Part shown: in pieces, positions 1 to 64,000 of the stretch
Position numbering within the stretch: the stretch's first letter is position 1
How the letters are laid out: the number at the start of each line of letters is the position of its first letter
Assembly (NCBI GenBank): GCA_002835545.1
Contig: PIZK01000036.1
Location: 1-64,000 of the forward strand
DNA: 64,000 bases
Reading direction: 5' to 3'
Origin: Alteromonadales bacterium alter-6D02
Lineage (GTDB): Bacteria > Pseudomonadota > Gammaproteobacteria > Enterobacterales > Psychrobiaceae
Notes under the pieces: generated by a model
Databases searched by the model: none
The model's input: only the letters and a program-made list of their open reading frames with translations
Told to the model about the DNA's origin: nothing
Translations under genes and position numbers: made by a program

Positions 1-61
1 CTGATTCGGCTTGTTTTAAAACAGCCATAATTTGGCTGTCGCTAAAGTGTGCTTTTTTCAT
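1..61 (-). mobile_element. IS3-family transposase OrfA, 5' fragment (runs off the window)
   Basis: Reading the minus strand from the ATG at 61 gives MKKAHFSDSQIMAVLKQAES, the typical N-terminus of an IS3-family (IS407-like) OrfA, a small helix-turn-helix protein that binds the insertion-sequence ends. A GGAG ribosome-binding site lies just upstream (68-71 on the minus strand). Only 20 codons are inside the window, so it cannot be judged whether the element is intact. The element end should lie within the next 80 bases; a TG-starting sequence (TGGTAATCC, minus strand from 133) is a possible terminus but was not confirmed. Confidence 0.75.
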
Positions 62-180
62 GTGAATCTCCTTGCAGTTAGCATACGAGAAAATTCTACG
101 TTTGACTTCGATTATTTTAGGGGAGGATTACCAATGAGCTACGGCTTTTTTGTTGTCTCAAGATAAAATTATTTGTCGCC

Positions 181-202
181 CTGAAAGTGTTTAATTCAGG
201 AG
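181..202. repeat. Dispersed CTGAAAGTGTT hairpin repeat, solo copy
   Basis: The sequence CCTGAAAGTGTTTAATTCAGG forms a six-base-pair hairpin (CCTGAA with TTCAGG). The same core, CTGAAAGTGTT followed by ATTCAGG, occurs inside each unit of the tandem repeat at 32 kb. The two places are otherwise unrelated, which suggests a small dispersed repeat family of this genome. Confidence 0.5.
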
Positions 203-315
203 CTTGCTTTATTGCAGAAATAAATCCGCAGGTACAGTAAGCAAGCGTTGTCATGTGAATGAAAGAGGTTGTGCATTCATCTAGTGCGGCTCCAAAACAA
301 CACTTTTATTAAGAA

Positions 316-335
316 GGTGTGACTGTCCTTTTTTA
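316..335. repeat. GTGACTGTCC motif, copy 1
   Basis: GGTGTGACTGTCCTTTTTT matches the motif at 3531-3548 and, inverted, at 2151-2163. The motif surrounds the REP-associated type transposase and probably belongs to its mobilised repeat family. The link is inferred from position and recurrence only. Confidence 0.5.
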
Positions 336-436
336 TTCTGTTTTTTATTCTCAGATTGTGTCTAGAGGAAAGCTAACGGGTTAAATTAAAGAGAGGCATA
401 GACGTACAAAGCCGCTTAGCAGCGGCTTTCGGTTCT

Positions 437-886
437 TTATGATTTATTTGAATTATTAACTTTATTTAAAAATGATTTTAGTTGTAAGTGAAATTGGGCA
501 TTCGATACGATTTCTCCGATTGCCAATGATAGTTCATCTTTGTTATCTGCGACAGAGTGATTTAATCCTCTAACAATAGTAACAGGGTAGACCTCATCCG
601 AGCGTTTAATTTTAAAAATCTCGGATGAAAAATCGATATTATCAGATGAGATATGAACCTCTTTAAAGCCTGTTTTTACTCGTGGTTGGTAAAAGCTTAT
701 CTTCCCCAGCGGCTGTGGTTCAGTTTTATATTCAATGAGTTCTAGAAACTTTATTTCAAGATTTAAAAAATTACTCAGAGAAAGTTGTAACTCCTTCAGG
801 ATATCATCTATTTCAGCTTCATTCTGAATAACGTTGTCAGCAGCTATTTTTCCTTTCTGCAATAACTTGTCAAAGTTTAAAGACAT
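437..886 (-). CDS. Hypothetical protein, partner of the EEP-fold enzyme
   Basis: A 149-residue soluble protein that I do not recognise. It has no signal peptide or membrane segment. The first 50 residues are helical and rich in Leu, Glu and Asp; the middle is predicted beta-rich; the C-terminal 35 residues are helical and end in an Asn/Ser/Lys tail. It begins 10 bases after the stop of the endonuclease/exonuclease/phosphatase-fold gene and must be co-transcribed with it. The start is supported by a GGAG-type site (GAGGAGTGAAAT before the ATG). The tight pairing next to mobile DNA suggests a partner, regulator or antidote of the upstream enzyme, but no function can be assigned. Confidence 0.75.
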   Translation of the reverse strand: MSLNFDKLLQKGKIAADNVIQNEAEIDDILKELQLSLSNFLNLEIKFLELIEYKTEPQPLGKISFYQPRVKTGFKEVHISSDNIDFSSEIFKIKRSDEVYPVTIVRGLNHSVADNKDELSLAIGEIVSNAQFHLQLKSFLNKVNNSNKS

Positions 887-896
887 ATTTCACTCC

Positions 897-1805
897 TCAT
901 GGTCTCGTAATTTCACACATAATAGGCAAGTGGTCAATTAAGTTACCCCTATTTTCAAAGTCATTGATAAAACCAACTTCCTCTATGACCTTGGTGCTTT
1001 GTTCGTTTAGATGCCAAGTCCCTTTCCCTAGAAAACTACCGGAAAACATTATTTGGTCATATGTGTGCCATATAGTACCTTGAAACTCTTTGTATTTGTG
1101 AGTACCTGATCTAAATGCCTCATTATCAGCTAAGTGATTATACTTTTTTTCTGACACAACACTTCTCCAGAATGGATTATAAAAATACTCATTCGGGTAT
1201 TTCCTAACTGCATCATGACAGCGAGATGCATTTAAATGATTCCGTATGCTTTCATCATAGGGATTATCATTAAAGTCGCCCATTACGATAACGTCTTCAT
1301 TTTGAGACATTAATGCTTGCGCAGATGAATAAACAATTGTTGCTGCTGATTTCCTCCGATCTTCTCCACCATGAAGGCGACTAGCCCAATGACATAAAAA
1401 TAAATGGATCCTTTTATTATCATCCAAATTAACAATTTCAACTAACTGTGCAGCCTTAACTGTATTACCAGTGATAGATTTTGACAGATAATGCAGATGG
1501 CTTAAATGAATTTTTCTAGTATTATAAATAACAGCAATATCAAACCTTGTTCTGCCAAGCTTACACGTTAAGTCTAGCATTTTTATATCGATTAAACGTG
1601 AGCCCAAGTATGTATTAATATATGCGACATCGTCAGACGAGACCTCGCAAATTGCAATTAAATCACAAGACAATTCTGTAATTAGCTTTTCGATGTGTTT
1701 ACATATTGTCGCATACGTTCCTTGGTTGGCTTTCGAGCTGGCTTTTGGGGCTGCTGGTGATAATGCTGTATTCCACCAAGCCATTCTTAGGTTATACAAC
1801 AACAT
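897..1805 (-). CDS. Endonuclease/exonuclease/phosphatase (EEP) family enzyme
   Basis: A 302-residue member of the EEP superfamily (fold of DNase I, ExoIII, inositol phosphatases), Mg2+-dependent phosphodiesterases or nucleases. The full catalytic set is visible: Asn12 in WWNT, Glu54 in ICEV, His139 in CHW, Asp177 and Asn179 in GDFND, Tyr-Asp at 249-250, and Asp291-His292 in DHLP near the C-terminus. The start was placed at the ATG at 1805, which has GGAG eleven bases upstream. The frame stays open 37 codons further, but that part looks like untranslated AT-rich DNA. A second possible start is the Met at residue 8. It is followed at 10 bases by the 149-residue unknown gene. Substrate unknown; an intact nuclease-like enzyme with a small partner beside an IS element is a plausible accessory or defence function, but this is inference. 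Confidence 0.8.
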   Translation of the reverse strand: MLLYNLRMAWWNTALSPAAPKASSKANQGTYATICKHIEKLITELSCDLIAICEVSSDDVAYINTYLGSRLIDIKMLDLTCKLGRTRFDIAVIYNTRKIHLSHLHYLSKSITGNTVKAAQLVEIVNLDDNKRIHLFLCHWASRLHGGEDRRKSAATIVYSSAQALMSQNEDVIVMGDFNDNPYDESIRNHLNASRCHDAVRKYPNEYFYNPFWRSVVSEKKYNHLADNEAFRSGTHKYKEFQGTIWHTYDQIMFSGSFLGKGTWHLNEQSTKVIEEVGFINDFENRGNLIDHLPIMCEITRP

Positions 1806-2001
1806 TAATTTTATTTCTCCAAAAGTAAGATACAATGTATCTATCAGTATTATCACAAATTTTAATATTAACGTCACTTTAAGCAGTAATGTAATTTGAA
1901 CGATATAAGAGATCAACTAATATTATGTTAACCTGACGCTTACTCTCCTTTGATCTTCTTCCAGTTTTGTTAAACTATTTCATTTTTAAAATGGAATTAC
2001 A

Positions 2002-2205
2002 ATGAAGCGGTTAGTCGTAAGCTTAATGGTCATAGCTATCGCAGGGTGTAGCACAGCTAATAACATTGAAACAATTACTCCGAAAGAAGCGGTGGTCAAA
2101 TACAGTAAAATTGAAGGCTATCAGGATAGGTTTACTAACATCTATAAACAAAAGGACAGTCATAAATTTGTGCTCATAAGTTGTGAAATTAAAAACCTCT
2201 ACTAG
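2002..2205 (+). pseudogene. Truncated duplicate of the MBL-fold lipoprotein gene
   Basis: The first 49 codons repeat, with few changes, the N-terminus of the complete lipoprotein gene at 4535: MKRLVVSL, lipobox ending in Cys16, then ETITPKEAVVK and IEGYQDRF. Upstream DNA (TTTTGTTAAACTATTT and GGAATT before the ATG) is shared as well, so promoter region and 5' end were duplicated together. Similarity stops at about 2148, exactly where the motif AAAGGACAGTCA begins, and the frame then runs 18 unrelated codons to a stop. No metallo-beta-lactamase motif remains, so at most a short lipopeptide would be made. Confidence 0.8.
2151..2163. repeat. GTGACTGTCC motif, inverted copy at the left breakpoint
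   Basis: AAAGGACAGTCAT is the reverse complement of the GTGACTGTCC motif seen at 316 and 3531. It sits at the point where homology between the truncated and complete lipoprotein genes ends, and so probably marks the left edge of the inserted or rearranged segment carrying the transposase. Confidence 0.5.
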
Positions 2206-2235
2206 GGTTATATTTTCTCGCTATGGATAGCAACT

Positions 2236-3222
2236 ATGACTCGCGCACGAAACCAGTTAATTGACTTAAATGCTACACCTTATTATCACGTGATTAATCG
2301 TTGTGTGCGGCGTAGTTTTTTATGTGGTAATGACCCATACAATAACAAAAATTATGACCATCGGCGGCAATGGCTTATCAAACGGATTAAGTTCTTATCA
2401 TCTGTTTTTTCAATCAATATTGCCGCCTATGCCATCATGAGCAATCACTATCACTTGGTGTTACAAGTCGATAAAGGTGCTGTTGATAGTTGGTCGATGA
2501 ATGAAGTGATTGACCGATGGTATCAATTGTTTAATGGTCATGTATTAATTGACAATTATTTAGTTCATGGCGCTTGTTCGCAGGGTGAAATGATACAAAT
2601 TAAAGCGCTAATCCAGTGCTGGCGAGAGCGTTTATATGACATTTCATGGTTTATGAAATGCTTAAACGAGCATATATCGCGCCGGGCGAATAAAGAAGAT
2701 CAATGTACAGGTAAGTTTTGGGAGGGACGATTCAAATCACAAGCCTTGCTTGATGAAACAGCACTTTTAAGCTGCATGGCCTATGTTGATTTAAACCCCA
2801 TCCGAGCAGGTGCTGCACAGAGCCTTGAACAAAGCGATTTCACCTCAATTCAAGAGCGTATAAAGCAGTTCAAGTCATATCAACAACATAAAAATAAACC
2901 GAAACCAGACTACCACCCCCATGTTCAGCCACTGACGCTATTGCCCTTTACTGCAACAGGCGATTCGAAAGCGTTGCCGTTTTCCTATGCTGACTATTTT
3001 GAGTTAGTTGATTGGAGTGGACGTCATATCGATCCTAAGAAGAATGGCTATATAAGCGATAATGAACCGAAAATATTAGACGCGTTGGTCATTGATAGTG
3101 ACGCTTGGTTACAAAGCGTAAAAGAGTTTAGGCGTCAGTATGGTAATTTCGCTGGTGGTGAATTTAGGCTTAGAGATTGTGCAGAAATGCATGGCCGTTG
3201 TTGGTATAAGGGTGTTGGTTAA
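2236..3222 (+). CDS. REP-associated type (Y1/IS200-like) transposase
   Basis: A 328-residue member of the Y1-transposase superfamily (HUH endonucleases), in the long single-gene branch often found in marine gammaproteobacteria and related to TnpA-REP proteins. The N-terminal part (YYHVINRCVRRSFLCG, residues 16-31) and the metal-binding HYH at 71-73 within MSNHYHL are clear. Later come GKFWEGRFKSQ and the conserved AYVDLNPIRAG near 183-195. The helix before GKFWEGRF, where related enzymes place the nucleophilic Tyr, reads FMKCLNEHISRRAN without Tyr, so cleavage chemistry may differ or be lost. Hairpins and GTGACTGTCC motifs flank the gene. It is probably a domesticated or repeat-mobilising enzyme rather than a classical IS. 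Confidence 0.85.
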   Translation: MTRARNQLIDLNATPYYHVINRCVRRSFLCGNDPYNNKNYDHRRQWLIKRIKFLSSVFSINIAAYAIMSNHYHLVLQVDKGAVDSWSMNEVIDRWYQLFNGHVLIDNYLVHGACSQGEMIQIKALIQCWRERLYDISWFMKCLNEHISRRANKEDQCTGKFWEGRFKSQALLDETALLSCMAYVDLNPIRAGAAQSLEQSDFTSIQERIKQFKSYQQHKNKPKPDYHPHVQPLTLLPFTATGDSKALPFSYADYFELVDWSGRHIDPKKNGYISDNEPKILDALVIDSDAWLQSVKEFRRQYGNFAGGEFRLRDCAEMHGRCWYKGVG

Positions 3223-3431
3223 CCGTCTAATATTAAGCATAAAATTATAGTGACTTCTTTAGGGTTAGCTAGTAATGTCTGACACAACAAAATTGTGACG
3301 TATTAAAGTAATTTACAATTAATTTTGTGCTTTGTTTTAATATGATATTTAATGTTGAAGAGAACAGAAGGGCAAAGTGAAGCTTCTATGTTTAAGCCTG
3401 TCCTCTTTCTGTCGTAATTATCACTTGAGCG

Positions 3432-3466
3432 TGGATGCAGCCATGGTGGCTGTTAAATAGCATCCA
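3432..3466. repeat. REP-like nested hairpin downstream of the transposase
   Basis: TGGATGC (3432-3438) pairs with GCATCCA (3460-3466), and inside it CAGCCA pairs with TGGCTG around a three-base TGG loop. This imperfect palindrome resembles the REP elements that TnpA-REP proteins recognise. No further copy was found in this window, so assignment as a REP is tentative. Confidence 0.45.
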
Positions 3467-3530
3467 TGCTACTTCTGCTTGTCCTATCAAACTGCAACAG
3501 CTTAAATGCCAAGTCTGATTACTTGGCAAA

Positions 3531-3604
3531 GGTGTGACTGTCCCTTTTATATCTACTTGTCCTATTCCTTTTATAGTAAACGGAAAAGAGTGCCTGTCCC
3601 TTTT
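3531..3604. repeat. GTGACTGTCC / TGCCTGTCC motif pair
   Basis: GGTGTGACTGTCCCTTTT at 3531-3548 and GAGTGCCTGTCCCTTTT at 3588-3604 are two close variants in the same orientation, with a third weaker one (ACTTGTCCTATTCCTTTT) between them. Together with the inverted copy at 2151 they bracket the transposase gene, so they may be the right-hand end of the mobile unit. Confidence 0.5.
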
Positions 3605-3634
3605 GTGTTACATTTCTGATTAATCTGAGTTGCC

Positions 3635-3663
3635 TTGAATTGTGATGCGCACCGCGCTACACT
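3635..3663 (+). promoter_or_regulatory. Probable sigma70 promoter of higBA
   Basis: TTGAAT (3635-3640), a 17-base spacer and TACACT (3658-3663) form a good sigma70 promoter. Transcription would begin near 3670, which is downstream of the only upstream in-frame start codons of the toxin frame (GTG 3642, ATG 3645). Either the toxin is read from a longer transcript or its start has been lost. Confidence 0.5.
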
Positions 3664-3947
3664 TTTGGGCGATCAAATCATTTAAACATAAGGGCCTGAA
3701 GAAATACTTTGAAACAGGAAGTACTTCTGGAATACAGCCTAAACATCAAAGAAAATTGAGAATGCAGCTGGCAGCAATTGATACCGCTCAAGCAATTGAA
3801 GATATAAATTTACCTGGCTTTAAGCTTCATCCACTCAAAGGTAATCGAGATGGAATTTGGTCTATCACCGTAAATGGAAATTGGCGCATCACTTTTGAAT
3901 TCATTAATGGCAATGCGTTTATCTTAAACTACGAGGACTATCACTAA
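3642..3947 (+). CDS. higB: HigB/RelE-type toxin, start codon doubtful
   Basis: A HigB-family mRNA interferase (RelE/ParE fold) that would cleave mRNA at the ribosome. From IKSFKHKGLKKYFETG onward the protein is full length for the family: LPGFKLHPLKG, then GIWSITVNGNWRITFEF and the C-terminal LNYEDYH. From memory, family members begin MIKSFKHKG; here the Met position is a GCG codon (Ala10). The only in-frame start codons are the GTG and ATG at 3642 and 3645, giving an odd nine-residue extension and lying inside the probable promoter. The toxin may therefore be weakly made or silent. Its stop overlaps the antitoxin start by one base (TAATG), the usual toxin-first HigBA order. Confidence 0.75.
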   Translation: MMRTALHFWAIKSFKHKGLKKYFETGSTSGIQPKHQRKLRMQLAAIDTAQAIEDINLPGFKLHPLKGNRDGIWSITVNGNWRITFEFINGNAFILNYEDYH

Positions 3948-4240
3948 TGAGTATGCATAATCCACCACATCCGGGTGAGTTCATTTATGAACTTTATCTG
4001 GAACCATCTGGCCTAAGTTGTCGTTTCTTGGCGAAACAACTTGATGTAGCATCATCAACGTTAAATCGTATATTGAAAGGGCAAAGTGGAATTTCACCAG
4101 AAATGGCACTTCGTTTATCTAAAGCACTAGGACGTTCACCAGAGAGTTGGCTTTCGTTGCAAGATAATTATGATCTTTGGCATGCAAAGCAGAATGTTAA
4201 TCTAACTCGAGTACACGCCGTCAACTTTGCAATAGCGTAA
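3947..4240 (+). CDS. higA: HigA-type antitoxin, XRE family
   Basis: A 97-residue HigA antitoxin that neutralises HigB and represses its own operon. It opens with NPPHPGEFIYELYLEPSGLS, the family signature, followed by a helix-turn-helix at about residues 25-65 (FLAKQLDVASSTLNRILKGQ, then EMALRLSKALG). The ending SWLSLQDNYDLWHAKQ is also conserved. It is translationally coupled to the toxin gene through a one-base overlap. The reading frame is intact, so the operon still encodes a working-looking repressor. Confidence 0.92.
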   Translation: MSMHNPPHPGEFIYELYLEPSGLSCRFLAKQLDVASSTLNRILKGQSGISPEMALRLSKALGRSPESWLSLQDNYDLWHAKQNVNLTRVHAVNFAIA

Positions 4241-4534
4241 ACGAAATGTAACAAGCCTATAAAGGCTGATCCGCAATGAATTCACATTCGTTGCAAAAGC
4301 AAAAGGCGCAACAAAGTGCGCCTGCATTGTTCACGTCTAATGGGAGCGTTCCCCAACTTATAGCCATAGTGCTGCAAATTGAGATGTGTATTAAAGCGGC
4401 CCAACGCAGCAACAATTAAATATCATTGAACGTTGCATATATAGAAGATCTCAGATGAAATCAGTGGCTCTTTTGGGGTGGTTATAAAACCTCTTAATTT
4501 TGTTAAACTATTTTATTTTTAACATGGAATTTAG
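4241..4534. other. Non-coding spacer with hairpins
   Basis: No gene is seen. Two hairpins stand out: GCAATGAAT/ATTCGTTGC at about 4275-4300, and GGCGCA/TGCGCC at about 4310-4331. Neither is followed by a T-run, so they do not look like strong terminators. The last 40 bases are the promoter region shared with the truncated lipoprotein copy. Confidence 0.4.
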
Positions 4535-5620
4535 ATGAAGCGATTAGTCGTAAGTTTAGTGGCATTAGCTATCGCTGGGTGTAGTACGGCGAATAACATT
4601 GAAACAATTAGCCCTAAAGAGGCTGTCGTAAAGCATAGTGACATTGAAGGGTATCAAGATAGGTTCGCTAATATCTATGGCAAGTTTTCAGACTACCCGG
4701 CAACGTGTCAGAAAGATTGCTACCCACCAAGTGAGTTGATTCAATGTGAATCATCAATGCAAGGCTGTGAGTATGTCGGCTCAAAGCCTACAATTAATTT
4801 AGAGGCAGGCTTTACTATTCAATGGTTAGGGCATGCTAGCTTTGTCATTAATACCGCTGATGGGCAACAGTTTTTATTTGATCCGGTTTCAGCGCAATTT
4901 GATTGGCCAGTTAATTGGGCGTTTCGTTTAAGTGAGGGCTTTAATCGTAACCTGCCAACACAGCTCAGCGCGGGTGTGCTCAATAAAACAGCTGCGGTGA
5001 TGTATTCGCATATTCATTATGATCATTTTAATAAAGATGATATTGCAAAAATCGGCTCTAGTGCTCAATTTCTAACGCCATTAGGCTTTGCAAAGCAATT
5101 TCCTGAAGATGGTTATGATGTGACTGAAATGGCTTGGTATAGCAGCAAACAGTTAGGTCAAGTGACCGCTAATTTTGTGCCCGCACATCATTTTAGTAGC
5201 CGTATCTTGGTGCCATTTATTCATGAAGATCATAATGCCACGCTATGGGGAGGCTGGGTGCTAGAGTATCAAGGCAAAAAATTATTCTTTGCAGGTGATA
5301 CGGGGTATTCGCCACACTTCAAAGATATTCAAGAAAGATATGGTGATATTGATGTCTGTTTAATACCGATCGCATCGTATTTTAGCGAAGAGCACCCTAA
5401 ATGGTATCGTAAAGTACATACAACCCCAGAAGATGCACTACAGGCTGCAACTGATCTCAATTGTAAAGTGATGATCCCGTGGGGTTATGGTAATGCGAGT
5501 TGGCAGATGGGCGATCGTACTTCGCACTCAGCATTGTTTCGTTTATTACATATGAAAGATCAATTGAACTCTAATATACCTTTATATATTTTAAATGAAG
5601 GTGAGCAGGTGAAATTGTAA
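4535..5620 (+). CDS. MBL-fold metal-dependent hydrolase lipoprotein (RomA-like)
   Basis: A 361-residue metallo-beta-lactamase-fold hydrolase of the RomA/NAPE-PLD-like group, anchored as a lipoprotein. The signal peptide ends in the lipobox LAIAGC with Cys16. The metal motif HIHYDH is at 159-164, with further ligands likely at His218/219, Asp255 in FAGDTGY and His295 in KVHTTPEDA; GWVLEYQGKKLFFAGDTGY is typical of this group. Two Cys pairs at residues 58-78 may form disulfides in the periplasm. The substrate is unknown; related proteins act on phosphodiester bonds. A 5' fragment of the same gene lies at 2002. The next gene is convergent. Confidence 0.85.
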   Translation: MKRLVVSLVALAIAGCSTANNIETISPKEAVVKHSDIEGYQDRFANIYGKFSDYPATCQKDCYPPSELIQCESSMQGCEYVGSKPTINLEAGFTIQWLGHASFVINTADGQQFLFDPVSAQFDWPVNWAFRLSEGFNRNLPTQLSAGVLNKTAAVMYSHIHYDHFNKDDIAKIGSSAQFLTPLGFAKQFPEDGYDVTEMAWYSSKQLGQVTANFVPAHHFSSRILVPFIHEDHNATLWGGWVLEYQGKKLFFAGDTGYSPHFKDIQERYGDIDVCLIPIASYFSEEHPKWYRKVHTTPEDALQAATDLNCKVMIPWGYGNASWQMGDRTSHSALFRLLHMKDQLNSNIPLYILNEGEQVKL

Positions 5621-5714
5621 ATTTAATGGTAACTAACGCTTTGTAAGTAACGTCTTACTGTCAGTGTTGTCATTTGCATTAGAAACTAATAGCTTCGGTA
5701 GAGGATTCACGGAG

Positions 5715-6020
5715 CTATGCTTTCTCGCGTTGACATTGCCAACACACCTCAAAGGCCGCATCGTTCTTTTCAAAACAGCCTTGGCACAACCACTCACTGC
5801 CATGGTTTTGATTTTGTGACGCATCAACAATTGTCATTGCTCGGTCAAAGTCGGCGTCATTAACTACCCAAAGTTCAGGCCATGCATCAAAAACTGAAAT
5901 CTCGCCTAATGCGCCTTGCGCAAATTCATTTTTAACAAACACCTCGATACGCTGCGCTTCGACAAGGTTTTTCATGTTATTGACTAGAAAGCTATTTTCA
6001 TTACTGTAGATTAACTTCAT
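5715..6020 (-). CDS. DUF2007 protein with C-terminal zinc ribbon
   Basis: A 101-residue cytoplasmic protein. Residues 1-65 match DUF2007 (putative signal-transducing protein, ferredoxin-like fold): MKLIYSNENSFLVNNMKNLVEAQ, then LWVVNDADFDRAM. Residues 77-98 hold two Cys pairs (WLCQGC and CWQC), a small zinc ribbon common in this family's longer forms. The biological role is not known. It stands alone, convergent with the lipoprotein gene. Confidence 0.85.
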   Translation of the reverse strand: MKLIYSNENSFLVNNMKNLVEAQRIEVFVKNEFAQGALGEISVFDAWPELWVVNDADFDRAMTIVDASQNQNHGSEWLCQGCFEKNDAAFEVCWQCQREKA

Positions 6021-6251
6021 ATTGAGTATCCGTAGGGGTAGCTATGTTTACTTAAGCTATTTTCACTTAAGGTATGTAATTGGTTAGCTTACCCCTGTGG
6101 GTCACATAATGAAAGGTCAGTGAGTTCTCTCTGTCTTTCATTAAACTTGTCTTTGTAGGTTTACTAGTGGTTAGCCACCACTAACGCTTAACTTCATACC
6201 AATGCTTCTCAAGGTATTCACGCTCGCCGCCGATATACCGGGCGAAATTGA

Positions 6252-7244
6252 TTAGGTTATCTGTTCACTTAACTTGTCGCGATGATGGGCGCGTGTAAGA
6301 TCTAAATAGGGCCCTTTGGGAATAATACCCGTTGGATTAATCGTCTCGTGGCTGCCGTAGTAATGCGCTTTGGTGTATTCAATATTGACGGTGTCAGCAA
6401 TCCCTTCCACTTGGTATAAATCGCGTACATAGCCAGAGAGGTTAGGGTAGTCGGCAATGCGACGTAAATTACATTTAAAGTGGCCGACATACACAGCATC
6501 AAAGCGAATTAGGGTAGTAAATAATCGCCAGTCTGCCTCTGTAATAGTATTACCAGTTAAATATCGTTGGTAGGCTAAGCGCTTTTCTATCACATCTAAT
6601 GCATCAAATAGTTCAATGACCGCTTCGTCATAGGCTTCTTGCGTTGTTGCAAACCCTGCACGGTAAACACCATTATTAATCGTTGGATAAATAAAATCGT
6701 TAAGCTCATCAATTTCACTTAATAACTCCGGTGGGCAAAAGTCACCTTGCAGAGCACCGACTTGATCAAAAGCGGAGTTAAACATACGAATGATTTCAGA
6801 AGACTCATTACTGACAATAGTCTGCGTTTGTTTATCCCATAAAATAGGAACAGTGACTCGACCGGTATAATCCGCGTGAGCCGCGGTATAAATTTCATGT
6901 GCATACTGTGCATTAAAGATTGGGTCGCTAATCACCCCATCACCTTCGGCAAAGGTCCAGCCTTGCCCACCCATGTAAGCGTTAACGATAGAGATTGAAA
7001 TCATCTCTTCTAAGCCCTTTAGCTTACGATAAATCATTGTGCGATGTGCCCAAGGGCAGGCGAGTGATACATAGAGATGATAGCGATTAGGCTCTGCTTT
7101 GAAACCGGCTGTGCCAGAAGGTCCTGCACTGCCATCAGCAGTGATCCAATTGCGAAAACTAGGTGTGGTGCGTTCGAATCGACCGCCTGATTTTTTAGTG
7201 TCGTACCATTGGTCATGCCATTTTCCGTCGACTAATAATCCCAT
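6252..7244 (-). CDS. yqjG: Glutathionyl-hydroquinone reductase
   Basis: A 330-residue xi-class glutathione transferase that reduces glutathionyl-hydroquinones, releasing hydroquinone and GSSG. The catalytic Cys63 is in LACPWAHRT, the hallmark of the family; the conserved MGGQGW, SNESSEIIRMFN and LTGNTITEADWRLFTTLIRFD segments follow in order. Length matches E. coli YqjG (328). It is the first of three same-strand genes, with pirin and DoxX upstream. DoxX and pirin are frequent neighbours of this enzyme, pointing to quinone or electrophile detoxification. YqjG and YqjF (a DoxX protein) are also adjacent in E. coli. Confidence 0.95.
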   Translation of the reverse strand: MGLLVDGKWHDQWYDTKKSGGRFERTTPSFRNWITADGSAGPSGTAGFKAEPNRYHLYVSLACPWAHRTMIYRKLKGLEEMISISIVNAYMGGQGWTFAEGDGVISDPIFNAQYAHEIYTAAHADYTGRVTVPILWDKQTQTIVSNESSEIIRMFNSAFDQVGALQGDFCPPELLSEIDELNDFIYPTINNGVYRAGFATTQEAYDEAVIELFDALDVIEKRLAYQRYLTGNTITEADWRLFTTLIRFDAVYVGHFKCNLRRIADYPNLSGYVRDLYQVEGIADTVNIEYTKAHYYGSHETINPTGIIPKGPYLDLTRAHHRDKLSEQIT

Positions 7245-7316
7245 GAGTTTACTCCAAAATAATTAATGTGTTGTGATGATTGATATGAGTTAGCGGGCTG
7301 TATCATTGTTAGTGGG

Positions 7317-8162
7317 CTAAAAAAGCCCACGTTGATAATCCAAAAACGCTTGGCGAACTTCAGCTTGAGTATTCATTACAAAGGGGCCTCCACGCGCAAC
7401 GGGTTCGTTCAGTGGTTGTCCTGCGATGAGTAATAACCGAGTTGATTGTTCCTTTGCTGCCAAGTGAACGGCATCCCCATCGGATAAAATACCAAGGCCT
7501 TTTGCCTTCAGTGTTTTTGGTTCATTGTTTCCTATAATTTGAACGAGGCCTTCAAGGACATAAATGAATGCGTTGTGGCCTAGGGCTAGCGATTGTTTAA
7601 ACTCACTTTGGGCAGATAACTCAATGTCCATATAAGTAGGGTAGACATAATTATTTCGGACAGGTCCAATTGTGCCCTGATCTGTTTTACCTGCAATCAC
7701 TTTGACACTCCCCCCACTTTTTAAGCGTTCAGTGGTGATGCTTTGTGGTGAATACTCTTGGTAATCAGGGGCTGTCATTTTGTTGCATTTAGGTAAGTTG
7801 ACCCATAATTGAAAGCCTTGTAGTAGGCCATTTTCTTGCTCTGGCATTTCAGAATGTAAAATGCCACGACCAGCTGTCATCCATTGCACTCCGCCTGGTT
7901 CAATAACACCTTCATGACCTGCATTATCTTTATGGCGCATTTTTCCATTGAGTAAATACGTTACCGTCTCAAAGCCGCGGTGAGGGTGTTCTGGAAACCC
8001 GCCGATATAATCTTGTGCTTGATCACTTTCAAAGCAATCGAGTAATAAAAAGGGATCAAGCATATTTAAATCAGGTGAACCAATAATGCGTGTTAACTTT
8101 ACGCCGTCACCATCTGCGGTGTTGATGCCCGAATAAGTGTGAATTAAGCTTCTGTTACTCAT
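7317..8162 (-). CDS. Pirin family protein
   Basis: A 281-residue bicupin of the pirin family; the bacterial relative YhhW is a quercetin 2,3-dioxygenase. The metal site is complete in the N-terminal cupin: His59 and His61 in PEHPHRGFETVTY, then His103 and Glu105 in GILHSEMP. The C-terminal cupin (about 165-250) and the final GGPFVMNT signature are present. It lies between the DoxX and glutathionyl-hydroquinone reductase genes on the same strand, so it probably belongs to the same quinone or flavonoid stress response. The actual substrate is unknown. Confidence 0.93.
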   Translation of the reverse strand: MSNRSLIHTYSGINTADGDGVKLTRIIGSPDLNMLDPFLLLDCFESDQAQDYIGGFPEHPHRGFETVTYLLNGKMRHKDNAGHEGVIEPGGVQWMTAGRGILHSEMPEQENGLLQGFQLWVNLPKCNKMTAPDYQEYSPQSITTERLKSGGSVKVIAGKTDQGTIGPVRNNYVYPTYMDIELSAQSEFKQSLALGHNAFIYVLEGLVQIIGNNEPKTLKAKGLGILSDGDAVHLAAKEQSTRLLLIAGQPLNEPVARGGPFVMNTQAEVRQAFLDYQRGLF

Positions 8163-8221
8163 GGTGTTCCTCTGATGTATGATTAGTGTTAAGTGTCGAT
8201 GTCTGTTGAAGGAACATTGAT

Positions 8222-8617
8222 TTAACTTGTTGTGCGGTTGTCTAACGCATAAGCACCAGGACCTTGGGCTACTAGCATTAAAAAACCGCCCGCAATTGCA
8301 ATATTTTTCATAAACATGCCCATTTGCATTTGGTCAGAAAAATCTGCATGAAATATCACCGCAGAAATAACGCTAAATCCAGCTAATGCGGTTGCGACAA
8401 GCTTGGTTTGCCAACCCACTATAATCGCTAGGCCGCCCAAAACTTCTAGGGCTATAACGATTGGCAGTAACATACCGGGCACTCCCATTGCTTCCATGTA
8501 TCCTTGAGTGCCGGCATACGATGAGATTTTACTTAAGCCTGACATAAAGAAGATAGTTGCTAGAAATAGACGGCCTGCTGGTGCGCTGATTGATTGTATT
8601 ACTGTGTTATTACTCAT
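8222..8617 (-). CDS. DoxX family inner-membrane protein
   Basis: A 131-residue protein with four predicted membrane segments (about 15-35, 50-68, 73-90, 100-120). The opening RLFLATIFFMSGLSKI is the DoxX signature. Related E. coli YqjF and YphA are adjacent to redox or quinone-stress genes. It is the promoter-proximal gene of the DoxX-pirin-reductase set and diverges from the LysR regulator, which probably controls it. Confidence 0.92.
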   Translation of the reverse strand: MSNNTVIQSISAPAGRLFLATIFFMSGLSKISSYAGTQGYMEAMGVPGMLLPIVIALEVLGGLAIIVGWQTKLVATALAGFSVISAVIFHADFSDQMQMGMFMKNIAIAGGFLMLVAQGPGAYALDNRTTS

Positions 8618-8765
8618 AAGGTTTCTCCAATGTATTTTATGTGATTAGCGATTCGATAAGTAAATTTTAGTTGTTGATTAAATTTCAATAAACAGTAATA
8701 TTTGTAAATAATAATTCACTAAAATAGAACAATGTTGTTTTGGTTTAACAGATAAGGGATGCAAG

Positions 8766-9686
8766 ATGGGGCAACTAGAAGACATGGCGTTGTTAGTACG
8801 TATTGTCGACGCTGGTGGAATAGGCAAAGCAGCAGACCAGTTAAGTATGGCTAAATCAGCAGTCAGTAAGCGCTTAAAAGATTTAGAAACTCGCTTAGGG
8901 ACTCAGTTGTTGTCACGGACGACACGAAAATCAACGTTAACAGAAGCGGGTTCTTTGTATTATCAACGCGCAATGACCATTATCGATGAGGTTGCCGAGT
9001 TAAACGCACAAACACAAGAAGTGAAAACATCGTTATCGGGGAAACTAAAAATAACGATGCCATTATCTTTTGGTTTATTACATTTAGCGCCAGTGATTGA
9101 TGAGTTTTCTAAACTTCACCCAAAGCTGAATTTACAGATTGATTTCGTTGATAGGCATATTGATCTACTCGCGGAAGGCTATGAGCTGGCAATCAGGATT
9201 GCTGAATTGAAGGACTCTAGTTTAAAAGCAAGACGCTTAACTCCTATTCATCATGTGCTATGTGCCAGCCCTGATTACGTTGCTAAGCGCGGAGAAATTG
9301 AAACAGTAGAACAACTTCACAATCAAGACTTTTTACAATACGCCAATCTAGGGCAAACCGGAACAAGCCAAGGTAAGGTCAGTCTGACCGATAAAGACGG
9401 CATAATACATACAGTGCAACTCAATACCGTGATCACGGCAAACAATGGTGATTTTCTAAAGTCGATGTCGATTAACGGCAAAGGACTTTGCTTTTTACCT
9501 ACGTTTATCGCTTATGAAGCAATTCAATCAGGGGAGCTGGTGACGTTAATGAATGATTTTCAGTTACCAGGTCTTAATGCTTATGCCGTGTACCCGCAAA
9601 CTCGATTTTTGTCTGAACGTTGTCGTGCGTTAATTGATTTTATCGCTCAGCGTTTTGGCGATAAGCCGTATTGGGATGAGTATTAA
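8766..9686 (+). CDS. LysR-family transcriptional regulator
   Basis: A 306-residue LysR regulator. The winged helix-turn-helix covers residues 1-60 (VDAGGIGKAADQLSMAKSAVSKRLKDLE and LLSRTTRKSTLTEAG), followed by a linker helix and a periplasmic-binding-protein-like effector domain (about 90-300). Its sequence is closest in look to the DhcR/AaeR-like group that responds to small aromatics or quinones, but the inducer is not known. It is divergent from the DoxX-pirin-glutathionyl-hydroquinone reductase genes across 148 bases, the classical arrangement for a LysR protein controlling its neighbours. Confidence 0.92.
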   Translation: MGQLEDMALLVRIVDAGGIGKAADQLSMAKSAVSKRLKDLETRLGTQLLSRTTRKSTLTEAGSLYYQRAMTIIDEVAELNAQTQEVKTSLSGKLKITMPLSFGLLHLAPVIDEFSKLHPKLNLQIDFVDRHIDLLAEGYELAIRIAELKDSSLKARRLTPIHHVLCASPDYVAKRGEIETVEQLHNQDFLQYANLGQTGTSQGKVSLTDKDGIIHTVQLNTVITANNGDFLKSMSINGKGLCFLPTFIAYEAIQSGELVTLMNDFQLPGLNAYAVYPQTRFLSERCRALIDFIAQRFGDKPYWDEY

Positions 9687-9714
9687 ATAAAAAGGCACTG
9701 CTTTTAGCAGTGCC
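9684..9714 (-). terminator. Intrinsic terminator of the peptidase-like gene
   Basis: GGCACTGC (9694-9701) pairs with GCAGTGCC (9707-9714) around a TTTTA loop. Read on the minus strand it is followed by TTTTTATTTAA, so it terminates the leftward gene at 9748. The T-run overlaps the stop of the rightward LysR gene, for which it could also serve weakly. Confidence 0.8.
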
Positions 9715-9747
9715 CTGATAAAGTGTGATACTTGAATGATAGACAAC

Positions 9748-10932
9748 TCACTTAAAAGTCAATGAGGCTTGTTTTAGCATTTCGGTAATTTGCTCCACAA
9801 TATGCTTAGAGCTTTGCGGTTCAAAGGCTTTTATGCGCGGGGTATGGATATGGCCCACAGGTAAGGTTAAGTTTAATTTATCGCGCAGTGCAATAGAGCG
9901 ATAAGATATTTCATTTGATAGATAGCTACCACCAGAGCCTTGCACAGAGGTTTGACCCTCTAGCTGAGCTAAATTTTTGGCGTTAAACTCACCATTCTCA
10001 AGAGTCGTGACTTGGTGATTATCATTGATTTGATAGGGACCTTTGGCTTGTTGCATCTTTTTTGCTGGCAGTGAGAACTCAACAAACTCATCGCCTTGGT
10101 GATATTGACCGTTTAGTAAAGGAACAAGAGGATTAGTTGGGCTTGCGCCTGTGATGACATTCCTATTGCCGGGTATCGTTGCCGAGCGGCGTTTACCAGG
10201 GAAACGTTCCAAGTCAAAATGCTCGCGCCCCATTGAGATGGTGGCGATTAAATCGATACGTTGCTCTGTTTGCATTAATGGTGTCAGGATTCGTTCGATT
10301 AAGTCTTGGTCAAAATCATCAAACCGTACAGGGATCATCACCGATTCAATTTGAGTTTTGACACCGTTTAGCTCGATTATTTTTCCGTCAAGCATCATTG
10401 CAGCAACACCAGATGGGTTACTTTGGTTTAGGTTACGGTCGAGCAAGAAGGGATCAAAACCTGTGACAAAGATACGTTTAATATTTTTATTGGGTAGATA
10501 ACTTATATCGTTAAGTCCGCGAGAGTTATCTTCCCATGTTTGAAGTAGTTCTTGTTGTTGTGCTTGAGGTAAAGCCGCGGCGTTTTGTTTGATCAGTGCT
10601 CGACCATTTAATCGCGCCCAATAAAGTGCACGGTCATCGGCGTCATTTAATGTGTTTAAATCAACCTTCGCACTTGTCCATAATGAGCCTGCAATGTTGG
10701 TGACCGCTTTGTGTTTTGAATCAAAGTCACTGTATTGCTCTAATTGAGCTAACAGTAGATCTAATCGTTGTTGATAGCGATTGGCGATAAGTGGGAATTG
10801 CTGTTGAGCTTGGCTAACGCGTTGCTCTTCAGGGTCTAGGGCTAGGCTAACTTGTTTGTTCATCGTTGATTGGCAACCTAAGAGTGACGCAAGGGCCAAA
10901 GCAAGGCCTGATGTTTTAAGAAGTTTGTTCAT
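9748..10932 (-). CDS. Pyroglutamyl-peptidase-like lipoprotein with Ser at the Cys position
   Basis: A 394-residue lipoprotein (lipobox ASLLGC, Cys20) whose residues 152-390 follow the C15 pyroglutamyl peptidase fold: VTGFDPF at 156-162, NPSG at 172-175, the ERF near 242, GSYLSNEISYR at 335-345 and GHIHTP at 360-365. In active pyroglutamyl peptidases the catalytic Cys lies in the (A/G)xYxCN motif; here this reads SYLSN, so Ser339 replaces Cys. The His (363) and Glu (242) equivalents seem kept. Residues 21-150 form a helical extension not found in the cytoplasmic enzymes. It may be a serine-type or inactive envelope relative. The family is common in marine gammaproteobacteria; function unproven. 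Confidence 0.8.
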   Translation of the reverse strand: MNKLLKTSGLALALASLLGCQSTMNKQVSLALDPEEQRVSQAQQQFPLIANRYQQRLDLLLAQLEQYSDFDSKHKAVTNIAGSLWTSAKVDLNTLNDADDRALYWARLNGRALIKQNAAALPQAQQQELLQTWEDNSRGLNDISYLPNKNIKRIFVTGFDPFLLDRNLNQSNPSGVAAMMLDGKIIELNGVKTQIESVMIPVRFDDFDQDLIERILTPLMQTEQRIDLIATISMGREHFDLERFPGKRRSATIPGNRNVITGASPTNPLVPLLNGQYHQGDEFVEFSLPAKKMQQAKGPYQINDNHQVTTLENGEFNAKNLAQLEGQTSVQGSGGSYLSNEISYRSIALRDKLNLTLPVGHIHTPRIKAFEPQSSKHIVEQITEMLKQASLTFK

Positions 10933-11055
10933 TATAGATTCTTTTATTGTTGTTGTATCCTTAGTGTACCTGCTCTGCTATTTGAGGATAAAGTATAATT
11001 TTAACTTTATGGCTTGATTAGACTTCATTGGTCAGCATCATTTGTTGTTATGCGG

Positions 11056-11095
11056 AAATAAGGCGACTAAATCCATATTAAAATAGCCGCCTTGT
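11056..11095 (-). terminator. Weak hairpin after the small lipoprotein gene
   Basis: AAGGCG with CTA, and TAG with CGCCTT, form an imperfect stem with a large loop just beyond the stop at 11099. On the minus strand only a short T-run (TTATTT) follows, so termination would be inefficient. Confidence 0.35.
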
Positions 11096-11098
11096 TCT

Positions 11099-11602
11099 TT
11101 ACCTTAGGCTGAAAGTTGGTTGCAGCTCCCCAGAGGTATATTGCCACTCGTATTCCTTAAAAGGGGAAGCTTGAGTGTAAAGCCAAACTTGGGCGACAAG
11201 TTTAACTTGTGGCTGACTCAGTAAAATTGTTTGTTTGAAGACTCCGTTATTGAGTGGGGTTCTCAATAAGCAACTCTCAAAGTTAACGTTAATGCCTTGT
11301 GGCGGTGCAGGGCACACATTTAAATAGGCTCGTTCATTGAGATCGGGTAGAAACACATCAATCTGTAATTCCACATCTGAGGTTAAGGAAAATCCAGGTT
11401 CGATGATTAAATCAGTCGTTTTTGTCGCCCCTTGAGCGGAGTTTGTTGGTGTGGTTGTTACTTGTGGCTCCGTTGGCTGTGTACTTGGTGTCTGGCTTAT
11501 TGTTGGTTGCGCAGTGGCTGATTCATCACTTCCACCTCCGCCACATGATGTAATAGAGAGCAGAGTAACAACAAGGATAGTTTTAGAGTAATTCATAATC
11601 AT
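11099..11602 (-). CDS. Small secreted lipoprotein, unknown function
   Basis: A 167-residue lipoprotein with lipobox SITSC (Cys20) followed by GGGGSDES, a typical flexible tether, and a Thr/Pro/Gln-rich linker to about residue 62. The rest is a compact beta-rich domain with two Cys (in LNVCPAP and ESCLL) that may pair. No family was recognised. The stop of the LruC protein gene and this start are four bases apart, so the two are one operon and probably act together at the cell surface. An alternative start is Met3. Confidence 0.8.
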   Translation of the reverse strand: MIMNYSKTILVVTLLSITSCGGGGSDESATAQPTISQTPSTQPTEPQVTTTPTNSAQGATKTTDLIIEPGFSLTSDVELQIDVFLPDLNERAYLNVCPAPPQGINVNFESCLLRTPLNNGVFKQTILLSQPQVKLVAQVWLYTQASPFKEYEWQYTSGELQPTFSLR

Positions 11603-11606
11603 TCAC

Positions 11607-13679
11607 CTATTGTTCAATTGTCTTTTGAGCGGTTGGGTTATTAAACCATGTTGGGTTTTGTAGACCGTTCGTTTGTGAAAATGCTTCAAAGGATGGATAG
11701 GCGTTGAGTAAATCAACCTTTTCAATGGGATGAGCCCATGCATCACCGATCTTTAATGCCCATGGTAAGCCGTTATCTGTTTGATAATATAGTGACTTGT
11801 CGGGGTCGCTATAGTCATCTCCCGTGGTTAATAAACTGTCGTCAAACGCTTCGGTTGGTGCTTGGTTTTTAAGGTGAACCTCCCAACCTCGGGTATTTCC
11901 ATTGCTAATATGAGGGCCATGATAGTGACCTGCAGCAGCAAAGATGAAAGGGTCAAGTAACCCTGACGGCGCATTCGCTTGAGCGATAGGTGTTATCAAC
12001 GGTAATCTCACTCTGAAATAGACTTTATTGATATCACGGCAATTAGTTTGGACTCGGAAGTATTCACAACCTGCGGGTAGTACAACATGATCCCAAACAT
12101 CAGGCACAATCATGATAATTGCTTCATCGCGTCCAGTCTCAACAGGGTTAGTGTTTTGCAATTGATTGGCTACTTCATAGTGAATCTTATCGGTGTCGAT
12201 GTTTGAGGCGTCAACTCCCTGTAGCCTAACGGCAAAGCCGTTATGATAACTTGCGCCAACACCGGTGATTTCACCTTCAACTTGATAGGAAATGACTTGA
12301 TCCTCTTTGACATAAGTTTTAGTACGATAATTTAACACTAAGTCATTAAAGTCAAAGTCGCCTTTTTGTGGCCAAAAGTCTTCGTAAGCCAAGGTAACCC
12401 AGTCAACCCCTCCTGGATAGGCCTGAACGCTTACACCATTACTTGTTACATCAATAAGGTAGTCTTCGACTTCGCCATTATCGACTCCTCCCGTGGCGGA
12501 CATTTCTGATTCAGCCGAGACACGAAACCTCACCCAAGTTTGGCCCACAACTGCGGAAATCGGTACATTAATGGTGCTGATATTAGTTCCTGCGATGACT
12601 GGTGCTGCCTCAATGGCCTGTTCGTTTTCATCGAACGTGCCGCTATGATCCCAATCGACCCACGCGTTGAGAAAGCCTTCGGCTGAAGCGCTCGTTATGA
12701 CAATCGTTTCAAGTCCGGTTTCAAAGCCTGTGACAAAAGCAACGCCATCATCATCGTCATCGACATTGGGGATTGCTTCACCACTAACCGCTGTGCCAAG
12801 GTATAAACCGTTCAAATCAAGCGCATGCCGTGCACCGTTATCATCAAGGGATGTGCCATAACTAGATGGGGCATCACCATAATCAATGCTGGTGTCATCA
12901 TCGTCAACTAGTGGTGCTGTCGCACAACGTGCGCCATCATTACTCGATGATGATGGTCCATAAGCAAATAGCTCTGCAGTAGGTGAGCTTTCACTTACAT
13001 TAATTCTGAAAACGTATCCATCACTGTTGCGACTAATATAGAACTTGCCGGAAGCATCAAAGTAGACCGCACCGAAGGTGCCTGATTGACCCACATTGCC
13101 TAATAATTGACTAGACCCTGTCGTCGGGTCTAGTTGATGAAGGTCACCGTTGCTATCGACACTATAGAGCAACCCAGTCAGCGGGTGAAATGCAAAGTCA
13201 TAGATCCTGAGGTCGAGAGCTGCACCGTTAATGATCTGAGTTGCTTGTTTATAGGTTGGATCTTCACTATCAAGGGAAATACGATAAAGGCCATAGCTGG
13301 CACCTCGGCGATAGGCATAATATGCGTTATCAGACACAGCAACGTCACCAACATAGAAACTAATGTTGGGTAAACCCGTGATCCCATCGATTGGGAGGAC
13401 TTGATAATCTCTGCCAATTTTAACCAGCGTGTTTGCTTCATAGCCAAAGCCATAAAGAAAGCGGTCATGAACACTAAAACCTATTGCGTTAACTTTCCCT
13501 GAGGTATTCATCTGGGATGAGAGAGTTTGTGAATTACCGGTGGCAAGGTTTACACCAAACAGGTTCGCTTTTGATTGTTGAATCAAAAATGCTTTTGATG
13601 GGCAGGTGGCAAATGGCTCCGCAATGGCGTTAAACGTTGATAAAAAAATCAGGCCCATGAGCCCTATTGATATTCTCAT
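11607..13679 (-). CDS. Secreted LruC-domain protein with GEVED domain
   Basis: A 690-residue exported protein. A signal peptide (cleavage after AIA, residue 20) leads to a beta-propeller-like region (about 25-250, DUF6923 type: repeated FLYGFG, LYSVDSNGDLHQLDP). An Asp-rich linker and a GEVED domain follow (about 265-412; VDWDHSGTFDENEQ and the NGEVEDYLIDV signature). The C-terminal LruC domain spans about 420-685 (WPQKGDFDFNDLVLNY, GWEVHL). Asp-rich runs around 255 and 307 look like Ca2+ sites. LruC proteins were first named in Leptospira as outer-surface antigens; in marine bacteria their role is unknown. It is co-transcribed with the small lipoprotein downstream. Confidence 0.9.
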   Translation of the reverse strand: MRISIGLMGLIFLSTFNAIAEPFATCPSKAFLIQQSKANLFGVNLATGNSQTLSSQMNTSGKVNAIGFSVHDRFLYGFGYEANTLVKIGRDYQVLPIDGITGLPNISFYVGDVAVSDNAYYAYRRGASYGLYRISLDSEDPTYKQATQIINGAALDLRIYDFAFHPLTGLLYSVDSNGDLHQLDPTTGSSQLLGNVGQSGTFGAVYFDASGKFYISRNSDGYVFRINVSESSPTAELFAYGPSSSSNDGARCATAPLVDDDDTSIDYGDAPSSYGTSLDDNGARHALDLNGLYLGTAVSGEAIPNVDDDDDGVAFVTGFETGLETIVITSASAEGFLNAWVDWDHSGTFDENEQAIEAAPVIAGTNISTINVPISAVVGQTWVRFRVSAESEMSATGGVDNGEVEDYLIDVTSNGVSVQAYPGGVDWVTLAYEDFWPQKGDFDFNDLVLNYRTKTYVKEDQVISYQVEGEITGVGASYHNGFAVRLQGVDASNIDTDKIHYEVANQLQNTNPVETGRDEAIIMIVPDVWDHVVLPAGCEYFRVQTNCRDINKVYFRVRLPLITPIAQANAPSGLLDPFIFAAAGHYHGPHISNGNTRGWEVHLKNQAPTEAFDDSLLTTGDDYSDPDKSLYYQTDNGLPWALKIGDAWAHPIEKVDLLNAYPSFEAFSQTNGLQNPTWFNNPTAQKTIEQ

Positions 13680-13909
13680 GATGTGCTCCCCTCTGTTAAT
13701 CTATTAGGTAGCAGCATGAAACGTGCCTAAATTAAATTTATGATTTTTAAGTACTTAATTTTTTGATGGCGAGCATTTCTGAAATAAAGATGCAATTTGC
13801 ATTATATTTTGCAATATCACTTACTATGAGATTCTTAGATTGAGACTAGCCCAGGTTACAAATTAGTTAGCTATTAGACAGCATATAGTGACAAAAAGGC
13901 GTTAATACC
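13680..13909. other. Non-coding spacer between divergent units
   Basis: No gene or repeat was recognised here. It separates the leftward LruC gene from the rightward rimP leader transcript and must hold the LruC promoter, which could not be pinpointed. Confidence 0.4.
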
Positions 13910-13937
13910 TTGAATCTTTTATTTGCTGGCGTATAAT
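13910..13937 (+). promoter_or_regulatory. Strong sigma70 promoter of the rimP-nusA-infB operon
   Basis: TTGAAT (13910-13915), a 16-base spacer and a perfect TATAAT (13932-13937). Transcription should start near 13944, giving a leader of about 270 nucleotides before rimP. Confidence 0.75.
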
Positions 13938-13943
13938 GTTTGC

Positions 13944-14096
13944 CATTAAACAAGTATCTTGTATTTTTACGTTTGAAAGAAGCGACAAAGACTGAGATAT
14001 CAAGCCCACAGGCAAGCAACATCTGCCAGTGGCTATCAGGTAACCCTGATAACAGGGTCCAGTTTTAAACCCCGCTTTTATGTGGGGTTTTTTATT
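13944..14096 (+). ncRNA. rimP leader, structured attenuator RNA
   Basis: Between the promoter and rimP lies a structured RNA ending in a strong terminator. Visible elements are a stem AGCC(C)AC/GTGGCT enclosing GGCA/TGCC (about 14001-14037), then TATCAGG/CCTGATA, which is mutually exclusive with CCCTG/CAGGG (about 14036-14057), and finally CCCCGC...GTGGGG followed by TTTTTTATT (about 14070-14094). A conserved attenuator-like rimP leader upstream of rimP-nusA in gammaproteobacteria is known (Rfam rimP family), and position and layout fit it. The match was made by eye only. A covariance-model search would decide. Confidence 0.65.
14070..14096 (+). terminator. Attenuator terminator in the rimP leader
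   Basis: ACCCCGC/GTGGGGT with the loop TTTTAT, then TTTTTTATT. Placed before the first gene of the operon, it must be read through or antiterminated for expression; NusA autoregulation is a plausible control. Confidence 0.8.
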
Positions 14097-14160
14097 ACCC
14101 TAATACATGCTTTAGCGTGTAGAACTAACATCAAGCGAATTGATAGTTCGCTTTTAAACT

Positions 14161-14182
14161 GGGCTTTTTAGCCCTTTTTTTG
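14161..14182 (+). terminator. Second terminator directly before rimP
   Basis: GGGC TTTTTA GCCC followed by TTTTTTTG, ending only about 30 bases before the rimP start. A third hairpin (AGCGAA/TTCGCT at about 14134-14154) precedes it. Two terminators in tandem inside one leader suggest tight control by termination. Confidence 0.7.
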
Positions 14183-14214
14183 TTTTAGACCAAAATTTTT
14201 TATAGGAGTGAGTG

Positions 14215-14670
14215 TTGTCTACCATTGATAATCGCTTAACAGAAATGCTTGAACCAGCTGTAGAAGCGGCAGGGTTCGAATTAGTCGGTATTGAATATAT
14301 TCGTGCCGGAAAACATTCAATTTTACGCTTATTTATTGATCACGAAAATGGAATTGACGTTGATGACTGTGTAGAAGTAAGTCACCAGGTTAGTGCTGTT
14401 CTTGATGTGGAAGACCCAATCACGACTGAATACAATCTTGAAGTTTCATCGCCAGGCTTAGATCGTCCGCTGTTTAAAGCGCACCACTACAGCAGCCGTA
14501 TCGGTGAAATCGTTACATTACAAACTGTTATGCCAACAGACGGTCGTCGTAAATTCAAAGGCGAAATCGTTAGTGTTGACGGTAACATGGTTACGTTAAA
14601 AGTTGATGGACAAGAATATACCATTGCATTAGCTAACGTTAAAAAAGCTAATATTGTTCCACAATTTTAA
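14215..14670 (+). CDS. rimP: Ribosome maturation factor RimP
   Basis: A 151-residue RimP, needed for 30S subunit maturation. Signatures are [34 protein letters not shown] and [15 protein letters not shown], then the C-terminal SH3-like domain (about 90-150). The TTG at 14215 was chosen: it gives the family N-terminus [11 protein letters not shown] and lies six bases from GGAG at 14204; the GTG one codon earlier would be too close to that site. It is the first gene of the rimP-nusA-infB-rbfA-truB operon. Confidence 0.95.
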
Positions 14671-14708
14671 AAGTTAAGTTTTAAAAATAAGGGTAAGAGG
14701 CAACATAA

Positions 14709-16205
14709 ATGAGCAAAGAAATATTGTTAGTTGCAGAGGCCGTGTCAAATGAAAAAGGCGTGCCTCGTGAGAAGATCTTTGAAGCGTTAGAAATTGCACT
14801 GGCAAGTGCGACAAAAAAGAAAGCTGAAAAAGAGATTGAAGTTCGTATTGATATTGACCGTAAAACAGGTGAGTTCGACACTTTTCGCCGTTGGTTAGTT
14901 GTTGCTGACGAAGAAATGGAAAACCCATTAGCTGAAATCACATTATCAGCTGCACAATTTGATGATGAGTCAATTCAGTTAGGCGATTACATCGAAGACC
15001 AAATTGAATCAATTGAGTTTGACCGTATTACAACACAAACGGCTAAGCAAGTTATCGTACAAAAAGTACGTGAAGCTGAGCGTGAAATGGTTGTTGATGA
15101 ATACCGTGACCAAGTTGGTGAATTAGTGACTGGTGTGGTTAAGAAAAGTAACCGTGAAAGTATCATTATCGATTTAGGTAACAACGCTGAAGCAATTATC
15201 TATAAAGATGACCGCTTACCGCGCGAATCATTCCGTCCGGGTGATCGTGTTCGTGGTTTGCTTTACACAATTAAAGAAGACAACCGTGGCCCACAATTAT
15301 GTGTGAGTCGTACTCACCCAGACATGTTAGTAGAATTATTTAGCATTGAAGTGCCTGAGATTGGTGATGAAATGCTAGAAATCATGGGCGCTGCTCGTGA
15401 TCCTGGTTCTCGTGCTAAAATCGCGGTTAAAAGTAACGATAAGCGTATTGACCCTGTAGGTGCTTGTGTTGGTATGCGTGGTTCTCGTGTTCAAGCGGTA
15501 TCTGGCGAACTAGGCGGTGAGCGCGTTGATATCGTGCTTTGGGACGACAATGTAGCTCAGTTTGTTATCAATGCAATGGCTCCAGCTGAAGTTGTTAGCG
15601 TTATCGTTGATGAAGACGAAAACAGCATGGACCTAGCGGTTGAAGAAGATAACTTAGCACAAGCGATTGGCCGTAATGGTCAAAACATTCGTTTAGCAAG
15701 TCAGCTAACTGGCTGGAACCTAAACGTGATGACAGTTGCAGAGCTAAAAGAGAAGCATGAAGCAGAAGATAGTAAAGTGATTGATGTTTTCACTGCTGAA
15801 TTAGATATCGATGCAGATTTTGCACAGGTACTAGTTGAAGAAGGTTTCACTTCATTAGAAGAAATTGCTTATGTACCAGTACATGAGTTAATCGAGATTG
15901 ATGGCTTTGATGAAGATCTTGTCAATGAGTTGCGTGAACGCGCTAAAAACTCATTAACAACGAAAGCATTAAAAGTTGAAGAGTCATTAGATGGTGCACA
16001 TCCAGCTGAAGACTTATTAGGCTTAGACGGTCTAGAACGTCACCTTGCATTTGTATTAGCAAGTAAAGGTGTTGTTACGCTTGAAGATCTTGCTGAGCAA
16101 GGTGTAGATGACCTAGAAGCTATTGAAGAATTAACGCCTGAACAGGCTGGCGAGCTTATTATGGCTGCTCGTAATATTTGCTGGTTTAGCGATGAGCAAG
16201 AATAA
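14709..16205 (+). CDS. nusA: Transcription termination/antitermination factor NusA
   Basis: A 498-residue NusA, full length for gammaproteobacteria. Domains in order are the RNA-polymerase-binding N-terminal domain (1-125), S1 (about 135-200, with [16 protein letters not shown]), KH1 and KH2 (about 230-345, with [15 protein letters not shown] and [16 protein letters not shown]) and two acidic C-terminal repeats (about 365-495). It modulates pausing, rho-dependent and intrinsic termination. It may control the terminators in its own leader. It sits 38 bases after rimP. Confidence 0.98.
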
Positions 16206-16228
16206 GTAAGGCAAGGGGAAAGAATTAT

Positions 16229-18892
16229 ATGTCAGAATTAACAGTTAAAAGCTTAGCTGATGAGATCGGTGCACCATTAGAGCGTGTTATCGAACAATTA
16301 GCAGAAGCTGGTTTTAAGAAAAACCAAAATGACAGTGTGTCATTAGATGAAAAACAAGCCTTACTTCAGCACTTAGCTGGTCAGCACGGAGCAGAAGCTG
16401 CGCCAAAGAAAATGACGTTACAGCGTAAAAGTAAATCAACACTAAAAGTGGGTTCTGGTGAAAAGAGCCGTACGGTTGCTGTTGAAACACGCAAAAAGCG
16501 TACTTACGTAAAACGTGATGCAGCGGCAGAACAAGAGCAAGCAGAAGCAGAAGCAAAAGCAGCTGAAGAAGCGGCACAAGCGGCAGCAGAAGCGAAAGCA
16601 GCAGAAGATGCAGCAAAAGCGAAAGCGGCTGCAGAAGCGAAAGCGAAAGCTGACGAGTTAGCGAAGGCGAAAGCAGAAGAAGCATTGAAAGCTAAAGCGG
16701 CAGCAGAAGCTAAAGCAGCAGAAGAAAAAGCTCAACAAGATCCTGAAGAAGCGGCTAAAGCAGCGCAACTTGCTAAGGAAGAAGAAGAGCTGAAGCGTCG
16801 TCAAGAAGAGCTACTTGCTGCAAACGTTAAAGCGGCTGCTGAACAAGAAGCAGCAGCAGCGAAAAAACTTGCTGAAGAAAATGCGGCACGTTGGGCTGAA
16901 GAAGAAAAAGCACGTAAGGAAGCTGAGAAAAAAGCTGATTACCATACGACTTCTTCTACTTATGCTCGTGAAGCTGAAGATAAGCAAGATAGTCAAGCTG
17001 AAACTCGCGGTCGTAAGAAGAAAGCGAAGAAAGGCAAAAAAGAAGCAGCTAAGCCAGCTCACCGCGGTCGTGGTAAGAAAGGTACACTAAGCGCTCCGAC
17101 GTCTATCAAACAAGGTTTTGATAAGTCAGCGGTTGTTGCTAAGTCTGATATTCGTTTAAGTGAAACGATTTCAGTGAGTGAACTTGCTTCTAAGATGTCA
17201 GTTAAAGCAACTGAGGTTATTAAGAACCTGATGAAGATGGGCGTTATGGCGACTATCAACCAAGTTCTTGATCAAGAAACTGCTGAGCTAATCTGTGAAG
17301 AAATGGGCTACAAAGTAGTACTAGTTCGCGAAAACGAATTAGAGCATTCAGTACTTTCTGAACGTGGTGACCAAGGCGATAAGAAATCTCGTGCACCTGT
17401 TGTTACTATCATGGGCCACGTTGACCACGGTAAAACTTCATTACTTGATTACATCCGTAAAGCAAAAGTTGCTGCGGGCGAAGCGGGTGGTATTACCCAG
17501 CACATTGGTGCATACCACGTCGATGTAGATGGTTCGATGATCACTTTCCTAGATACACCTGGACACGCCGCGTTTACAGCGATGCGTTCACGTGGTGCTA
17601 AAGCGACTGACGTTGTAATCATTGTTGTTGCTGCAGATGATGGTGTAATGCCACAAACTAAAGAAGCGGTTGAGCATGCTAAAGCTGCTGGCGCTCCGAT
17701 TATCATCGCAGTTAACAAGATGGATAAAGAAGGCGCAGATCCTGATCGTGTTAAGAACGAACTTTCTGCTATTGACGTTATTCCTGAAGATTGGGGCGGT
17801 GATGTTCAATTCTGTCACGTTTCTGCAAAAGCAGGTACAGGCGTCGATGAGCTATTAGAAGCTATCTTGATGCAAGCTGAGCTGTTAGAGCTACGCGCAA
17901 CTGACGAAGGTCATGCTGCTGGTGTTGTTATTGAATCTCGTCTTGATAAAGGTCGTGGTCCAGTTGCCACAGTACTAGTACAAGAAGGTACATTAAACCA
18001 CGGTGATATCATCCTTTGTGGTTTAGAGTACGGTCGTGTTCGTGCGATGCGTGATGAGAATGGCCGTGATATTAAAACGGCTGGTCCAAGTATTCCTGTT
18101 GAAATTCTTGGCCTATCTGCTGTACCTAAAGCGGGTGATGAAGCAACTGTTGTTAGTGATGAGCGTAAAGCACGTGAAGTTGCACTTTACCGTCAAGGTA
18201 AATTCCGTGACCTTAAACTAGCACGTCAGCAAAAAGCTAAGCTAGAAAACATGTTTAGCAACATGACTGCGGGTGAGTGTTCAGAGCTTAATGTTATTCT
18301 TAAAACTGACGTTGAGGGTTCTTTAGCGGCAATCGCCGATTCACTAGAGAAGCTATCTACAGAAGAAGTTAAGGTTAACATTATTAGCCGCGGTGTAGGT
18401 GGTATCACTGAAACTGACGCTACACTAGCAGCAGCGTCTAACGCTATCATGCTTGGCTTTAACGTTCGTGCCGATGCAACGGCTCGTAAAGTGATTCAAA
18501 ACGAAAACTTAGATATGCGTTACTACAGCGTAATCTATGACTTAATCAACGAAATTAAGTCTGCGATGAGTGGTTTATTAGCGCCTGAGTTCAAGCAAGA
18601 AATCATCGGTCTAGCTGAAGTTCGTGATGTATTCCGTTCACCTAAGTTTGGTGCAATCGCTGGTTGTATGGTAACTGAAGGTATCGTTAAGCGTACTAAC
18701 CCTATCCGTGTATTACGTGATAACGTTGTTATTTATGAAGGTGAACTAGAGTCTCTACGTCGCTTTAAAGATGACGTTCAAGAAGTTCGTAATAACATGG
18801 AATGTGGTATCGGCGTTAAGAACTACAACGATGTTAAAGTTGGTGACCAAATCGAAGTATTTGAAGTCATTGAAATCAAACGTTCTTTATAA
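16229..18892 (+). CDS. infB: Translation initiation factor IF-2
   Basis: An 887-residue IF-2, the GTPase that places initiator tRNA on the 30S subunit. An N-terminal IF2 domain (1-50) is followed by a long Ala/Glu/Lys-rich charged linker (about 85-290). A second IF2-N domain follows (about 315-365), then the G domain with GHVDHGKT at 396-403, DTPGH and NKMD, and domains II-IV to the C-terminus. The linker is almost a simple repeat of AEAKA and AEEA units and produces spurious open frames on both strands. Shorter isoforms from internal starts are known in E. coli and possible here. It starts 23 bases after nusA. Confidence 0.98.
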
Positions 18893-18910
18893 TCATTAGA
18901 TAATAAAGAT

Positions 18911-18934
18911 GAGATGGGGGCTACTTAGCCCCCA
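18911..18934 (+). terminator. GC-rich hairpin after infB
   Basis: GATGGGGGCT/AGCCCCCATC is a perfect ten-base-pair stem with a four-base loop, followed by TGTGTTTA and not a T-run. It probably acts as a partial terminator or RNA-stabilising or processing site between infB and rbfA. Confidence 0.6.
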
Positions 18935-18991
18935 TCTGTGTTTATAAAATTAAATTTTATTGAGGTTGCTCAGTAAAATTGGGAGAAATAA

Positions 18992-19384
18992 ATGGCTAGA
19001 GAATTTAGCCGTAGCCGCCGTGTTGCACAGCAGTTACAAAAAGAATTAGCGCAAATTGTGATGCGTGAAATTAAAGCCAGCGAGTTTGGTATGATCACTA
19101 TCAATGCCGTAGACCTGTCAAATGACCTGTCATACGCTAAGGTGTATTTTACACAGTTACATGATGATGCTGAGTTAATCAAAAAATCATTGGAACTATT
19201 GAATGAATCTGCACCTTATATCCGCTCATTAATGGGTAGTCAAATGCGTTTGCGCATCGTGCCAGATCTTAAGTTCTATTACGATAAGTCATTAAGCGAA
19301 GGTATCCGTATGACTAGCTTAGTTAATCAAGCTGTCCGTGACGATAACGCTAAAAATCCTGAACGAGAGTCAGGAGAAGAGTAA
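18992..19384 (+). CDS. rbfA: 30S ribosome-binding factor RbfA
   Basis: A 130-residue RbfA, a KH-fold protein that helps mature the 16S rRNA 5' end. The opening [22 protein letters not shown] and the central VYFTQL and [17 protein letters not shown] are family signatures. A ribosome-binding site GGGAG lies nine bases upstream. The stop overlaps the truB start by one base (TAATG), so the two are translationally coupled. Confidence 0.97.
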
Positions 19385-20322
19385 TGGCGCGTAAACGTAA
19401 AGGTCGCGCGATAGATGGTGTGGTTTTATTAGATAAGCCGACAGGGCACAGTTCTAATGATATTTTGCAAAAAGTAAAGCGTATTTACTTTGCGCAAAAG
19501 GCAGGGCACACCGGCGCACTTGATCCGTTAGCGACGGGGATGCTGCCTATTTGTTTAGGTGAAGCAACCAAGTTCTCACAATATTTACTCGATTCAGATA
19601 AACGTTATCGTGTTATTGCTAAATTGGGTGAACGTACCGATACCAGTGATAGTGATGGTGAAGTAGTTCAAACTCGTCCAATTGAGTTTAGTGAAGAAAC
19701 ATTAATGGCTAAGCTAGACTCGTTTAGAGGAAAAACTATGCAGGTGCCATCAATGTTCTCTGCATTGAAGCACCAAGGCAAACCGTTGTATCACTATGCT
19801 CGTCAGGGCATTGAGATCGAGCGTGAAGCACGTGAAATTAACGTGTTTGAACTCTTGTTTATTCGCCATGAAGGTGATGAACTAGAGTTAGAACTACATG
19901 TGAGTAAAGGTACCTATATTCGAACCATTATTGACGACTTAGGGGAGATGCTGGGTTGTGGCGCGCATATAACCATGCTTCGTCGTCTAGAAGTTGCACA
20001 TTATCCGCAAGATAAGATGGTGACACTAGAACAGTTGCAAGCATTGTTAGACCAAGCAACAGAGGAAGAGGTCGCTCCGTCAACTTATCTTGACCCATTG
20101 TTATTACCAATGGACACGGCTGTGATAGATTTCCCGCAAGCACACATCAGTGATGAACTGAGTGTTAAAGCGCTGCATGGTAACGCGGTAGCTGTTGATG
20201 GTTTCTCTGAAGGCGAATTAGTGCGCATGGTGGTTGGTGATGAACAACGCTTTATCGGTGTTGGCGTGATTGACAATCAAGGGCGGGTTCAACCGAAAAG
20301 GTTAGTGGTTGAAAATAGCTAA
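19384..20322 (+). CDS. truB: tRNA pseudouridine(55) synthase
   Basis: A 312-residue TruB, which makes pseudouridine 55 in the T-loop of most tRNAs and acts as an RNA chaperone. [11 protein letters not shown] at the N-terminus, the catalytic Asp in [15 protein letters not shown] (about residue 47), and [14 protein letters not shown] are all present, with a C-terminal PUA-like domain (about 250-310). It overlaps rbfA by one base and is followed by a terminator, so it closes this transcription unit. Confidence 0.98.
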
Positions 20323-20353
20323 ATAACGATGTTGATGCTTTATCACTTGAATT

Positions 20354-20398
20354 GAAAAAAGGTTTCTCAGACATTAATGTTTGAGAAGCCTTTTTTAT
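20354..20398 (+). terminator. Terminator after truB
   Basis: AAAAGGTTTCTCA pairs with TGAGAAGCCTTTT (small bulge), followed by TTATTT. It ends the rimP-truB transcript; rpsO has its own promoter downstream. Confidence 0.8.
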
Positions 20399-20503
20399 TT
20401 CACTGCAACGGTATCAGCCTCTGCTGGAGAGTGATTATGGAGGGGGCATCAGGTTTAGCTTTGTCTATTAAGACGCAATAAAGACAAAAGGCTAATAAAA
20501 TAC

Positions 20504-20531
20504 TTGTAACTTACTGCCTTGCTGGTATCAT
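20504..20531 (+). promoter_or_regulatory. Probable rpsO promoter
   Basis: TTGTAA (20504-20509), a 16-base spacer and TATCAT (20526-20531). The inferred transcript has a leader of about 65 nucleotides before rpsO, where S15 autoregulation by mRNA folding is known in other bacteria. Confidence 0.5.
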
Positions 20532-20604
20532 TGCGCGCTCGAATGTAGCTGAATTAGTGATCGGCTACATATTTCTTTAAATCTTATAAACATTGGAGTT
20601 TATT

Positions 20605-20874
20605 ATGTCACTAAGCGCTACTCAAACAGCTGAAATCATCGCAGAATTCGGCCGTGATGCAAACGATACTGGTTCTTCTGAAGTTCAGGTTGCTTTATTA
20701 ACAGCACAAATCAACCACTTACAAGGTCACTTCCAGAAGCACATCCACGATCACCATTCACGTCGTGGTCTTTTACGCATGGTTTCTAGCCGTCGTAAAT
20801 TACTTGATTACTTAAAGCGTAAAGACGTTACTAAGTACCAAGAAACAATCGCTAAACTTGGTCTACGTCGTTAA
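20605..20874 (+). CDS. rpsO: 30S ribosomal protein S15
   Basis: An 89-residue S15, a primary 16S rRNA-binding protein. The sequence [20 protein letters not shown], the motif [15 protein letters not shown] and the ending [12 protein letters not shown] are canonical. The ATG at 20605 is used (TTGGAG nine bases upstream); the frame is open four codons more, but that part contains the ribosome-binding site. Placed between truB and pnp as in most gammaproteobacteria. Confidence 0.98.
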
Positions 20875-20902
20875 TCGATTAGTTCAAGAGTGTCTATGAC
20901 AC

Positions 20903-20934
20903 AAAAAAGGAACCTTTTAGGTTCCTTTTTTTTT
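20903..20934 (+). terminator. Terminator between rpsO and pnp
   Basis: AAAAAAGGAACC and GGTTCC form a stem with loop TTTTA, followed by nine T. Strong intrinsic terminator; some readthrough into pnp is expected as in E. coli. Confidence 0.9.
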
Positions 20935-21048
20935 GCCTAAAACTATATTTTTCGCGCATTCTCAATAGAACCTTTTAAAAGCTCAATTCTAGTCGTATAC
21001 TATGCGGGAAAACTTAAAGATGACTAAAAGATAAAGGAAATTCAATCA

Positions 21049-23151
21049 GTGAATCCTACAATTAAAACGTTTAAATATGGTCAACATAATGTGACCATCG
21101 AAACTGGTGCTATCGCTCGTCAAGCGGATGGTGCTGTGCTAGTAAACATGGATGATACCGTCGTAATGGTTACCTGTGTTGCTAAGAAAAAAGCCATTGA
21201 AGGCCGTGACTTTTTCCCACTAACAGTGAACTACCAAGAGCGTACATACGCTGCTGGTAAAATCCCTGGTGGCTTCTTCAAGCGTGAAGGCCGTCCAAGC
21301 GAAAATGAAACGCTTGTTGCACGTTTAATTGACCGTCCTATTCGTCCATTATTCCCAGAAGGTTTCCTAAACGAAGTACAAGTGATTGCGACTGTTGTTT
21401 CTGTAAACCCAGAAGTAAACCCAGATGTTGCTGCAATGATCGGTACGTCTGCAGCAATCTCTCTAGCTGGTGTTCCATTTAATGGTCCTATCGGTTGTGC
21501 CCGTGTTGGTTATGTTGATGGTCAATACGTTCTTAACCCGACAGCAACTGAATTAGCATCAAGCCAATTAGACCTTGTTGTTTCTGGTACTGAAAATGCG
21601 GTATTAATGGTTGAGTCTGAAGCAGATATCTTGTCTGAAGAAGTGATGCTAGGCGCTGTGACTTACGGTCACGAACAACAACAAGTTGTTATCCAAGCGA
21701 TCAACGAATTAAAAGCTGAAGCAGGCAAGCCTACTTGGGATTGGACTGCTCCTGCAAAAGACGAAGATCTTATTGCTAAAGTGACTGAGCTAAGTGAAGA
21801 ACGTTTCACTCAAGCTTACCAAATCACTGATAAGATGGAACGTAAAGACGCAATCGACGTGATCACTGCTGACGTATTAGAAGCATTAGTTGCTGCTGAT
21901 GAAGAAGTAGATACGAAGAAAGCTGCTGAAATCGCTCACGATGTAGAAAAGAACGTTGTACGTTCACGCATCATTTCTGGTGCTCCACGTATTGATGGTC
22001 GTGACCCTGAAACGATTCGTGCACTAGACGTTATGACTGGTGTATTACCACGTACTCACGGTTCATCTGTGTTTACTCGTGGTGAGACTCAAGCACTTGT
22101 TACTGCGACATTAGGTACAGAGCGTGATGCACAACGCATCGATAGCATCATGGGTGAAGTAACTGATAGCTTCATGCTTCACTATAACTTCCCACCATCA
22201 TGTGTTGGTGAGACGGGTATGGTTGGCTCACCTAAGCGTCGTGAAATTGGTCACGGTCGTCTAGCTAAGCGTGGTGTATTAGCAGTAATGCCAACATCAG
22301 AAGAATTCCCGTACTCAGTACGTGTTGTTTCTGAAATCACTGAATCAAACGGTTCAAGCTCAATGGCTTCAGTTTGTGGTACATCGCTAGCGTTAATGGA
22401 TGCAGGTGTTCCAATCAAAGCTTCTGTTGCGGGTATCGCAATGGGCTTAGTGAAAGAAGGCGACAAGTCTGTTGTTCTTTCTGATATTTTAGGTGATGAA
22501 GATCACCTAGGTGATATGGACTTTAAAGTAGCTGGTTCTACTGAAGGTATCACTGCTCTGCAAATGGATATCAAGATTGAAGGTATCACTAAAGACATCA
22601 TGGATATTGCTTTAAACCAAGCGAAAGCGGCGCGTTTACATATCCTAAATGTAATGGACGAAGCAATTGCTGGTGCACGTGATGACGTATCTGAGTTCGC
22701 TCCACGTATCACTACAATGAAAGTTGCGACTGACAAAATCCGTGACATCATCGGTAAAGGCGGCGCAACAATCCGTGCATTAACCGAAGAGACGGGCTGT
22801 GTTATCGAAATTGAAGACGATGGTACAGTTAAGATTGCATCGACTGATAACGATAAAGCAAAAGATGCTATCGCGCGTATCGAAGCGATCACTGCTGAAG
22901 TTGAAGTGGGTACAATTTACCACGGTACAGTTAAACGTATCGTTGACTTTGGTGCATTCGTTGAAGTCCTTCCTGGTAAAGATGGCTTAGTTCATATTTC
23001 TCAAATCGCTGAAGAGCGTGTAGAGAAAGTGACTGACTTCTTAAAAGAAGGTCAAGCAGTAGACGTTAAGGTTCTAGAAATCGACCGTCAAGGCCGTGTA
23101 CGTTTAAGCATGAAAGATGCTAAGCCAAGTGAAGCAGCGCCAGCTGAATAA
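21049..23151 (+). CDS. pnp: Polyribonucleotide nucleotidyltransferase (PNPase)
   Basis: A 700-residue PNPase, the phosphorolytic 3'-5' exoribonuclease of the degradosome. Two RNase PH domains (about 5-215 and 310-540; [31 protein letters not shown] in the first), a KH domain (about 553-610, [15 protein letters not shown]) and an S1 domain (about 620-690, [24 protein letters not shown]). The start is GTG (21049) with AAAGGA upstream. Full length; followed by its own terminator. Confidence 0.98.
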
Positions 23152-23171
23152 TCATTAGCTTAAATCTTAAT

Positions 23172-23202
23172 AAAAACCTGCTATTTCAGCAGGTTTTTTT
23201 TT
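23172..23202 (+). terminator. Terminator after pnp
   Basis: AAAACCTGC/GCAGGTTTT with loop TATTTCA, followed by a run of T. Clear intrinsic terminator. Confidence 0.9.
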
Positions 23203-23318
23203 GCCTTAAAATAGATTGAACCAAGTGTCTGATTGCTAATCAAAACATACTTAATAAGCATAGCCAACCTAACGGGGCTATGGCATAGTAGAAGAAAAAT
23301 AACGGTGGAATATAAAGC

Positions 23319-24239
23319 ATGTTAAAGCATTGTGGCAAATTGGTGCTTGGTTGCGCTTTCCTATCATTGGCTGGTTGTCAGACGACAAGCAATAATTCAG
23401 GCCAATCGACAGCACAGCATCAAGAGATTGACCAGCTTATTATTAGTGAACCTTTAACGGTCAACTTTAAAAAAGAAGTGGCATTAGCCCGTATTTCAGA
23501 CTTCTTAGTCAATGGAGAAATCAGTCAAGAGCAACGCGCTAAAGCTTATTATGATCGTGGTTTACTCTATGATAGTTTTGGTTTGGCTAATCTTGCTCGT
23601 CTTGATTTTAATCGAGCACTGCGCGTTGACCCTAAACTGGCCGCCGCTTATAATTTTCTCGGTATTCATTACACGCTTGCAGGTCAGTTTAATAAAGCCT
23701 ATGAAGCATTTGATACGACATTAGAGCTAGAACCTGATCATGAATATGTTTATTTAAACCGTGGTATTTCTCTGTATTATGGCGGTAAAAATAAGCTTGC
23801 TGTTGAGGATTTAACTAAGTTTCATCAGCTTGATCAGACAGACCCATATCGTGTGATTTGGCGTTATCTCACTGAACATAAAATTGATAAACAGCGCGCA
23901 TTAGATAATTTAAAACAAAACAGAGAAAATATTCCTGATTCTATGTGGGCTAAGCAAGTTGCAGATCTGTATTTAATGAATATTTCAGAGGCGACTTTTG
24001 TCAACAACTTAACCAAGAACATTAAGAGCCAAACTGAATTGGCGGAACGCCTTTGTGAAGCCTATTTCTACTTAGGCATTTATGCGAGGATGTATGATCA
24101 GCCTGATCGCGCACTTAACTATTTTAAGTTGTCATTAGCGACTAATGTATTTGAATTTGTTGAGCATAAATATGCTCGTCGTGAATTGCTAGAAACGCGT
24201 CTTGAGATGCATAAGAATAAGATGTCGCAGAAGCCGTAA
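23319..24239 (+). CDS. nlpI: Lipoprotein NlpI
   Basis: A 306-residue outer-membrane lipoprotein with tetratricopeptide repeats, an adaptor for peptidoglycan hydrolases and the protease Prc in E. coli. Lipobox LSLAGC (Cys20); TPR units at about 72-105 (AKAYYDRGLLYDSFGLANLARLDF), 106-140 and 141-173. Genomic place after pnp is conserved. The LysE-type gene starts at the very next base after its stop, so both share a transcript. Confidence 0.95.
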   Translation: MLKHCGKLVLGCAFLSLAGCQTTSNNSGQSTAQHQEIDQLIISEPLTVNFKKEVALARISDFLVNGEISQEQRAKAYYDRGLLYDSFGLANLARLDFNRALRVDPKLAAAYNFLGIHYTLAGQFNKAYEAFDTTLELEPDHEYVYLNRGISLYYGGKNKLAVEDLTKFHQLDQTDPYRVIWRYLTEHKIDKQRALDNLKQNRENIPDSMWAKQVADLYLMNISEATFVNNLTKNIKSQTELAERLCEAYFYLGIYARMYDQPDRALNYFKLSLATNVFEFVEHKYARRELLETRLEMHKNKMSQKP

Positions 24240-24887
24240 ATGATAGACCCATTATTTTTTAGTCAGTTTGCTGTTTTAGCAACAGCTCACTTTCTTGCTG
24301 TTGCGAGTCCAGGACCTGATTTAGCTGTTGTTTTAAAGCAAAGTATTTCTTATGGCAGGCGTCATGCTCTAGTCACCAGCGTTGGCATTGGCTTGGCCAT
24401 TTTAGTGCATGTTAGCTACAGTGTGTTAGGCATAGGGCTGCTGATTAAGCAATCTGAACTGTTGTTCTCATTACTTAAATACTTGTGTGCTGGTTATCTT
24501 ACCTATATTGGTATTCAAGCGCTACGAGCGAAGCCGTCAGCACCACAAACACGAGAGACTAACGCTGATGCTTCCTTGCCAGCCCAACCGATAACAAAAG
24601 CTTTTGGTCTTGGCTTTATTACTAACGTGTTAAACCCTAAGGCGACCCTATTTTTCTTATCGGTATTTTCTGTGGTGTTATCAGCACAGACTCCGATGAC
24701 ATGGATGGCAGGCTATGCGGTATACCTTTCCCTAGCGACTATGGCTTGGTTTTGTATGATCTCCGTTGTACTAAGTCGCCACTCGATTAGACAGCGCTTT
24801 TTAGCTTCAGGTTATATTTTTGACCGAGTTATGGGTGTCATTTTAATTTTGTTAGGGGTTAATGTTGCATTTTCACAACTTGTGTAG
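24240..24887 (+). CDS. LysE/RhtB family amino-acid exporter
   Basis: A 215-residue inner-membrane protein with about six membrane segments. The N-terminal AVASPGPDLAVVLKQSISYGRR is the LysE/RhtB signature, and GFITNVLNPKATLFFLSVF the second one. Such proteins export threonine, homoserine or other amino acids; the substrate here cannot be told. It begins one base after the nlpI stop, with translation probably coupled. Confidence 0.93.
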   Translation: MIDPLFFSQFAVLATAHFLAVASPGPDLAVVLKQSISYGRRHALVTSVGIGLAILVHVSYSVLGIGLLIKQSELLFSLLKYLCAGYLTYIGIQALRAKPSAPQTRETNADASLPAQPITKAFGLGFITNVLNPKATLFFLSVFSVVLSAQTPMTWMAGYAVYLSLATMAWFCMISVVLSRHSIRQRFLASGYIFDRVMGVILILLGVNVAFSQLV

Positions 24888-24940
24888 CAGCTTCTTATTA
24901 AGTGGTTAGTAAGTGACATTAATAAGAGTTTATTTTGAGT

Positions 24941-24976
24941 GCGTCGCCTTAAAAAATTCTAAGGCGATGCATTTTC
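24941..24976. terminator. Bidirectional terminator between convergent genes
   Basis: GCGTCGCCTTA (24941-24951) and TAAGGCGATGC (24960-24970) form an eleven-base stem with one mismatch. It lies between the rightward exporter gene and the leftward flavoprotein gene, followed by ATTTTC on the plus strand. Confidence 0.6.
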
Positions 24977-24987
24977 AATTAAAGTTA

Positions 24988-26586
24988 TTACTTTTCACTA
25001 GAATAACGCCCAGGCGCTAAGATATTGTTAGGATCTAAAGTCGATTTTAACTGTTTCATAAATGCTAAATACTGCGGCTCGGCTTTATTGGTTACTTCCA
25101 TCCCCGAGATCCCTAATCGATAAGGGTAATAACCCTGTTTGTTAAAGTCATCCATTAGTTGCTGGTGGCATTGATGAGCCGCTTCATCTTGTCCTGGTTC
25201 TTCTCGGTCATAAATGATGCTGATGACATTATCGAGACTCCGTTCGTTAATCATCGACATTGAGATCAGAGGTTCAAAGCCATATTTGTCGACGTTACTT
25301 TTGATGATCTCAACCATCGCACGCGCATGATGGCCCGTAGTAGGTGCAACGGGGGCACACCAAATAAGGCCACATTTGTCTCTATCTGGATGTGGGTTTT
25401 CAGGAACGTCGACCTTTTTACGCCAAAATGTACTGCCAATGATATCTGGTGTTGGGATTCCCTTTTTAAGGCCATGTACTGGAGCCATAACTTTAAGTAA
25501 GCGCGGTAAATCAAGCCCTGTGATCCATTTATAGGGTTTTTGTAATTTTATTGCCAGCGACAACATGGTGTCATCGAGAAACCGGATGCTTTTTACTTTA
25601 CCATTAAAAGCTTTTTTAAGTTGTTTTCTTGCAGAAGCGACTTCTTGCTTGGTTCCGTAGAGAGCCCCTGATACATTCCATGCACCAAAATCCCAAAGCT
25701 TTGCAAATTCATCCACCACATCTTGTGTTAACTTGCCATTTTTTCCTACTTTATCCCAGGGAAAGGTCGTAATCGAAGATAAGACTTTAAAGTCGTTACC
25801 TATGTGTACGGTACTTTTTACAGTACGGTTAAGTCTGAAGGGCTGTAAGGTGTCGATTAACTCTTCGAGTTGATTATCATGCTCGACCATAATATAAAAT
25901 GCTTGGAAATATTGTGGTTTAGGCATCAGCCATAACGTTAATTTAGTCACAATACCGAAGTTAGATTGTGTGAATAAACCGTCGACGTACGCACCCACAC
26001 CCCATTTATAAGTGCTAGCAGCATGGGCGTTATCAAAGCGACTAAAGCCAGTATTGATAATTTCGCCGGAGGGAAGGACGACCTCCATTGAACAAACATG
26101 ATTAAAATGATCGCCATATGGCGTATGGCCAAAACCTCGTTCGACTGTATTGCCGATGATGCTACAATCGGGACTTGAACCGGTGGCGTCCATCCATAAA
26201 TTAGAGTCTTTTTGTTGTAAAAAGTCATAGAGCTTTTGTTGTGTCACTCCTGGGCCTATAGTGACGTGTGCTAAGGTCTCGCTAAAGTTTTCGATTGTAT
26301 CTAAGCGTGATAGCTCCATAATCACGCCTTGCTCACAAGTAGGTACAGCGGAACCATAGCCCCAGTTCATGCCTGATGAAATTGGGTAAACTGGTACGTT
26401 AAATTGATTGGCAATCTTAATTGCGGCTTGTACCTCAGCACTATTCTTAGGAGAGATAATGGCTAAAACTTGTTGTGATGTTTCAAAGGTTGCGGTTTGT
26501 TTTTGCTCTAATGCGTCGTTCTCGGTGACAACGTGTTCTGGTCCTAGTTGTGTCTGCCAAGCAGATAAAGCACCTTCAAAATCCAT
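24988..26586 (-). CDS. VAO-family FAD-dependent oxidoreductase
   Basis: A 532-residue flavoprotein of the vanillyl-alcohol oxidase / p-cresol methylhydroxylase family. The FAD-binding domain (about 40-235) shows VPVYPISSGMNWGYGSAVP, MDATGSSPDCSIIGNTVERGFGHTPYGD and SNFGIVTKLTLWLMPKP; the cap and C-terminal domain end in LDPNNILAPGRY. Family members oxidise 4-alkylphenols or related alcohols, often with a cytochrome c subunit; no cytochrome gene is adjacent here, so it may act as an oxidase or with a distant partner. The substrate is unknown. It is a single-gene unit, convergent with the exporter. Confidence 0.9.
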   Translation of the reverse strand: MDFEGALSAWQTQLGPEHVVTENDALEQKQTATFETSQQVLAIISPKNSAEVQAAIKIANQFNVPVYPISSGMNWGYGSAVPTCEQGVIMELSRLDTIENFSETLAHVTIGPGVTQQKLYDFLQQKDSNLWMDATGSSPDCSIIGNTVERGFGHTPYGDHFNHVCSMEVVLPSGEIINTGFSRFDNAHAASTYKWGVGAYVDGLFTQSNFGIVTKLTLWLMPKPQYFQAFYIMVEHDNQLEELIDTLQPFRLNRTVKSTVHIGNDFKVLSSITTFPWDKVGKNGKLTQDVVDEFAKLWDFGAWNVSGALYGTKQEVASARKQLKKAFNGKVKSIRFLDDTMLSLAIKLQKPYKWITGLDLPRLLKVMAPVHGLKKGIPTPDIIGSTFWRKKVDVPENPHPDRDKCGLIWCAPVAPTTGHHARAMVEIIKSNVDKYGFEPLISMSMINERSLDNVISIIYDREEPGQDEAAHQCHQQLMDDFNKQGYYPYRLGISGMEVTNKAEPQYLAFMKQLKSTLDPNNILAPGRYSSEK

Positions 26587-26690
26587 GGTTAAGCTCCGTA
26601 TTAATATTATAAAGTGTGGCCTCTAGCTAAAGGTTAGCATCACTTTGTCAAAGAATGAGAAATAAATGGCCTTTTAAAGGTGCATTTTAT

Positions 26691-27575
26691 TTAGCGGGTA
26701 CGTGTAGGAACAGTAACACCACAAACATCAACATAATTAGGGCGCTCAATAAAGAATGCTTCGGGTCTATTCATGCGGGATTGCACTAGCTCTTTAAAGC
26801 TCGCAGAAGAGGTTTTCATCACTTGCAGCGCGCTTTGTTGATCCTTTGGTACATCAGATGCCACACTGATGGTTTTAATTGGATTGTCATACTGCTTAGT
26901 GTCTTTATTAGTAACAGGTTGACGTTGCAGCTGATGCAAATATTGCATGCCGCTTCTGACCTGACCAAATACCGTTAAGTTTTTATCGAGGTATCGGGGA
27001 GCTTGGCCAATAGTGATATAAAATTCGGTGCCGCCGCTGTGAGGATCGTTACTGCGTGCCATAGCGAATGCGCCTTGACAATGAGGTTGCCAAAATTGAT
27101 TTTTTTGCTGATTACTAGCAATTGGGAAACTTTGATAAAAACCAGTATTGGCAGCATAGCCATCACCGTGCGGAAGATAAGTGACATCAAGTGGGGTGTC
27201 GGTGTAATAAATACGTTCACTTTTGATCGATGGCTTAGCGTGCTTTACCGCCTTCGTTTTAGCCATATCTCCTGCTTGAGCAACAAAGCCTTCAACATAA
27301 CGATAGAAGTTTAAGCCGTCGTAAAAGTTTTCTTGAGCGAGTTTTGTTAATTGCTTTACGTGGTTTGGCGCTAGTGCGGAGTTTAGCTCAACAACGACAC
27401 GTCCCTGTTCAAGTTCGATGTAGAGAGTTTGTTGCAGGTTAAGTTCTCGCCATGCTGACTCTGGAGCATTGGCTATAATCTCACTTGGACCGCGGACCTT
27501 TGCTTCTGCCGACGTAAAAGGAGCTGCTGTGAACAGTAGAGACAGTAATCCTGTACTTGTTATTATTTTTTTCAT
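26691..27575 (-). CDS. Periplasmic cyclophilin-type peptidyl-prolyl isomerase
   Basis: A 294-residue exported peptidyl-prolyl cis-trans isomerase. Signal peptide 1-25 (cleavage after AEA). The cyclophilin domain spans about 50-240: GLNFYRYVEGFVAQAGD, CQGAFAMARSNDPHSGGTEFYITIGQAPRYLDKNLTVFG. A Cys-containing tail of about 50 residues follows. The type is common in Alteromonadales; it should assist folding of envelope proteins. Isolated gene, divergent from the MazG-like gene. Confidence 0.92.
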   Translation of the reverse strand: MKKIITSTGLLSLLFTAAPFTSAEAKVRGPSEIIANAPESAWRELNLQQTLYIELEQGRVVVELNSALAPNHVKQLTKLAQENFYDGLNFYRYVEGFVAQAGDMAKTKAVKHAKPSIKSERIYYTDTPLDVTYLPHGDGYAANTGFYQSFPIASNQQKNQFWQPHCQGAFAMARSNDPHSGGTEFYITIGQAPRYLDKNLTVFGQVRSGMQYLHQLQRQPVTNKDTKQYDNPIKTISVASDVPKDQQSALQVMKTSSASFKELVQSRMNRPEAFFIERPNYVDVCGVTVPTRTR

Positions 27576-27645
27576 GGTATTCCACTAGGTATTATTGTTA
27601 TCAAGTCTATAATATATCAATAATTATTACTGTGGTGGGAAAAAT

Positions 27646-28089
27646 ATGAGCCAAAGCAAAGACAAAACAACGAACCAAGAGAGTGTATTAAGTAATATGA
27701 TGATGAGCGATTCAGCTTTGACTCAAGCTTATTTGACTCAGCAACGGGTTGCTCAGTACGGTTTCGATTGGCCATCATGGCATGGCGTGTTAGAAAAAGT
27801 TAAGGAAGAGGTTGAAGAAGTTAACAATGAGTTAGAAGCTGATGTTATTGACCTGTGTAAAGTCAAAGATGAGATTGGTGACTTACTGTTTGCTGTGGTC
27901 AATTTAGCAAGAAATCAAGGTTTAGACCCTGAAACGGTACTCAGTGAAGCAACCAAAAAGTTTACTAACCGCTTTTTGCAAGTAGAAGCGCTCTTGCACA
28001 GAGAAGATAGTAACATTAAACAAGCCAATTTAAGTGAGATGGAGCAGGCATGGCAAAAAGTCAAATTGAACGAATTGGAATGTGATTAA
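27646..28089 (+). CDS. mazG: MazG-type NTP pyrophosphohydrolase, C-terminal domain only
   Basis: A 147-residue protein aligning with the C-terminal half of the about 260-residue E. coli MazG: AQYGFDWPSWHGVLEKVKEEVEEV, then KDEIGDLLFAVVNLAR. The metal motif EExxE (54-58) and ExxD (76-79) are intact, so it should still hydrolyse nucleoside triphosphates. The N-terminal MazG domain is absent and no remnant is seen in the 70 bases upstream. Residues 1-25 are polar and probably disordered. Placement upstream of pyrG is the usual one for mazG, so it is the native locus in reduced form. Confidence 0.88.
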   Translation: MSQSKDKTTNQESVLSNMMMSDSALTQAYLTQQRVAQYGFDWPSWHGVLEKVKEEVEEVNNELEADVIDLCKVKDEIGDLLFAVVNLARNQGLDPETVLSEATKKFTNRFLQVEALLHREDSNIKQANLSEMEQAWQKVKLNELECD

Positions 28090-28237
28090 TTGCTAGAAAA
28101 AGTAAGATTTAAATTGTTCAACCGTCGATGATTTGCTAATATGCCGTCCCGTCTAGTAATCAACTTTTAAACCGAAGCAATATCTTATTTATACGATAAG
28201 GTAAGCCTTTGGCGTTATTGCTATTTCAATTCTATAA

Positions 28238-29887
<1,650 letters not shown>

Positions 29888-29896
29888 GTAAAAATT

Positions 29897-29921
29897 AAAA
29901 GCCGCCATTGAGCGGCTTTTT
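29897..29921 (+). terminator. Terminator after pyrG
   Basis: AAAAGCCGC/GCGGCTTTT with the loop CATTGA, followed by T. It lies ten bases after the stop, so eno needs at least partly its own promoter. Confidence 0.85.
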
Positions 29922-30028
29922 AACATTTTAAGGGGGATGATAGCGCTGTCATTTATGCATTTGTCGTCCAAAAGTGTAAGTGAAGTAGTAATCTTTTCTT
30001 CTTGTATTTCAGTAGTTATTGCCATTAA

Positions 30029-31360
<1,332 letters not shown>

Positions 31361-31414
31361 GTTTCTCTTTAATGAAACTGTATTGAACCATCATCATTTT
31401 TAAGTGATGATGTG

Positions 31415-31448
31415 AAAGGCTGCTTAAGTAATTAAGCAGCCTTTTTTT
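31415..31448 (+). terminator. Terminator after eno
   Basis: AAAGGCTGCTTAA and TTAAGCAGCCTTT form a 13-base stem with loop GTAA, followed by TTTT. A further hairpin (TCATCA/TGATGA, 31391-31410) precedes it. Confidence 0.9.
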
Positions 31449-31473
31449 ATATTGATAGGTTAAGGGGTTATTG

Positions 31474-31968
31474 TTGCTGAAAATAACGTTAAGGCAGTTT
31501 ACTGATGCTGATAGGGATTTATTAGTTGATTATCTTAACTGCTCAGAGGTGACGCAATACATCACGGCGGCTATCCCGAGCCCCTATACCGTTGATGATG
31601 CTAAGGGTTGGGTTGAATATGCCAATAAAACCGAGTATATCTATGCAATTGAATACCAAGGTTTGCTTGTTGGTGCTATATCGGCGCAAGTTGGTGCGTT
31701 TGAATATCAGCGCAGTGCTGAGTTGGGGTATTGGGTTGCTAAGCGCTATTGGAATCAAGGAATAGCGACACAAGCCGTTTCACTCTGTTGTGAGTTACTA
31801 TTTACCCAAACAAAACTCAATCGTTTATTTGTCTCTGTTGTGTCAGAAAATGGCGCGTCTATTCGGGTACTTGAAAAGAATGGCTTTAAAATTGAAGGCA
31901 TATTAAAACAAGCCTCATTTAAAGAGGGGGTTTACTTTGATGAGCACTTATTGGCAATCACTAAGTAA
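31474..31968 (+). CDS. GNAT family N-acetyltransferase (RimJ-like)
   Basis: A protein of about 165 residues of the GNAT superfamily, type RimJ/RimL. The acetyl-CoA loop is in ELGYWVAKRYWNQGIATQAV (about 88-108) and the C-terminal NGASIRVLEKNGFKIEGILKQA is the typical end. Two consecutive TTG codons (31471, 31474) are candidate starts; the second has the better distance (about six bases) to AAGGGG at 31462. The substrate (protein N-terminus or small molecule) cannot be inferred. It follows the eno terminator and precedes a non-coding tandem repeat. Confidence 0.85.
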   Translation: MLKITLRQFTDADRDLLVDYLNCSEVTQYITAAIPSPYTVDDAKGWVEYANKTEYIYAIEYQGLLVGAISAQVGAFEYQRSAELGYWVAKRYWNQGIATQAVSLCCELLFTQTKLNRLFVSVVSENGASIRVLEKNGFKIEGILKQASFKEGVYFDEHLLAITK

Positions 31969-31995
31969 TGGCTTTCAGATGACACATTACTAAAT

Positions 31996-32316
31996 GAGAG
32001 ATTCCGGCTAAAAGCCTGCCGGAACGACGCCTTTGAGGGCGGCAATTATCCTTGTGCTGAAAGTGTTGGATTCAGGCCCTCGTTTTAACTGGTCCTAAAA
32101 TCTAACAAAATTGAGATTCCGGCTAAAAGCCTACCGAAACGACGCCTTTGAGGACGCTAATCATTCTTGTGCTGAAAGTGTTGGATTCAGGCCCTCGTTT
32201 TAACTGGTCCTAAAATCTAACAAAATTGAGCTTCCGGCTAAAAGCCTACCGAAACGACGCCTTTGAGGACGCTAATCATTCTTGTGCTGAAAGTGTTTTT
32301 ATTCGCGGCCTCGCTT
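31996..32316. repeat. 115-bp tandem repeat, about 2.8 copies
   Basis: Units start at 32001, 32116 and 32231 with an exact 115-base period (each opening ATTCCGGCTAAAAGCC, or CTTCCGG in the third). By eye units 1 and 2 differ at about seven positions, and units 2 and 3 are almost identical until the third breaks off after CTGAAAGTGTT near 32300. Unit 1 has a perfect TTCCGGC/GCCGGAA inverted repeat; the others have lost one arm. Each unit also carries the CTGAA/TTCAG hairpin found alone at 181. No coding frame spans the array. Its function is unknown. Confidence 0.9.
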
Positions 32317-32451
32317 AGATCAACAACGTGAGTGACGTTCATTGTTTTTGTCCGCAGTCCAAGTTACGATTCAGACATTTAACTAATTGAAAATAAATTA
32401 ATCTTTTGATAATTTCATTGTTGGTATTTATAAAGCGAGCTGATTAAAACT
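32317..32451. other. Non-coding upstream region of the PhzF gene
   Basis: AT-rich stretch after the tandem repeat, presumably holding the PhzF-family gene promoter. No strong promoter match or operator was recognised. Confidence 0.4.
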
Positions 32452-33246
32452 ATGACTACATTATCAATTTATCAAGTAGACGCCTTTGCGACCCGTACTT
32501 TCGAAGGCAACCCTGCCGCTGTTATCCCGCTGTCAGAATGGCTCGATGATTCGATTTTACAAAAAATAGCTGAGGAAAATAATTTATCTGAAACGGCTTT
32601 CTTTGTTAAATCGGGTGAGCATATTGACCTTCGTTGGTTTACTCCACTCGAAGAGGTGGACTTATGTGGGCATGCGACGCTAGCAACAGCCCATGTTTTG
32701 TATCAACATTTAGGCTTTCAGCAACAGCAAGTAAGATTTCAAACCCGAAGTGGTAAACTCGTTGTTACTCGACATGACAATAGTTTTTCTATGGACTTTC
32801 CAGCGACTAAACCACAAATTGTAACTGCACCTGTCGCATTACTTAATGGCTTGCGCAATGTTACTCCGAAGCAGGTCATCGCGGGGTTTGATTATATTGT
32901 CGAGTTAGGCAGTGAGCAAGAGCTTATCGATTTAATCCCAGACTTTGCCGCTTGGCATGAACTGGATCGACGCGGTGTTGTCGTCACAGCAAAAGGTGAA
33001 GATACCGACTTTGTTAGCCGCTGCTTTTACCCTAAATTACGGGTGAATGAAGACCCGGTCACTGGATCCGCTCATTGTCAGTTAACCCCTTACTGGGCGG
33101 AAAAGTTGGATAAAACACAGTTAACTGCAAAACAGCTGTCGACTCGTGGTGGTGAACTTACATGTCACCTACGAGGGGAACGGGTGATACTCGAAGGGCG
33201 AGCTGTAGATTATATGCGCGGTGAAATAACGATTGGCACAGCCTAA
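32452..33246 (+). CDS. PhzF family isomerase
   Basis: A 264-residue protein of the PhzF/YddE family, with the diaminopimelate-epimerase-like two-domain fold. QVDAFATRTFEGNPAAVIPL at the start, the catalytic Glu in NNLSETAFF (about residue 46), DLCGHATLATAHVL and the second-lobe signature NEDPVTGSAHCQLTPYWA are conserved. Related proteins isomerise a phenazine precursor or have unknown metabolic roles; there is no phenazine cluster here. Single gene, convergent with queC. Confidence 0.94.
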   Translation: MTTLSIYQVDAFATRTFEGNPAAVIPLSEWLDDSILQKIAEENNLSETAFFVKSGEHIDLRWFTPLEEVDLCGHATLATAHVLYQHLGFQQQQVRFQTRSGKLVVTRHDNSFSMDFPATKPQIVTAPVALLNGLRNVTPKQVIAGFDYIVELGSEQELIDLIPDFAAWHELDRRGVVVTAKGEDTDFVSRCFYPKLRVNEDPVTGSAHCQLTPYWAEKLDKTQLTAKQLSTRGGELTCHLRGERVILEGRAVDYMRGEITIGTA

Positions 33247-33287
33247 CTTACCATCCTTGGTATGTCGTACAATACGGTAGCTTGTGC

Positions 33288-33950
33288 TTAGCTAGTCTCG
33301 TATGCAAGTGGGTCGGTTAGACCATTTTTAGCAAAGGCTTCTAAGCGCTCTTGACATGAACCACACACGCCACAAGACTGTTCACGGCCGTTATAACAAG
33401 TCCAAGTCTGTCCATAATCTAGCCCCATACGCAAGCCATCAGCTAAGATCTCAATCTTATTATTTTTGATATAGGGTGAGACAATATCAACAGGCTCATA
33501 ATTGGCAATTTGCGACACTTCATTCATTTTATGAACAAATTCAGGACGACAATCAGGATATATTGCGTGATCGCCACTGTGTGCTCCGTAGTACACTGCA
33601 TTGGCTTCAATAGAAACAGCGTAGGCAATGGCCATCGATAACAAGACCATATTTCTATTAGGTACGACGGTTGACTTCATACTGTCTTCTTCATAATGCC
33701 CTTCAGGAATATCGATATCACTAGTGAGTGACGAACCAGCCATCAACTGATTAATTGCACTGATATCGACAACCTTATGCGGAACATTTAACGTTTTACA
33801 GACCTGTGCGGCTACATCGACTTCTTTACTGTGGCGTTGGCCATAATTAAAGGTTAGTGGGTAGACAGCTTTACCCTCTTCAATGGCTTTATGTAACACG
33901 GTAAAAGAGTCCATGCCACCAGAGTAAATCACCACAACTTTTTCTTTCAT
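33288..33950 (-). CDS. queC: 7-cyano-7-deazaguanine synthase
   Basis: A 220-residue QueC, the ATP-dependent enzyme that makes preQ0 for queuosine tRNA modification. The N-terminal PP-loop SGGMDS is at 10-15; the zinc ligands are in the C-terminal [17 protein letters not shown] cluster of four Cys. [13 protein letters not shown] is also typical. Usual members read SGGxDS, as here. It is divergent from queE with about 60 bases between their starts, so the two preQ0 genes probably share a control region. Confidence 0.97.
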
Positions 33951-34011
33951 CTTGCTTGTATCTCGGCTATATATAACGTATAAACGCTCAGTTTACGCGA
34001 ACTTTAAGCAA

Positions 34012-34692
34012 ATGAGTATGATCAAGCTACCACTTAATGAAATTTTTGAATCAATCCAAGGTGAGGGCTCCTTTACTGGTGCACCGTCGATTTTCGTTCG
34101 TTTACAAGGTTGTCCTGTAGGCTGCGCTTGGTGTGACACTAAACATAGCTGGTATCTTAATGAAGAAGATAAAACCTCCTTTGAACAGGTACTTGCTAAA
34201 ACGGGTGACGGTGATAGCTGGTGTGACGTTGAAGTGGATCAATTGATAGCGCACTTGTTAACTTACAAGGCGCGTCACATTGTTATTAGTGGCGGTGAGC
34301 CATGTATGTATGATTTGGTGCTATTAACCACAGAACTTGAAGCTAATGGTTTTAGTTGTCAAATTGAAACATCAGGAACTTTTGATGTGAAAGTAAGTGA
34401 CAGTACTCATGTTACGGTCTCCCCTAAAGTTGCGATGAAAGGGGGTTATGAAATTCTAGATCAAGCCTTAGTACGCGCTAATGAAATCAAACATCCAGTG
34501 GCAATGAGTCGACATATTGATGAGCTAGATGCCTTATTGGCGAGGTTAACACCCGAGCAACTCGCGCAAAAGAAAATATATTTACAGCCGATTAGTCAAC
34601 AGAAGCGAGCTACACAATTGGCTATTGATACTTGTATTGAGCGTAATTGGTGGCTTTCAATTCAAACACACAAGTATTTAGCAATTCAATAG
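34012..34692 (+). CDS. queE: 7-carboxy-7-deazaguanine synthase
   Basis: A 226-residue radical SAM enzyme converting carboxy-tetrahydropterin into 7-carboxy-7-deazaguanine, the step before QueC. The cluster motif CPVGCAWC (Cys34, 38, 41) follows NEIFESIQGEGSFTGAPSIFVRLQG; HIVISGGEPCMYD binds SAM. The ATG at 34012 is chosen because the family begins close to this point; the frame is open 20 codons further, into the queC promoter, and a second ATG lies two codons downstream. QueD and QueF are not in the window. Confidence 0.95.
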   Translation: MSMIKLPLNEIFESIQGEGSFTGAPSIFVRLQGCPVGCAWCDTKHSWYLNEEDKTSFEQVLAKTGDGDSWCDVEVDQLIAHLLTYKARHIVISGGEPCMYDLVLLTTELEANGFSCQIETSGTFDVKVSDSTHVTVSPKVAMKGGYEILDQALVRANEIKHPVAMSRHIDELDALLARLTPEQLAQKKIYLQPISQQKRATQLAIDTCIERNWWLSIQTHKYLAIQ

Positions 34693-34703
34693 AACGCCAG
34701 TCA

Positions 34704-34731
34704 GTGAGGTTAACGCCAATGTTTACCTCAC
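34704..34731. terminator. Hairpin between convergent queE and cysteine-synthase-like gene
   Basis: GTGAGGT (34704-34710) pairs with ACCTCAC (34725-34731). No T-run follows on either strand, so it is a weak candidate terminator. Confidence 0.4.
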
Positions 34732-34740
34732 GTTGACTAC

Positions 34741-35814
34741 TTACAATTCACACCAATGGCCTTTATACCAAAAATCTTCTATTTGTTTGCTGTAACTGGA
34801 GATAGTTAACTTCTGCTTCTCACGCCATTGGGGGTTGTAATAAGTATCTAAATATCGAGAGCCGTCATCACAAATAAGAGTAACCATTGATCCTGATTTA
34901 TTTTCAGCCACTAACTGCTTCATTAGACTAAGAACACCATAAAAATTAGTACCAGTAGAACCCCCAATCTGTCGTCCTAGCAGCTTTTCTAAAAATAACA
35001 TACTTGCAATTGATGCGGCATCAGGTACTTTTTGCATTGAATCGATAACATCAGGGATAAAGGATGCCTCAACTTTTGGACGACCGATCCCTTCGATTCT
35101 TGACCCTTGCTTGTTAGTTAAATTATTATCACGGCTATGGTAATAATCATAAAAGACCGAATTCTCAGGATCTACCACATGCAGTCTGGTATTGAGTTGG
35201 TTGTATCTTATATAGCGACCAATTGTTGCACTAGTGCCTCCAGTACCACTACCCATGACTACCCAATGTGGTTGCGGATGGGGCTCTTTGGCTAGTTGAT
35301 TAAAGATACTCTCGGCAATATTGTTGTTACCGCGCCAATCTGTTGCGCGCTCAGCATAAGTAAACTGATCAATAAAATGCCCATTGGTTTGTTTAGCCAA
35401 TTGTCGAGAGGCTTGATAAAGTGCACTAGGGTCCTCGACTAAATGACATTGGCCACCATAAAACTTGATTAAGTCGATCTTTTGTTGTGAAGTATTTGCT
35501 GGCATCACGGCAATAAAAGGCAGACCGAGCAATCGCGCAAAATAAGCTTCAGAAACAGCTGTGCTCCCCGAGGACGCTTCAATAATGGTAGTGTTTTCTT
35601 TTATCCAGCCGTTACATAAACCATACAAGAACAACGAGCGGGCTAAACGATGCTTTAAGCTGCCGGTCGGGTGGGTTGACTCATCTTTGAAATAAAGTTG
35701 AATGCTAGGGAATTGAGGCACTTCAACCTTTAAAAGGTGGGTGTCTGCACTACGTTGATAGTCTGCTTCTATTTTCGCGATTGCTTGATTTATCCAAGCT
35801 CTTGGCTTTACCAT
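34741..35814 (-). CDS. PLP-dependent cysteine synthase/desulfhydrase family protein
   Basis: A 357-residue fold-type II PLP enzyme, closest in look to the L-cysteine desulfhydrase Cds1 group. The PLP lysine is Lys54 in HPTGSLKHR; EASSGSTAVSEA binds the substrate carboxylate; GSGTGGTSATIGRY binds phosphate of PLP. CDDGSRYLDTYYNPQW near the end is typical of the Cds1 branch. It probably degrades cysteine to pyruvate, ammonia and sulfide, but a synthase role is possible. Single gene, divergent from the small DUF3820 gene by 43 bases. Confidence 0.9.
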   Translation of the reverse strand: MVKPRAWINQAIAKIEADYQRSADTHLLKVEVPQFPSIQLYFKDESTHPTGSLKHRLARSLFLYGLCNGWIKENTTIIEASSGSTAVSEAYFARLLGLPFIAVMPANTSQQKIDLIKFYGGQCHLVEDPSALYQASRQLAKQTNGHFIDQFTYAERATDWRGNNNIAESIFNQLAKEPHPQPHWVVMGSGTGGTSATIGRYIRYNQLNTRLHVVDPENSVFYDYYHSRDNNLTNKQGSRIEGIGRPKVEASFIPDVIDSMQKVPDAASIASMLFLEKLLGRQIGGSTGTNFYGVLSLMKQLVAENKSGSMVTLICDDGSRYLDTYYNPQWREKQKLTISSYSKQIEDFWYKGHWCEL

Positions 35815-35857
35815 TAACTTCTCAAACGATTAAACTTTGATATAAGGTATAACAAAA

Positions 35858-36073
35858 ATGGATATGAATCACGATTTAATTGCATTAGCCAATGTGAGAA
35901 TGCCTTTTGGTAAGCATCGCGATCAACTTATTCATCGTTTGCCAGAGAGGTACCTTATTTGGCTGCGGAGCCAGGATATTGTCAAAGGGAAACTTGCAGT
36001 GCAAATTGATCAAATTGCAGAAATAAAGCTTAATGGTTTAGAGCGATTATTAACACCTTTAGTAAAAGGCTAG
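35858..36073 (+). CDS. DUF3820 family small protein
   Basis: A 71-residue protein of the DUF3820 family, annotated in other genomes as a putative quorum-sensing-regulated virulence factor. The signature MPFGKHRDQLIHRLPERYLIWL spans residues 15-36. Function not established. It is divergent from the cysteine-synthase-like gene and convergent with the response regulator gene, ten bases from its end. Confidence 0.9.
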   Translation: MDMNHDLIALANVRMPFGKHRDQLIHRLPERYLIWLRSQDIVKGKLAVQIDQIAEIKLNGLERLLTPLVKG

Positions 36074-36083
36074 CTAGCGGCAA

Positions 36084-37727
36084 TTACTTTTTCTGTAATT
36101 GATTGAAGTCTGTTCTTAGTTTTACAAATCGTTTTTGGTGAGCTTTAGATAGTTTCATACCGTTTAAGACACGGAAGGATTCTTTACACTCACCCATCAG
36201 TGACTTAACGTATTTCTTTTTTTCTTGCATCAACTTAATCTGCGCCTGAGCCACATTAAGCACAGCACCAGAATTAACAGGGGAGATAAATATTGCTTGT
36301 TTAAATAACTCTAACGCTTCGAGGTTGTTACCAGCACTATAGGCGTCGATACCTTGGCGTGTTATTTTATTAAATTCTGCTTTCTTTTCTACGACTTCGT
36401 CATCATTTAATCGCGCTTGAATTTGATTCGTGATGTCATTCGTATCATCGAGTTGTTCTGCGAACTTAGATGCCAATTCAAAGTCACTTAAATTTAACAG
36501 CGTAATACAGGTATCCGGCGCCAACTCATCGGGTAAGCTCCATTCATCATCTTCATCACAAAAGCCATGGATTGCCTCCATTAACGTTTTCTTCGATAAT
36601 AAGGTTTCACCTTTGGCGGATTGGAGCTGTGAAATGATGACCCCTTCTAGAGCACTAAAATGATATTTTAACTGTCTTCCTTCTTCGAGCTTTGCACGGT
36701 GAAGGGTACTGGTTAGTTCATTTTGCAGCTTATAAATAGCATTGGGTTCTTCACTGTGGGCGACTTGATTAATAATGCTGCGCGTATAATTAAACAAATG
36801 GTCTGTGCCAGTATGGACTGAGCGACGGCTTAGTTGGAGTAACTGGCCGTAGCTATCTTTTACCAGTGCGTGGTTGTGGTTTGCTGTGGCAACATCCACC
36901 ATTAGCTGATGGCGGCTCATTGAATAAGGAGATATCTCTAAACTCTTAGTTAACGTTTTTTCAGCTGTTTCTGCTTGCTTATTCGCTAGCTGTACTTGTG
37001 CTAATAAGTCCATGGCATCCACGTTATTAACCTGTTGCTTTAATACTGCTTTTAAACGCGCTTCTGCATGTTCTAATTTTGATAGACCAAGGTAAGCACG
37101 AGCAAGGGTAATGTTGGCCCAGATAAGCTCGCGTTCCTTTAAGATGCTAGCAAGTATTTCCGTTGCTTCCTCATACCGTTCTTCACGACACATAAAATCA
37201 GTCATCATTTGCAATATTAAGGCACTATAACGATTTTTTTCTTTGATTAAACTTTTGCAGGTGGCGATAGCCCGTGGGAAGTCTTTTTTGTCAGAGCAAT
37301 GATGAATAGCGCTAAGGGATAATCGCTTAGACCAAGCTTTCTGTAAGCGATTATCAAGCAACCGTTGGGAGAATGGCTTAATGATATAATCGTCAGGCGC
37401 CATTTCCATTGTGCCAAGGACTGCGGCGCGGTCGGTTTCTGCGGAGACAATAACAAAGAGAGTATCTGGCTTGATTAAGCGTAGCGTCCTAAGTTCTTCC
37501 AGTAACTGGCGACCATTTTTATTGCTACCGAGGTTATATTCAACCAGTAATAAATGATATTCCTTAGCTCGACAAGCGCGCACCGCAGCTTCACCGTTAT
37601 CGGCAAAGTCTACTTTTCTAACCCCAAAATTACTTAATATACCTTTCATCATTATTTGAAAGGGACGCTGAGGATCAACAAGTAATACTTGAAGCTTTGG
37701 GTAAGGTATTTTTATTACTGCAGACAA
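36084..37727 (-). CDS. REC-TPR response-regulator-like protein with Glu at the phosphorylation site
   Basis: A 547-residue cytoplasmic protein: receiver domain (about 12-135) followed by helical tetratricopeptide-like repeats (about 140-540). In the receiver, LLVDPQ supplies Asp18 of the acidic pocket, SAET the Thr/Ser region and YIIKPF the conserved Lys. The phosphoacceptor position in YHLLLVEYNLG is Glu63, not Asp; the codon reads GAA, so this is not a translation slip. This substitution mimics constant phosphorylation in some regulators. The TPR part presumably binds a partner protein. No histidine kinase is adjacent. Confidence 0.88.
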   Translation of the reverse strand: MSAVIKIPYPKLQVLLVDPQRPFQIMMKGILSNFGVRKVDFADNGEAAVRACRAKEYHLLLVEYNLGSNKNGRQLLEELRTLRLIKPDTLFVIVSAETDRAAVLGTMEMAPDDYIIKPFSQRLLDNRLQKAWSKRLSLSAIHHCSDKKDFPRAIATCKSLIKEKNRYSALILQMMTDFMCREERYEEATEILASILKERELIWANITLARAYLGLSKLEHAEARLKAVLKQQVNNVDAMDLLAQVQLANKQAETAEKTLTKSLEISPYSMSRHQLMVDVATANHNHALVKDSYGQLLQLSRRSVHTGTDHLFNYTRSIINQVAHSEEPNAIYKLQNELTSTLHRAKLEEGRQLKYHFSALEGVIISQLQSAKGETLLSKKTLMEAIHGFCDEDDEWSLPDELAPDTCITLLNLSDFELASKFAEQLDDTNDITNQIQARLNDDEVVEKKAEFNKITRQGIDAYSAGNNLEALELFKQAIFISPVNSGAVLNVAQAQIKLMQEKKKYVKSLMGECKESFRVLNGMKLSKAHQKRFVKLRTDFNQLQKK

Positions 37728-37865
37728 TAAATGTCCTTATATTCCATAAACGGTATAAGTGGTTATCATATAAGAAATCGAAAGAAATAAAAATAATAAA
37801 TAACTAATAGTGTAGAGGAATTACAGGGTGTTAGGAAGATTTTTGAGTCTTAGAAGAGAGCTTGA

Positions 37866-37950
<85 letters not shown>

Positions 37951-38076
37951 AATCAAGTACGGAGCGCATAGTAGTGCACTTAGCGGTGAAGGTAAAGCAT
38001 TTTTTTATAAAAATTTATTAAAGTTCTTATTAAGTGTGCCGATAAGATAATTAGTGTACATTTACGTGTGTTTTCT

Positions 38077-38574
38077 ATGCAGATTGGCGAACTTTTAGTC
38101 GGAGAAATCCAGCTAGGGCAACAATTAAATAATAGTATTGAACAAAGTCAGCAAGCTGACTTTGCGCTATTGCTGTCAATGCTATCAAAAGATGTCTGTG
38201 ACCAAAGTCAATTTCATTTTAAACAGCAAGATCAAACTGAGACGACTGAACAAATTGATCTGAGAAAGCAATTTGAAATGCCGCAACCTCAGCAATTAAT
38301 CGGTGAAGAAAAGGATAGTGCACAATCATTGTCTCAAACCAAGATTGCTGCTGAAGAAGGGTTAGTGGCAGCACGCTTAAGCCATTGTATTCAACCTGAA
38401 CCATTGTGTTATCAATTAGAAAAAATTGAAAGTTTTGAACGCGATATCTTTGATAATCTTGATTTTGTTAACGCTGCTAAAGTGCTGGGCCAATCAGTTG
38501 AGCCGATTGAGTCTGCTATAAACCTGAATCAGGTTATTGCTGCACAACAGGCTTATCAGGCAAACCTTATTTAA
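38077..38574 (+). CDS. VC2046/SO_2500-type conserved protein
   Basis: A protein of about 165 residues that resembles the uncharacterised VC2046/SO_2500 family of Vibrio and Shewanella: an N-terminal LNNSIEQSQQADFALLLSMLSKDVCDQSQF and a C-terminal helical tail (INLNQVIAAQQAYQANLI). Charged and Gln-rich middle, no signal peptide. The ATG at 38077 is preferred over the GTG three codons earlier; neither has a clear ribosome-binding site. Function unknown. It follows the tRNA-Tyr gene on the opposite strand. Confidence 0.75.
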   Translation: MQIGELLVGEIQLGQQLNNSIEQSQQADFALLLSMLSKDVCDQSQFHFKQQDQTETTEQIDLRKQFEMPQPQQLIGEEKDSAQSLSQTKIAAEEGLVAARLSHCIQPEPLCYQLEKIESFERDIFDNLDFVNAAKVLGQSVEPIESAINLNQVIAAQQAYQANLI

Positions 38575-38607
38575 CCCCTTTCTATTTCAAGCCCGTTTTA
38601 GTAATGG

Positions 38608-39141
38608 TTAACTACCACAACATTTCTTAAATTTTTTGTTACTACCACAAATACAAATATCGTTACGCTTGGGCATTGGTATCTTTTGTTCTGGATACGT
38701 CGCATCAACATAGTACCAAGCATGCGTTGGTAAGCTTTCTTTCTCTGTTAAGCGCTCTGCTAACAGGCTGTCTATCGGTTGCTGTGAAAAGGTTGAATGT
38801 TCATGGTGATAGTGAATTTCGCCGTCTTGTTTATACCAAGCTATAAATTCGACCTGAGCATTCGAGCCTTGTTCTGTGAAAGAACGAACGTCAAGCCCTA
38901 ACCAATGGCATTGACTATTCCATTGCTTAATCGATTGGTGAGAAATGTTATGTCTCGTTTGAGGGCTGTGAGTAATTACAAGATAGTCAATGTCTGCGAC
39001 GACAAAAGCGCAATAACGGCTCTTCATTAATTGATGTGCATTTGTGGCAGTTAAAGTGCCTTGATGCAGTGGCGAGCAGCATTGTTGATAGGTTAGCTCA
39101 GACCCACAAGGGCAGTTACTCATGAGTGGTGTAGTTTTCAT
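38608..39141 (-). CDS. YchJ family SEC-C motif protein
   Basis: A 177-residue protein with a SEC-C metal-binding motif at each end (CPCGSELTYQQCC near residue 10-22, and CICGSNKKFKKCC at the C-terminus) and a central NTF2-like domain (ATNAHQLMKSRYCAFVVADIDYL). It matches E. coli YchJ. Role unknown; the SEC-C motifs may bind zinc and assist protein contacts. The start may be Met7 (39123), which gives the usual MSNCPCG. It overlaps the 3' end of the upstream secreted-protein gene. Confidence 0.9.
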   Translation of the reverse strand: MKTTPLMSNCPCGSELTYQQCCSPLHQGTLTATNAHQLMKSRYCAFVVADIDYLVITHSPQTRHNISHQSIKQWNSQCHWLGLDVRSFTEQGSNAQVEFIAWYKQDGEIHYHHEHSTFSQQPIDSLLAERLTEKESLPTHAWYYVDATYPEQKIPMPKRNDICICGSNKKFKKCCGS

Positions 39142-39736
39142 ACCATTGGGCTGGGTAGTAAGGATCGTAATGTAAATTGTCGACCGCTTTTGCGTTGATA
39201 TAGGACTTTATTTTTGCTTTGCTGTTTGCTTCAGCCCAAATTCCCCAACTGTCATCTGACTGACGTTTGAATGTAATCATAAACTTCCCTGCATGTTGTT
39301 TTGCTGGCTGTTTACTTTCTTTGGGCGGAATAATTGTGACAACATAATAGCCGACATCGTTAATCGTATTTTCACCGGTGAGACGATTAGTTACCCTAAA
39401 TTGAAGATCTAAAGATGAGTTATGCTTTTTAAGCCGCGAAAAATAACGACTGTACAATTGCATTAAATCATTTTGTCCTTGCATGACTGGTAAATGCTTA
39501 CCAGCAGAGATGTAATGTCCATCTGGTGTATATACATCGACCATTTTTTGCGGATCAAGCGATAAATATGCTTTGCTTAATCGCTCATAGCATATATTGA
39601 CTTCAGGTTGGGTTACTCCTGTTAACTGATCTTTCTGTTGCTGTGCAAAGGCAACAGAACTTGCCACGCCACTTGTTAGCATGGCAGCCGTAAGCCAGAA
39701 GACAGATTTTTTATAACAGAAATTCATTAATGTCAT
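39116..39736 (-). CDS. Exported NTF2-like (SnoaL/DUF4440) protein
   Basis: A 206-residue protein with a signal peptide (about 1-32, cleavage after AFA) and an NTF2-like fold (about 45-170: LSKAYLSLDPQKMVDVYTPDGHYISAG, GKFMITFKRQSDDSWGIWAEANS). Such pockets bind small ligands or act as enzymes, and function cannot be assigned. Its stop lies inside the start of the YchJ-like gene, so the two are translationally coupled; the pairing of a periplasmic and a cytoplasmic NTF2-fold protein is curious. Confidence 0.8.
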   Translation of the reverse strand: MTLMNFCYKKSVFWLTAAMLTSGVASSVAFAQQQKDQLTGVTQPEVNICYERLSKAYLSLDPQKMVDVYTPDGHYISAGKHLPVMQGQNDLMQLYSRYFSRLKKHNSSLDLQFRVTNRLTGENTINDVGYYVVTIIPPKESKQPAKQHAGKFMITFKRQSDDSWGIWAEANSKAKIKSYINAKAVDNLHYDPYYPAQWYENYTTHE

Positions 39737-39892
39737 TATGGATAACCCTTATTAAACTAGGTTTATTTTGTGCTAGATAATGTGTCAAGTAAAGTTGAAC
39801 ATTGGTACAAAATGTTTCTAAAGGTTATTTTGTGAAATATTAATATATAATTCAATAGTCTAATTAATTTGTTTTTACTAAAGTACTAATAC

Positions 39893-41227
39893 TTAATGTT
39901 TTGGTGTGAATAGTGAATGGTATAATTTTGCAGCATATTCGTCAGTCATGCCGGAAATATAATCACAGATAATGCGCATCTGAACTTCATCTTTTTTATC
40001 TTGGGCGTCTAACCATCGTCCTTTGGTGGTTTCTGGCAATAACCGAAGAGGGTCTGATGCAAAAGCTTCAAATAACTCCATGACAATTTGTTGCCCCTTA
40101 TATTCCATTGCTTGAAATTCAGGTTTCAAGATGACTCGGTTAAAGACAAAGCGTTTTAGTATTTCAAGTAGCGCAAAGTAATCAGGACTTAGTTTTGCAT
40201 TATATGCGAGTAAGGGCTCTTCAAATCCATCAACTTTCACAATATCAATTGCCGTTACTAGTATGTTAACAAGTTCTCCAATGGCGTCTTTACGCAGGTA
40301 TTGCTCTGTAGAAAATAGTTTTTGGGTGATTTCATCGATTTCATCTTCAATAGGATTATGCTCAAGGTCACTCAGTACATTAACAACGTCTTTACGCCAC
40401 TGGTTATAGCTGACTGTTCCCATGACTATAGCATCTTCTAAATCATGAACTGAGTAGGCGATATCATCTGCTAACTCCATTACCGAGCAATCAAAGGACT
40501 TATACTGACTTTGCTGGTGGGGAGATGGCTGTTTAGCATCAATTATTGCTCTGGTACTACTTAGTAGTGTTATATCTTGAGATGATAACGGCTCAAGTAC
40601 CCAAGATAAAGCACTGGCATCAACATCGAAAATAGCTTTTGGTGGTAACCAATTGTGCGCTTTTAATTGTCTAAAACTCTCACTGGGCTGGTCGGGATAG
40701 TGACCTACTACCTGCTGATGCAAGACGGGATACTTTAAAGTGCCTAGCAAGCTGCGCCTAGTTAAATTCATGCCGTGCAGTGGGGTATAAGGCTCAAGTC
40801 TAGTTAGTATTCTAAACGTTTGACCATTCCCTTCGAACCCACCATGATCGCGCATCATGTAGTTTAGTGCAACTTCGCCACCGTGACCAAACGGTGGGTG
40901 ACCAATATCATGGGCGAGGCCAAGCGTTTCAATTAAGGTTTCATTAAACCCTAATAACCGATCTAAGTCAGGATGATATGCACTGAGATGGCTAATTATC
41001 CCTGCACCGATTTGTGCAACTTCAAGCGAGTGTGTTAATCGCGTACGGTAAAAATCACTTTGCCCAATACCGACGACCTGCGTCTTTGCTTGTAAACGTC
41101 TAAAGGCTGCTGAGTGTAAAATTCGGGCTCGGTCACGTTGATAACTGTTGCGGTGATCGTGGTGACGCTCTTTGCCTTCTGCGTTTTTTCTAGCCAGCCA
41201 TAGGGATGTTATCTGTTTATCGTTCAT
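39893..41227 (-). CDS. dgt: dGTPase-family HD hydrolase
   Basis: A 444-residue HD-domain deoxynucleoside triphosphate triphosphohydrolase of the dGTPase family (type II/III length). SAAFRRLQAKTQVVGIGQSDFYRTRLTHSLEVAQIG and the metal site GLAHDIGHPPFGHGGEVAL are near perfect, with the third ligand in MELADDIAYSVHDLEDA (about 245-262). It hydrolyses dGTP to deoxyguanosine and triphosphate; related enzymes contribute to phage resistance by depleting dNTPs. The ATG at 41227 is chosen; a GTG three codons upstream is also in frame. Confidence 0.92.
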   Translation of the reverse strand: MNDKQITSLWLARKNAEGKERHHDHRNSYQRDRARILHSAAFRRLQAKTQVVGIGQSDFYRTRLTHSLEVAQIGAGIISHLSAYHPDLDRLLGFNETLIETLGLAHDIGHPPFGHGGEVALNYMMRDHGGFEGNGQTFRILTRLEPYTPLHGMNLTRRSLLGTLKYPVLHQQVVGHYPDQPSESFRQLKAHNWLPPKAIFDVDASALSWVLEPLSSQDITLLSSTRAIIDAKQPSPHQQSQYKSFDCSVMELADDIAYSVHDLEDAIVMGTVSYNQWRKDVVNVLSDLEHNPIEDEIDEITQKLFSTEQYLRKDAIGELVNILVTAIDIVKVDGFEEPLLAYNAKLSPDYFALLEILKRFVFNRVILKPEFQAMEYKGQQIVMELFEAFASDPLRLLPETTKGRWLDAQDKKDEVQMRIICDYISGMTDEYAAKLYHSLFTPKH

Positions 41228-41381
41228 TAGATACACTTGAAAGGATTTAATTAAACTCAGTATAGTGTACGCCTTGCTTTAAGTCATTATTGTTTTAAAG
41301 CAAGACGCTAGCTCAAGGGCCTAATTTAATTATCATTTTTCAGTTTTAACAGAGCACTCCAATGATAAACATGCCTTAGGT

Positions 41382-42587
41382 CTATTGAGAATAGGTTGAT
41401 AAAAAACGGCCAAACTTTTCCATGGCTGCAGTTAAATCGTGAGCGTGAGGAAGCGAGACAATTCTAATATGGTCGGGCTCAGGCCAATTAAAGGCAGTAC
41501 CATGAACAAGTAGAATTTTTTCCGTTTTCAGTAGGTCGAACACCAGTTGTTGATCGTCTTTAATATTAAATTTTTTGATATCAAGCTTCGGAAATAAATA
41601 CATTGCCCCTTTTGGCTTAACACAGGTAACACCATCAATCTGAGTTAAGGCATCGTACGCTGCGTTACGTTGCTCGAGCAAACGTCCTCCTGGTAATATC
41701 AACTCATTAATACTCTGATAACCGCCTAAAGCAGTCTGAATCGCATGTTGACAGGGGACATTAGCACACAGGCGCATTGACGCGAGCATGTTTAAGCCAT
41801 CGATATAACCTTGGGCTTTAAATTTTGCGCCAGAGATAACCATCCAGCCAGCACGAAAGCCAGCAATACGGTAAGCTTTAGATAAGCCATTAAATGTCAC
41901 GATGACTAAATCGTTCGCTAATGAAGCCGTGTGGGTATGGGTGACACCATCAAACAATATTTTGTCGTAGATTTCATCAGAGAATACCACGAGATTAAAT
42001 TCTCGGGCAATTTGTAATAGCCCTAGCAACAGCTCTTCAGAGTACACTGCCCCTGTTGGGTTGTTTGGGTTGATAATCACAATTGCTTTAGTGTTTTTTG
42101 ACACCTTACTGCGAATATCCTCAAGGTCAGGGAACCAGTCCGCTTGTTCATCACAGCGGTAATGCACAGCTTTACCGCCAGCCAAGTTTACTGAGGCTGT
42201 CCACAAGGGATAATCAGGTGCTGGCACGAGCACTTCATCTCCGTTATTGAGAAGCGCCATGGTCGCGATTTGAATTAATTCAGAAACACCGTTTCCAATA
42301 TAAATGTCGTCAACATCGATGTGCTCGATGACTTCTTGATAGTGATGAAAAACCGCTTTTCGCGCCGAGAATAAGCCTTTAGATTCACAGTAACCTTGTG
42401 CTTGGGGTAAATTGTAGATCACGTCCCGAACAATCTCATCGGGAGCTTCAAACCCGAAAGGCGCAGGATTACCGATATTAAGTTTTAAGATTCGGTGGCC
42501 TTCTTCTTCAAGTCGCTGTGCTTCTTCATGAACTGGACCGCGAATGTCATAACAGACATTATGTAATTTGTTCGACTTGTTGAACAC
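41382..42587 (-). CDS. alaA: Alanine/glutamate-pyruvate aminotransferase
   Basis: A 401-residue class I aminotransferase, most like E. coli AlaA (405 residues). KLNIGNPAPFGFEAPDE at the start, PNNPTGAVYSEELL, the PLP-binding Lys in FNGLSKAYRIAGFRAGW and the Arg in HIRIVSLP near the end are present. It makes alanine from pyruvate and glutamate. A single-gene unit, with the dGTPase gene downstream and no shared spacing. Confidence 0.93.
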   Translation of the reverse strand: MFNKSNKLHNVCYDIRGPVHEEAQRLEEEGHRILKLNIGNPAPFGFEAPDEIVRDVIYNLPQAQGYCESKGLFSARKAVFHHYQEVIEHIDVDDIYIGNGVSELIQIATMALLNNGDEVLVPAPDYPLWTASVNLAGGKAVHYRCDEQADWFPDLEDIRSKVSKNTKAIVIINPNNPTGAVYSEELLLGLLQIAREFNLVVFSDEIYDKILFDGVTHTHTASLANDLVIVTFNGLSKAYRIAGFRAGWMVISGAKFKAQGYIDGLNMLASMRLCANVPCQHAIQTALGGYQSINELILPGGRLLEQRNAAYDALTQIDGVTCVKPKGAMYLFPKLDIKKFNIKDDQQLVFDLLKTEKILLVHGTAFNWPEPDHIRIVSLPHAHDLTAAMEKFGRFLSTYSQ

Positions 42588-42694
42588 CTTGAGTCTCCAC
42601 AGAAATATTATAAATTAGTAGCATTAAACGACTGTTCAACATAGCTTAAAATTAATGATATAGAAAGGGCGACTTTAGTATTCTTTTTAGGCAT

Positions 42695-42721
42695 AAAAAA
42701 ACCTCGCTAAGCGAGGTTTTT
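42695..42721 (-). terminator. Terminator after fldA
   Basis: AAAACCTCGC/GCGAGGTTTT with loop TAA. On the minus strand it is followed by TTTTTTATG, ending the fldA transcript 20 bases after its stop. Confidence 0.88.
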
Positions 42722-42742
42722 AATGACGGTAGTTGTTAACGG

Positions 42743-43267
42743 TTAAGCTAATTCAGCTAAACACATTTCCTCTTGGATTTGTTTAACCCAAGCTTCAACA
42801 CGTTCGTCAGTTAATTCTGGTTGACGATCTTCGTCAATACCTAGACCGATAAAGTGGCTTTCATCAGCTAATGCTTTTGATGCTTCAAACTCATAGCCTT
42901 CAATTGGCCAGTGACCTACAATAATCGCCCCTTTAGGTTCGATGATGTCTTTGAGTGTGCCCATAGCGTCTAAGAAATACTCTGCGTAATCTTCTTGGTC
43001 ACCACAACCGAAGATTGCAACAAGTTTATCGTTGAAGTCAATGTTTTCTAACTCTGGGAAAAAATCATCCCAATCACATTGTGCTTCACCGTAGTACCAT
43101 GTTGGGATACCTAATAATAATAAATCAAATGATTCGAGTTCTGCTGGTGTTGCTTTGGCGATGTCATAAACATCAACTAAGTTTTTACCAAGCTGTTTTT
43201 GAATCATCTTTGCAACAGCTTCGGTGTTACCCGTATCACTGCCAAAAAACATACCTACACTAGCCAT
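42743..43267 (-). CDS. fldA: Flavodoxin FldA
   Basis: A 174-residue long-chain flavodoxin, an FMN-binding electron carrier for radical SAM enzymes such as BioB and QueE, both encoded in this window. The phosphate loop FGSDTGNTEAVA (8-19), the aromatic loop IPTWYYGEAQCDWDDF and the second isoalloxazine loop GCGDQEDYAEYF are all present. It ends the ybfF-DUF2788-ybfE-fldA same-strand group and lies eight bases after ybfE. Confidence 0.97.
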   Translation of the reverse strand: MASVGMFFGSDTGNTEAVAKMIQKQLGKNLVDVYDIAKATPAELESFDLLLLGIPTWYYGEAQCDWDDFFPELENIDFNDKLVAIFGCGDQEDYAEYFLDAMGTLKDIIEPKGAIIVGHWPIEGYEFEASKALADESHFIGLGIDEDRQPELTDERVEAWVKQIQEEMCLAELA

Positions 43268-43275
43268 AAATATTC

Positions 43276-43602
43276 CTATGCTTTATCTAGTTCTATTGTC
43301 TCTGGTGACAGTGTATCGTTGGTATGCGATAAAGCATTGATCTGTGTCACCAGTATTGATTCTATTACTTGACTGCGGCTCATGTTGTTTACTGCAGCAA
43401 GCTCGTTTAATTTATTGAATAACTCTGTTTCAACTTTTAATTCAACGCGTTTTAGGCCCTTGGCTTTGTCTCGTTTGACTTGGTTACGCTTGTTAACCAA
43501 TAATTGGTCTTTACGAGAAAGCGGATTAGTTTTAGGGCGTCCACGGTTTTTTTCGTTGGCAAACAGATCAATGGTTGTTCTATCGTTGGATGCTTTTGCC
43601 AT
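43276..43602 (-). CDS. ybfE: LexA-regulated protein YbfE
   Basis: A 108-residue basic protein matching YbfE, which lies upstream of fldA in E. coli and is LexA-controlled there. Highlights are DRTTIDLFANEKNRGRPKTNPLSRK and a ribbon-helix-helix-like C-terminal part (VELKVETELFNKLNELAAVNNMSRSQVIE). It may bind DNA. No LexA box (CTGT-N8-ACAG) was recognised immediately upstream. Co-transcribed with fldA. Confidence 0.93.
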   Translation of the reverse strand: MAKASNDRTTIDLFANEKNRGRPKTNPLSRKDQLLVNKRNQVKRDKAKGLKRVELKVETELFNKLNELAAVNNMSRSQVIESILVTQINALSHTNDTLSPETIELDKA

Positions 43603-43626
43603 ATCTTTTATCTGTAAACGTCTTGA

Positions 43627-43848
43627 TTAACCAAGACCGTTTGTATTCCAAAATGCTTGAATTAGTCCCTTAGCAACGAAGCCAAGGCAGCCAAAGGTCA
43701 GAACACCCCATACAACGATTTTTCCAAAGAAAGGTACTTGTCCTTTCTTTAATACGTCATGGATAGCCATACCAATAAGAAAGAAAATCCCAGCGAATAA
43801 GAAGTTTAATCCTACTGTTTCAAGTTGTTGAAATTCTTGTGGAGTCAT
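43627..43848 (-). CDS. DUF2788 small membrane protein
   Basis: A 73-residue protein with two membrane segments (about 13-30 and 45-63), of the DUF2788 family found between ybfF and ybfE in several gammaproteobacteria. The start at 43848 gives the usual MTPQEFQQLE; the frame is open 12 codons more. Function unknown. Confidence 0.85.
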   Translation of the reverse strand: MTPQEFQQLETVGLNFLFAGIFFLIGMAIHDVLKKGQVPFFGKIVVWGVLTFGCLGFVAKGLIQAFWNTNGLG

Positions 43849-43961
43849 TGTTGTAACTAGGGTTGTGAAATTATTGAGGCGCAATATAGCATAATAGCCG
43901 TAGTGGTGCTACGGCTCTATTATAAAATTTATTGCGCGGTCTATCTGATTTTTTTGACTCT

Positions 43962-44735
43962 TTAATTTTGATGGTTGCTAAGAAAGTCATCGACTATTTT
44001 GTTTACGCTAGCAGGCTTTTCTGCATGGAGCCAATGACCCGTTCCTTGCACTATTTTTGCTTGTGCTTGAGGGAAGTAGCCCATGATTGTCGGGCGATGC
44101 TCAGCGAGGATATAGTTTGAATTTCCTCCTTTTACAAATAGGGTCGGCTTATCATAAGTTCCCGTTGTCGTCAGGCCAGTAATAATACTGCTATAGTTTT
44201 TATGTAAGCCGTCTAGATTGCAGCGCCAAAAATGGGTTGAGTTGGTATCTTTTGCTAAGTTTTTTAACAGAAATTGTGCAATACCAGGTTCAATACCTTG
44301 AGCGACGAGATGTTTACTGGCGTCAGTTCTATTATTTATTTGTTCTAGGTTCACTGTTTTGAGTGCGTTAAAAATATGATTATGACGATCAGTGTAGGCT
44401 ACTGGTGCGATATCTATGACGGTTAATGTGTTAATAAGTTGCGGTTTTAAAAGCGCTAGCTCCATGGCGACTTTTCCACCCATAGAGTGCCCGACAATAT
44501 TGACCTTATTTAAACCCAGCTCATCACACAGATCAGAAACGCTATTAGCCATATCCGGATAGCTAATCGAGTTTGTGTGTGGCGAAAGGCCGTGATTGGG
44601 TAAATCAATGCTGATCACTTGATATGTAGTTGAGAGGTGACGGGCTAAGCGGCCCAAATTATCTAAGGTGCCAAATAAACCGTGTAATAAGATAACCGGT
44701 TGCCCGTCGCCAATAATTTTGTAATTAAGTTGCAT
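43962..44735 (-). CDS. ybfF: Alpha/beta hydrolase, esterase YbfF
   Basis: A 257-residue alpha/beta hydrolase matching E. coli YbfF, an acyl-CoA or ester hydrolase. The oxyanion motif LLHGLFGTLDNLG, the nucleophile elbow GHSMGG (Ser at about 83), and the catalytic His in GTGHWLHAEKP are present. It is normally divergent from seqA; here maeA has come between the two. Confidence 0.93.
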   Translation of the reverse strand: MQLNYKIIGDGQPVILLHGLFGTLDNLGRLARHLSTTYQVISIDLPNHGLSPHTNSISYPDMANSVSDLCDELGLNKVNIVGHSMGGKVAMELALLKPQLINTLTVIDIAPVAYTDRHNHIFNALKTVNLEQINNRTDASKHLVAQGIEPGIAQFLLKNLAKDTNSTHFWRCNLDGLHKNYSSIITGLTTTGTYDKPTLFVKGGNSNYILAEHRPTIMGYFPQAQAKIVQGTGHWLHAEKPASVNKIVDDFLSNHQN

Positions 44736-45038
44736 TTTTGTTCTCTACTTTTATGAAGCGTAACCGTCAGAGGATAAGGGGTTAAACACGCTAAAATTGC
44801 GATAAACAACAATTAAGAATGAATACAAACGCTTAGCTTATTTAAACGTTCGTTTTAATTTAATTTTTTAATTAATAATAAGTTAAGTCTATTTTTAAAC
44901 AAATAAACTTTGAGTTGTAGTAAGTATTTTAACTGATCTTTTAGACTAAAGGATATATAATTACCGTTAATAATCAGTATAACAATTTGTGATGGCTTAA
45001 ACGCATCATAATAAAAAATAACACTGGATGATGTAATT
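44736..45038. other. AT-rich spacer upstream of maeA
   Basis: About 300 bases with no gene. It holds the ybfF and maeA promoters: a TATAAT at 44956-44961 is the best -10 for maeA, without a good -35 element. AAACG-TT-CGTTT at about 44847-44858 is a small palindrome and possible operator. Confidence 0.4.
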
Positions 45039-46730
45039 ATGCCAACAAAAAATGACAAGCCACTTTATATTCCTTATTCAGGACATGCACTATTAGAAAC
45101 CTCTTTACTAAACAAAGGAAGTGCTTTTAGCAAATCTGAACGTGCTAACTTTAATTTAAGCGGACTATTACCTCCTTTAATTGAAACAATTGAAGAGCAG
45201 GTTGATCGTGCATACGCGCAATTTAGTAAATTCAACAGTAGTTTAGACAAGCATATCTATTTACGTCGTATTCAAGATATGAACGAAACGCTTTACTACG
45301 CTTTAATTGAACAGCACCTAGAAGAAATGATGCCTGTGATTTACACACCCACAGTGGGAGAAGCTTGTGAAAAGTTTTCTGATATCTATCGCTGCGCCCG
45401 TGGTTTATTTATTTCTTATGATCAGCGTCATGATATGGATGACATACTACGCAATGCTATCAAGCCTAATGTTAAGGTCATTGTTGTAACTGATGGTGAG
45501 CGTATTCTAGGGTTAGGCGACCAAGGAATGGGTGGTATGGGCATCCCAATTGGTAAGTTATCACTATACACAGCTTGTGGCGGCATCAGTCCTGCTTATA
45601 CTTTGCCGGTGATGCTTGATGTCGGAACCAATAACCAGTCATTAATTGATAACCCGATGTATATGGGTGTAAAAAGCCCACGTATTGATGGTGATGAATA
45701 CTTTGAGTTTATTGATACTTTTATTCAGGCCGTCAAACGTCGCTGGCCAAATGTATTACTACAGTTTGAAGATTTTGCGCAGCCTAAAGCAATGCCATTG
45801 CTTGAGCGTTACCGTGATGAGTTATGCTGTTTTAATGATGATATTCAGGGGACAGCAGCAGTAACCGTTGGCTCACTACTTGCTGCTTGCCGCTCAAAAG
45901 GAGTTAAACTTTCTGAGCAAGTCGTTACCTTTGTTGGTGCAGGCTCTGCGGGCTGCGGTATTGCTGAGCAGATAATCATGCAAATGAAAACCGAAGGTAT
46001 CAGTGATGAGCAAGCTCGCAGCCAAGTATTTATGGTCGACCGTTTCGGTCTAGTTACTGATGGGATGAGTGATTTACGTGATTTCCAACAGCGTTTAGCG
46101 GCCAATAAAGCAACGATTGAACAATGGGATGTGGCAGGGGACTATGCATCTTTACTTGAAGTGATGCAGCATGCTAAACCATCTATCTTAATTGGTGTAT
46201 CGGGACAGCCAGGGTTATTTACCCAGCAAGTCATAGAGACAATGCATCAAGGTTGTGAACGCCCAATCATCTTTCCATTAAGCAACCCTTCTAAGCAGGT
46301 CGAGGCAACGCCACAACAAGTGATTGAATGGACTAAAGGTCAAGCGATTGTGGCAACGGGTAGCCCGTTTGAGCCTGTCATCTACCAAGAGCAATCATTT
46401 GTGATTCCACAGTGTAATAATAGTTATATTTTCCCTGGACTTGGCTTAGGTGTGTTGGCTTGTGGTGCAAAACGGATTAGCGATGAGATGTTAATGGCCT
46501 CAAGCTTATGCTTAGCGAGTGTGTCACCACTGGCAAATGATGGACAGGGTAGTTTGCTACCACCTCTGACAGAAATTGCGAATATCAGTAAGCAAATGGC
46601 ATTCGATGTAGCAAAAGTTGCAATAGAACAAGGTCATGCCTTACAAATCAGTGATGAGCAATTATTAAAGAAAATTGAGAAAAATTTCTGGAACCCTCAG
46701 TATCGCGACTATCGCCGCGTTTCAATTTAA
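45039..46730 (+). CDS. maeA: NAD-dependent malic enzyme
   Basis: A 563-residue malic enzyme of the large SfcA/MaeA type (E. coli 565), decarboxylating malate to pyruvate with NAD. The N-terminal domain shows ENEALYY-like [23 protein letters not shown]; the catalytic site is in [12 protein letters not shown] and the metal-binding [11 protein letters not shown] and [12 protein letters not shown]; the NAD motif is [14 protein letters not shown]. Starts at an ATG preceded by a GGATGA-type site. It interrupts the usual ybfF-seqA neighbourhood. Confidence 0.97.
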
Positions 46731-46838
46731 TCATGGAGCTTTTTATCTCAATCTGTATAATCTCGCATTAAACAGATTGAGAACGCCCTTAATCGTGATT
46801 TTCTTTATTAAGGGCGGTTGATTATTGATGAGGTTTAC

Positions 46839-47441
46839 ATGAAATCGATTGAGGTCGAAGACGATTTATATCGTTATATTGCCAGTCAAACTGAAGATAT
46901 TGGTGAAAGTGCATCGGCCATATTACGCCGTTTGTTAGGGTTGCCTGCAATCGGTGAGATCCCTGTCGTACAGCCAATTAAGTCGCCGGCACAAGTCAGA
47001 GAGCAGGTATTAACTAACAGTGAAAGTGAGCCAGCAAGTGCTGTCACTAGTAAAGCTGATGTTAAATCGACTGCCGCTACCAAACCAAATAGTACTAGCG
47101 CTCGCTTAGGCTTTAATCAATTAATAGCATCAGACCAAGTCGCTAAACAAAAAGCGGCCGTCGGTCGTTTTCTATATTTGCTGAGTAGTTTACATCAGTT
47201 AGACCCTGCTCAGTTTGAGCGTGTGCTTCAAATTAGTGGTCGTGATCGCCTTTACTTTGCTAAGGATAAAGAAAGCTTACTGGGTAAAAATGGCACAACA
47301 AAACCTAAGCAAATTGGTGCAACTGAATTTTGGGTTATTACTAATTCAAATACAGGAAAGAAACGCTCTATGTTAACAGCAGCTTTAGTTAAATTAGGTT
47401 GTGAAAAAGCATTAGCACAAGAAATAGCGCAACAAATTTAG
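46839..47441 (+). CDS. seqA: Replication initiation regulator SeqA
   Basis: A 200-residue SeqA, which binds hemimethylated GATC sites and delays re-initiation at oriC. The N-terminal oligomerisation domain MKSIEVEDDLYRYIASQTEDIGESASAILRRLL is near identical to the family; the DNA-binding domain (about 90-200) ends in KKRSMLTAALVKLGC. The ATG at 46839 (GAGG eight bases upstream) is used; the frame is open seven codons further. pgm, its usual downstream gene in E. coli, is absent; a terminator follows. Confidence 0.97.
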   Translation: MKSIEVEDDLYRYIASQTEDIGESASAILRRLLGLPAIGEIPVVQPIKSPAQVREQVLTNSESEPASAVTSKADVKSTAATKPNSTSARLGFNQLIASDQVAKQKAAVGRFLYLLSSLHQLDPAQFERVLQISGRDRLYFAKDKESLLGKNGTTKPKQIGATEFWVITNSNTGKKRSMLTAALVKLGCEKALAQEIAQQI

Positions 47442-47466
47442 TGCGATGAAAACTAATGTGTTGATA

Positions 47467-47501
47467 TAAAAAAACCGATTATGAAAATAATCGGTTTTTT
47501 T
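47467..47501 (+). terminator. Terminator after seqA
   Basis: AAAAAACCGATTAT and ATAATCGGTTTTTT form a long stem with T-rich tail on both strands, so it can stop both seqA and the convergent fur gene. Confidence 0.9.
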
Positions 47502-47526
47502 GTTTTTAATATGTGCACATTATTGA

Positions 47527-47949
47527 CTAATGATCACACTCGCCGTTGACTGGTTTACCATATAAGTAAAGACTGTGGTTAGTCAGTTCAATACCATGTT
47601 TGGCAGCAATATCATGTTGGCGTTGTTCAATGACTTCGTCGTTGAACTCAATAACTTTACCACAGTTTAAGCAAACTAAATGATCGTGATGTTCTTTAGA
47701 CGCTAGCTCAAAGACAGACTTTCCGCTATCAAAGTGGTGACGCGTCACAATACCAGCGTCATCGAATTGGTTTAATACACGATAAACGGTTGCTAAGCCA
47801 ATCTCTTCACCTTGTTCAAGTAAGATTTTATATAAATCTTCAGCACTGATATGTTGGTTAACAGGAAGTTGTAAGATCTCTAAAATTTTAATGCGAGGTA
47901 AAGTTACTTTTAACCCTGCTTTTTTAAGTGCTAAATTTTCGTCAGCCAT
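47527..47949 (-). CDS. fur: Ferric uptake regulator Fur
   Basis: A 140-residue Fur, the Fe2+-dependent repressor. MADENLALKKAGLKVTLPRIKILEIL begins the winged helix; the recognition region is IGLATVYRVLNQFDDAGIV; the metal-binding part has HHDHLVCLNCGKVIEF (Cys93, Cys96). The ATG at 47949 with AAGAGA upstream was chosen; the frame is open 31 codons more, into the promoter. It is separated from fldA, unlike in E. coli. Confidence 0.97.
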   Translation of the reverse strand: MADENLALKKAGLKVTLPRIKILEILQLPVNQHISAEDLYKILLEQGEEIGLATVYRVLNQFDDAGIVTRHHFDSGKSVFELASKEHHDHLVCLNCGKVIEFNDEVIEQRQHDIAAKHGIELTNHSLYLYGKPVNGECDH

Positions 47950-48092
47950 CGTTATCTCTTTTGAGTCAATTCTATGCTTCATATCATAGCAGTGTAAATC
48001 TAAGATTTCATTATAAAAGGTTAGAACTGTTATCAAAAACACCTAATTGGTGAATCTATTTCCATGCAAAGCATAATGATATTAGTTTTTTA

Positions 48093-49376
48093 TCATGTTG
48101 ATAGCTGACTTATCACTTGATAAATCGCAGTCGTTAATTCTTCAAGCTGTTTTGGACTGATGACATAAGGCGGCATAATATAAACTAACTTACCAAAAGG
48201 GCGAACCCAAACGCCGTTATCGACAAATGCATGTTGAATAGTGGCCATATCGACAGCTTGGTGCAATTCAATGACACCAATAGCACCAAGAACTCGTATA
48301 TCAGCAACAACCGATAGCGATTTAAAGCGAGAGAAAGAGTGAGCCAATTGCTCTTCAATAGCGGCGACTTGTTGCTGCCATTTGTTTTCTTGCAAAATAG
48401 CTAAACTTTCATTGGCAACTGCACAGGCGAGTGGGTTGGCCATAAAGGTTGGGCCATGCATGAAAACGCCCGCTTGAGTGCGACAAATTGTTTCACCAAT
48501 AACTTGACTCGTCATCGTTGCTGCTAGACTCATGTAGCCACCAGTAAGTGCCTTTCCTACACATAGAATATCGGGTTCGATATTAGCGTGCTCATAAGCA
48601 AACAATTTTCCGGTACGGCCAAAGCCTGTGGCTATTTCGTCACAAATGAGTAAGACATCGAACTCGTCACATAGCGTGCGGACCGCTTTTAAATAGTTAG
48701 GGTGATAAATACGCATACCGCCAGCGCCTTGAACGATAGGCTCAAGGATGATGGCGGCGGCTTCATGGTGGTGCTCGACAAATAGCTGCCTTAATGAGTC
48801 GATATCTGATTCTTGCCAAGGCTGATCAAAACGGCTTTGTGGGGCTTGGGCAAATAACTGTTTTTTTAATACTTGGTTAAATAGTTCATGCATGCCATTA
48901 ACGGGATCGCATACTGACATCGCGGCAAAAGTATCACCGTGATAACCGTGCTCGATAGTCAGTAAGCGTGATTTTTGACTTTGCCCTTTGGCTACCCAAT
49001 ACTGAATCGCCATCTTAATAGCAACTTCAACAGCCACAGAGCCGGAATCTGAAATAAACACACGATCTAATGAAGGTGCTGTCATATCAACCAGTTTGCG
49101 ACATAACGCGATGGCGCTCGGGTGAGTGATACCACCAAACATCACATGTGACATATTATCGATTTGATCTTTAGCGGCCTGATTTAAGCGTGGGTTATTG
49201 TAACCGTGAATTGTTGACCACCAACTGCTCATCCCATCAATGATCTGGCGACCATCTGATAACGTTAAGTGTACACCCTCGGCGCTGGTAACGCCGATGC
49301 AAGGAAGCGGGTTAATCAAAGAAGTATATGGATGCCAGATGTGCTCTTTATCAAAATTAAAATCAGACTCATTCAT
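48093..49376 (-). CDS. bioA: Adenosylmethionine-8-amino-7-oxononanoate aminotransferase
   Basis: A 427-residue BioA, the PLP enzyme that makes 7,8-diaminopelargonate with SAM as amino donor. HIWHPYTSLINPLP at the start, DGMSSWWSTIHGYNNPRL, GYHGDTFAAMSVCDP, and the PLP Lys in LCVGKALTGGYMSLAATM identify it. It is divergent from bioBFCD, the classical enterobacterial arrangement, with a shared control region of about 100 bases. Confidence 0.97.
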   Translation of the reverse strand: MNESDFNFDKEHIWHPYTSLINPLPCIGVTSAEGVHLTLSDGRQIIDGMSSWWSTIHGYNNPRLNQAAKDQIDNMSHVMFGGITHPSAIALCRKLVDMTAPSLDRVFISDSGSVAVEVAIKMAIQYWVAKGQSQKSRLLTIEHGYHGDTFAAMSVCDPVNGMHELFNQVLKKQLFAQAPQSRFDQPWQESDIDSLRQLFVEHHHEAAAIILEPIVQGAGGMRIYHPNYLKAVRTLCDEFDVLLICDEIATGFGRTGKLFAYEHANIEPDILCVGKALTGGYMSLAATMTSQVIGETICRTQAGVFMHGPTFMANPLACAVANESLAILQENKWQQQVAAIEEQLAHSFSRFKSLSVVADIRVLGAIGVIELHQAVDMATIQHAFVDNGVWVRPFGKLVYIMPPYVISPKQLEELTTAIYQVISQLST

Positions 49377-49393
49377 GGTTAATTTTTGCTCAG

Positions 49394-49426
49394 ATGTAAA
49401 GTGGTTTTGGTTAAGTTAGTTGACAG
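49394..49426. promoter_or_regulatory. Putative BirA operator between bioA and bioBFCD
   Basis: ATGTAAAGT (49394-49402), 15 bases, then AGTTGACAG (49418-49426) match, with three mismatches per half, the E. coli-type BirA half-sites TTGTAAACC and GGTTTACAA at the expected spacing. The right half overlaps the -35 element of the bioB promoter, so repression by holo-BirA is plausible. Confidence 0.5.
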
Positions 49427-49447
49427 CATACCTGAGCAAGGTATCCT
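49420..49447 (+). promoter_or_regulatory. bioBFCD promoter
   Basis: A consensus TTGACA (49420-49425), 16-base spacer and TATCCT (49442-49447), giving a start near 49454 and a leader of about 28 nucleotides before bioB. Confidence 0.65.
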
Positions 49448-49481
49448 AGCCAACAAATTATCAATAATAATAGAGTTAGCA

Positions 49482-50528
49482 ATGAGCGCAGAGCAATTAC
49501 GTCACGACTGGACGTTACAAGAAGTTGAGCAATTATTTAATCAGCCGTTTAATGATTTGATGTTTCAAGCGCAAACGGTTCACCGTCAACACTTCAACCC
49601 GAATGAAGTTCAGGTATCAACCCTGCTTTCAATTAAGACAGGCGCTTGTCCTGAAGATTGTAAGTACTGTCCTCAATCAGCTCGTAACAAAACGGGTTTA
49701 GAAAAAGAACAGTTACTGGAAGTTGAAAAAGTAATTAAAGCAGCAAAGCATGCAAAATCAGTGGGGTCGACCCGTTTTTGTATGGGCGCGGCTTGGAGTA
49801 ACCCACACGACCGCGACATGCCTATCGTATTAGATATGGTACGCCAAGTTCGTGACATGGGTATGGAAACCTGTATGACTTTGGGTATGTTAACAGCAGG
49901 TCAAGCTCAGCAATTGGCTGATGCTGGTTTAGATTATTATAACCATAACTTAGATACCTCCCCTGAGTTTTATGATCAAATTATTACCACGCGTACGTAT
50001 CAAGATCGATTAGACACATTAGATTACGTACGTGGTGCCGGAATGAAAGTATGTTCTGGCGGTATCCTAGGTATGGGTGAAAAAGCGCATGACCGTTACG
50101 GTCTATTAATGGCATTAGCGAATTTAGAACAACATCCAGATAGTGTTCCTATTAACATGTTAGTTAAAGTTAAAGGTACACCACTTGAAAACGTTGATGA
50201 CTTAGAGCACTTTGAGTTTATTCGTACTATTGCTGTTGCGCGTATCATGATGCCTAAATCTCATGTTCGATTATCTGCGGGCCGTGAGAAAATGAATGAG
50301 CAAATGCAAGCGATGTGTTTCATGGCTGGTGCTAACTCAATTTTCTACGGTTGTAAGTTATTAACCACAAGCAATCCAGAAGAGTCGAGCGATGTACAAC
50401 TCTTTAAAAAGCTGGGTATTAACACCGAGCGTGGACGCGAATACTCTGATGAGGCGCATGAGGCCTCAATCTTGGATGCGGTTAAATTAAACAGCCAAGA
50501 TCAAATGTTTTATGATGCTGCTAATTAA
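49482..50528 (+). CDS. bioB: Biotin synthase
   Basis: A 348-residue radical SAM enzyme inserting sulfur into dethiobiotin. The 4Fe-4S motif CPEDCKYC (Cys56, 60, 63) follows LLSIKTGA; further family features are [16 protein letters not shown] and [16 protein letters not shown], with the 2Fe-2S Arg/Cys ligands downstream. The ATG at 49482 is preceded by AGAG; the frame is open 32 codons earlier, across the promoter. bioF starts ten bases after its stop. Confidence 0.98.
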
Positions 50529-50537
50529 TTTCCGTCA

Positions 50538-51731
50538 ATGAGTTTTAAGCACCTTGCTGAGCAGATTACTGCTCAGCATCAAAAACAAGGCTACAGGCAA
50601 ACTCGAACAGTTGACGGTGGTAATCATGTCTCTTTGTTTCATCATGGACAGCACTATATCAACTTTTCAGGCAATGATTACTTAGGTCTTGCCTGTGACC
50701 CTGACGTATTACAAGCGGCTAGTGATGCTATTGTTGCTAATGGTGTCGGTAGTGGTGGCTCACCACTTGTAACAGGGCATTCGTCTTTTCACCAGCGTTT
50801 AGAAGAGCAGATATGCACCTTAACTAACCAAGATAGTGCGATATTGTTTAGTTCGGGGTTTGCTGCTAATAGTGGTGTTATCTCCTCGTTATTAAACAAA
50901 GGTGACTTGCTCGTTCAAGATAAACTCAACCATGCCTCGTTAATGGATGCTGGAATGCAAAGTGCGGCGACGATGAAGCGCTTTAAACATAATGATATGC
51001 TTCATCTTGAACGTACACTCGCTAATAGCAATAACTTTGAAAATACTCTAGTCGTTAGTGAGGGAGTATTTTCGATGGATGGCGATCAAGGTGATCTTAA
51101 AGCTATTGCCACACAAGCTAAAAAACATAATGCGTGGTTGATGGTTGATGATGCTCATGGGTTTGGTATTAACGGTGCTAAGCATGGGCAAGGTGCAGGT
51201 ACTTGCCTACAGCAAGGCATTAAACCCGATATCTTAATGGCAACCTTTGGTAAAGCTATTGGTACTTCGGGGGCATTTATTGCTGCTAATCAAGAAGTTG
51301 TTGAGTTTTTGACTAACTTCTGTCGTCATTATATTTACTCTACTGCTTTACCGATCCCTGTTGTTGCTGCAACGATAAAAAGTATTGAACTGGCGCAGCA
51401 GTCTTGGCGGCATGATCAGCTCTTGCATAATATACATGTGTTTAGGCAACGTGCACAGCTGTTGTCGCTTAATTTATCGCCTTCAAATAGTGCTATCCAG
51501 CCAATAATTATCGGTGATAGTGCAGCAACCTTAGCCATAGCAGAGCAGCTAAAACAACAAGGCTTTTGGGTGACAGCAATTAGGCCGCCGACTGTGCCCG
51601 TTGGTACGGCTCGCTTACGCATGACGTTATCGGCTAACCATCAAGCTGTTGATATTGAAAGTTTACTTGAAGCCTTAGCGACAATCCTTGCCTCAAACGA
51701 ATACCATAAAGAGAATGATTCATGTCTGTAG
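50538..51731 (+). CDS. bioF: 8-amino-7-oxononanoate synthase
   Basis: A 397-residue PLP enzyme condensing pimeloyl-ACP or -CoA with alanine. FSGNDYLGLACDPDVL, GSGGSPLVTGHSSFH and LMVDDAHGFG are conserved, with the PLP Lys in ATFGKAIGTSG. It overlaps bioC by ten bases, so the operon is translationally coupled. Confidence 0.97.
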   Translation: MSFKHLAEQITAQHQKQGYRQTRTVDGGNHVSLFHHGQHYINFSGNDYLGLACDPDVLQAASDAIVANGVGSGGSPLVTGHSSFHQRLEEQICTLTNQDSAILFSSGFAANSGVISSLLNKGDLLVQDKLNHASLMDAGMQSAATMKRFKHNDMLHLERTLANSNNFENTLVVSEGVFSMDGDQGDLKAIATQAKKHNAWLMVDDAHGFGINGAKHGQGAGTCLQQGIKPDILMATFGKAIGTSGAFIAANQEVVEFLTNFCRHYIYSTALPIPVVAATIKSIELAQQSWRHDQLLHNIHVFRQRAQLLSLNLSPSNSAIQPIIIGDSAATLAIAEQLKQQGFWVTAIRPPTVPVGTARLRMTLSANHQAVDIESLLEALATILASNEYHKENDSCL

Positions 51732-52549
51732 TTGTCTCAACCTCTGATAAAAATGAAACAGAAACAATGAAAAATCAGGTCATAGATAAAGCATTAATCA
51801 GCCAAAGCTTTGGTGACTGTGCGGCGAGTTATGACAGCGGCGCAGCATTACAGCGTGACGTTGGTCAACAGCTGCTACATTTATTACCAAAAAAGTGTCC
51901 AACTTTGCTGGATCTTGGCACTGGACCGGGGTTTTTCACTCAAGCATTATCAAAACGTTCAGAGCAACTATTAGGTGTGGACATCGCGCCGCAAATGTTG
52001 AGCTTTGCCCGTGAGCGTAATAAGTCTCTTAATGTCAATTGGGTCGCTGGGGATGCAGAAAATTTGCCACTCGTTGGACAGTGTATTGACAATATTTTTT
52101 CTAGCCTAATGCTGCAATGGGTGCATCAATTATCTGAAGCACTCAATGAAGCATATCGTGTGCTTAAGCCTGGGGGGAGTATTTATTTCACCACGCTATT
52201 AGAAGGCACGTTAGGTGAGTTAGTACATGCTTGGTCTCAGGTTGATAATAATCAACATGTTAATGAATTCTTATCATTAACATCTCTTGAGCGAGCGATT
52301 GCTGCGACACCGTTTAGCACGATAAGGGTTGAGGTTAAATCACAGCAAGTGTATTACAAAAGTGTTATTGCGCTAATGAAAGATTTGAAAGCGATAGGTG
52401 CTAATCAAACCGCGCAAAAGCCATCTGGCTTAATGGGGCGAGGAGCATTAAAAACATTAACTTCAGCTTATGAAGTCTATCGAGTTGAACAAGGTTTACC
52501 AGCGACTTATCAAGTCGCCTATTGTGTTTTGGAAAAGCAACATGACTAA
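51722..52549 (+). CDS. bioC: Malonyl-ACP O-methyltransferase BioC
   Basis: A 275-residue SAM-dependent methyltransferase that starts pimelate synthesis by methylating malonyl-ACP. The SAM motif LLDLGTGPGFFT (about 62-73), GDAENLPL and SLMLQWV match the family. It overlaps bioF at its start and bioD at its end by eight to ten bases. bioH, needed to release pimeloyl-ACP, is not in the window. Confidence 0.95.
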   Translation: MSVVVSTSDKNETETMKNQVIDKALISQSFGDCAASYDSGAALQRDVGQQLLHLLPKKCPTLLDLGTGPGFFTQALSKRSEQLLGVDIAPQMLSFARERNKSLNVNWVAGDAENLPLVGQCIDNIFSSLMLQWVHQLSEALNEAYRVLKPGGSIYFTTLLEGTLGELVHAWSQVDNNQHVNEFLSLTSLERAIAATPFSTIRVEVKSQQVYYKSVIALMKDLKAIGANQTAQKPSGLMGRGALKTLTSAYEVYRVEQGLPATYQVAYCVLEKQHD

Positions 52550-53213
52550 AAGTTATTTTATTACAGGTACAGATACCGATGTCGGTAAAACATTTGTCAC
52601 GGAACTATTGCTCAAGCAATTGAATCTACACCAGCCAACAATTGGTTATAAGCCGATAGCTGCGGGTGCAGAGATGACTGAAGATGGGTTACGTAATAGT
52701 GACGCTTTGATTTTACAGCAATCGAGTGTTTCTGGTATTGACTATAGTACGATTAACCCTATTTGTTACCAAGAAGCCATTGCCCCCCACATCGCTGCAG
52801 CACTGCACAATGAGTCTTTATCTATTGAAGCACTCTCACAGTGGTGGCACAAGGTACAGCATCTTAGCCCTGTCGCATTGATTGAAGGAGCTGGTGGTTG
52901 GAGATTGCCTATAAATGATCATGAGTTCTTAAGTGATTTTGTTAAAGCTCATCAACTTGAAGTGATTGTTGTGGTAGGAATGAAACTGGGTTGTCTAAAC
53001 CATACCTTGCTGACCCTAGAAACGATACGCCAAGATGGTTTGGTGATCAAAGGTTGGGTAGCGAATCAATTAGACCTGCCGATGAGTAATTATGATGAAA
53101 ATTTAGCTTATTTAAAGCAGTCTATTACAGAGCCACTATTAGGTGAAGTTAAAGCACATCAAACGTTTTCTCCTGACCAACCGTTATTTGAACTCGATGG
53201 CTTACTTGATTGA
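52542..53213 (+). CDS. bioD: ATP-dependent dethiobiotin synthetase
   Basis: A 223-residue BioD, closing the ureido ring of dethiobiotin. The P-loop SYFITGTDTDVGKTFVTELL is at the N-terminus and IEGAGGWRLPI the second motif. The ATG at 52542 (TTGGAAAAG upstream) overlaps the end of bioC; the frame is open 24 codons more inside bioC. Last gene of the operon. Confidence 0.97.
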   Translation: MTKSYFITGTDTDVGKTFVTELLLKQLNLHQPTIGYKPIAAGAEMTEDGLRNSDALILQQSSVSGIDYSTINPICYQEAIAPHIAAALHNESLSIEALSQWWHKVQHLSPVALIEGAGGWRLPINDHEFLSDFVKAHQLEVIVVVGMKLGCLNHTLLTLETIRQDGLVIKGWVANQLDLPMSNYDENLAYLKQSITEPLLGEVKAHQTFSPDQPLFELDGLLD

Positions 53214-53233
53214 GTGAGTAAGCTATAAGACAT

Positions 53234-53266
53234 AAAAAAGCCCCGATTAAATCGGGGCTTTTTTTT
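53234..53266 (+). terminator. Terminator after bioD
   Basis: AAAAAAGCCCCGATT and AATCGGGGCTTTTTT form a long symmetrical stem, T-rich on both strands. It closes the biotin operon and may also end the convergent small membrane-protein gene. Confidence 0.92.
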
Positions 53267-53301
53267 AAGCTTAGACTAATGTCTTGTGCAATATTTGCTC
53301 A

Positions 53302-53553
53302 TTACCAATAAGATGGAAAAAAGATTTGATTAACTAAACGTAATATTAATGCAGTAACTAATACTAAAACACCTGCGCGGTAAAACTTGAATTCTGCTAT
53401 ATCAAAGCCATGTTTTAGTTTGTTTACAAAAACGCGCCAAACAGATTGATAGTCTTCGGTTCGTTTAGTGTACTTAAATAAAGCGGTTAGGATTAGTAAA
53501 ATACCAGCGGTAAATAATAGCGTTTCAAGTACGCTAAGAAATTGAATAAACAT
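53302..53553 (-). CDS. Small two-helix membrane protein, unknown
   Basis: An 83-residue protein with two hydrophobic segments (about 5-25 and 58-78) around a charged middle (KYTKRTEDYQSVWRVFVNKLKHGFDIAEFKFYRAG). The ATG at 53553 has GAGAAA upstream; the frame continues 50 codons further without a plausible start signal. No family recognised. It is divergent from the DUF294 gene across about 130 bases and convergent with bioD. Confidence 0.7.
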   Translation of the reverse strand: MFIQFLSVLETLLFTAGILLILTALFKYTKRTEDYQSVWRVFVNKLKHGFDIAEFKFYRAGVLVLVTALILRLVNQIFFPSYW

Positions 53554-53680
53554 ATAATTTTTCTCATTATAAAGTTGTTGTTTTATTGACCTACAACAAA
53601 GCAAGTCAACTGAGATAGCTACACTATAACTAAATATTATTCCAGATGAACTACGACTAACGTGGCAAGGGGACGCTAAA

Positions 53681-55534
53681 TTGACTGAAGATATTGAAAT
53701 CACCGAAATTAAAGACTACCTATCGCAGATTGTTCCTTTTGATAGTTTGTCTCCAGAGACTCTTTCTCGGGCAGCCAAAGGGATCCGCATTAGCTATTTT
53801 TCTTCAGCCAGCGGCCATGTTGAGATCGATTATGATAATCCACAGCTTTATATTGTTCGTACGGGAGCTTTTGAGGTCCGAGACAAGCAAGGTGAGTTAC
53901 TTGATCGACTAGGAGAGGGGGATTTCTTTGGCTTTCCCTCATTGTTAACCGGAGAAAATGTTAATAACAAAGTTACCATCCTAGAAGATGGCTTAGTTTA
54001 CTTAATTGATTTAGAGCTATTTAAACAGTTGCGTAATGATTCACGCGAGTTTGATCGTTTTTTTAATCGTGCTCATGCTAAACGGATGAAGCGCTTTGAA
54101 CAGCAAGTGGGCTCGTCAGCCCCTATTAATATTACGATTGAGAGCTTATTAACCGAGGGCGTCGTTAGCTTAAGTCCTGACGATAAAATTGTTGATGCTG
54201 CACAGCTAATGAGTGAACAACGTATCTCGTCCTTGATTATTCTTGAACACGGACAGTTAGCGGGTATTGTTACGGATAGAGACTTGCGTTCTCGGGTACT
54301 TGCCGTTGGTTTAGATGGTCAAACACTAATCAGAGATGTGATGACAGAAAACCCTTCGAGCATTGATTGTAAAGGCTTATTATTCGAAGCATCAATGATG
54401 ATGAGTACCCATAACATTCATCACTTACCTGTGTTAAGAGATAATGAAGTGGTCGGAATGTTAACCACTACGGACATTGTACGTTCACAAAATAACCAGC
54501 CGATCTTTTTAATTGGAGAGATTAATCGTCAGCAAACACTTGAGGGGCTAGTTAGTTTGAGTAAGCGTTTCCCTGCGCTATTACAAAGCCTTATTGCCTC
54601 TGATGCTCGTGCTGAAGAGATTGGCCGTATTTTAACATTACTTTCAGACTCTTTAACGCGTCAATTACTTAAGCTTGGAGAGGAACAGTTCGGTACGCCT
54701 CCATTTCCGTATAGCTGGATTGTGTTTGGTTCACAAGGGCGTATGGATCAAACCGCAGGCTCAGATCAAGATAATGCGATGATTTTATCACAAACACCGA
54801 CGCCAGAGCAGGATGCTTATTTCAAATTATTGAGTGAGTTTGTCTGTCATGGTCTAGACGCTTGTGGCTATATTTATTGCCCAGGTGAAATTATGGCCCA
54901 AACAGATAAGTGGCGCGTTGATTTAAAAACATGGCAGGGGTACTTTAAAAAGTGGGTCGATACCCCATCGCCAGAGGCGTTGCTTAATACGTCAATATTC
55001 TTCGATATGCGCCTATTAAGTGGTAGTGAAGAGCTCTTTGAGTTACTCCAAACTTTTGTATTGAAAAAGACTCGTGGCAATCAAATATTTATTGCTTCGA
55101 TGGCAGGAGTTGCCTTATCGAGTCGCCCTCCTTTAGGGTTCTTTGGTAAATTTGTTTTAGACCGTGACGGTGAAGAGAATAAAGCGTTAGACCTCAAACA
55201 TCGCGGTGTCGCATTAATTAACGATATAGCAAGGGTCTATGCTTTAGCTGAAGGGATCTCTGAGGTTAATACCCAAGCGAGGCTCGATAAGTTACTTGGT
55301 AAAGCAATACTCAGTGAGAAGGACGTCAAAAACCTGAAAGATGCATTGGAATTCATTGGCCATATGCGCCTGAAAAATCAAGGTAAACAGGCGGCACGCG
55401 GTAAGAAACCATCGAATTATCTAAAGCCTGGCGATATTTCACGCTTATTACGTCATCAGTTAAAAGATGCGTTCGAAGCTGTCCATAGTGCACAAAATGG
55501 TTTACAGCTTAAGTTTACAAGGGGGCTATTTTGA
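53681..55534 (+). CDS. cNMP-binding / CBS / DUF294 putative nucleotidyltransferase
   Basis: A 617-residue soluble regulatory protein. Order: cyclic-nucleotide-binding fold (about 20-140; LGEGDFFGFPSLLTGENVN), paired CBS domains (about 155-275; MSEQRISSLIILE and HHLPVLRDNEVVGMLTTTDIV), DUF294 nucleotidyltransferase-like domain (about 310-450; GSQGRMDQTAGSDQDNA) and its C-terminal helical domain (about 480-610). It resembles GlnD-like uridylyltransferases. Starts at TTG with AAGGGGA eight bases upstream. In related genera this pair with the exonuclease lies downstream of an acetate permease (actP) operon; no permease is here. Confidence 0.93.
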   Translation: MTEDIEITEIKDYLSQIVPFDSLSPETLSRAAKGIRISYFSSASGHVEIDYDNPQLYIVRTGAFEVRDKQGELLDRLGEGDFFGFPSLLTGENVNNKVTILEDGLVYLIDLELFKQLRNDSREFDRFFNRAHAKRMKRFEQQVGSSAPINITIESLLTEGVVSLSPDDKIVDAAQLMSEQRISSLIILEHGQLAGIVTDRDLRSRVLAVGLDGQTLIRDVMTENPSSIDCKGLLFEASMMMSTHNIHHLPVLRDNEVVGMLTTTDIVRSQNNQPIFLIGEINRQQTLEGLVSLSKRFPALLQSLIASDARAEEIGRILTLLSDSLTRQLLKLGEEQFGTPPFPYSWIVFGSQGRMDQTAGSDQDNAMILSQTPTPEQDAYFKLLSEFVCHGLDACGYIYCPGEIMAQTDKWRVDLKTWQGYFKKWVDTPSPEALLNTSIFFDMRLLSGSEELFELLQTFVLKKTRGNQIFIASMAGVALSSRPPLGFFGKFVLDRDGEENKALDLKHRGVALINDIARVYALAEGISEVNTQARLDKLLGKAILSEKDVKNLKDALEFIGHMRLKNQGKQAARGKKPSNYLKPGDISRLLRHQLKDAFEAVHSAQNGLQLKFTRGLF

Positions 55535-56220
55535 GCACAAATTTAAGCTTTGCGCAGCTTAATCGCGTGCTATTAGGTCTCAAAGCAAAAGACCCTGAGC
55601 TAAAACGTTTTATTCGTCATAGCTGTGACTTATCTCGTTCATTTAAGCATAGTGAACTGCTCAGTGTTGATCTTGAGATGACTGGTCTTGATCCAAAAAA
55701 GAATGAAGTGATCAGCATGGGCTGGGTACCGATTATTAATGGTGAAATTATTTTGGCTGAGGCGAGGCAATTACTAATTTCACCTGAACAAGGCGTAGGG
55801 GACAGCGCTACAATTCACGGTATTCATGATCGTGATTTAGCGAATGCGCTTAGTTTAGAGCAAGGGTTAGAGCAATTATTAGCAGCCATGAAAGGGCGAG
55901 TTCTAGTTGCTCATCATGGCGCTCTTGATATTTCTTTTCTACAGCAAGCTGCGCAAAAGCTGTATGGGCATAAACTACCTTTTGAATTAATCGATACTTT
56001 ACTTATTGAAGCTAAAAGACTTAGTCGTCAAGGTGAGCATTTTGACAAGCAGCTTCTACGCTTATATGCTTGCTGTCATCGTTATGGTTTACCGAATGCG
56101 TCAGCACATAATGCACTTGCCGATGCACTTGCGACTGCTCAGTTATTATTGGCGCAAGTTGCAGCAATTAGCGGTGGCCAAACGATAACCTTAAGAGAGA
56201 TCATGAAATATAGTCATTAA
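55531..56220 (+). CDS. 3'-5' exonuclease of the DnaQ/DEDDh type
   Basis: A 229-residue exonuclease-domain protein (DnaQ-like). Motif ExoI SVDLEMTGLDP supplies Asp47 and Glu49; ExoII is LVAHHGALDISFL and ExoIII NASAHNALADALAT (His and Asp), completing DEDDh. It starts at a TTG that overlaps the DUF294 stop (TTGA), so the two are translationally coupled and form a recurring pair. The substrate is unknown; its constant partner suggests a signalling-linked role more than proofreading. Confidence 0.92.
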   Translation: MSTNLSFAQLNRVLLGLKAKDPELKRFIRHSCDLSRSFKHSELLSVDLEMTGLDPKKNEVISMGWVPIINGEIILAEARQLLISPEQGVGDSATIHGIHDRDLANALSLEQGLEQLLAAMKGRVLVAHHGALDISFLQQAAQKLYGHKLPFELIDTLLIEAKRLSRQGEHFDKQLLRLYACCHRYGLPNASAHNALADALATAQLLLAQVAAISGGQTITLREIMKYSH

Positions 56221-56235
56221 CGATAAGGAATTGTA

Positions 56236-56688
56236 ATGAAAAAGGTTGTACGTGGGGTATCCACAGCGTCATTAGTCATTTTAAGCGCGTGTACGTTGAC
56301 GAGTACAGTGGTTGCTAAGCAGGTAGAGATGAAGCCCCAATTTGTCGGTACTTGGCAATTACTCTCTGGAGAGTATGTCGATCATAATGGTGAATTAATT
56401 AATTATGCCGACTTAAAGTTAAAATCGTTAAAAACAATTAACGCCAATCATTTTAGCTTTATCACAAAGTCAGGCGATGAGTTCTGGAGCGCGGGGGCGG
56501 GTACATACCAAGTCGAAGGTAATTTATATATAGAAACACCTATCCATACCTCTTATAAAATACCTGCTAATCAGCAATACACTTTTAGCTTCGAACTTAA
56601 GGGAGACAAATGGTATAGCTCGAGGTTTGATGGGAAAAAACGCGTTGAGTATGAGGTATGGCAGCGTGTGATTAAAAACGCTGAATAA
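56236..56688 (+). CDS. Lipocalin-like lipoprotein
   Basis: A 150-residue lipoprotein (lipobox ILSAC, Cys19) with a single beta-barrel-like domain (FVGTWQLLSGEYVDHNGELINY, then WYSSRFDGKKRVEYEVWQRV), similar to the lipocalin-like DUF4488 group. A small-molecule carrier role is possible but not shown. It starts 16 bases after the exonuclease stop and may be co-transcribed with it. Confidence 0.75.
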   Translation: MKKVVRGVSTASLVILSACTLTSTVVAKQVEMKPQFVGTWQLLSGEYVDHNGELINYADLKLKSLKTINANHFSFITKSGDEFWSAGAGTYQVEGNLYIETPIHTSYKIPANQQYTFSFELKGDKWYSSRFDGKKRVEYEVWQRVIKNAE

Positions 56689-56770
56689 ATTTTTTTATTT
56701 TTTTCCTCTATAAGTTCTTGTTCTTTTAACTGTTTGGTTTTTAATTTTGAGCTAAGTTATACAGGCTGTT

Positions 56771-56830
56771 AAAAGGAGGTTTTTTGTTCAGCTAGCGGTA
56801 ATTTTCGCTTGTTAAGCTGCTCCTCTTTTT
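56771..56830 (+). promoter_or_regulatory. Structured leader of the acyltransferase gene
   Basis: AAAAGGAG (56771-56778) can pair with CTCCTCTTTT (56820-56829) with a two-base bulge, and CAGCT (56789-56793) with AAGCTG (56814-56819). The resulting stem ends in a T-run, so it looks like a terminator. The same CTCCT can instead pair with AGGAG of the true ribosome-binding site at 56883. Two mutually exclusive pairings are the layout of a switch; unproven. Confidence 0.4.
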
Positions 56831-56897
56831 GCAGTCAACGGTGTCTATTAACGAAGTGTTGTCCCGTTTACTGCGGTGCAATAGGAGGTTAAAAGAC

Positions 56898-57542
56898 ATG
56901 AGTGACATTATTTTTGAATTATCTCAAGATCCCAAATTACTTGAACAATATTATCAATTAAGACATGACAATTTTAATAAGACGCTTGGGCTAACTGAGT
57001 TTGATGGAAAAGCGGATGTCAACGACCTTACCAGTGATATTTTCATTGCCCGTGTTGGTTCTCGCTGCCTTGGAGGTGTCCGAATATGTGGGAGAGGCTT
57101 TCAAGGCCCACTGCCTCTAGAGTATCGCGCGCAAGGGTTGATCGAAGAGCTTCCGCAGCTGAATCTATCAAAAGGTGGTTACTGCCAATGGATGCGTTTA
57201 TCCCTTGCTCCTTTTGGTGATATTCCATACGGGCAACTATACCGTGAGTTTACGTTAGCACTTGCTGTCCTTAGTGCAGAGCTGGGTTACCAGTACGCTT
57301 TTTGTGTATCAAGTAAAACGCACCAGCGTCTTTATAAACAGCTCTTTTCCAGTAATAACTATCTACACTTTCAATGTGAAACGGATAAAATACGTTGTGA
57401 GCAAGATTTTGATGGCTTAGAGCATTTATTATATGCGACTAAACTACAGCAACGCAGGGTACTCGCACCAAGAAAAACAAAACAGGCACAATATAAGATT
57501 AACTCTTTAGGATATTCAGAGTGTTTAGAAGTTGCTAGTTAA
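56898..57542 (+). CDS. LuxI-like / GNAT-fold acyltransferase, possible autoinducer or acyl-amino-acid synthase
   Basis: A 214-residue protein whose pattern follows acyl-homoserine-lactone synthases in the GNAT superfamily: LRHDNFNKTLG (Arg22, Phe26, like LuxI Arg24, Phe28), an acidic EFDGKADVND stretch, SRCLGGVRI (Arg62, like Arg69) and GGYCQWMRLSL (Gln97 and Arg100, where LuxI has Glu100 and Arg103). The LuxI Trp34 equivalent is Leu. The fit suggests use of acyl-ACP or acyl-CoA with an amine acceptor, but a different product is possible. The ATG at 56898 with a perfect AGGAGG nine bases before it is chosen. No luxR gene is adjacent; the next gene is convergent. Confidence 0.65.
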   Translation: MSDIIFELSQDPKLLEQYYQLRHDNFNKTLGLTEFDGKADVNDLTSDIFIARVGSRCLGGVRICGRGFQGPLPLEYRAQGLIEELPQLNLSKGGYCQWMRLSLAPFGDIPYGQLYREFTLALAVLSAELGYQYAFCVSSKTHQRLYKQLFSSNNYLHFQCETDKIRCEQDFDGLEHLLYATKLQQRRVLAPRKTKQAQYKINSLGYSECLEVAS

Positions 57543-57572
57543 AACAGTTAGCTAGCAACATAGGTAGGTCAA

Positions 57573-58253
57573 TTAACTTGAGCTGTGGTTGTGAGCATCA
57601 ACTAGCTCAATTAAATCTTGAGCGCTGCCTAGGATATGTTCTTTTAAAAGTGCACAAGCGCCTTCAACATCTTTTGCTTCACATAAAGCTAATAGCTGTT
57701 GATGTTGCTGTTCTGCTTTTGGGATCCCGCCTTTTCGTAATAAATGTAATCGGATATAGCGATCACAGTTTGAATTGAGGTTTTGCACTACTTCCATTGT
57801 GTTCGGGCGATTAGCGGCTTTATACAAACTAGTGTGGAACTCGGTATTTAGCTCGCTCCACAAATTGCTACTATTAGCATGGCTAAATGATTCTTCAAGC
57901 TTGGTTAAGATTGCACGAGCTTGTTCAATATCAATACTATTCATATTAACGATTGATTTTGCTAAGAGATCAGTTTCGATTAAAGCGCGTAATTCAAATA
58001 ATTCACAGACTTGCTCGCTTGAAAGCGCGGCAGCTGTGGCACCTTTATGTGCTTCGAATTTCACAAGGCCTTCTGCTTCTAGTTGTAATAGTGCTTCGCG
58101 GATAGGAATCCGACTAACGTTTAGCTCTGAAGCTAAAGCGCTTTGTCTTAGAGGTTTCCCCGCTTCAATATCACCAGAAAGTATCCTTTCTCGTAAGACC
58201 TCTACAACAACTTGGGTGCGTGTTTTGTGTACTATTGGTGAGTTCGTATCCAT
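57573..58253 (-). CDS. GntR-family (FCD) regulator of hydroxyproline catabolism
   Basis: A 226-residue regulator with an N-terminal winged helix (VVEVLRERILSGDIEAGKPLRQSALASELNVSRIPIREALLQLEAEG) and an FCD effector domain (about 90-215; the metal site His residues in LNTEFHTSLY and HQQLL, EHI). It is the last gene of the leftward hydroxyproline cluster, which it should repress until the pathway substrate appears. A likely operator, ATTGTATACAAT, lies at 62051. Confidence 0.9.
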   Translation of the reverse strand: MDTNSPIVHKTRTQVVVEVLRERILSGDIEAGKPLRQSALASELNVSRIPIREALLQLEAEGLVKFEAHKGATAAALSSEQVCELFELRALIETDLLAKSIVNMNSIDIEQARAILTKLEESFSHANSSNLWSELNTEFHTSLYKAANRPNTMEVVQNLNSNCDRYIRLHLLRKGGIPKAEQQHQQLLALCEAKDVEGACALLKEHILGSAQDLIELVDAHNHSSS

Positions 58254-58264
58254 TGCTATTTGTT

Positions 58265-58307
58265 ACTACTTATATAAATTTTTATCTTCCTTACCTTATA
58301 TAGTAGT
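58265..58307. promoter_or_regulatory. Inverted repeat upstream of the GntR gene
   Basis: ACTACTTATATAA (58265-58277) and TTATATAGTAGT (58296-58307) form an inverted repeat with a single extra base, just upstream of the regulator. It could be a hairpin in its transcript or an operator for autoregulation. Confidence 0.4.
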
Positions 58308-58395
58308 CTTTTTTGTTTAGAATGATAAGAGCTGGTCATGAAAAAGAAGCAAATACAGCCCCTTTTTCACTAAAGTTGAATATAATTAAAAACCG

Positions 58396-59952
58396 TTAGT
58401 TAATGATTTGAAGTGTGGCAGCACCATCTTTTAGTTCATTGGGTAATATATCCTGAGGCATGTTTTGTAAACATATAGGGCGTGTGAACCTTGTGATGGC
58501 TTGACTGCCAACTGACGTTGTTTGCGGCGCTGTTGATGCTGGGTATGGACCCCCGTGTTGCATTGAATGACACACCTCGACGCCAGTGGGAAGTTGATTG
58601 AAAATTAAACGGCCTACATGTTGCGCAACTTCATGAATTAATGATAAAGCATCACTTATTTCCGCCTCAGTTCCATGTATAGAAGCTGTTAGCTGACCCG
58701 GTAAAGATTGTGCCACCTGTTCAAATTCAACTTTAGATTGGCATTTTACGATTAGCGCGCATGGTCCGAATAGTTCTTCATGCAACACGGGTTGGCTAAG
58801 AAAGTCTGTTGCGGCGATACTAAATATTGCCGCAGGTGTTTGACAATGTCCTTCACCTGTTTGTCCTTGAGCAATGAGCGTTAAATTTGGATGGTTGGAA
58901 TATTCAGTTAACTTCTTTTGGTAAGCTGAAGCGATACCTTTGGTTAACATCGTGCCTGGGTTAGCAGCTGCTATTCCCGTTGCTATTTCGCTAACAAAGA
59001 TATCAAGTGCGGGTGACTCTTCTACCACAACCAGCCCCGGCGATGTGCAGAATTGCCCGTGACCCATTAGCATTGAATTGACCTGATTCTGTGCTAGTGC
59101 CACTGGTTGGTTAGATAGTAATTTAGGTAGTATAAACTGTGGGTTAGTACTGCCTAACTCGCCGTAAAAAGGGATCGGGACTGGGCGTGATTGCGCAATA
59201 CTATTTAAAATATCCCCCACATGCTGTGAACCCGTAAACCCAACGGCTTTGATCAGTGGTGCGTTGACTAATTGCTGTGCTGCTTGTGAAGTATTTGCTT
59301 GTACTAAGGTAAAAATCCCCCTTGGCATATCACTTTGCTTGATGGCTCGGTCAATCGCGTGACACACTAACTCTGATGTTGCTGGGTGTGCTGGGTGGCC
59401 TTTGACAATCACTGGGCAACCGGCTGCAAGCGCTGAAGCAGTATCACCGCCAGCGGTCGAAAACGCTAACGGAAAGTTACTCGCACCAAAGACAACTACT
59501 GGCCCTAATGGTATTTGGGTTAAGCGACTATCTGCTCTGGGTAATGGCTGGCGCTCAGGCATGGCTTTATCAATATAAACAGGGCAGATAGATTGACGTA
59601 AATTGTTTGCAAACAAACGCAGTTGACTACAAGTACGTCCGCGCTCTCCCTCTACTCTTAATTGAGGGAGGGCTGTTTCATTCATTACTGTCGTGATGAG
59701 TTGTTCACCCAGTCGTTCTATTTCTACCGCTATGTTGTCAAGTAATTGTGCGCGTTGTTCCGTGGTTGTGTTTCTATATTGTGTAAACGCTTGGGCAGCG
59801 GTAGAGACGGCATTGTTTATGTCATTGGTGCTTGCAGTAAAAAACTGCCAAGGATTTTCTTTATCTGTACAAGGGTTGTAACTTGAAAATGTTTCGTTTG
59901 TTGAATTTGTCCATTGGCCATTAATGTAGTGCTGTCCTGTTATTTTTATCAT
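58396..59952 (-). CDS. 2,5-dioxovalerate (alpha-ketoglutarate semialdehyde) dehydrogenase
   Basis: A 518-residue NAD(P)-dependent aldehyde dehydrogenase of the ketoglutarate semialdehyde branch. Catalytic Cys302 is in GQFCTSPG and general base Glu265 in YGELGSTNP; GFTGSQHVG binds cofactor. Within this cluster it carries out the last step, ketoglutarate semialdehyde to 2-oxoglutarate. Typical of the family is VVVFGASNFPLAFSTAGGDTASALAAGCPV. It lies 22 bases after the epimerase gene, in the same transcript. Confidence 0.94.
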   Translation of the reverse strand: MIKITGQHYINGQWTNSTNETFSSYNPCTDKENPWQFFTASTNDINNAVSTAAQAFTQYRNTTTEQRAQLLDNIAVEIERLGEQLITTVMNETALPQLRVEGERGRTCSQLRLFANNLRQSICPVYIDKAMPERQPLPRADSRLTQIPLGPVVVFGASNFPLAFSTAGGDTASALAAGCPVIVKGHPAHPATSELVCHAIDRAIKQSDMPRGIFTLVQANTSQAAQQLVNAPLIKAVGFTGSQHVGDILNSIAQSRPVPIPFYGELGSTNPQFILPKLLSNQPVALAQNQVNSMLMGHGQFCTSPGLVVVEESPALDIFVSEIATGIAAANPGTMLTKGIASAYQKKLTEYSNHPNLTLIAQGQTGEGHCQTPAAIFSIAATDFLSQPVLHEELFGPCALIVKCQSKVEFEQVAQSLPGQLTASIHGTEAEISDALSLIHEVAQHVGRLIFNQLPTGVEVCHSMQHGGPYPASTAPQTTSVGSQAITRFTRPICLQNMPQDILPNELKDGAATLQIIN

Positions 59953-59974
59953 AATGTACTCTTAAATTTTTTTG

Positions 59975-60976
59975 TTAGATAACTTGAAAACCGAATGCAT
60001 AAGGGTCTTCATCATCGACAATGATTTGGTTGTAGCCAGTAACTTGAGCCCATCCTTGAATACTTGGCATGATGGCAGGGTAATTACCTACTTGGGTAAC
60101 AGATTCAACCTTGCCAATAAATTGACTGCCAATGTAGCTTTCATGAATAAAGGTCTCACCGTTTTGTAATAAACCTTTTGCAAAACGTTGGGCCATACGG
60201 GCGCTGGTGCCTGTTCCACAGGGGGAACGGTCAATGGCTTTATCGCCGTAGAAAACAGCATTAGCTCCATGGCTGTTAGGCTTTATCGAATTTCCCGTCC
60301 AGAGTAGGTGGCTGATGCCACAAACGGTCTCATCTTCTGGATGGATACAACTTAGTTGCTCGTTGACAGCTTTCCTGACGATAGGGCTCCAATGTAGAAT
60401 GTTGGCGGCACTCCATTGTTCTATCCCTGGGAAATTTTCTTGGGGCTCAATAATACAATAATAATTACCACCGTAACTTACATCGACCATAAGCGTGCCT
60501 AAGCCGGGAACATCGATGATTGTGTCTTGGTGAGCGAGGAAAGAGGGCACATTAAATATTTTTACAAAGTCCACTTTCTGACCAGTTTGATTATATTCAA
60601 TGGCGATTTGTCCTGCTGGCACATCGATGATTAACTTTCCTGGTGTTTTAGGTGTTATCAATCCTTGCTCTAATGCAGCGGTAATCGTGCCAATTGTGCC
60701 GTGACCGCACATGGGGAGGCAGCCACTGGTTTCAATAAACAAAATACTCGCATCACTGTTTGGTGAGCAGGGCGGATAAAGAAAGGAGCCTGACATCATG
60801 TCATGCCCACGTGGTTCGTACATTAATGATTGACGGATCCAATCATGGTTTTTTTGAAAGTCTTGACGTTTTTCACTCATCGTCGTGCCATTTAGATTAG
60901 GGTGACCGCTTGTCACTAGCCTAACTGGGTTGCCACAGGTGTGTGCGTCAATACAAAAAAAAGTTCCTTTACGCAT
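59975..60976 (-). CDS. 4-hydroxyproline 2-epimerase
   Basis: A 333-residue proline-racemase-family enzyme. Both active-site Cys are present: Cys90 in PMCGHGTIG and Cys253 in SPCGTGTSA, so a two-base epimerase is expected and not the Cys/Thr dehydratase branch. The pathway role is trans-4-hydroxy-L-proline to cis-4-hydroxy-D-proline. The ATG at 60976 has GGAGG five bases upstream; the frame is open 11 codons further. The family start MRKGTFFCIDAHTCGNPVR is canonical. Confidence 0.95.
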   Translation of the reverse strand: MRKGTFFCIDAHTCGNPVRLVTSGHPNLNGTTMSEKRQDFQKNHDWIRQSLMYEPRGHDMMSGSFLYPPCSPNSDASILFIETSGCLPMCGHGTIGTITAALEQGLITPKTPGKLIIDVPAGQIAIEYNQTGQKVDFVKIFNVPSFLAHQDTIIDVPGLGTLMVDVSYGGNYYCIIEPQENFPGIEQWSAANILHWSPIVRKAVNEQLSCIHPEDETVCGISHLLWTGNSIKPNSHGANAVFYGDKAIDRSPCGTGTSARMAQRFAKGLLQNGETFIHESYIGSQFIGKVESVTQVGNYPAIMPSIQGWAQVTGYNQIIVDDEDPYAFGFQVI

Positions 60977-61070
60977 AAAACCTCCAAACGAATAAAGCTG
61001 AGTTAGCAAGTTTGAGCCCAGCTTTAATTATCATCTTACACCGACTGTTAACGATGCTTTGTAACTAGCA

Positions 61071-61985
61071 TTAATTTAGGTTGAATTTTGATAGATCAAT
61101 ACGTGTTGCAAGGGCGTGTTTTATGGTGTTTTCAACATAAGTGCGCTCTTCACCTTCAAGTATTAAACGTGGTGCTCGAACATTCTCACTTCCACGGCCA
61201 ACAATTTGTTCAGCAAGCTTAATTGCTTGCACTAATTTAGGGATAGTGTCTAGGCGAAGTAATGGCATAAACCAACGGTACAGCTCACGCGCCTCTTTCA
61301 AACGTCCAGAACGAGCAAGCTTCATTAGCGCTACAGACTCTTGCGGAAAAACGTTAGTTAATCCTGAAATCCAGCCGGTGGCACCTAATAAGATGGACTC
61401 TAGGGCAATATCGTCAACACCACACAATAGTGTAAAACGGTCACCAAAGCGCGATTGTAATTCTGTTAAACGGCGCGTGTCAGTGGTTGACTCTTTAATC
61501 GCAACAATATTGGACTCTTTAGCAAGTACTGCCGTCATCTCGATGTCTATATCAACCCCGTAAGTTACAGGGTTGTTGTAGATCATAATAGGAAGCTTAG
61601 TTGCACGCGCCACTGTTTGATAATGGGTTAACGTTTCTTTAGCACAGCCACGGTACACCATCGCAGGCAATAGCATTAATCCATCAACGCCCGAGTCTTG
61701 GATATCTTTTGCGTATTGAGCCGCTGCCTGAGCGGTGTTCTCTGCACAACCACTTAAGACAATAATTCGGCCCTTAACGGTATCGACTGTATGCTTAATA
61801 AAATCCCGTTTTTCTTGTGGCGTGAGTGAAAGGTTTTCACCGATAGTACCTAGTGCAATGATCCCATCGATACCATCATTGATCAGTTGTTCCAACATAC
61901 GAGCATTCGACTCATAGTTTATCGAACCGTCGTTATTAAATTGTGTAGATATTGCTGGGAAAACACCGTTCCAATTAATGTTCAT
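61071..61985 (-). CDS. DapA-family pyrroline-4-hydroxy-2-carboxylate deaminase
   Basis: A 304-residue class I aldolase-fold enzyme of the dihydrodipicolinate synthase family. Schiff-base Lys164 is in VAIKES, Tyr136 in IYNNP and the GTIGEN loop at 46-51. In hydroxyproline clusters this enzyme opens and deaminates pyrroline-4-hydroxy-2-carboxylate to ketoglutarate semialdehyde. The ATG at 61985 with GGAG six bases upstream was chosen; upstream in-frame Mets at 61997 and 62078 lie in the leader. Promoter-proximal gene of the leftward cluster. Confidence 0.92.
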   Translation of the reverse strand: MNINWNGVFPAISTQFNNDGSINYESNARMLEQLINDGIDGIIALGTIGENLSLTPQEKRDFIKHTVDTVKGRIIVLSGCAENTAQAAAQYAKDIQDSGVDGLMLLPAMVYRGCAKETLTHYQTVARATKLPIMIYNNPVTYGVDIDIEMTAVLAKESNIVAIKESTTDTRRLTELQSRFGDRFTLLCGVDDIALESILLGATGWISGLTNVFPQESVALMKLARSGRLKEARELYRWFMPLLRLDTIPKLVQAIKLAEQIVGRGSENVRAPRLILEGEERTYVENTIKHALATRIDLSKFNLN

Positions 61986-62050
61986 TTCAGACTCCATTTT
62001 ATAAAGTTTAGGCGCATTAAGAATTTGTAATGTCTCGCCTATCAAAGTAT

Positions 62051-62062
62051 ATTGTATACAAT
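62051..62062. promoter_or_regulatory. Probable GntR (FCD) operator
   Basis: ATTGTATACAAT is a perfect 12-base palindrome and the typical operator type of FCD-class GntR regulators (core TTGTATACAA). It lies between the divergent deaminase and D-amino acid dehydrogenase genes. A second, weaker copy (AATGTACAATT) follows at about 62093. Confidence 0.7.
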
Positions 62063-62266
62063 TATTTGGTGTTGCCAAGCTTAAAGATATAAAATGTACA
62101 ATTTGTTAGATTATATTTCTAAGTCGAGAAATATAAATGCTCTTTATATATGGTGAGTTTGAACTTACGTTTTTTGTGAGGTCTAGCGAACTAAATAATT
62201 TATATTAAAGTGGACTATCTACAGTTTAGTAATACGTAAACGGTTTAAATCTAGAGAACATAGAAT

Positions 62267-63550
62267 ATGGTGAAGTTAGATGCTGAACAACAGCACATTG
62301 CCGTTATCGGCGCAGGTGTTATCGGGTTAACTACGGCTTTGCTGTTACAAAAGGAAGGATATTGCGTCACCTTGTTTGATGGACAAGGTATCGCTCAGGG
62401 GGCTTCATCTGGTAATGCAGGCCATTTTGCGACAGAGCAGGTCTTTCCATTATCTGATCCTGCATTGTTGTCTCAGTTACCTAGAATGTTACTTGACCCG
62501 CTTGGACCGTTTAAGATCCAGCCTAACTACTTGTGCAAAGCAGTTCCTTGGTTCTTGAGGTTTATGTTAGAAATGACACAACGTAACCGTCAGAATAACA
62601 GTGAAGCAATAATGGCGCTCAATAGCCACGCGATAGCAAGCTGGCAGCGCTTGATAAGTGACATTGAAACGGATAGCGGACTTACTATGCAAGGTTCAAT
62701 GGTAACGTATGAAAATACATCCCAAGAATCAATTTTAAAAACGATGGCATTGTACAAGACAAAAGGTGTTGATGTTGAATACTTAGATAGTGAAGCAGTT
62801 CGACAGATAGAACCTTTATTAAACAGCAATATTAAGGGGGCATTGTTATTTAACAGTGTTGCTCATACGGTTAACCCGGGAAAGTTATGTCAAGATATAG
62901 CGGAATACTTCTTGAACCAAGGTGGAACGTTCATTAAAGAAAATATTACCTGTGTTACTCAAGATAATAGACCAGTAATTCATACGACAGTAAAGCCTTA
63001 TCAAGTCGATAAAGTGGTACTTTGTGTAGGAGCACATAGTAAAAAGTTGGTGGCCGACTTAGGGTATAAGGTACCACTTGAAACCGAGCGGGGATATCAC
63101 TTAATGCTGCCGATTCAAGTAGGTATCAAACGACCCGTTGCCTCTGATGATAGGAAGTTTATTATGACTCCGATGAGAGAAGGCTTACGTCTCGCGGGGA
63201 CCGTAGAATTTGGTGGTTTAGAGAATTTACCTGATTATAGACGTAGTGAAATTCTATTGACGCATGCTAAAGCAATGTTTGTTGATATACCTGAGTTAGC
63301 TCAATTAAGCTTAGCGCAATTATCACCGCAGGCACGTTGGATGGGGTTGCGGCCATCGCTTCCTGACTCTGTACCTATTATTGATAAAAGTCCTTTGAAC
63401 GAAAATATTTTGTTTAACTTCGGTCATCAACATTTAGGGTTAACGTGGGCTGCGATTAGTGCTGAACTAATCGTTCAATTAGTAAGCAATGATACTGGTT
63501 TAATAGATATGACGCCATATAGAGTCGATCGATTTAAACTTTGCTTATGA
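62267..63550 (+). CDS. FAD-dependent D-amino acid dehydrogenase (cis-4-hydroxy-D-proline oxidase)
   Basis: A 427-residue DadA-like flavoprotein: HIAVIGAGVIGLTTALLLQKEGY with the GxGxxG Rossmann motif, then QGASSGNAGHF, and a C-terminal GHQHLGLTWAAISAELI loop. In this setting it should oxidise cis-4-hydroxy-D-proline to the pyrroline, passing electrons to the respiratory chain. It is divergent from the rest of the pathway across the putative operator. Single-subunit, unlike the heteromeric LhpBEF type. Confidence 0.9.
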   Translation: MVKLDAEQQHIAVIGAGVIGLTTALLLQKEGYCVTLFDGQGIAQGASSGNAGHFATEQVFPLSDPALLSQLPRMLLDPLGPFKIQPNYLCKAVPWFLRFMLEMTQRNRQNNSEAIMALNSHAIASWQRLISDIETDSGLTMQGSMVTYENTSQESILKTMALYKTKGVDVEYLDSEAVRQIEPLLNSNIKGALLFNSVAHTVNPGKLCQDIAEYFLNQGGTFIKENITCVTQDNRPVIHTTVKPYQVDKVVLCVGAHSKKLVADLGYKVPLETERGYHLMLPIQVGIKRPVASDDRKFIMTPMREGLRLAGTVEFGGLENLPDYRRSEILLTHAKAMFVDIPELAQLSLAQLSPQARWMGLRPSLPDSVPIIDKSPLNENILFNFGHQHLGLTWAAISAELIVQLVSNDTGLIDMTPYRVDRFKLCL

Positions 63551-63691
63551 GAAAGCTGACATTTTCAATGTTCGCAAGGCAAGTTCTGTGATTATCTGCA
63601 TAAGGGTTGCTTTAACAATGCGATATTTGTGGCCTAATATTTTTATGAAGGTAAAATAGCGGCAAACATCTAGCGCGGTATATACATAATT

Positions 63692-64000
63692 ATGACTCAA
63701 TCATTTTCTTACTCTACATCTTTTGTTCTTGATAAGGCACATTTTCTCGAATGCTTTGAAGAGTCTGTTATTTCACAGGGTGCTAAGGATTATATCAAAG
63801 CGGCAATCATTGGCTTTGTTGGTCTATTATTACTTTTTGTTGTAGGGACCAATCATTATGCGGCATTTTTCGTCGTAGTGTTGTCAGCGGTAGAAGCTTT
63901 GAGTGTTTATTATAAAAAAACATGGTGGTTATGGCGGCAAATGCTGAGTAAAGCATATAATCATACTGTAGAAGTGATTGTCGATGAGCAGGGAGTTACA
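63692..64000 (+). CDS. YcxB-type membrane protein, 5' part (runs off the window)
   Basis: An open frame from ATG 63692 to the window edge, 103 codons. It reads MTQSFSYSTSFVLDKAHFLECFEES, then two membrane segments (about 37-52 and 56-72), KKTWWLWRQML and VEVIVDEQGVT. The layout matches YcxB-like family proteins of Shewanella and relatives. Function unknown. The 3' end is outside the window. Confidence 0.7.
   Translation, partial: MTQSFSYSTSFVLDKAHFLECFEESVISQGAKDYIKAAIIGFVGLLLLFVVGTNHYAAFFVVVLSAVEALSVYYKKTWWLWRQMLSKAYNHTVEVIVDEQGVT

Follow-up and report, generated by a model that had tools for sequence, protein, structure and literature searches.

The window, a stretch of 64,000 nucleotides from Alteromonadales bacterium alter-6D02, begins at a contig end. 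Close to that end its minus strand carries two tandem open reading frames (ORFs), a gene for an enzyme of the endonuclease/exonuclease/phosphatase (EEP) superfamily upstream and a gene for a partner protein 10 nt downstream. The first-pass annotation had described a two-gene unit at this position, and we found both minus-strand ORFs and the short gap between them. The features of the locus are:

408..429, no strand assigned: hairpin just beyond the partner stop, a possible operon terminator (weak)
437..886, minus strand: partner, 149 aa (ORF; family alignment of 83 members; AlphaFold)
887..896, minus strand: intergenic gap of 10 nt (window sequence)
897..1805, minus strand: EEP-superfamily enzyme, 302 aa, first gene of the operon (ORF and translation, Pfam, AlphaFold)
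2236-3222: Y1/REP-type transposase (Pfam)
3642-4240: HigB/HigA pair (Pfam)

The enzyme ORF runs from ATG 1805 to a stop at 897. We regard ATG 1805 as the likely start because DNA similarity to the nearest relative, locus L024 of Psychrosphaera haliotis, stops at 1806; a longer frame from a TTG to 1916 was unsupported and was set aside. The partner is preceded by an AGGAG-type ribosome site, and ~430 nt of sequence were available beyond it. The hairpin was scored on the plus strand, with one found against 0.9 expected by chance. At the contig end itself, ~20 codons at positions 1-60 resemble the start of a putative IS3 gene. Pfam supported the REP-type transposase and the toxin-antitoxin locus that had been noted nearby, and HigBA was the only defence gene set identified beside the window copy. 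We also observed that a 67-aa ORF (window 2002-2205) repeats the N-terminus of a downstream lipoprotein-like gene of metallo-beta-lactamase fold (4535-5620) and, as a truncated duplicate, is separated from this gene by the transposase.

The window enzyme matched Pfam Exo_endo_phos_3 (PF19580) at 3.4e-17. The catalytic set of EEP enzymes consists of Asn, Glu, His, GDxN and DH, and all the residues that the first-pass annotation had assigned to it (Asn12, Glu54, His139, Asp177, Asn179, Asp291 and His292) were present. Across 63 aligned full-length frames, six of these residues were retained in 63/63 rows and Asp291 in 61/63, the other two rows having Asn at this position. The AlphaFold model (pLDDT 95.7) had the EEP fold. 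The 50 rows listed by VIA-align had Z of 20.5-22.2 and rmsd of 3.0-3.8 over 227-257 residues, and included TDP2, nocturnin, PDE12, CNOT6L and DNase I, in practice tied. Nocturnin with NADPH ranked first among the Foldseek matches (E down to 2.6e-14), and nocturnin was also the top profile match (5.8e-8), with VIA scores that tie with those of TDP2, DNase I and others. We therefore did not read a substrate from the fold, since the structure search does not separate DNase, TDP2, nocturnin and PDE12. The model and the alignment indicate that the enzyme has a predicted EEP fold with an intact active site. It thus shares its fold and catalytic residues with the known members of the superfamily (nocturnin, TDP2, PDE12, CNOT6L and DNase I) and differs from them in its 10-18% identity to solved structures, its dedicated partner gene and its carriage on mobile DNA. 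PADLOC 2.0.0 returned no family for either window protein at E up to 1.

The partner had been assigned to no known family, which agrees with our searches: none above cut-off was found in Pfam, NCBIfam or PADLOC. Its AlphaFold model (pLDDT 95.9) consists of a 37-residue N-terminal helix, a five-stranded sheet and two C-terminal helices. The window protein and 82 partners from other loci (83 in all) form a single family in alignment and share a G-Y-P motif, which is V-Y-P in the window copy and in which P101 is at least 90% conserved. The phage protein clusters phrog_10179 and phrog_24185, both without an assigned function, were matched by 57/83 and 15/83 partners, respectively; the window's own partner was not among the 57. 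None of the 83 partners had an HTH or other convincing Pfam domain or matched an antitoxin family. Not every type II antitoxin carries a DNA-binding domain. A Pox_G7 match of the window partner (0.006, below cut-off, 1/83 members) was dismissed as noise, as were three weak matches of this partner in relatives (E 0.01-0.08). For a solved relative, nothing better than E 0.3 was obtained by sequence and none at E 0.001 by Foldseek; the best VIA match, a Mediator subunit, had a Z of 7.8, a level that the tool calls common, and was rejected. The partner varied more than the enzyme, with a mean column identity of 20% vs 34% in comparable alignments. On the Pseudomonas-type partners of L042, L117, L118, L122, L124 and L163 we noted long Lys/Ala/Pro-rich repeat tails, similar to histone H1 or AlgP, which bring the whole proteins to as much as 438 aa.

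We analyzed the pairing of the two genes in 109 kept non-redundant loci, whose enzymes are under 90% identical. In 104/109 loci of this set, the start of an ORF of at least 90 aa lies at a distance of -17 to +11 nt from the stop of the enzyme; the set omits loci already known to be without a clean downstream partner (L061, L064, L069, L077, L079, L080, L081, L091, L094 and L098) and also excludes L012, L013, L017-L022, L082-L090, L092, L093, L095-L097, L099, L101 and L102. In the remaining five, the partner is frame-broken (L007 and L024), short ORFs of 88 and 83 aa lie within 400 nt of the contig end (L037 and L046, respectively), or the contig ends at the enzyme stop (L142). An unfiltered scan, which counts copies and overlapping loci, gave 136 adjacent partner matches and 42 enzyme ORFs without one. 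Thirty-three of these 42 are EEPs of a partner-free group. The other nine, listed separately (L012, L021, L024, L061, L069, L077, L142, L157 and L164), are accounted for by a gene that is broken or cut off or by a reversed gene order, and L157 by an ORF-boundary artefact. An intact enzyme stands beside a frame-broken partner at two loci, L024 and the plasmid pEC904 (L007), for which sequencing errors are a possible source; L012 and L164 show the opposite.

Since many of the scanned loci were members of the partner profile, a half-split control was made. Profiles built from half of the alignment recovered 40/41, 39/41, 39/42, 42/42 and 40/42 of the held-out partners. Among 17,509 ORFs in 180 loci, the matches at E<1e-3 that did not lie just downstream of an enzyme were those in L061, L020 and L180. 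In L020, a circular plasmid, the start of the record splits the enzyme gene, and L180 is a phage record described below. In L061 (L061:7401-8957, Mitsuaria chitosanitabida), the order is reversed and the partner-profile match lies upstream of the enzyme. When searches started from the partner, 15/15 viral contigs and 27/27 plasmid records (42/42) also held the enzyme, a count that includes some queries' own records and near-identical copies and so represents fewer independent cases. In a quick tree of the enzymes, 2 changes sufficed to separate the 104 partner-linked from the 27 partner-free rows, as against 24.9 with shuffled labels, and 0/500 shuffles were as low as 2; labels were set by hand, with L007 and L024 (broken partner) and L061 as partner-linked and L069 and L142 as unclear. 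The window enzyme is row L002 of this tree, in which long branches make single placements unsure. EEP relatives outside the partner-linked group had no partner. The half-split control, the partner-side searches and the enzyme tree together indicate, at the level of sequence, that the pairing is more than chance, conserved and near-exclusive. The partner was thus nearly always present at homologous loci; its absence there would have spoken against the two-gene reading of the first-pass annotation.

Among 98 genomes (its own, 8 of the genus and the rest of the order), the enzyme was found in its own genome only, with matches in 0/8 other genus genomes and 0/97 other relatives in all. This distribution rules out a single housekeeping gene present in all related genomes. 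The partner profile likewise found only its own genome among 274 genomes of the class; the enzyme profile, at 1e-10 or better, found 8/274, and the seven others are EEPs without a partner. A scan of genome contigs with the window partner alone gave nothing. For the enzyme, tblastn gave 39 plasmid records, some of them with distant Bacteroidota EEPs, and 5 phage records, and a 10-sequence enzyme alignment found a relative on 66 viral contigs. The same alignment confirmed 481 relatives in GTDB genomes, the best 80 of which were kept; the 50 genome loci in the kept set comprise 33 Gamma-, 8 Beta- and 1 Alphaproteobacteria, 3 Myxococcota, 2 Planctomycetota, 1 Spirochaetota, 1 Electryoneota and 1 unplaced. 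Among the matches listed, the closest enzymes were those of Psychrosphaera haliotis (82%), two Shewanella contigs (59-62%) and two viral contigs (62-63%). The conjugative Photobacterium plasmid pdp3 had an enzyme at 63% and a partner at 42%. On this plasmid (NZ_CP150465.1, L006:9804-15665) the genes after the pair, among them Hcp, VgrG and a lipase-family gene, form by annotation a plasmid-borne T6SS cargo cluster.

Carriers in the 109-locus set, mostly in Proteobacteria, include viral contigs, a filamentous phage (of Vibrio), 3-kb plasmids, a conjugative plasmid and an integron cassette. On the Klebsiella 3.5-kb ColRNAI plasmid that we examined, Rop, the enzyme and the partner are the only annotated features. 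About 20 Klebsiella records matched the enzyme, and E. coli genomes had no DNA match to the Klebsiella pair. The Klebsiella record CP031375.2 (8379 bp) has two enzyme places and three partner places and is perhaps a multimer of the 3.5-kb plasmid. Two 3.3-kb plasmids of Edwardsiella tarda carry the pair and little else, and further copies were found on Acinetobacter plasmids and on E. coli pEC904, the 3-kb plasmid of CDI strain EC93 (PMC8190604). Within the stretches compared, the window and L024 have only the pair in common. In L024 the pair lies between repeats that we take to be attC-like, in an array that contains seven copies, each 103 nt long and nearly identical (L024:5810-12220), where the partner frame is broken; the pair there looks like an integron cassette. 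The recurrence of the pair in unrelated hosts and mobile elements, which the first-pass annotation had proposed to examine, indicates from the sequence records that it moves between mobile elements, and the family is rare.

The surroundings of some copies point to defence. In 9/109 kept loci (L043, L106-L110, L115, L140 and L162), the pair has a gpA-type gene on its upstream side and, downstream on the other strand, portal and/or terminase genes, and 8 more loci have the portal/terminase side only (L035, L116, L130, L134, L143, L144, L158 and L161); these labels combine PHROG matches of some neighbours (portal and origin-nicking) with size and order, and L073 and L103, in which the portal is distant or on the other side, were left out. 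These counts concern other loci, the flank of the window copy being the contig end. The P2 gpA-portal slot is described as an anti-phage hotspot in two reports (PMC9122126, PMC9519451). Abi_2 lies directly upstream in two Acinetobacter plasmids (L015 and L016), and in L072, L139 and L155 a pP_pnuc gene precedes the pair at a distance of 20-68 nt. By annotation, pSWBY1 has Abi_2 upstream, a broken pair and type I R-M after it. We observed that a same-direction Abi_2 or pPIWI-associated nuclease stands directly upstream in L015, L016, L021, L072, L139 and L155, as if three-gene operons had formed repeatedly. In scans of 182 neighbours with PADLOC, Pfam and PHROG, which listed 25 families of the 57 to 151 per scan and gave counts without a control set, the PADLOC matches listed included PycC, 1TM-TIR, AbiD, Old, AriA and PD-Lambda-5_B as well as generic matches. 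The immediate neighbours in genome contigs gave mostly single Pfam matches to ordinary families. The gene order around the nine loci indicates that some copies sit in a known defence slot, and the defence-type neighbourhood suggested for the window pair is borne out for some copies by the P2 hotspot and by the Abi_2 and pP_pnuc neighbours.

The best viral-structure match of the partner was a 115-aa protein of the Acinetobacter phage IME-AB2 (Foldseek probability 1.00, TM 0.78 on the target, E 4.7e-3). We took this protein to be AB2_37 because AB2_37 is the only annotated 115-aa gene in the record:

L180:18290-18637, IME-AB2 record: orphan partner homologue AB2_37

AB2_37 is shorter than the window partner (115 vs 149 aa). 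It aligned with the partner profile in hhalign at 98.2% and E 3.2e-14 (a single comparison) with 14% identity, and its HMM match (E 1.8e-15) was the sole partner match in the IME-AB2 genome. Pairwise BLAST to single partners was weak (best 2.9e-5 over 39 aa), and the closest single partners by BLAST were not the Acinetobacter ones. The single partners of the window, L008 and L119 had no match in the phage collection. A partner-like fold in phage N1M2 (Foldseek probability 0.96) was rejected, as a profile search of the whole record found nothing. Homologues of AB2_37 were found in 58 phage records, all of Acinetobacter, and in six IMG/VR contigs. We searched seven orphan records whole, namely IME-AB2 and the six IMG/VR contigs, one of which equals IME-AB2 in length and is perhaps the same phage; the enzyme and a phage integrase were absent in 7/7, and both were found in 2 control records. 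IME-AB2 is placed in Obolenskvirus by its record, and from the missing integrase we infer that the orphan phages are virulent. They are probably one lineage with one acquisition, and so one observation. The pair itself is held by Acinetobacter baumannii CP040048 and NZ_CP077849, in which the match covers 98% of the length of the enzyme and 100% of the partner. A lone partner homologue in phages is the pattern of a phage-borne antitoxin, which suggests by analogy a candidate counter-defence gene. Among the roles offered in the first-pass annotation (inhibitor, sensor or targeting subunit), the phage orphan favours the inhibitor, and a partner acting as inhibitor is the favoured, unproven reading of these sequences.

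We consider it probable (roughly 0.58) that the pair is a toxin-antitoxin-like anti-phage module, undescribed and spreading horizontally, in which the partner restrains an EEP effector; the parts of this reading that we infer are the toxicity of the enzyme, its binding and inhibition by the partner, its trigger, its substrate and the protection against phages. The free enzyme would act as a metal-dependent phosphodiesterase or phosphatase and damage nucleic acid or the nucleotide pool, and the partner made from the same operon would bind it and keep it inactive. An infecting phage would upset the balance between enzyme and partner, so that the enzyme would be released and the infection aborted. 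IME-AB2 and its relatives would carry the lone partner copy to keep the enzyme off. The broken partners of L024 and L007, the lack of an antitoxin-family match and the weak similarity, short length and probable single acquisition of the orphan count against this module, as do the missing PADLOC matches of both proteins, the mostly ordinary families among the neighbours and the two rows with Asn in place of Asp291. The first-pass view of the pair as a candidate undescribed system is thus supported by the pairing, the mobility and the non-housekeeping distribution.

The alternative that survives best, itself unlikely, is a two-subunit nuclease in which the enzyme would need the partner for activation, sensing or targeting, and in which the phage orphan would act as a dominant-negative decoy or in something unrelated. 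Near-obligate pairing would fit any tight complex, the Lys/Ala/Pro-rich tails of the Pseudomonas-type partners hint at nucleic-acid binding, and the order in L061 shows that gene position is not fixed. However, the simplest reading of a lone homologue in phages is that of a neutraliser, and a partner sequence that varies more than that of the enzyme also speaks against a needed subunit. A more specific form of the anti-phage module is quite unlikely as a joint reading: a nocturnin-like EEP would destroy a soluble nucleotide (for example by removing the 2'-phosphate of NADP(H), or by cutting a signal nucleotide) and not DNA or RNA, leading to abortive infection, with restraint by a partner whose fold has no solved relative found, and phages would have been driven to take up this restraint as counter-defence.

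An addiction module (toxin-antitoxin) of plasmids or prophages with no direct anti-phage role could account for the tiny plasmids that hold little besides replication and the pair, and for copies as an integron cassette and beside phage integrases. We consider it improbable, since the P2 hotspot copies, the Abi_2 and pP_pnuc neighbours and the orphan in phages in which no integrase was found point to conflict with phages. EEP enzymes include repair nucleases, and the number of viral contigs with an enzyme relative would also suit accessory replication or repair genes of phages, or non-defence genes for lysogenic fitness; the presence of the pair on plasmids and in an integron, its strict partner association and its absence from sampled relatives make this very doubtful. 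Small ColE1-type plasmids often bear bacteriocins and the pdp3 pair adjoins Hcp, VgrG and lipase genes, yet a secreted effector with its immunity protein (bacteriocin or T6SS cargo) is scarcely credible, as the EEP core occupies the enzyme from start to end, with no space left for a translocation or a receptor domain, viral contigs are frequent among the carriers, and a lone immunity gene would be useless to a phage.

No paper recognisably on the pair was found in a limited search of the open-access literature, and no described system of the toxin-antitoxin or anti-phage kind is known to use an EEP effector. The proposed toxin-antitoxin-like module would resemble type II toxin-antitoxin systems in its two small adjacent genes, with a tight second ORF in the great majority of the kept loci. 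Cytolethal distending toxin, an EEP toxin of P2-like phages, has the lectin partners CdtA and CdtC, whereas the pair described here has no lectin match (no Pfam lectin family among the 83 partners at E up to 0.01). The cargo of the P2 gpA-gpQ hotspot, which includes old, tin, retrons and others, occupies the same slot as the pair does in nine loci, and an EEP-plus-partner pair is not named among this cargo in the available parts of PMC9122126 and PMC9519451. DarT is an ADP-ribosylase and DarG a de-ADP-ribosylase (PMC12409358), and AdfB of ICP1 counters DarTG (PMC11481870). DarTG with AdfB is alike in being a two-gene pair on mobile DNA for which a phage encodes a substitute for the second protein and lacks the first; here, in contrast, an EEP hydrolase would be the effector, and its partner is a small alpha/beta protein that matches no recognised enzyme family. 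The role of AdfB was shown by experiment, whereas that of the orphan is deduced from sequence and structure. Lone antitoxins have been proposed as anti-defence genes of plasmids (PMC11541004).

The pair would give a function to PHROG families that have none and would explain the cargo of some 3-kb plasmids of Klebsiella, Edwardsiella and E. coli. It is a small pair found in unrelated mobile elements, and the lone partner copy in phages provides a ready-made test of its mechanism.
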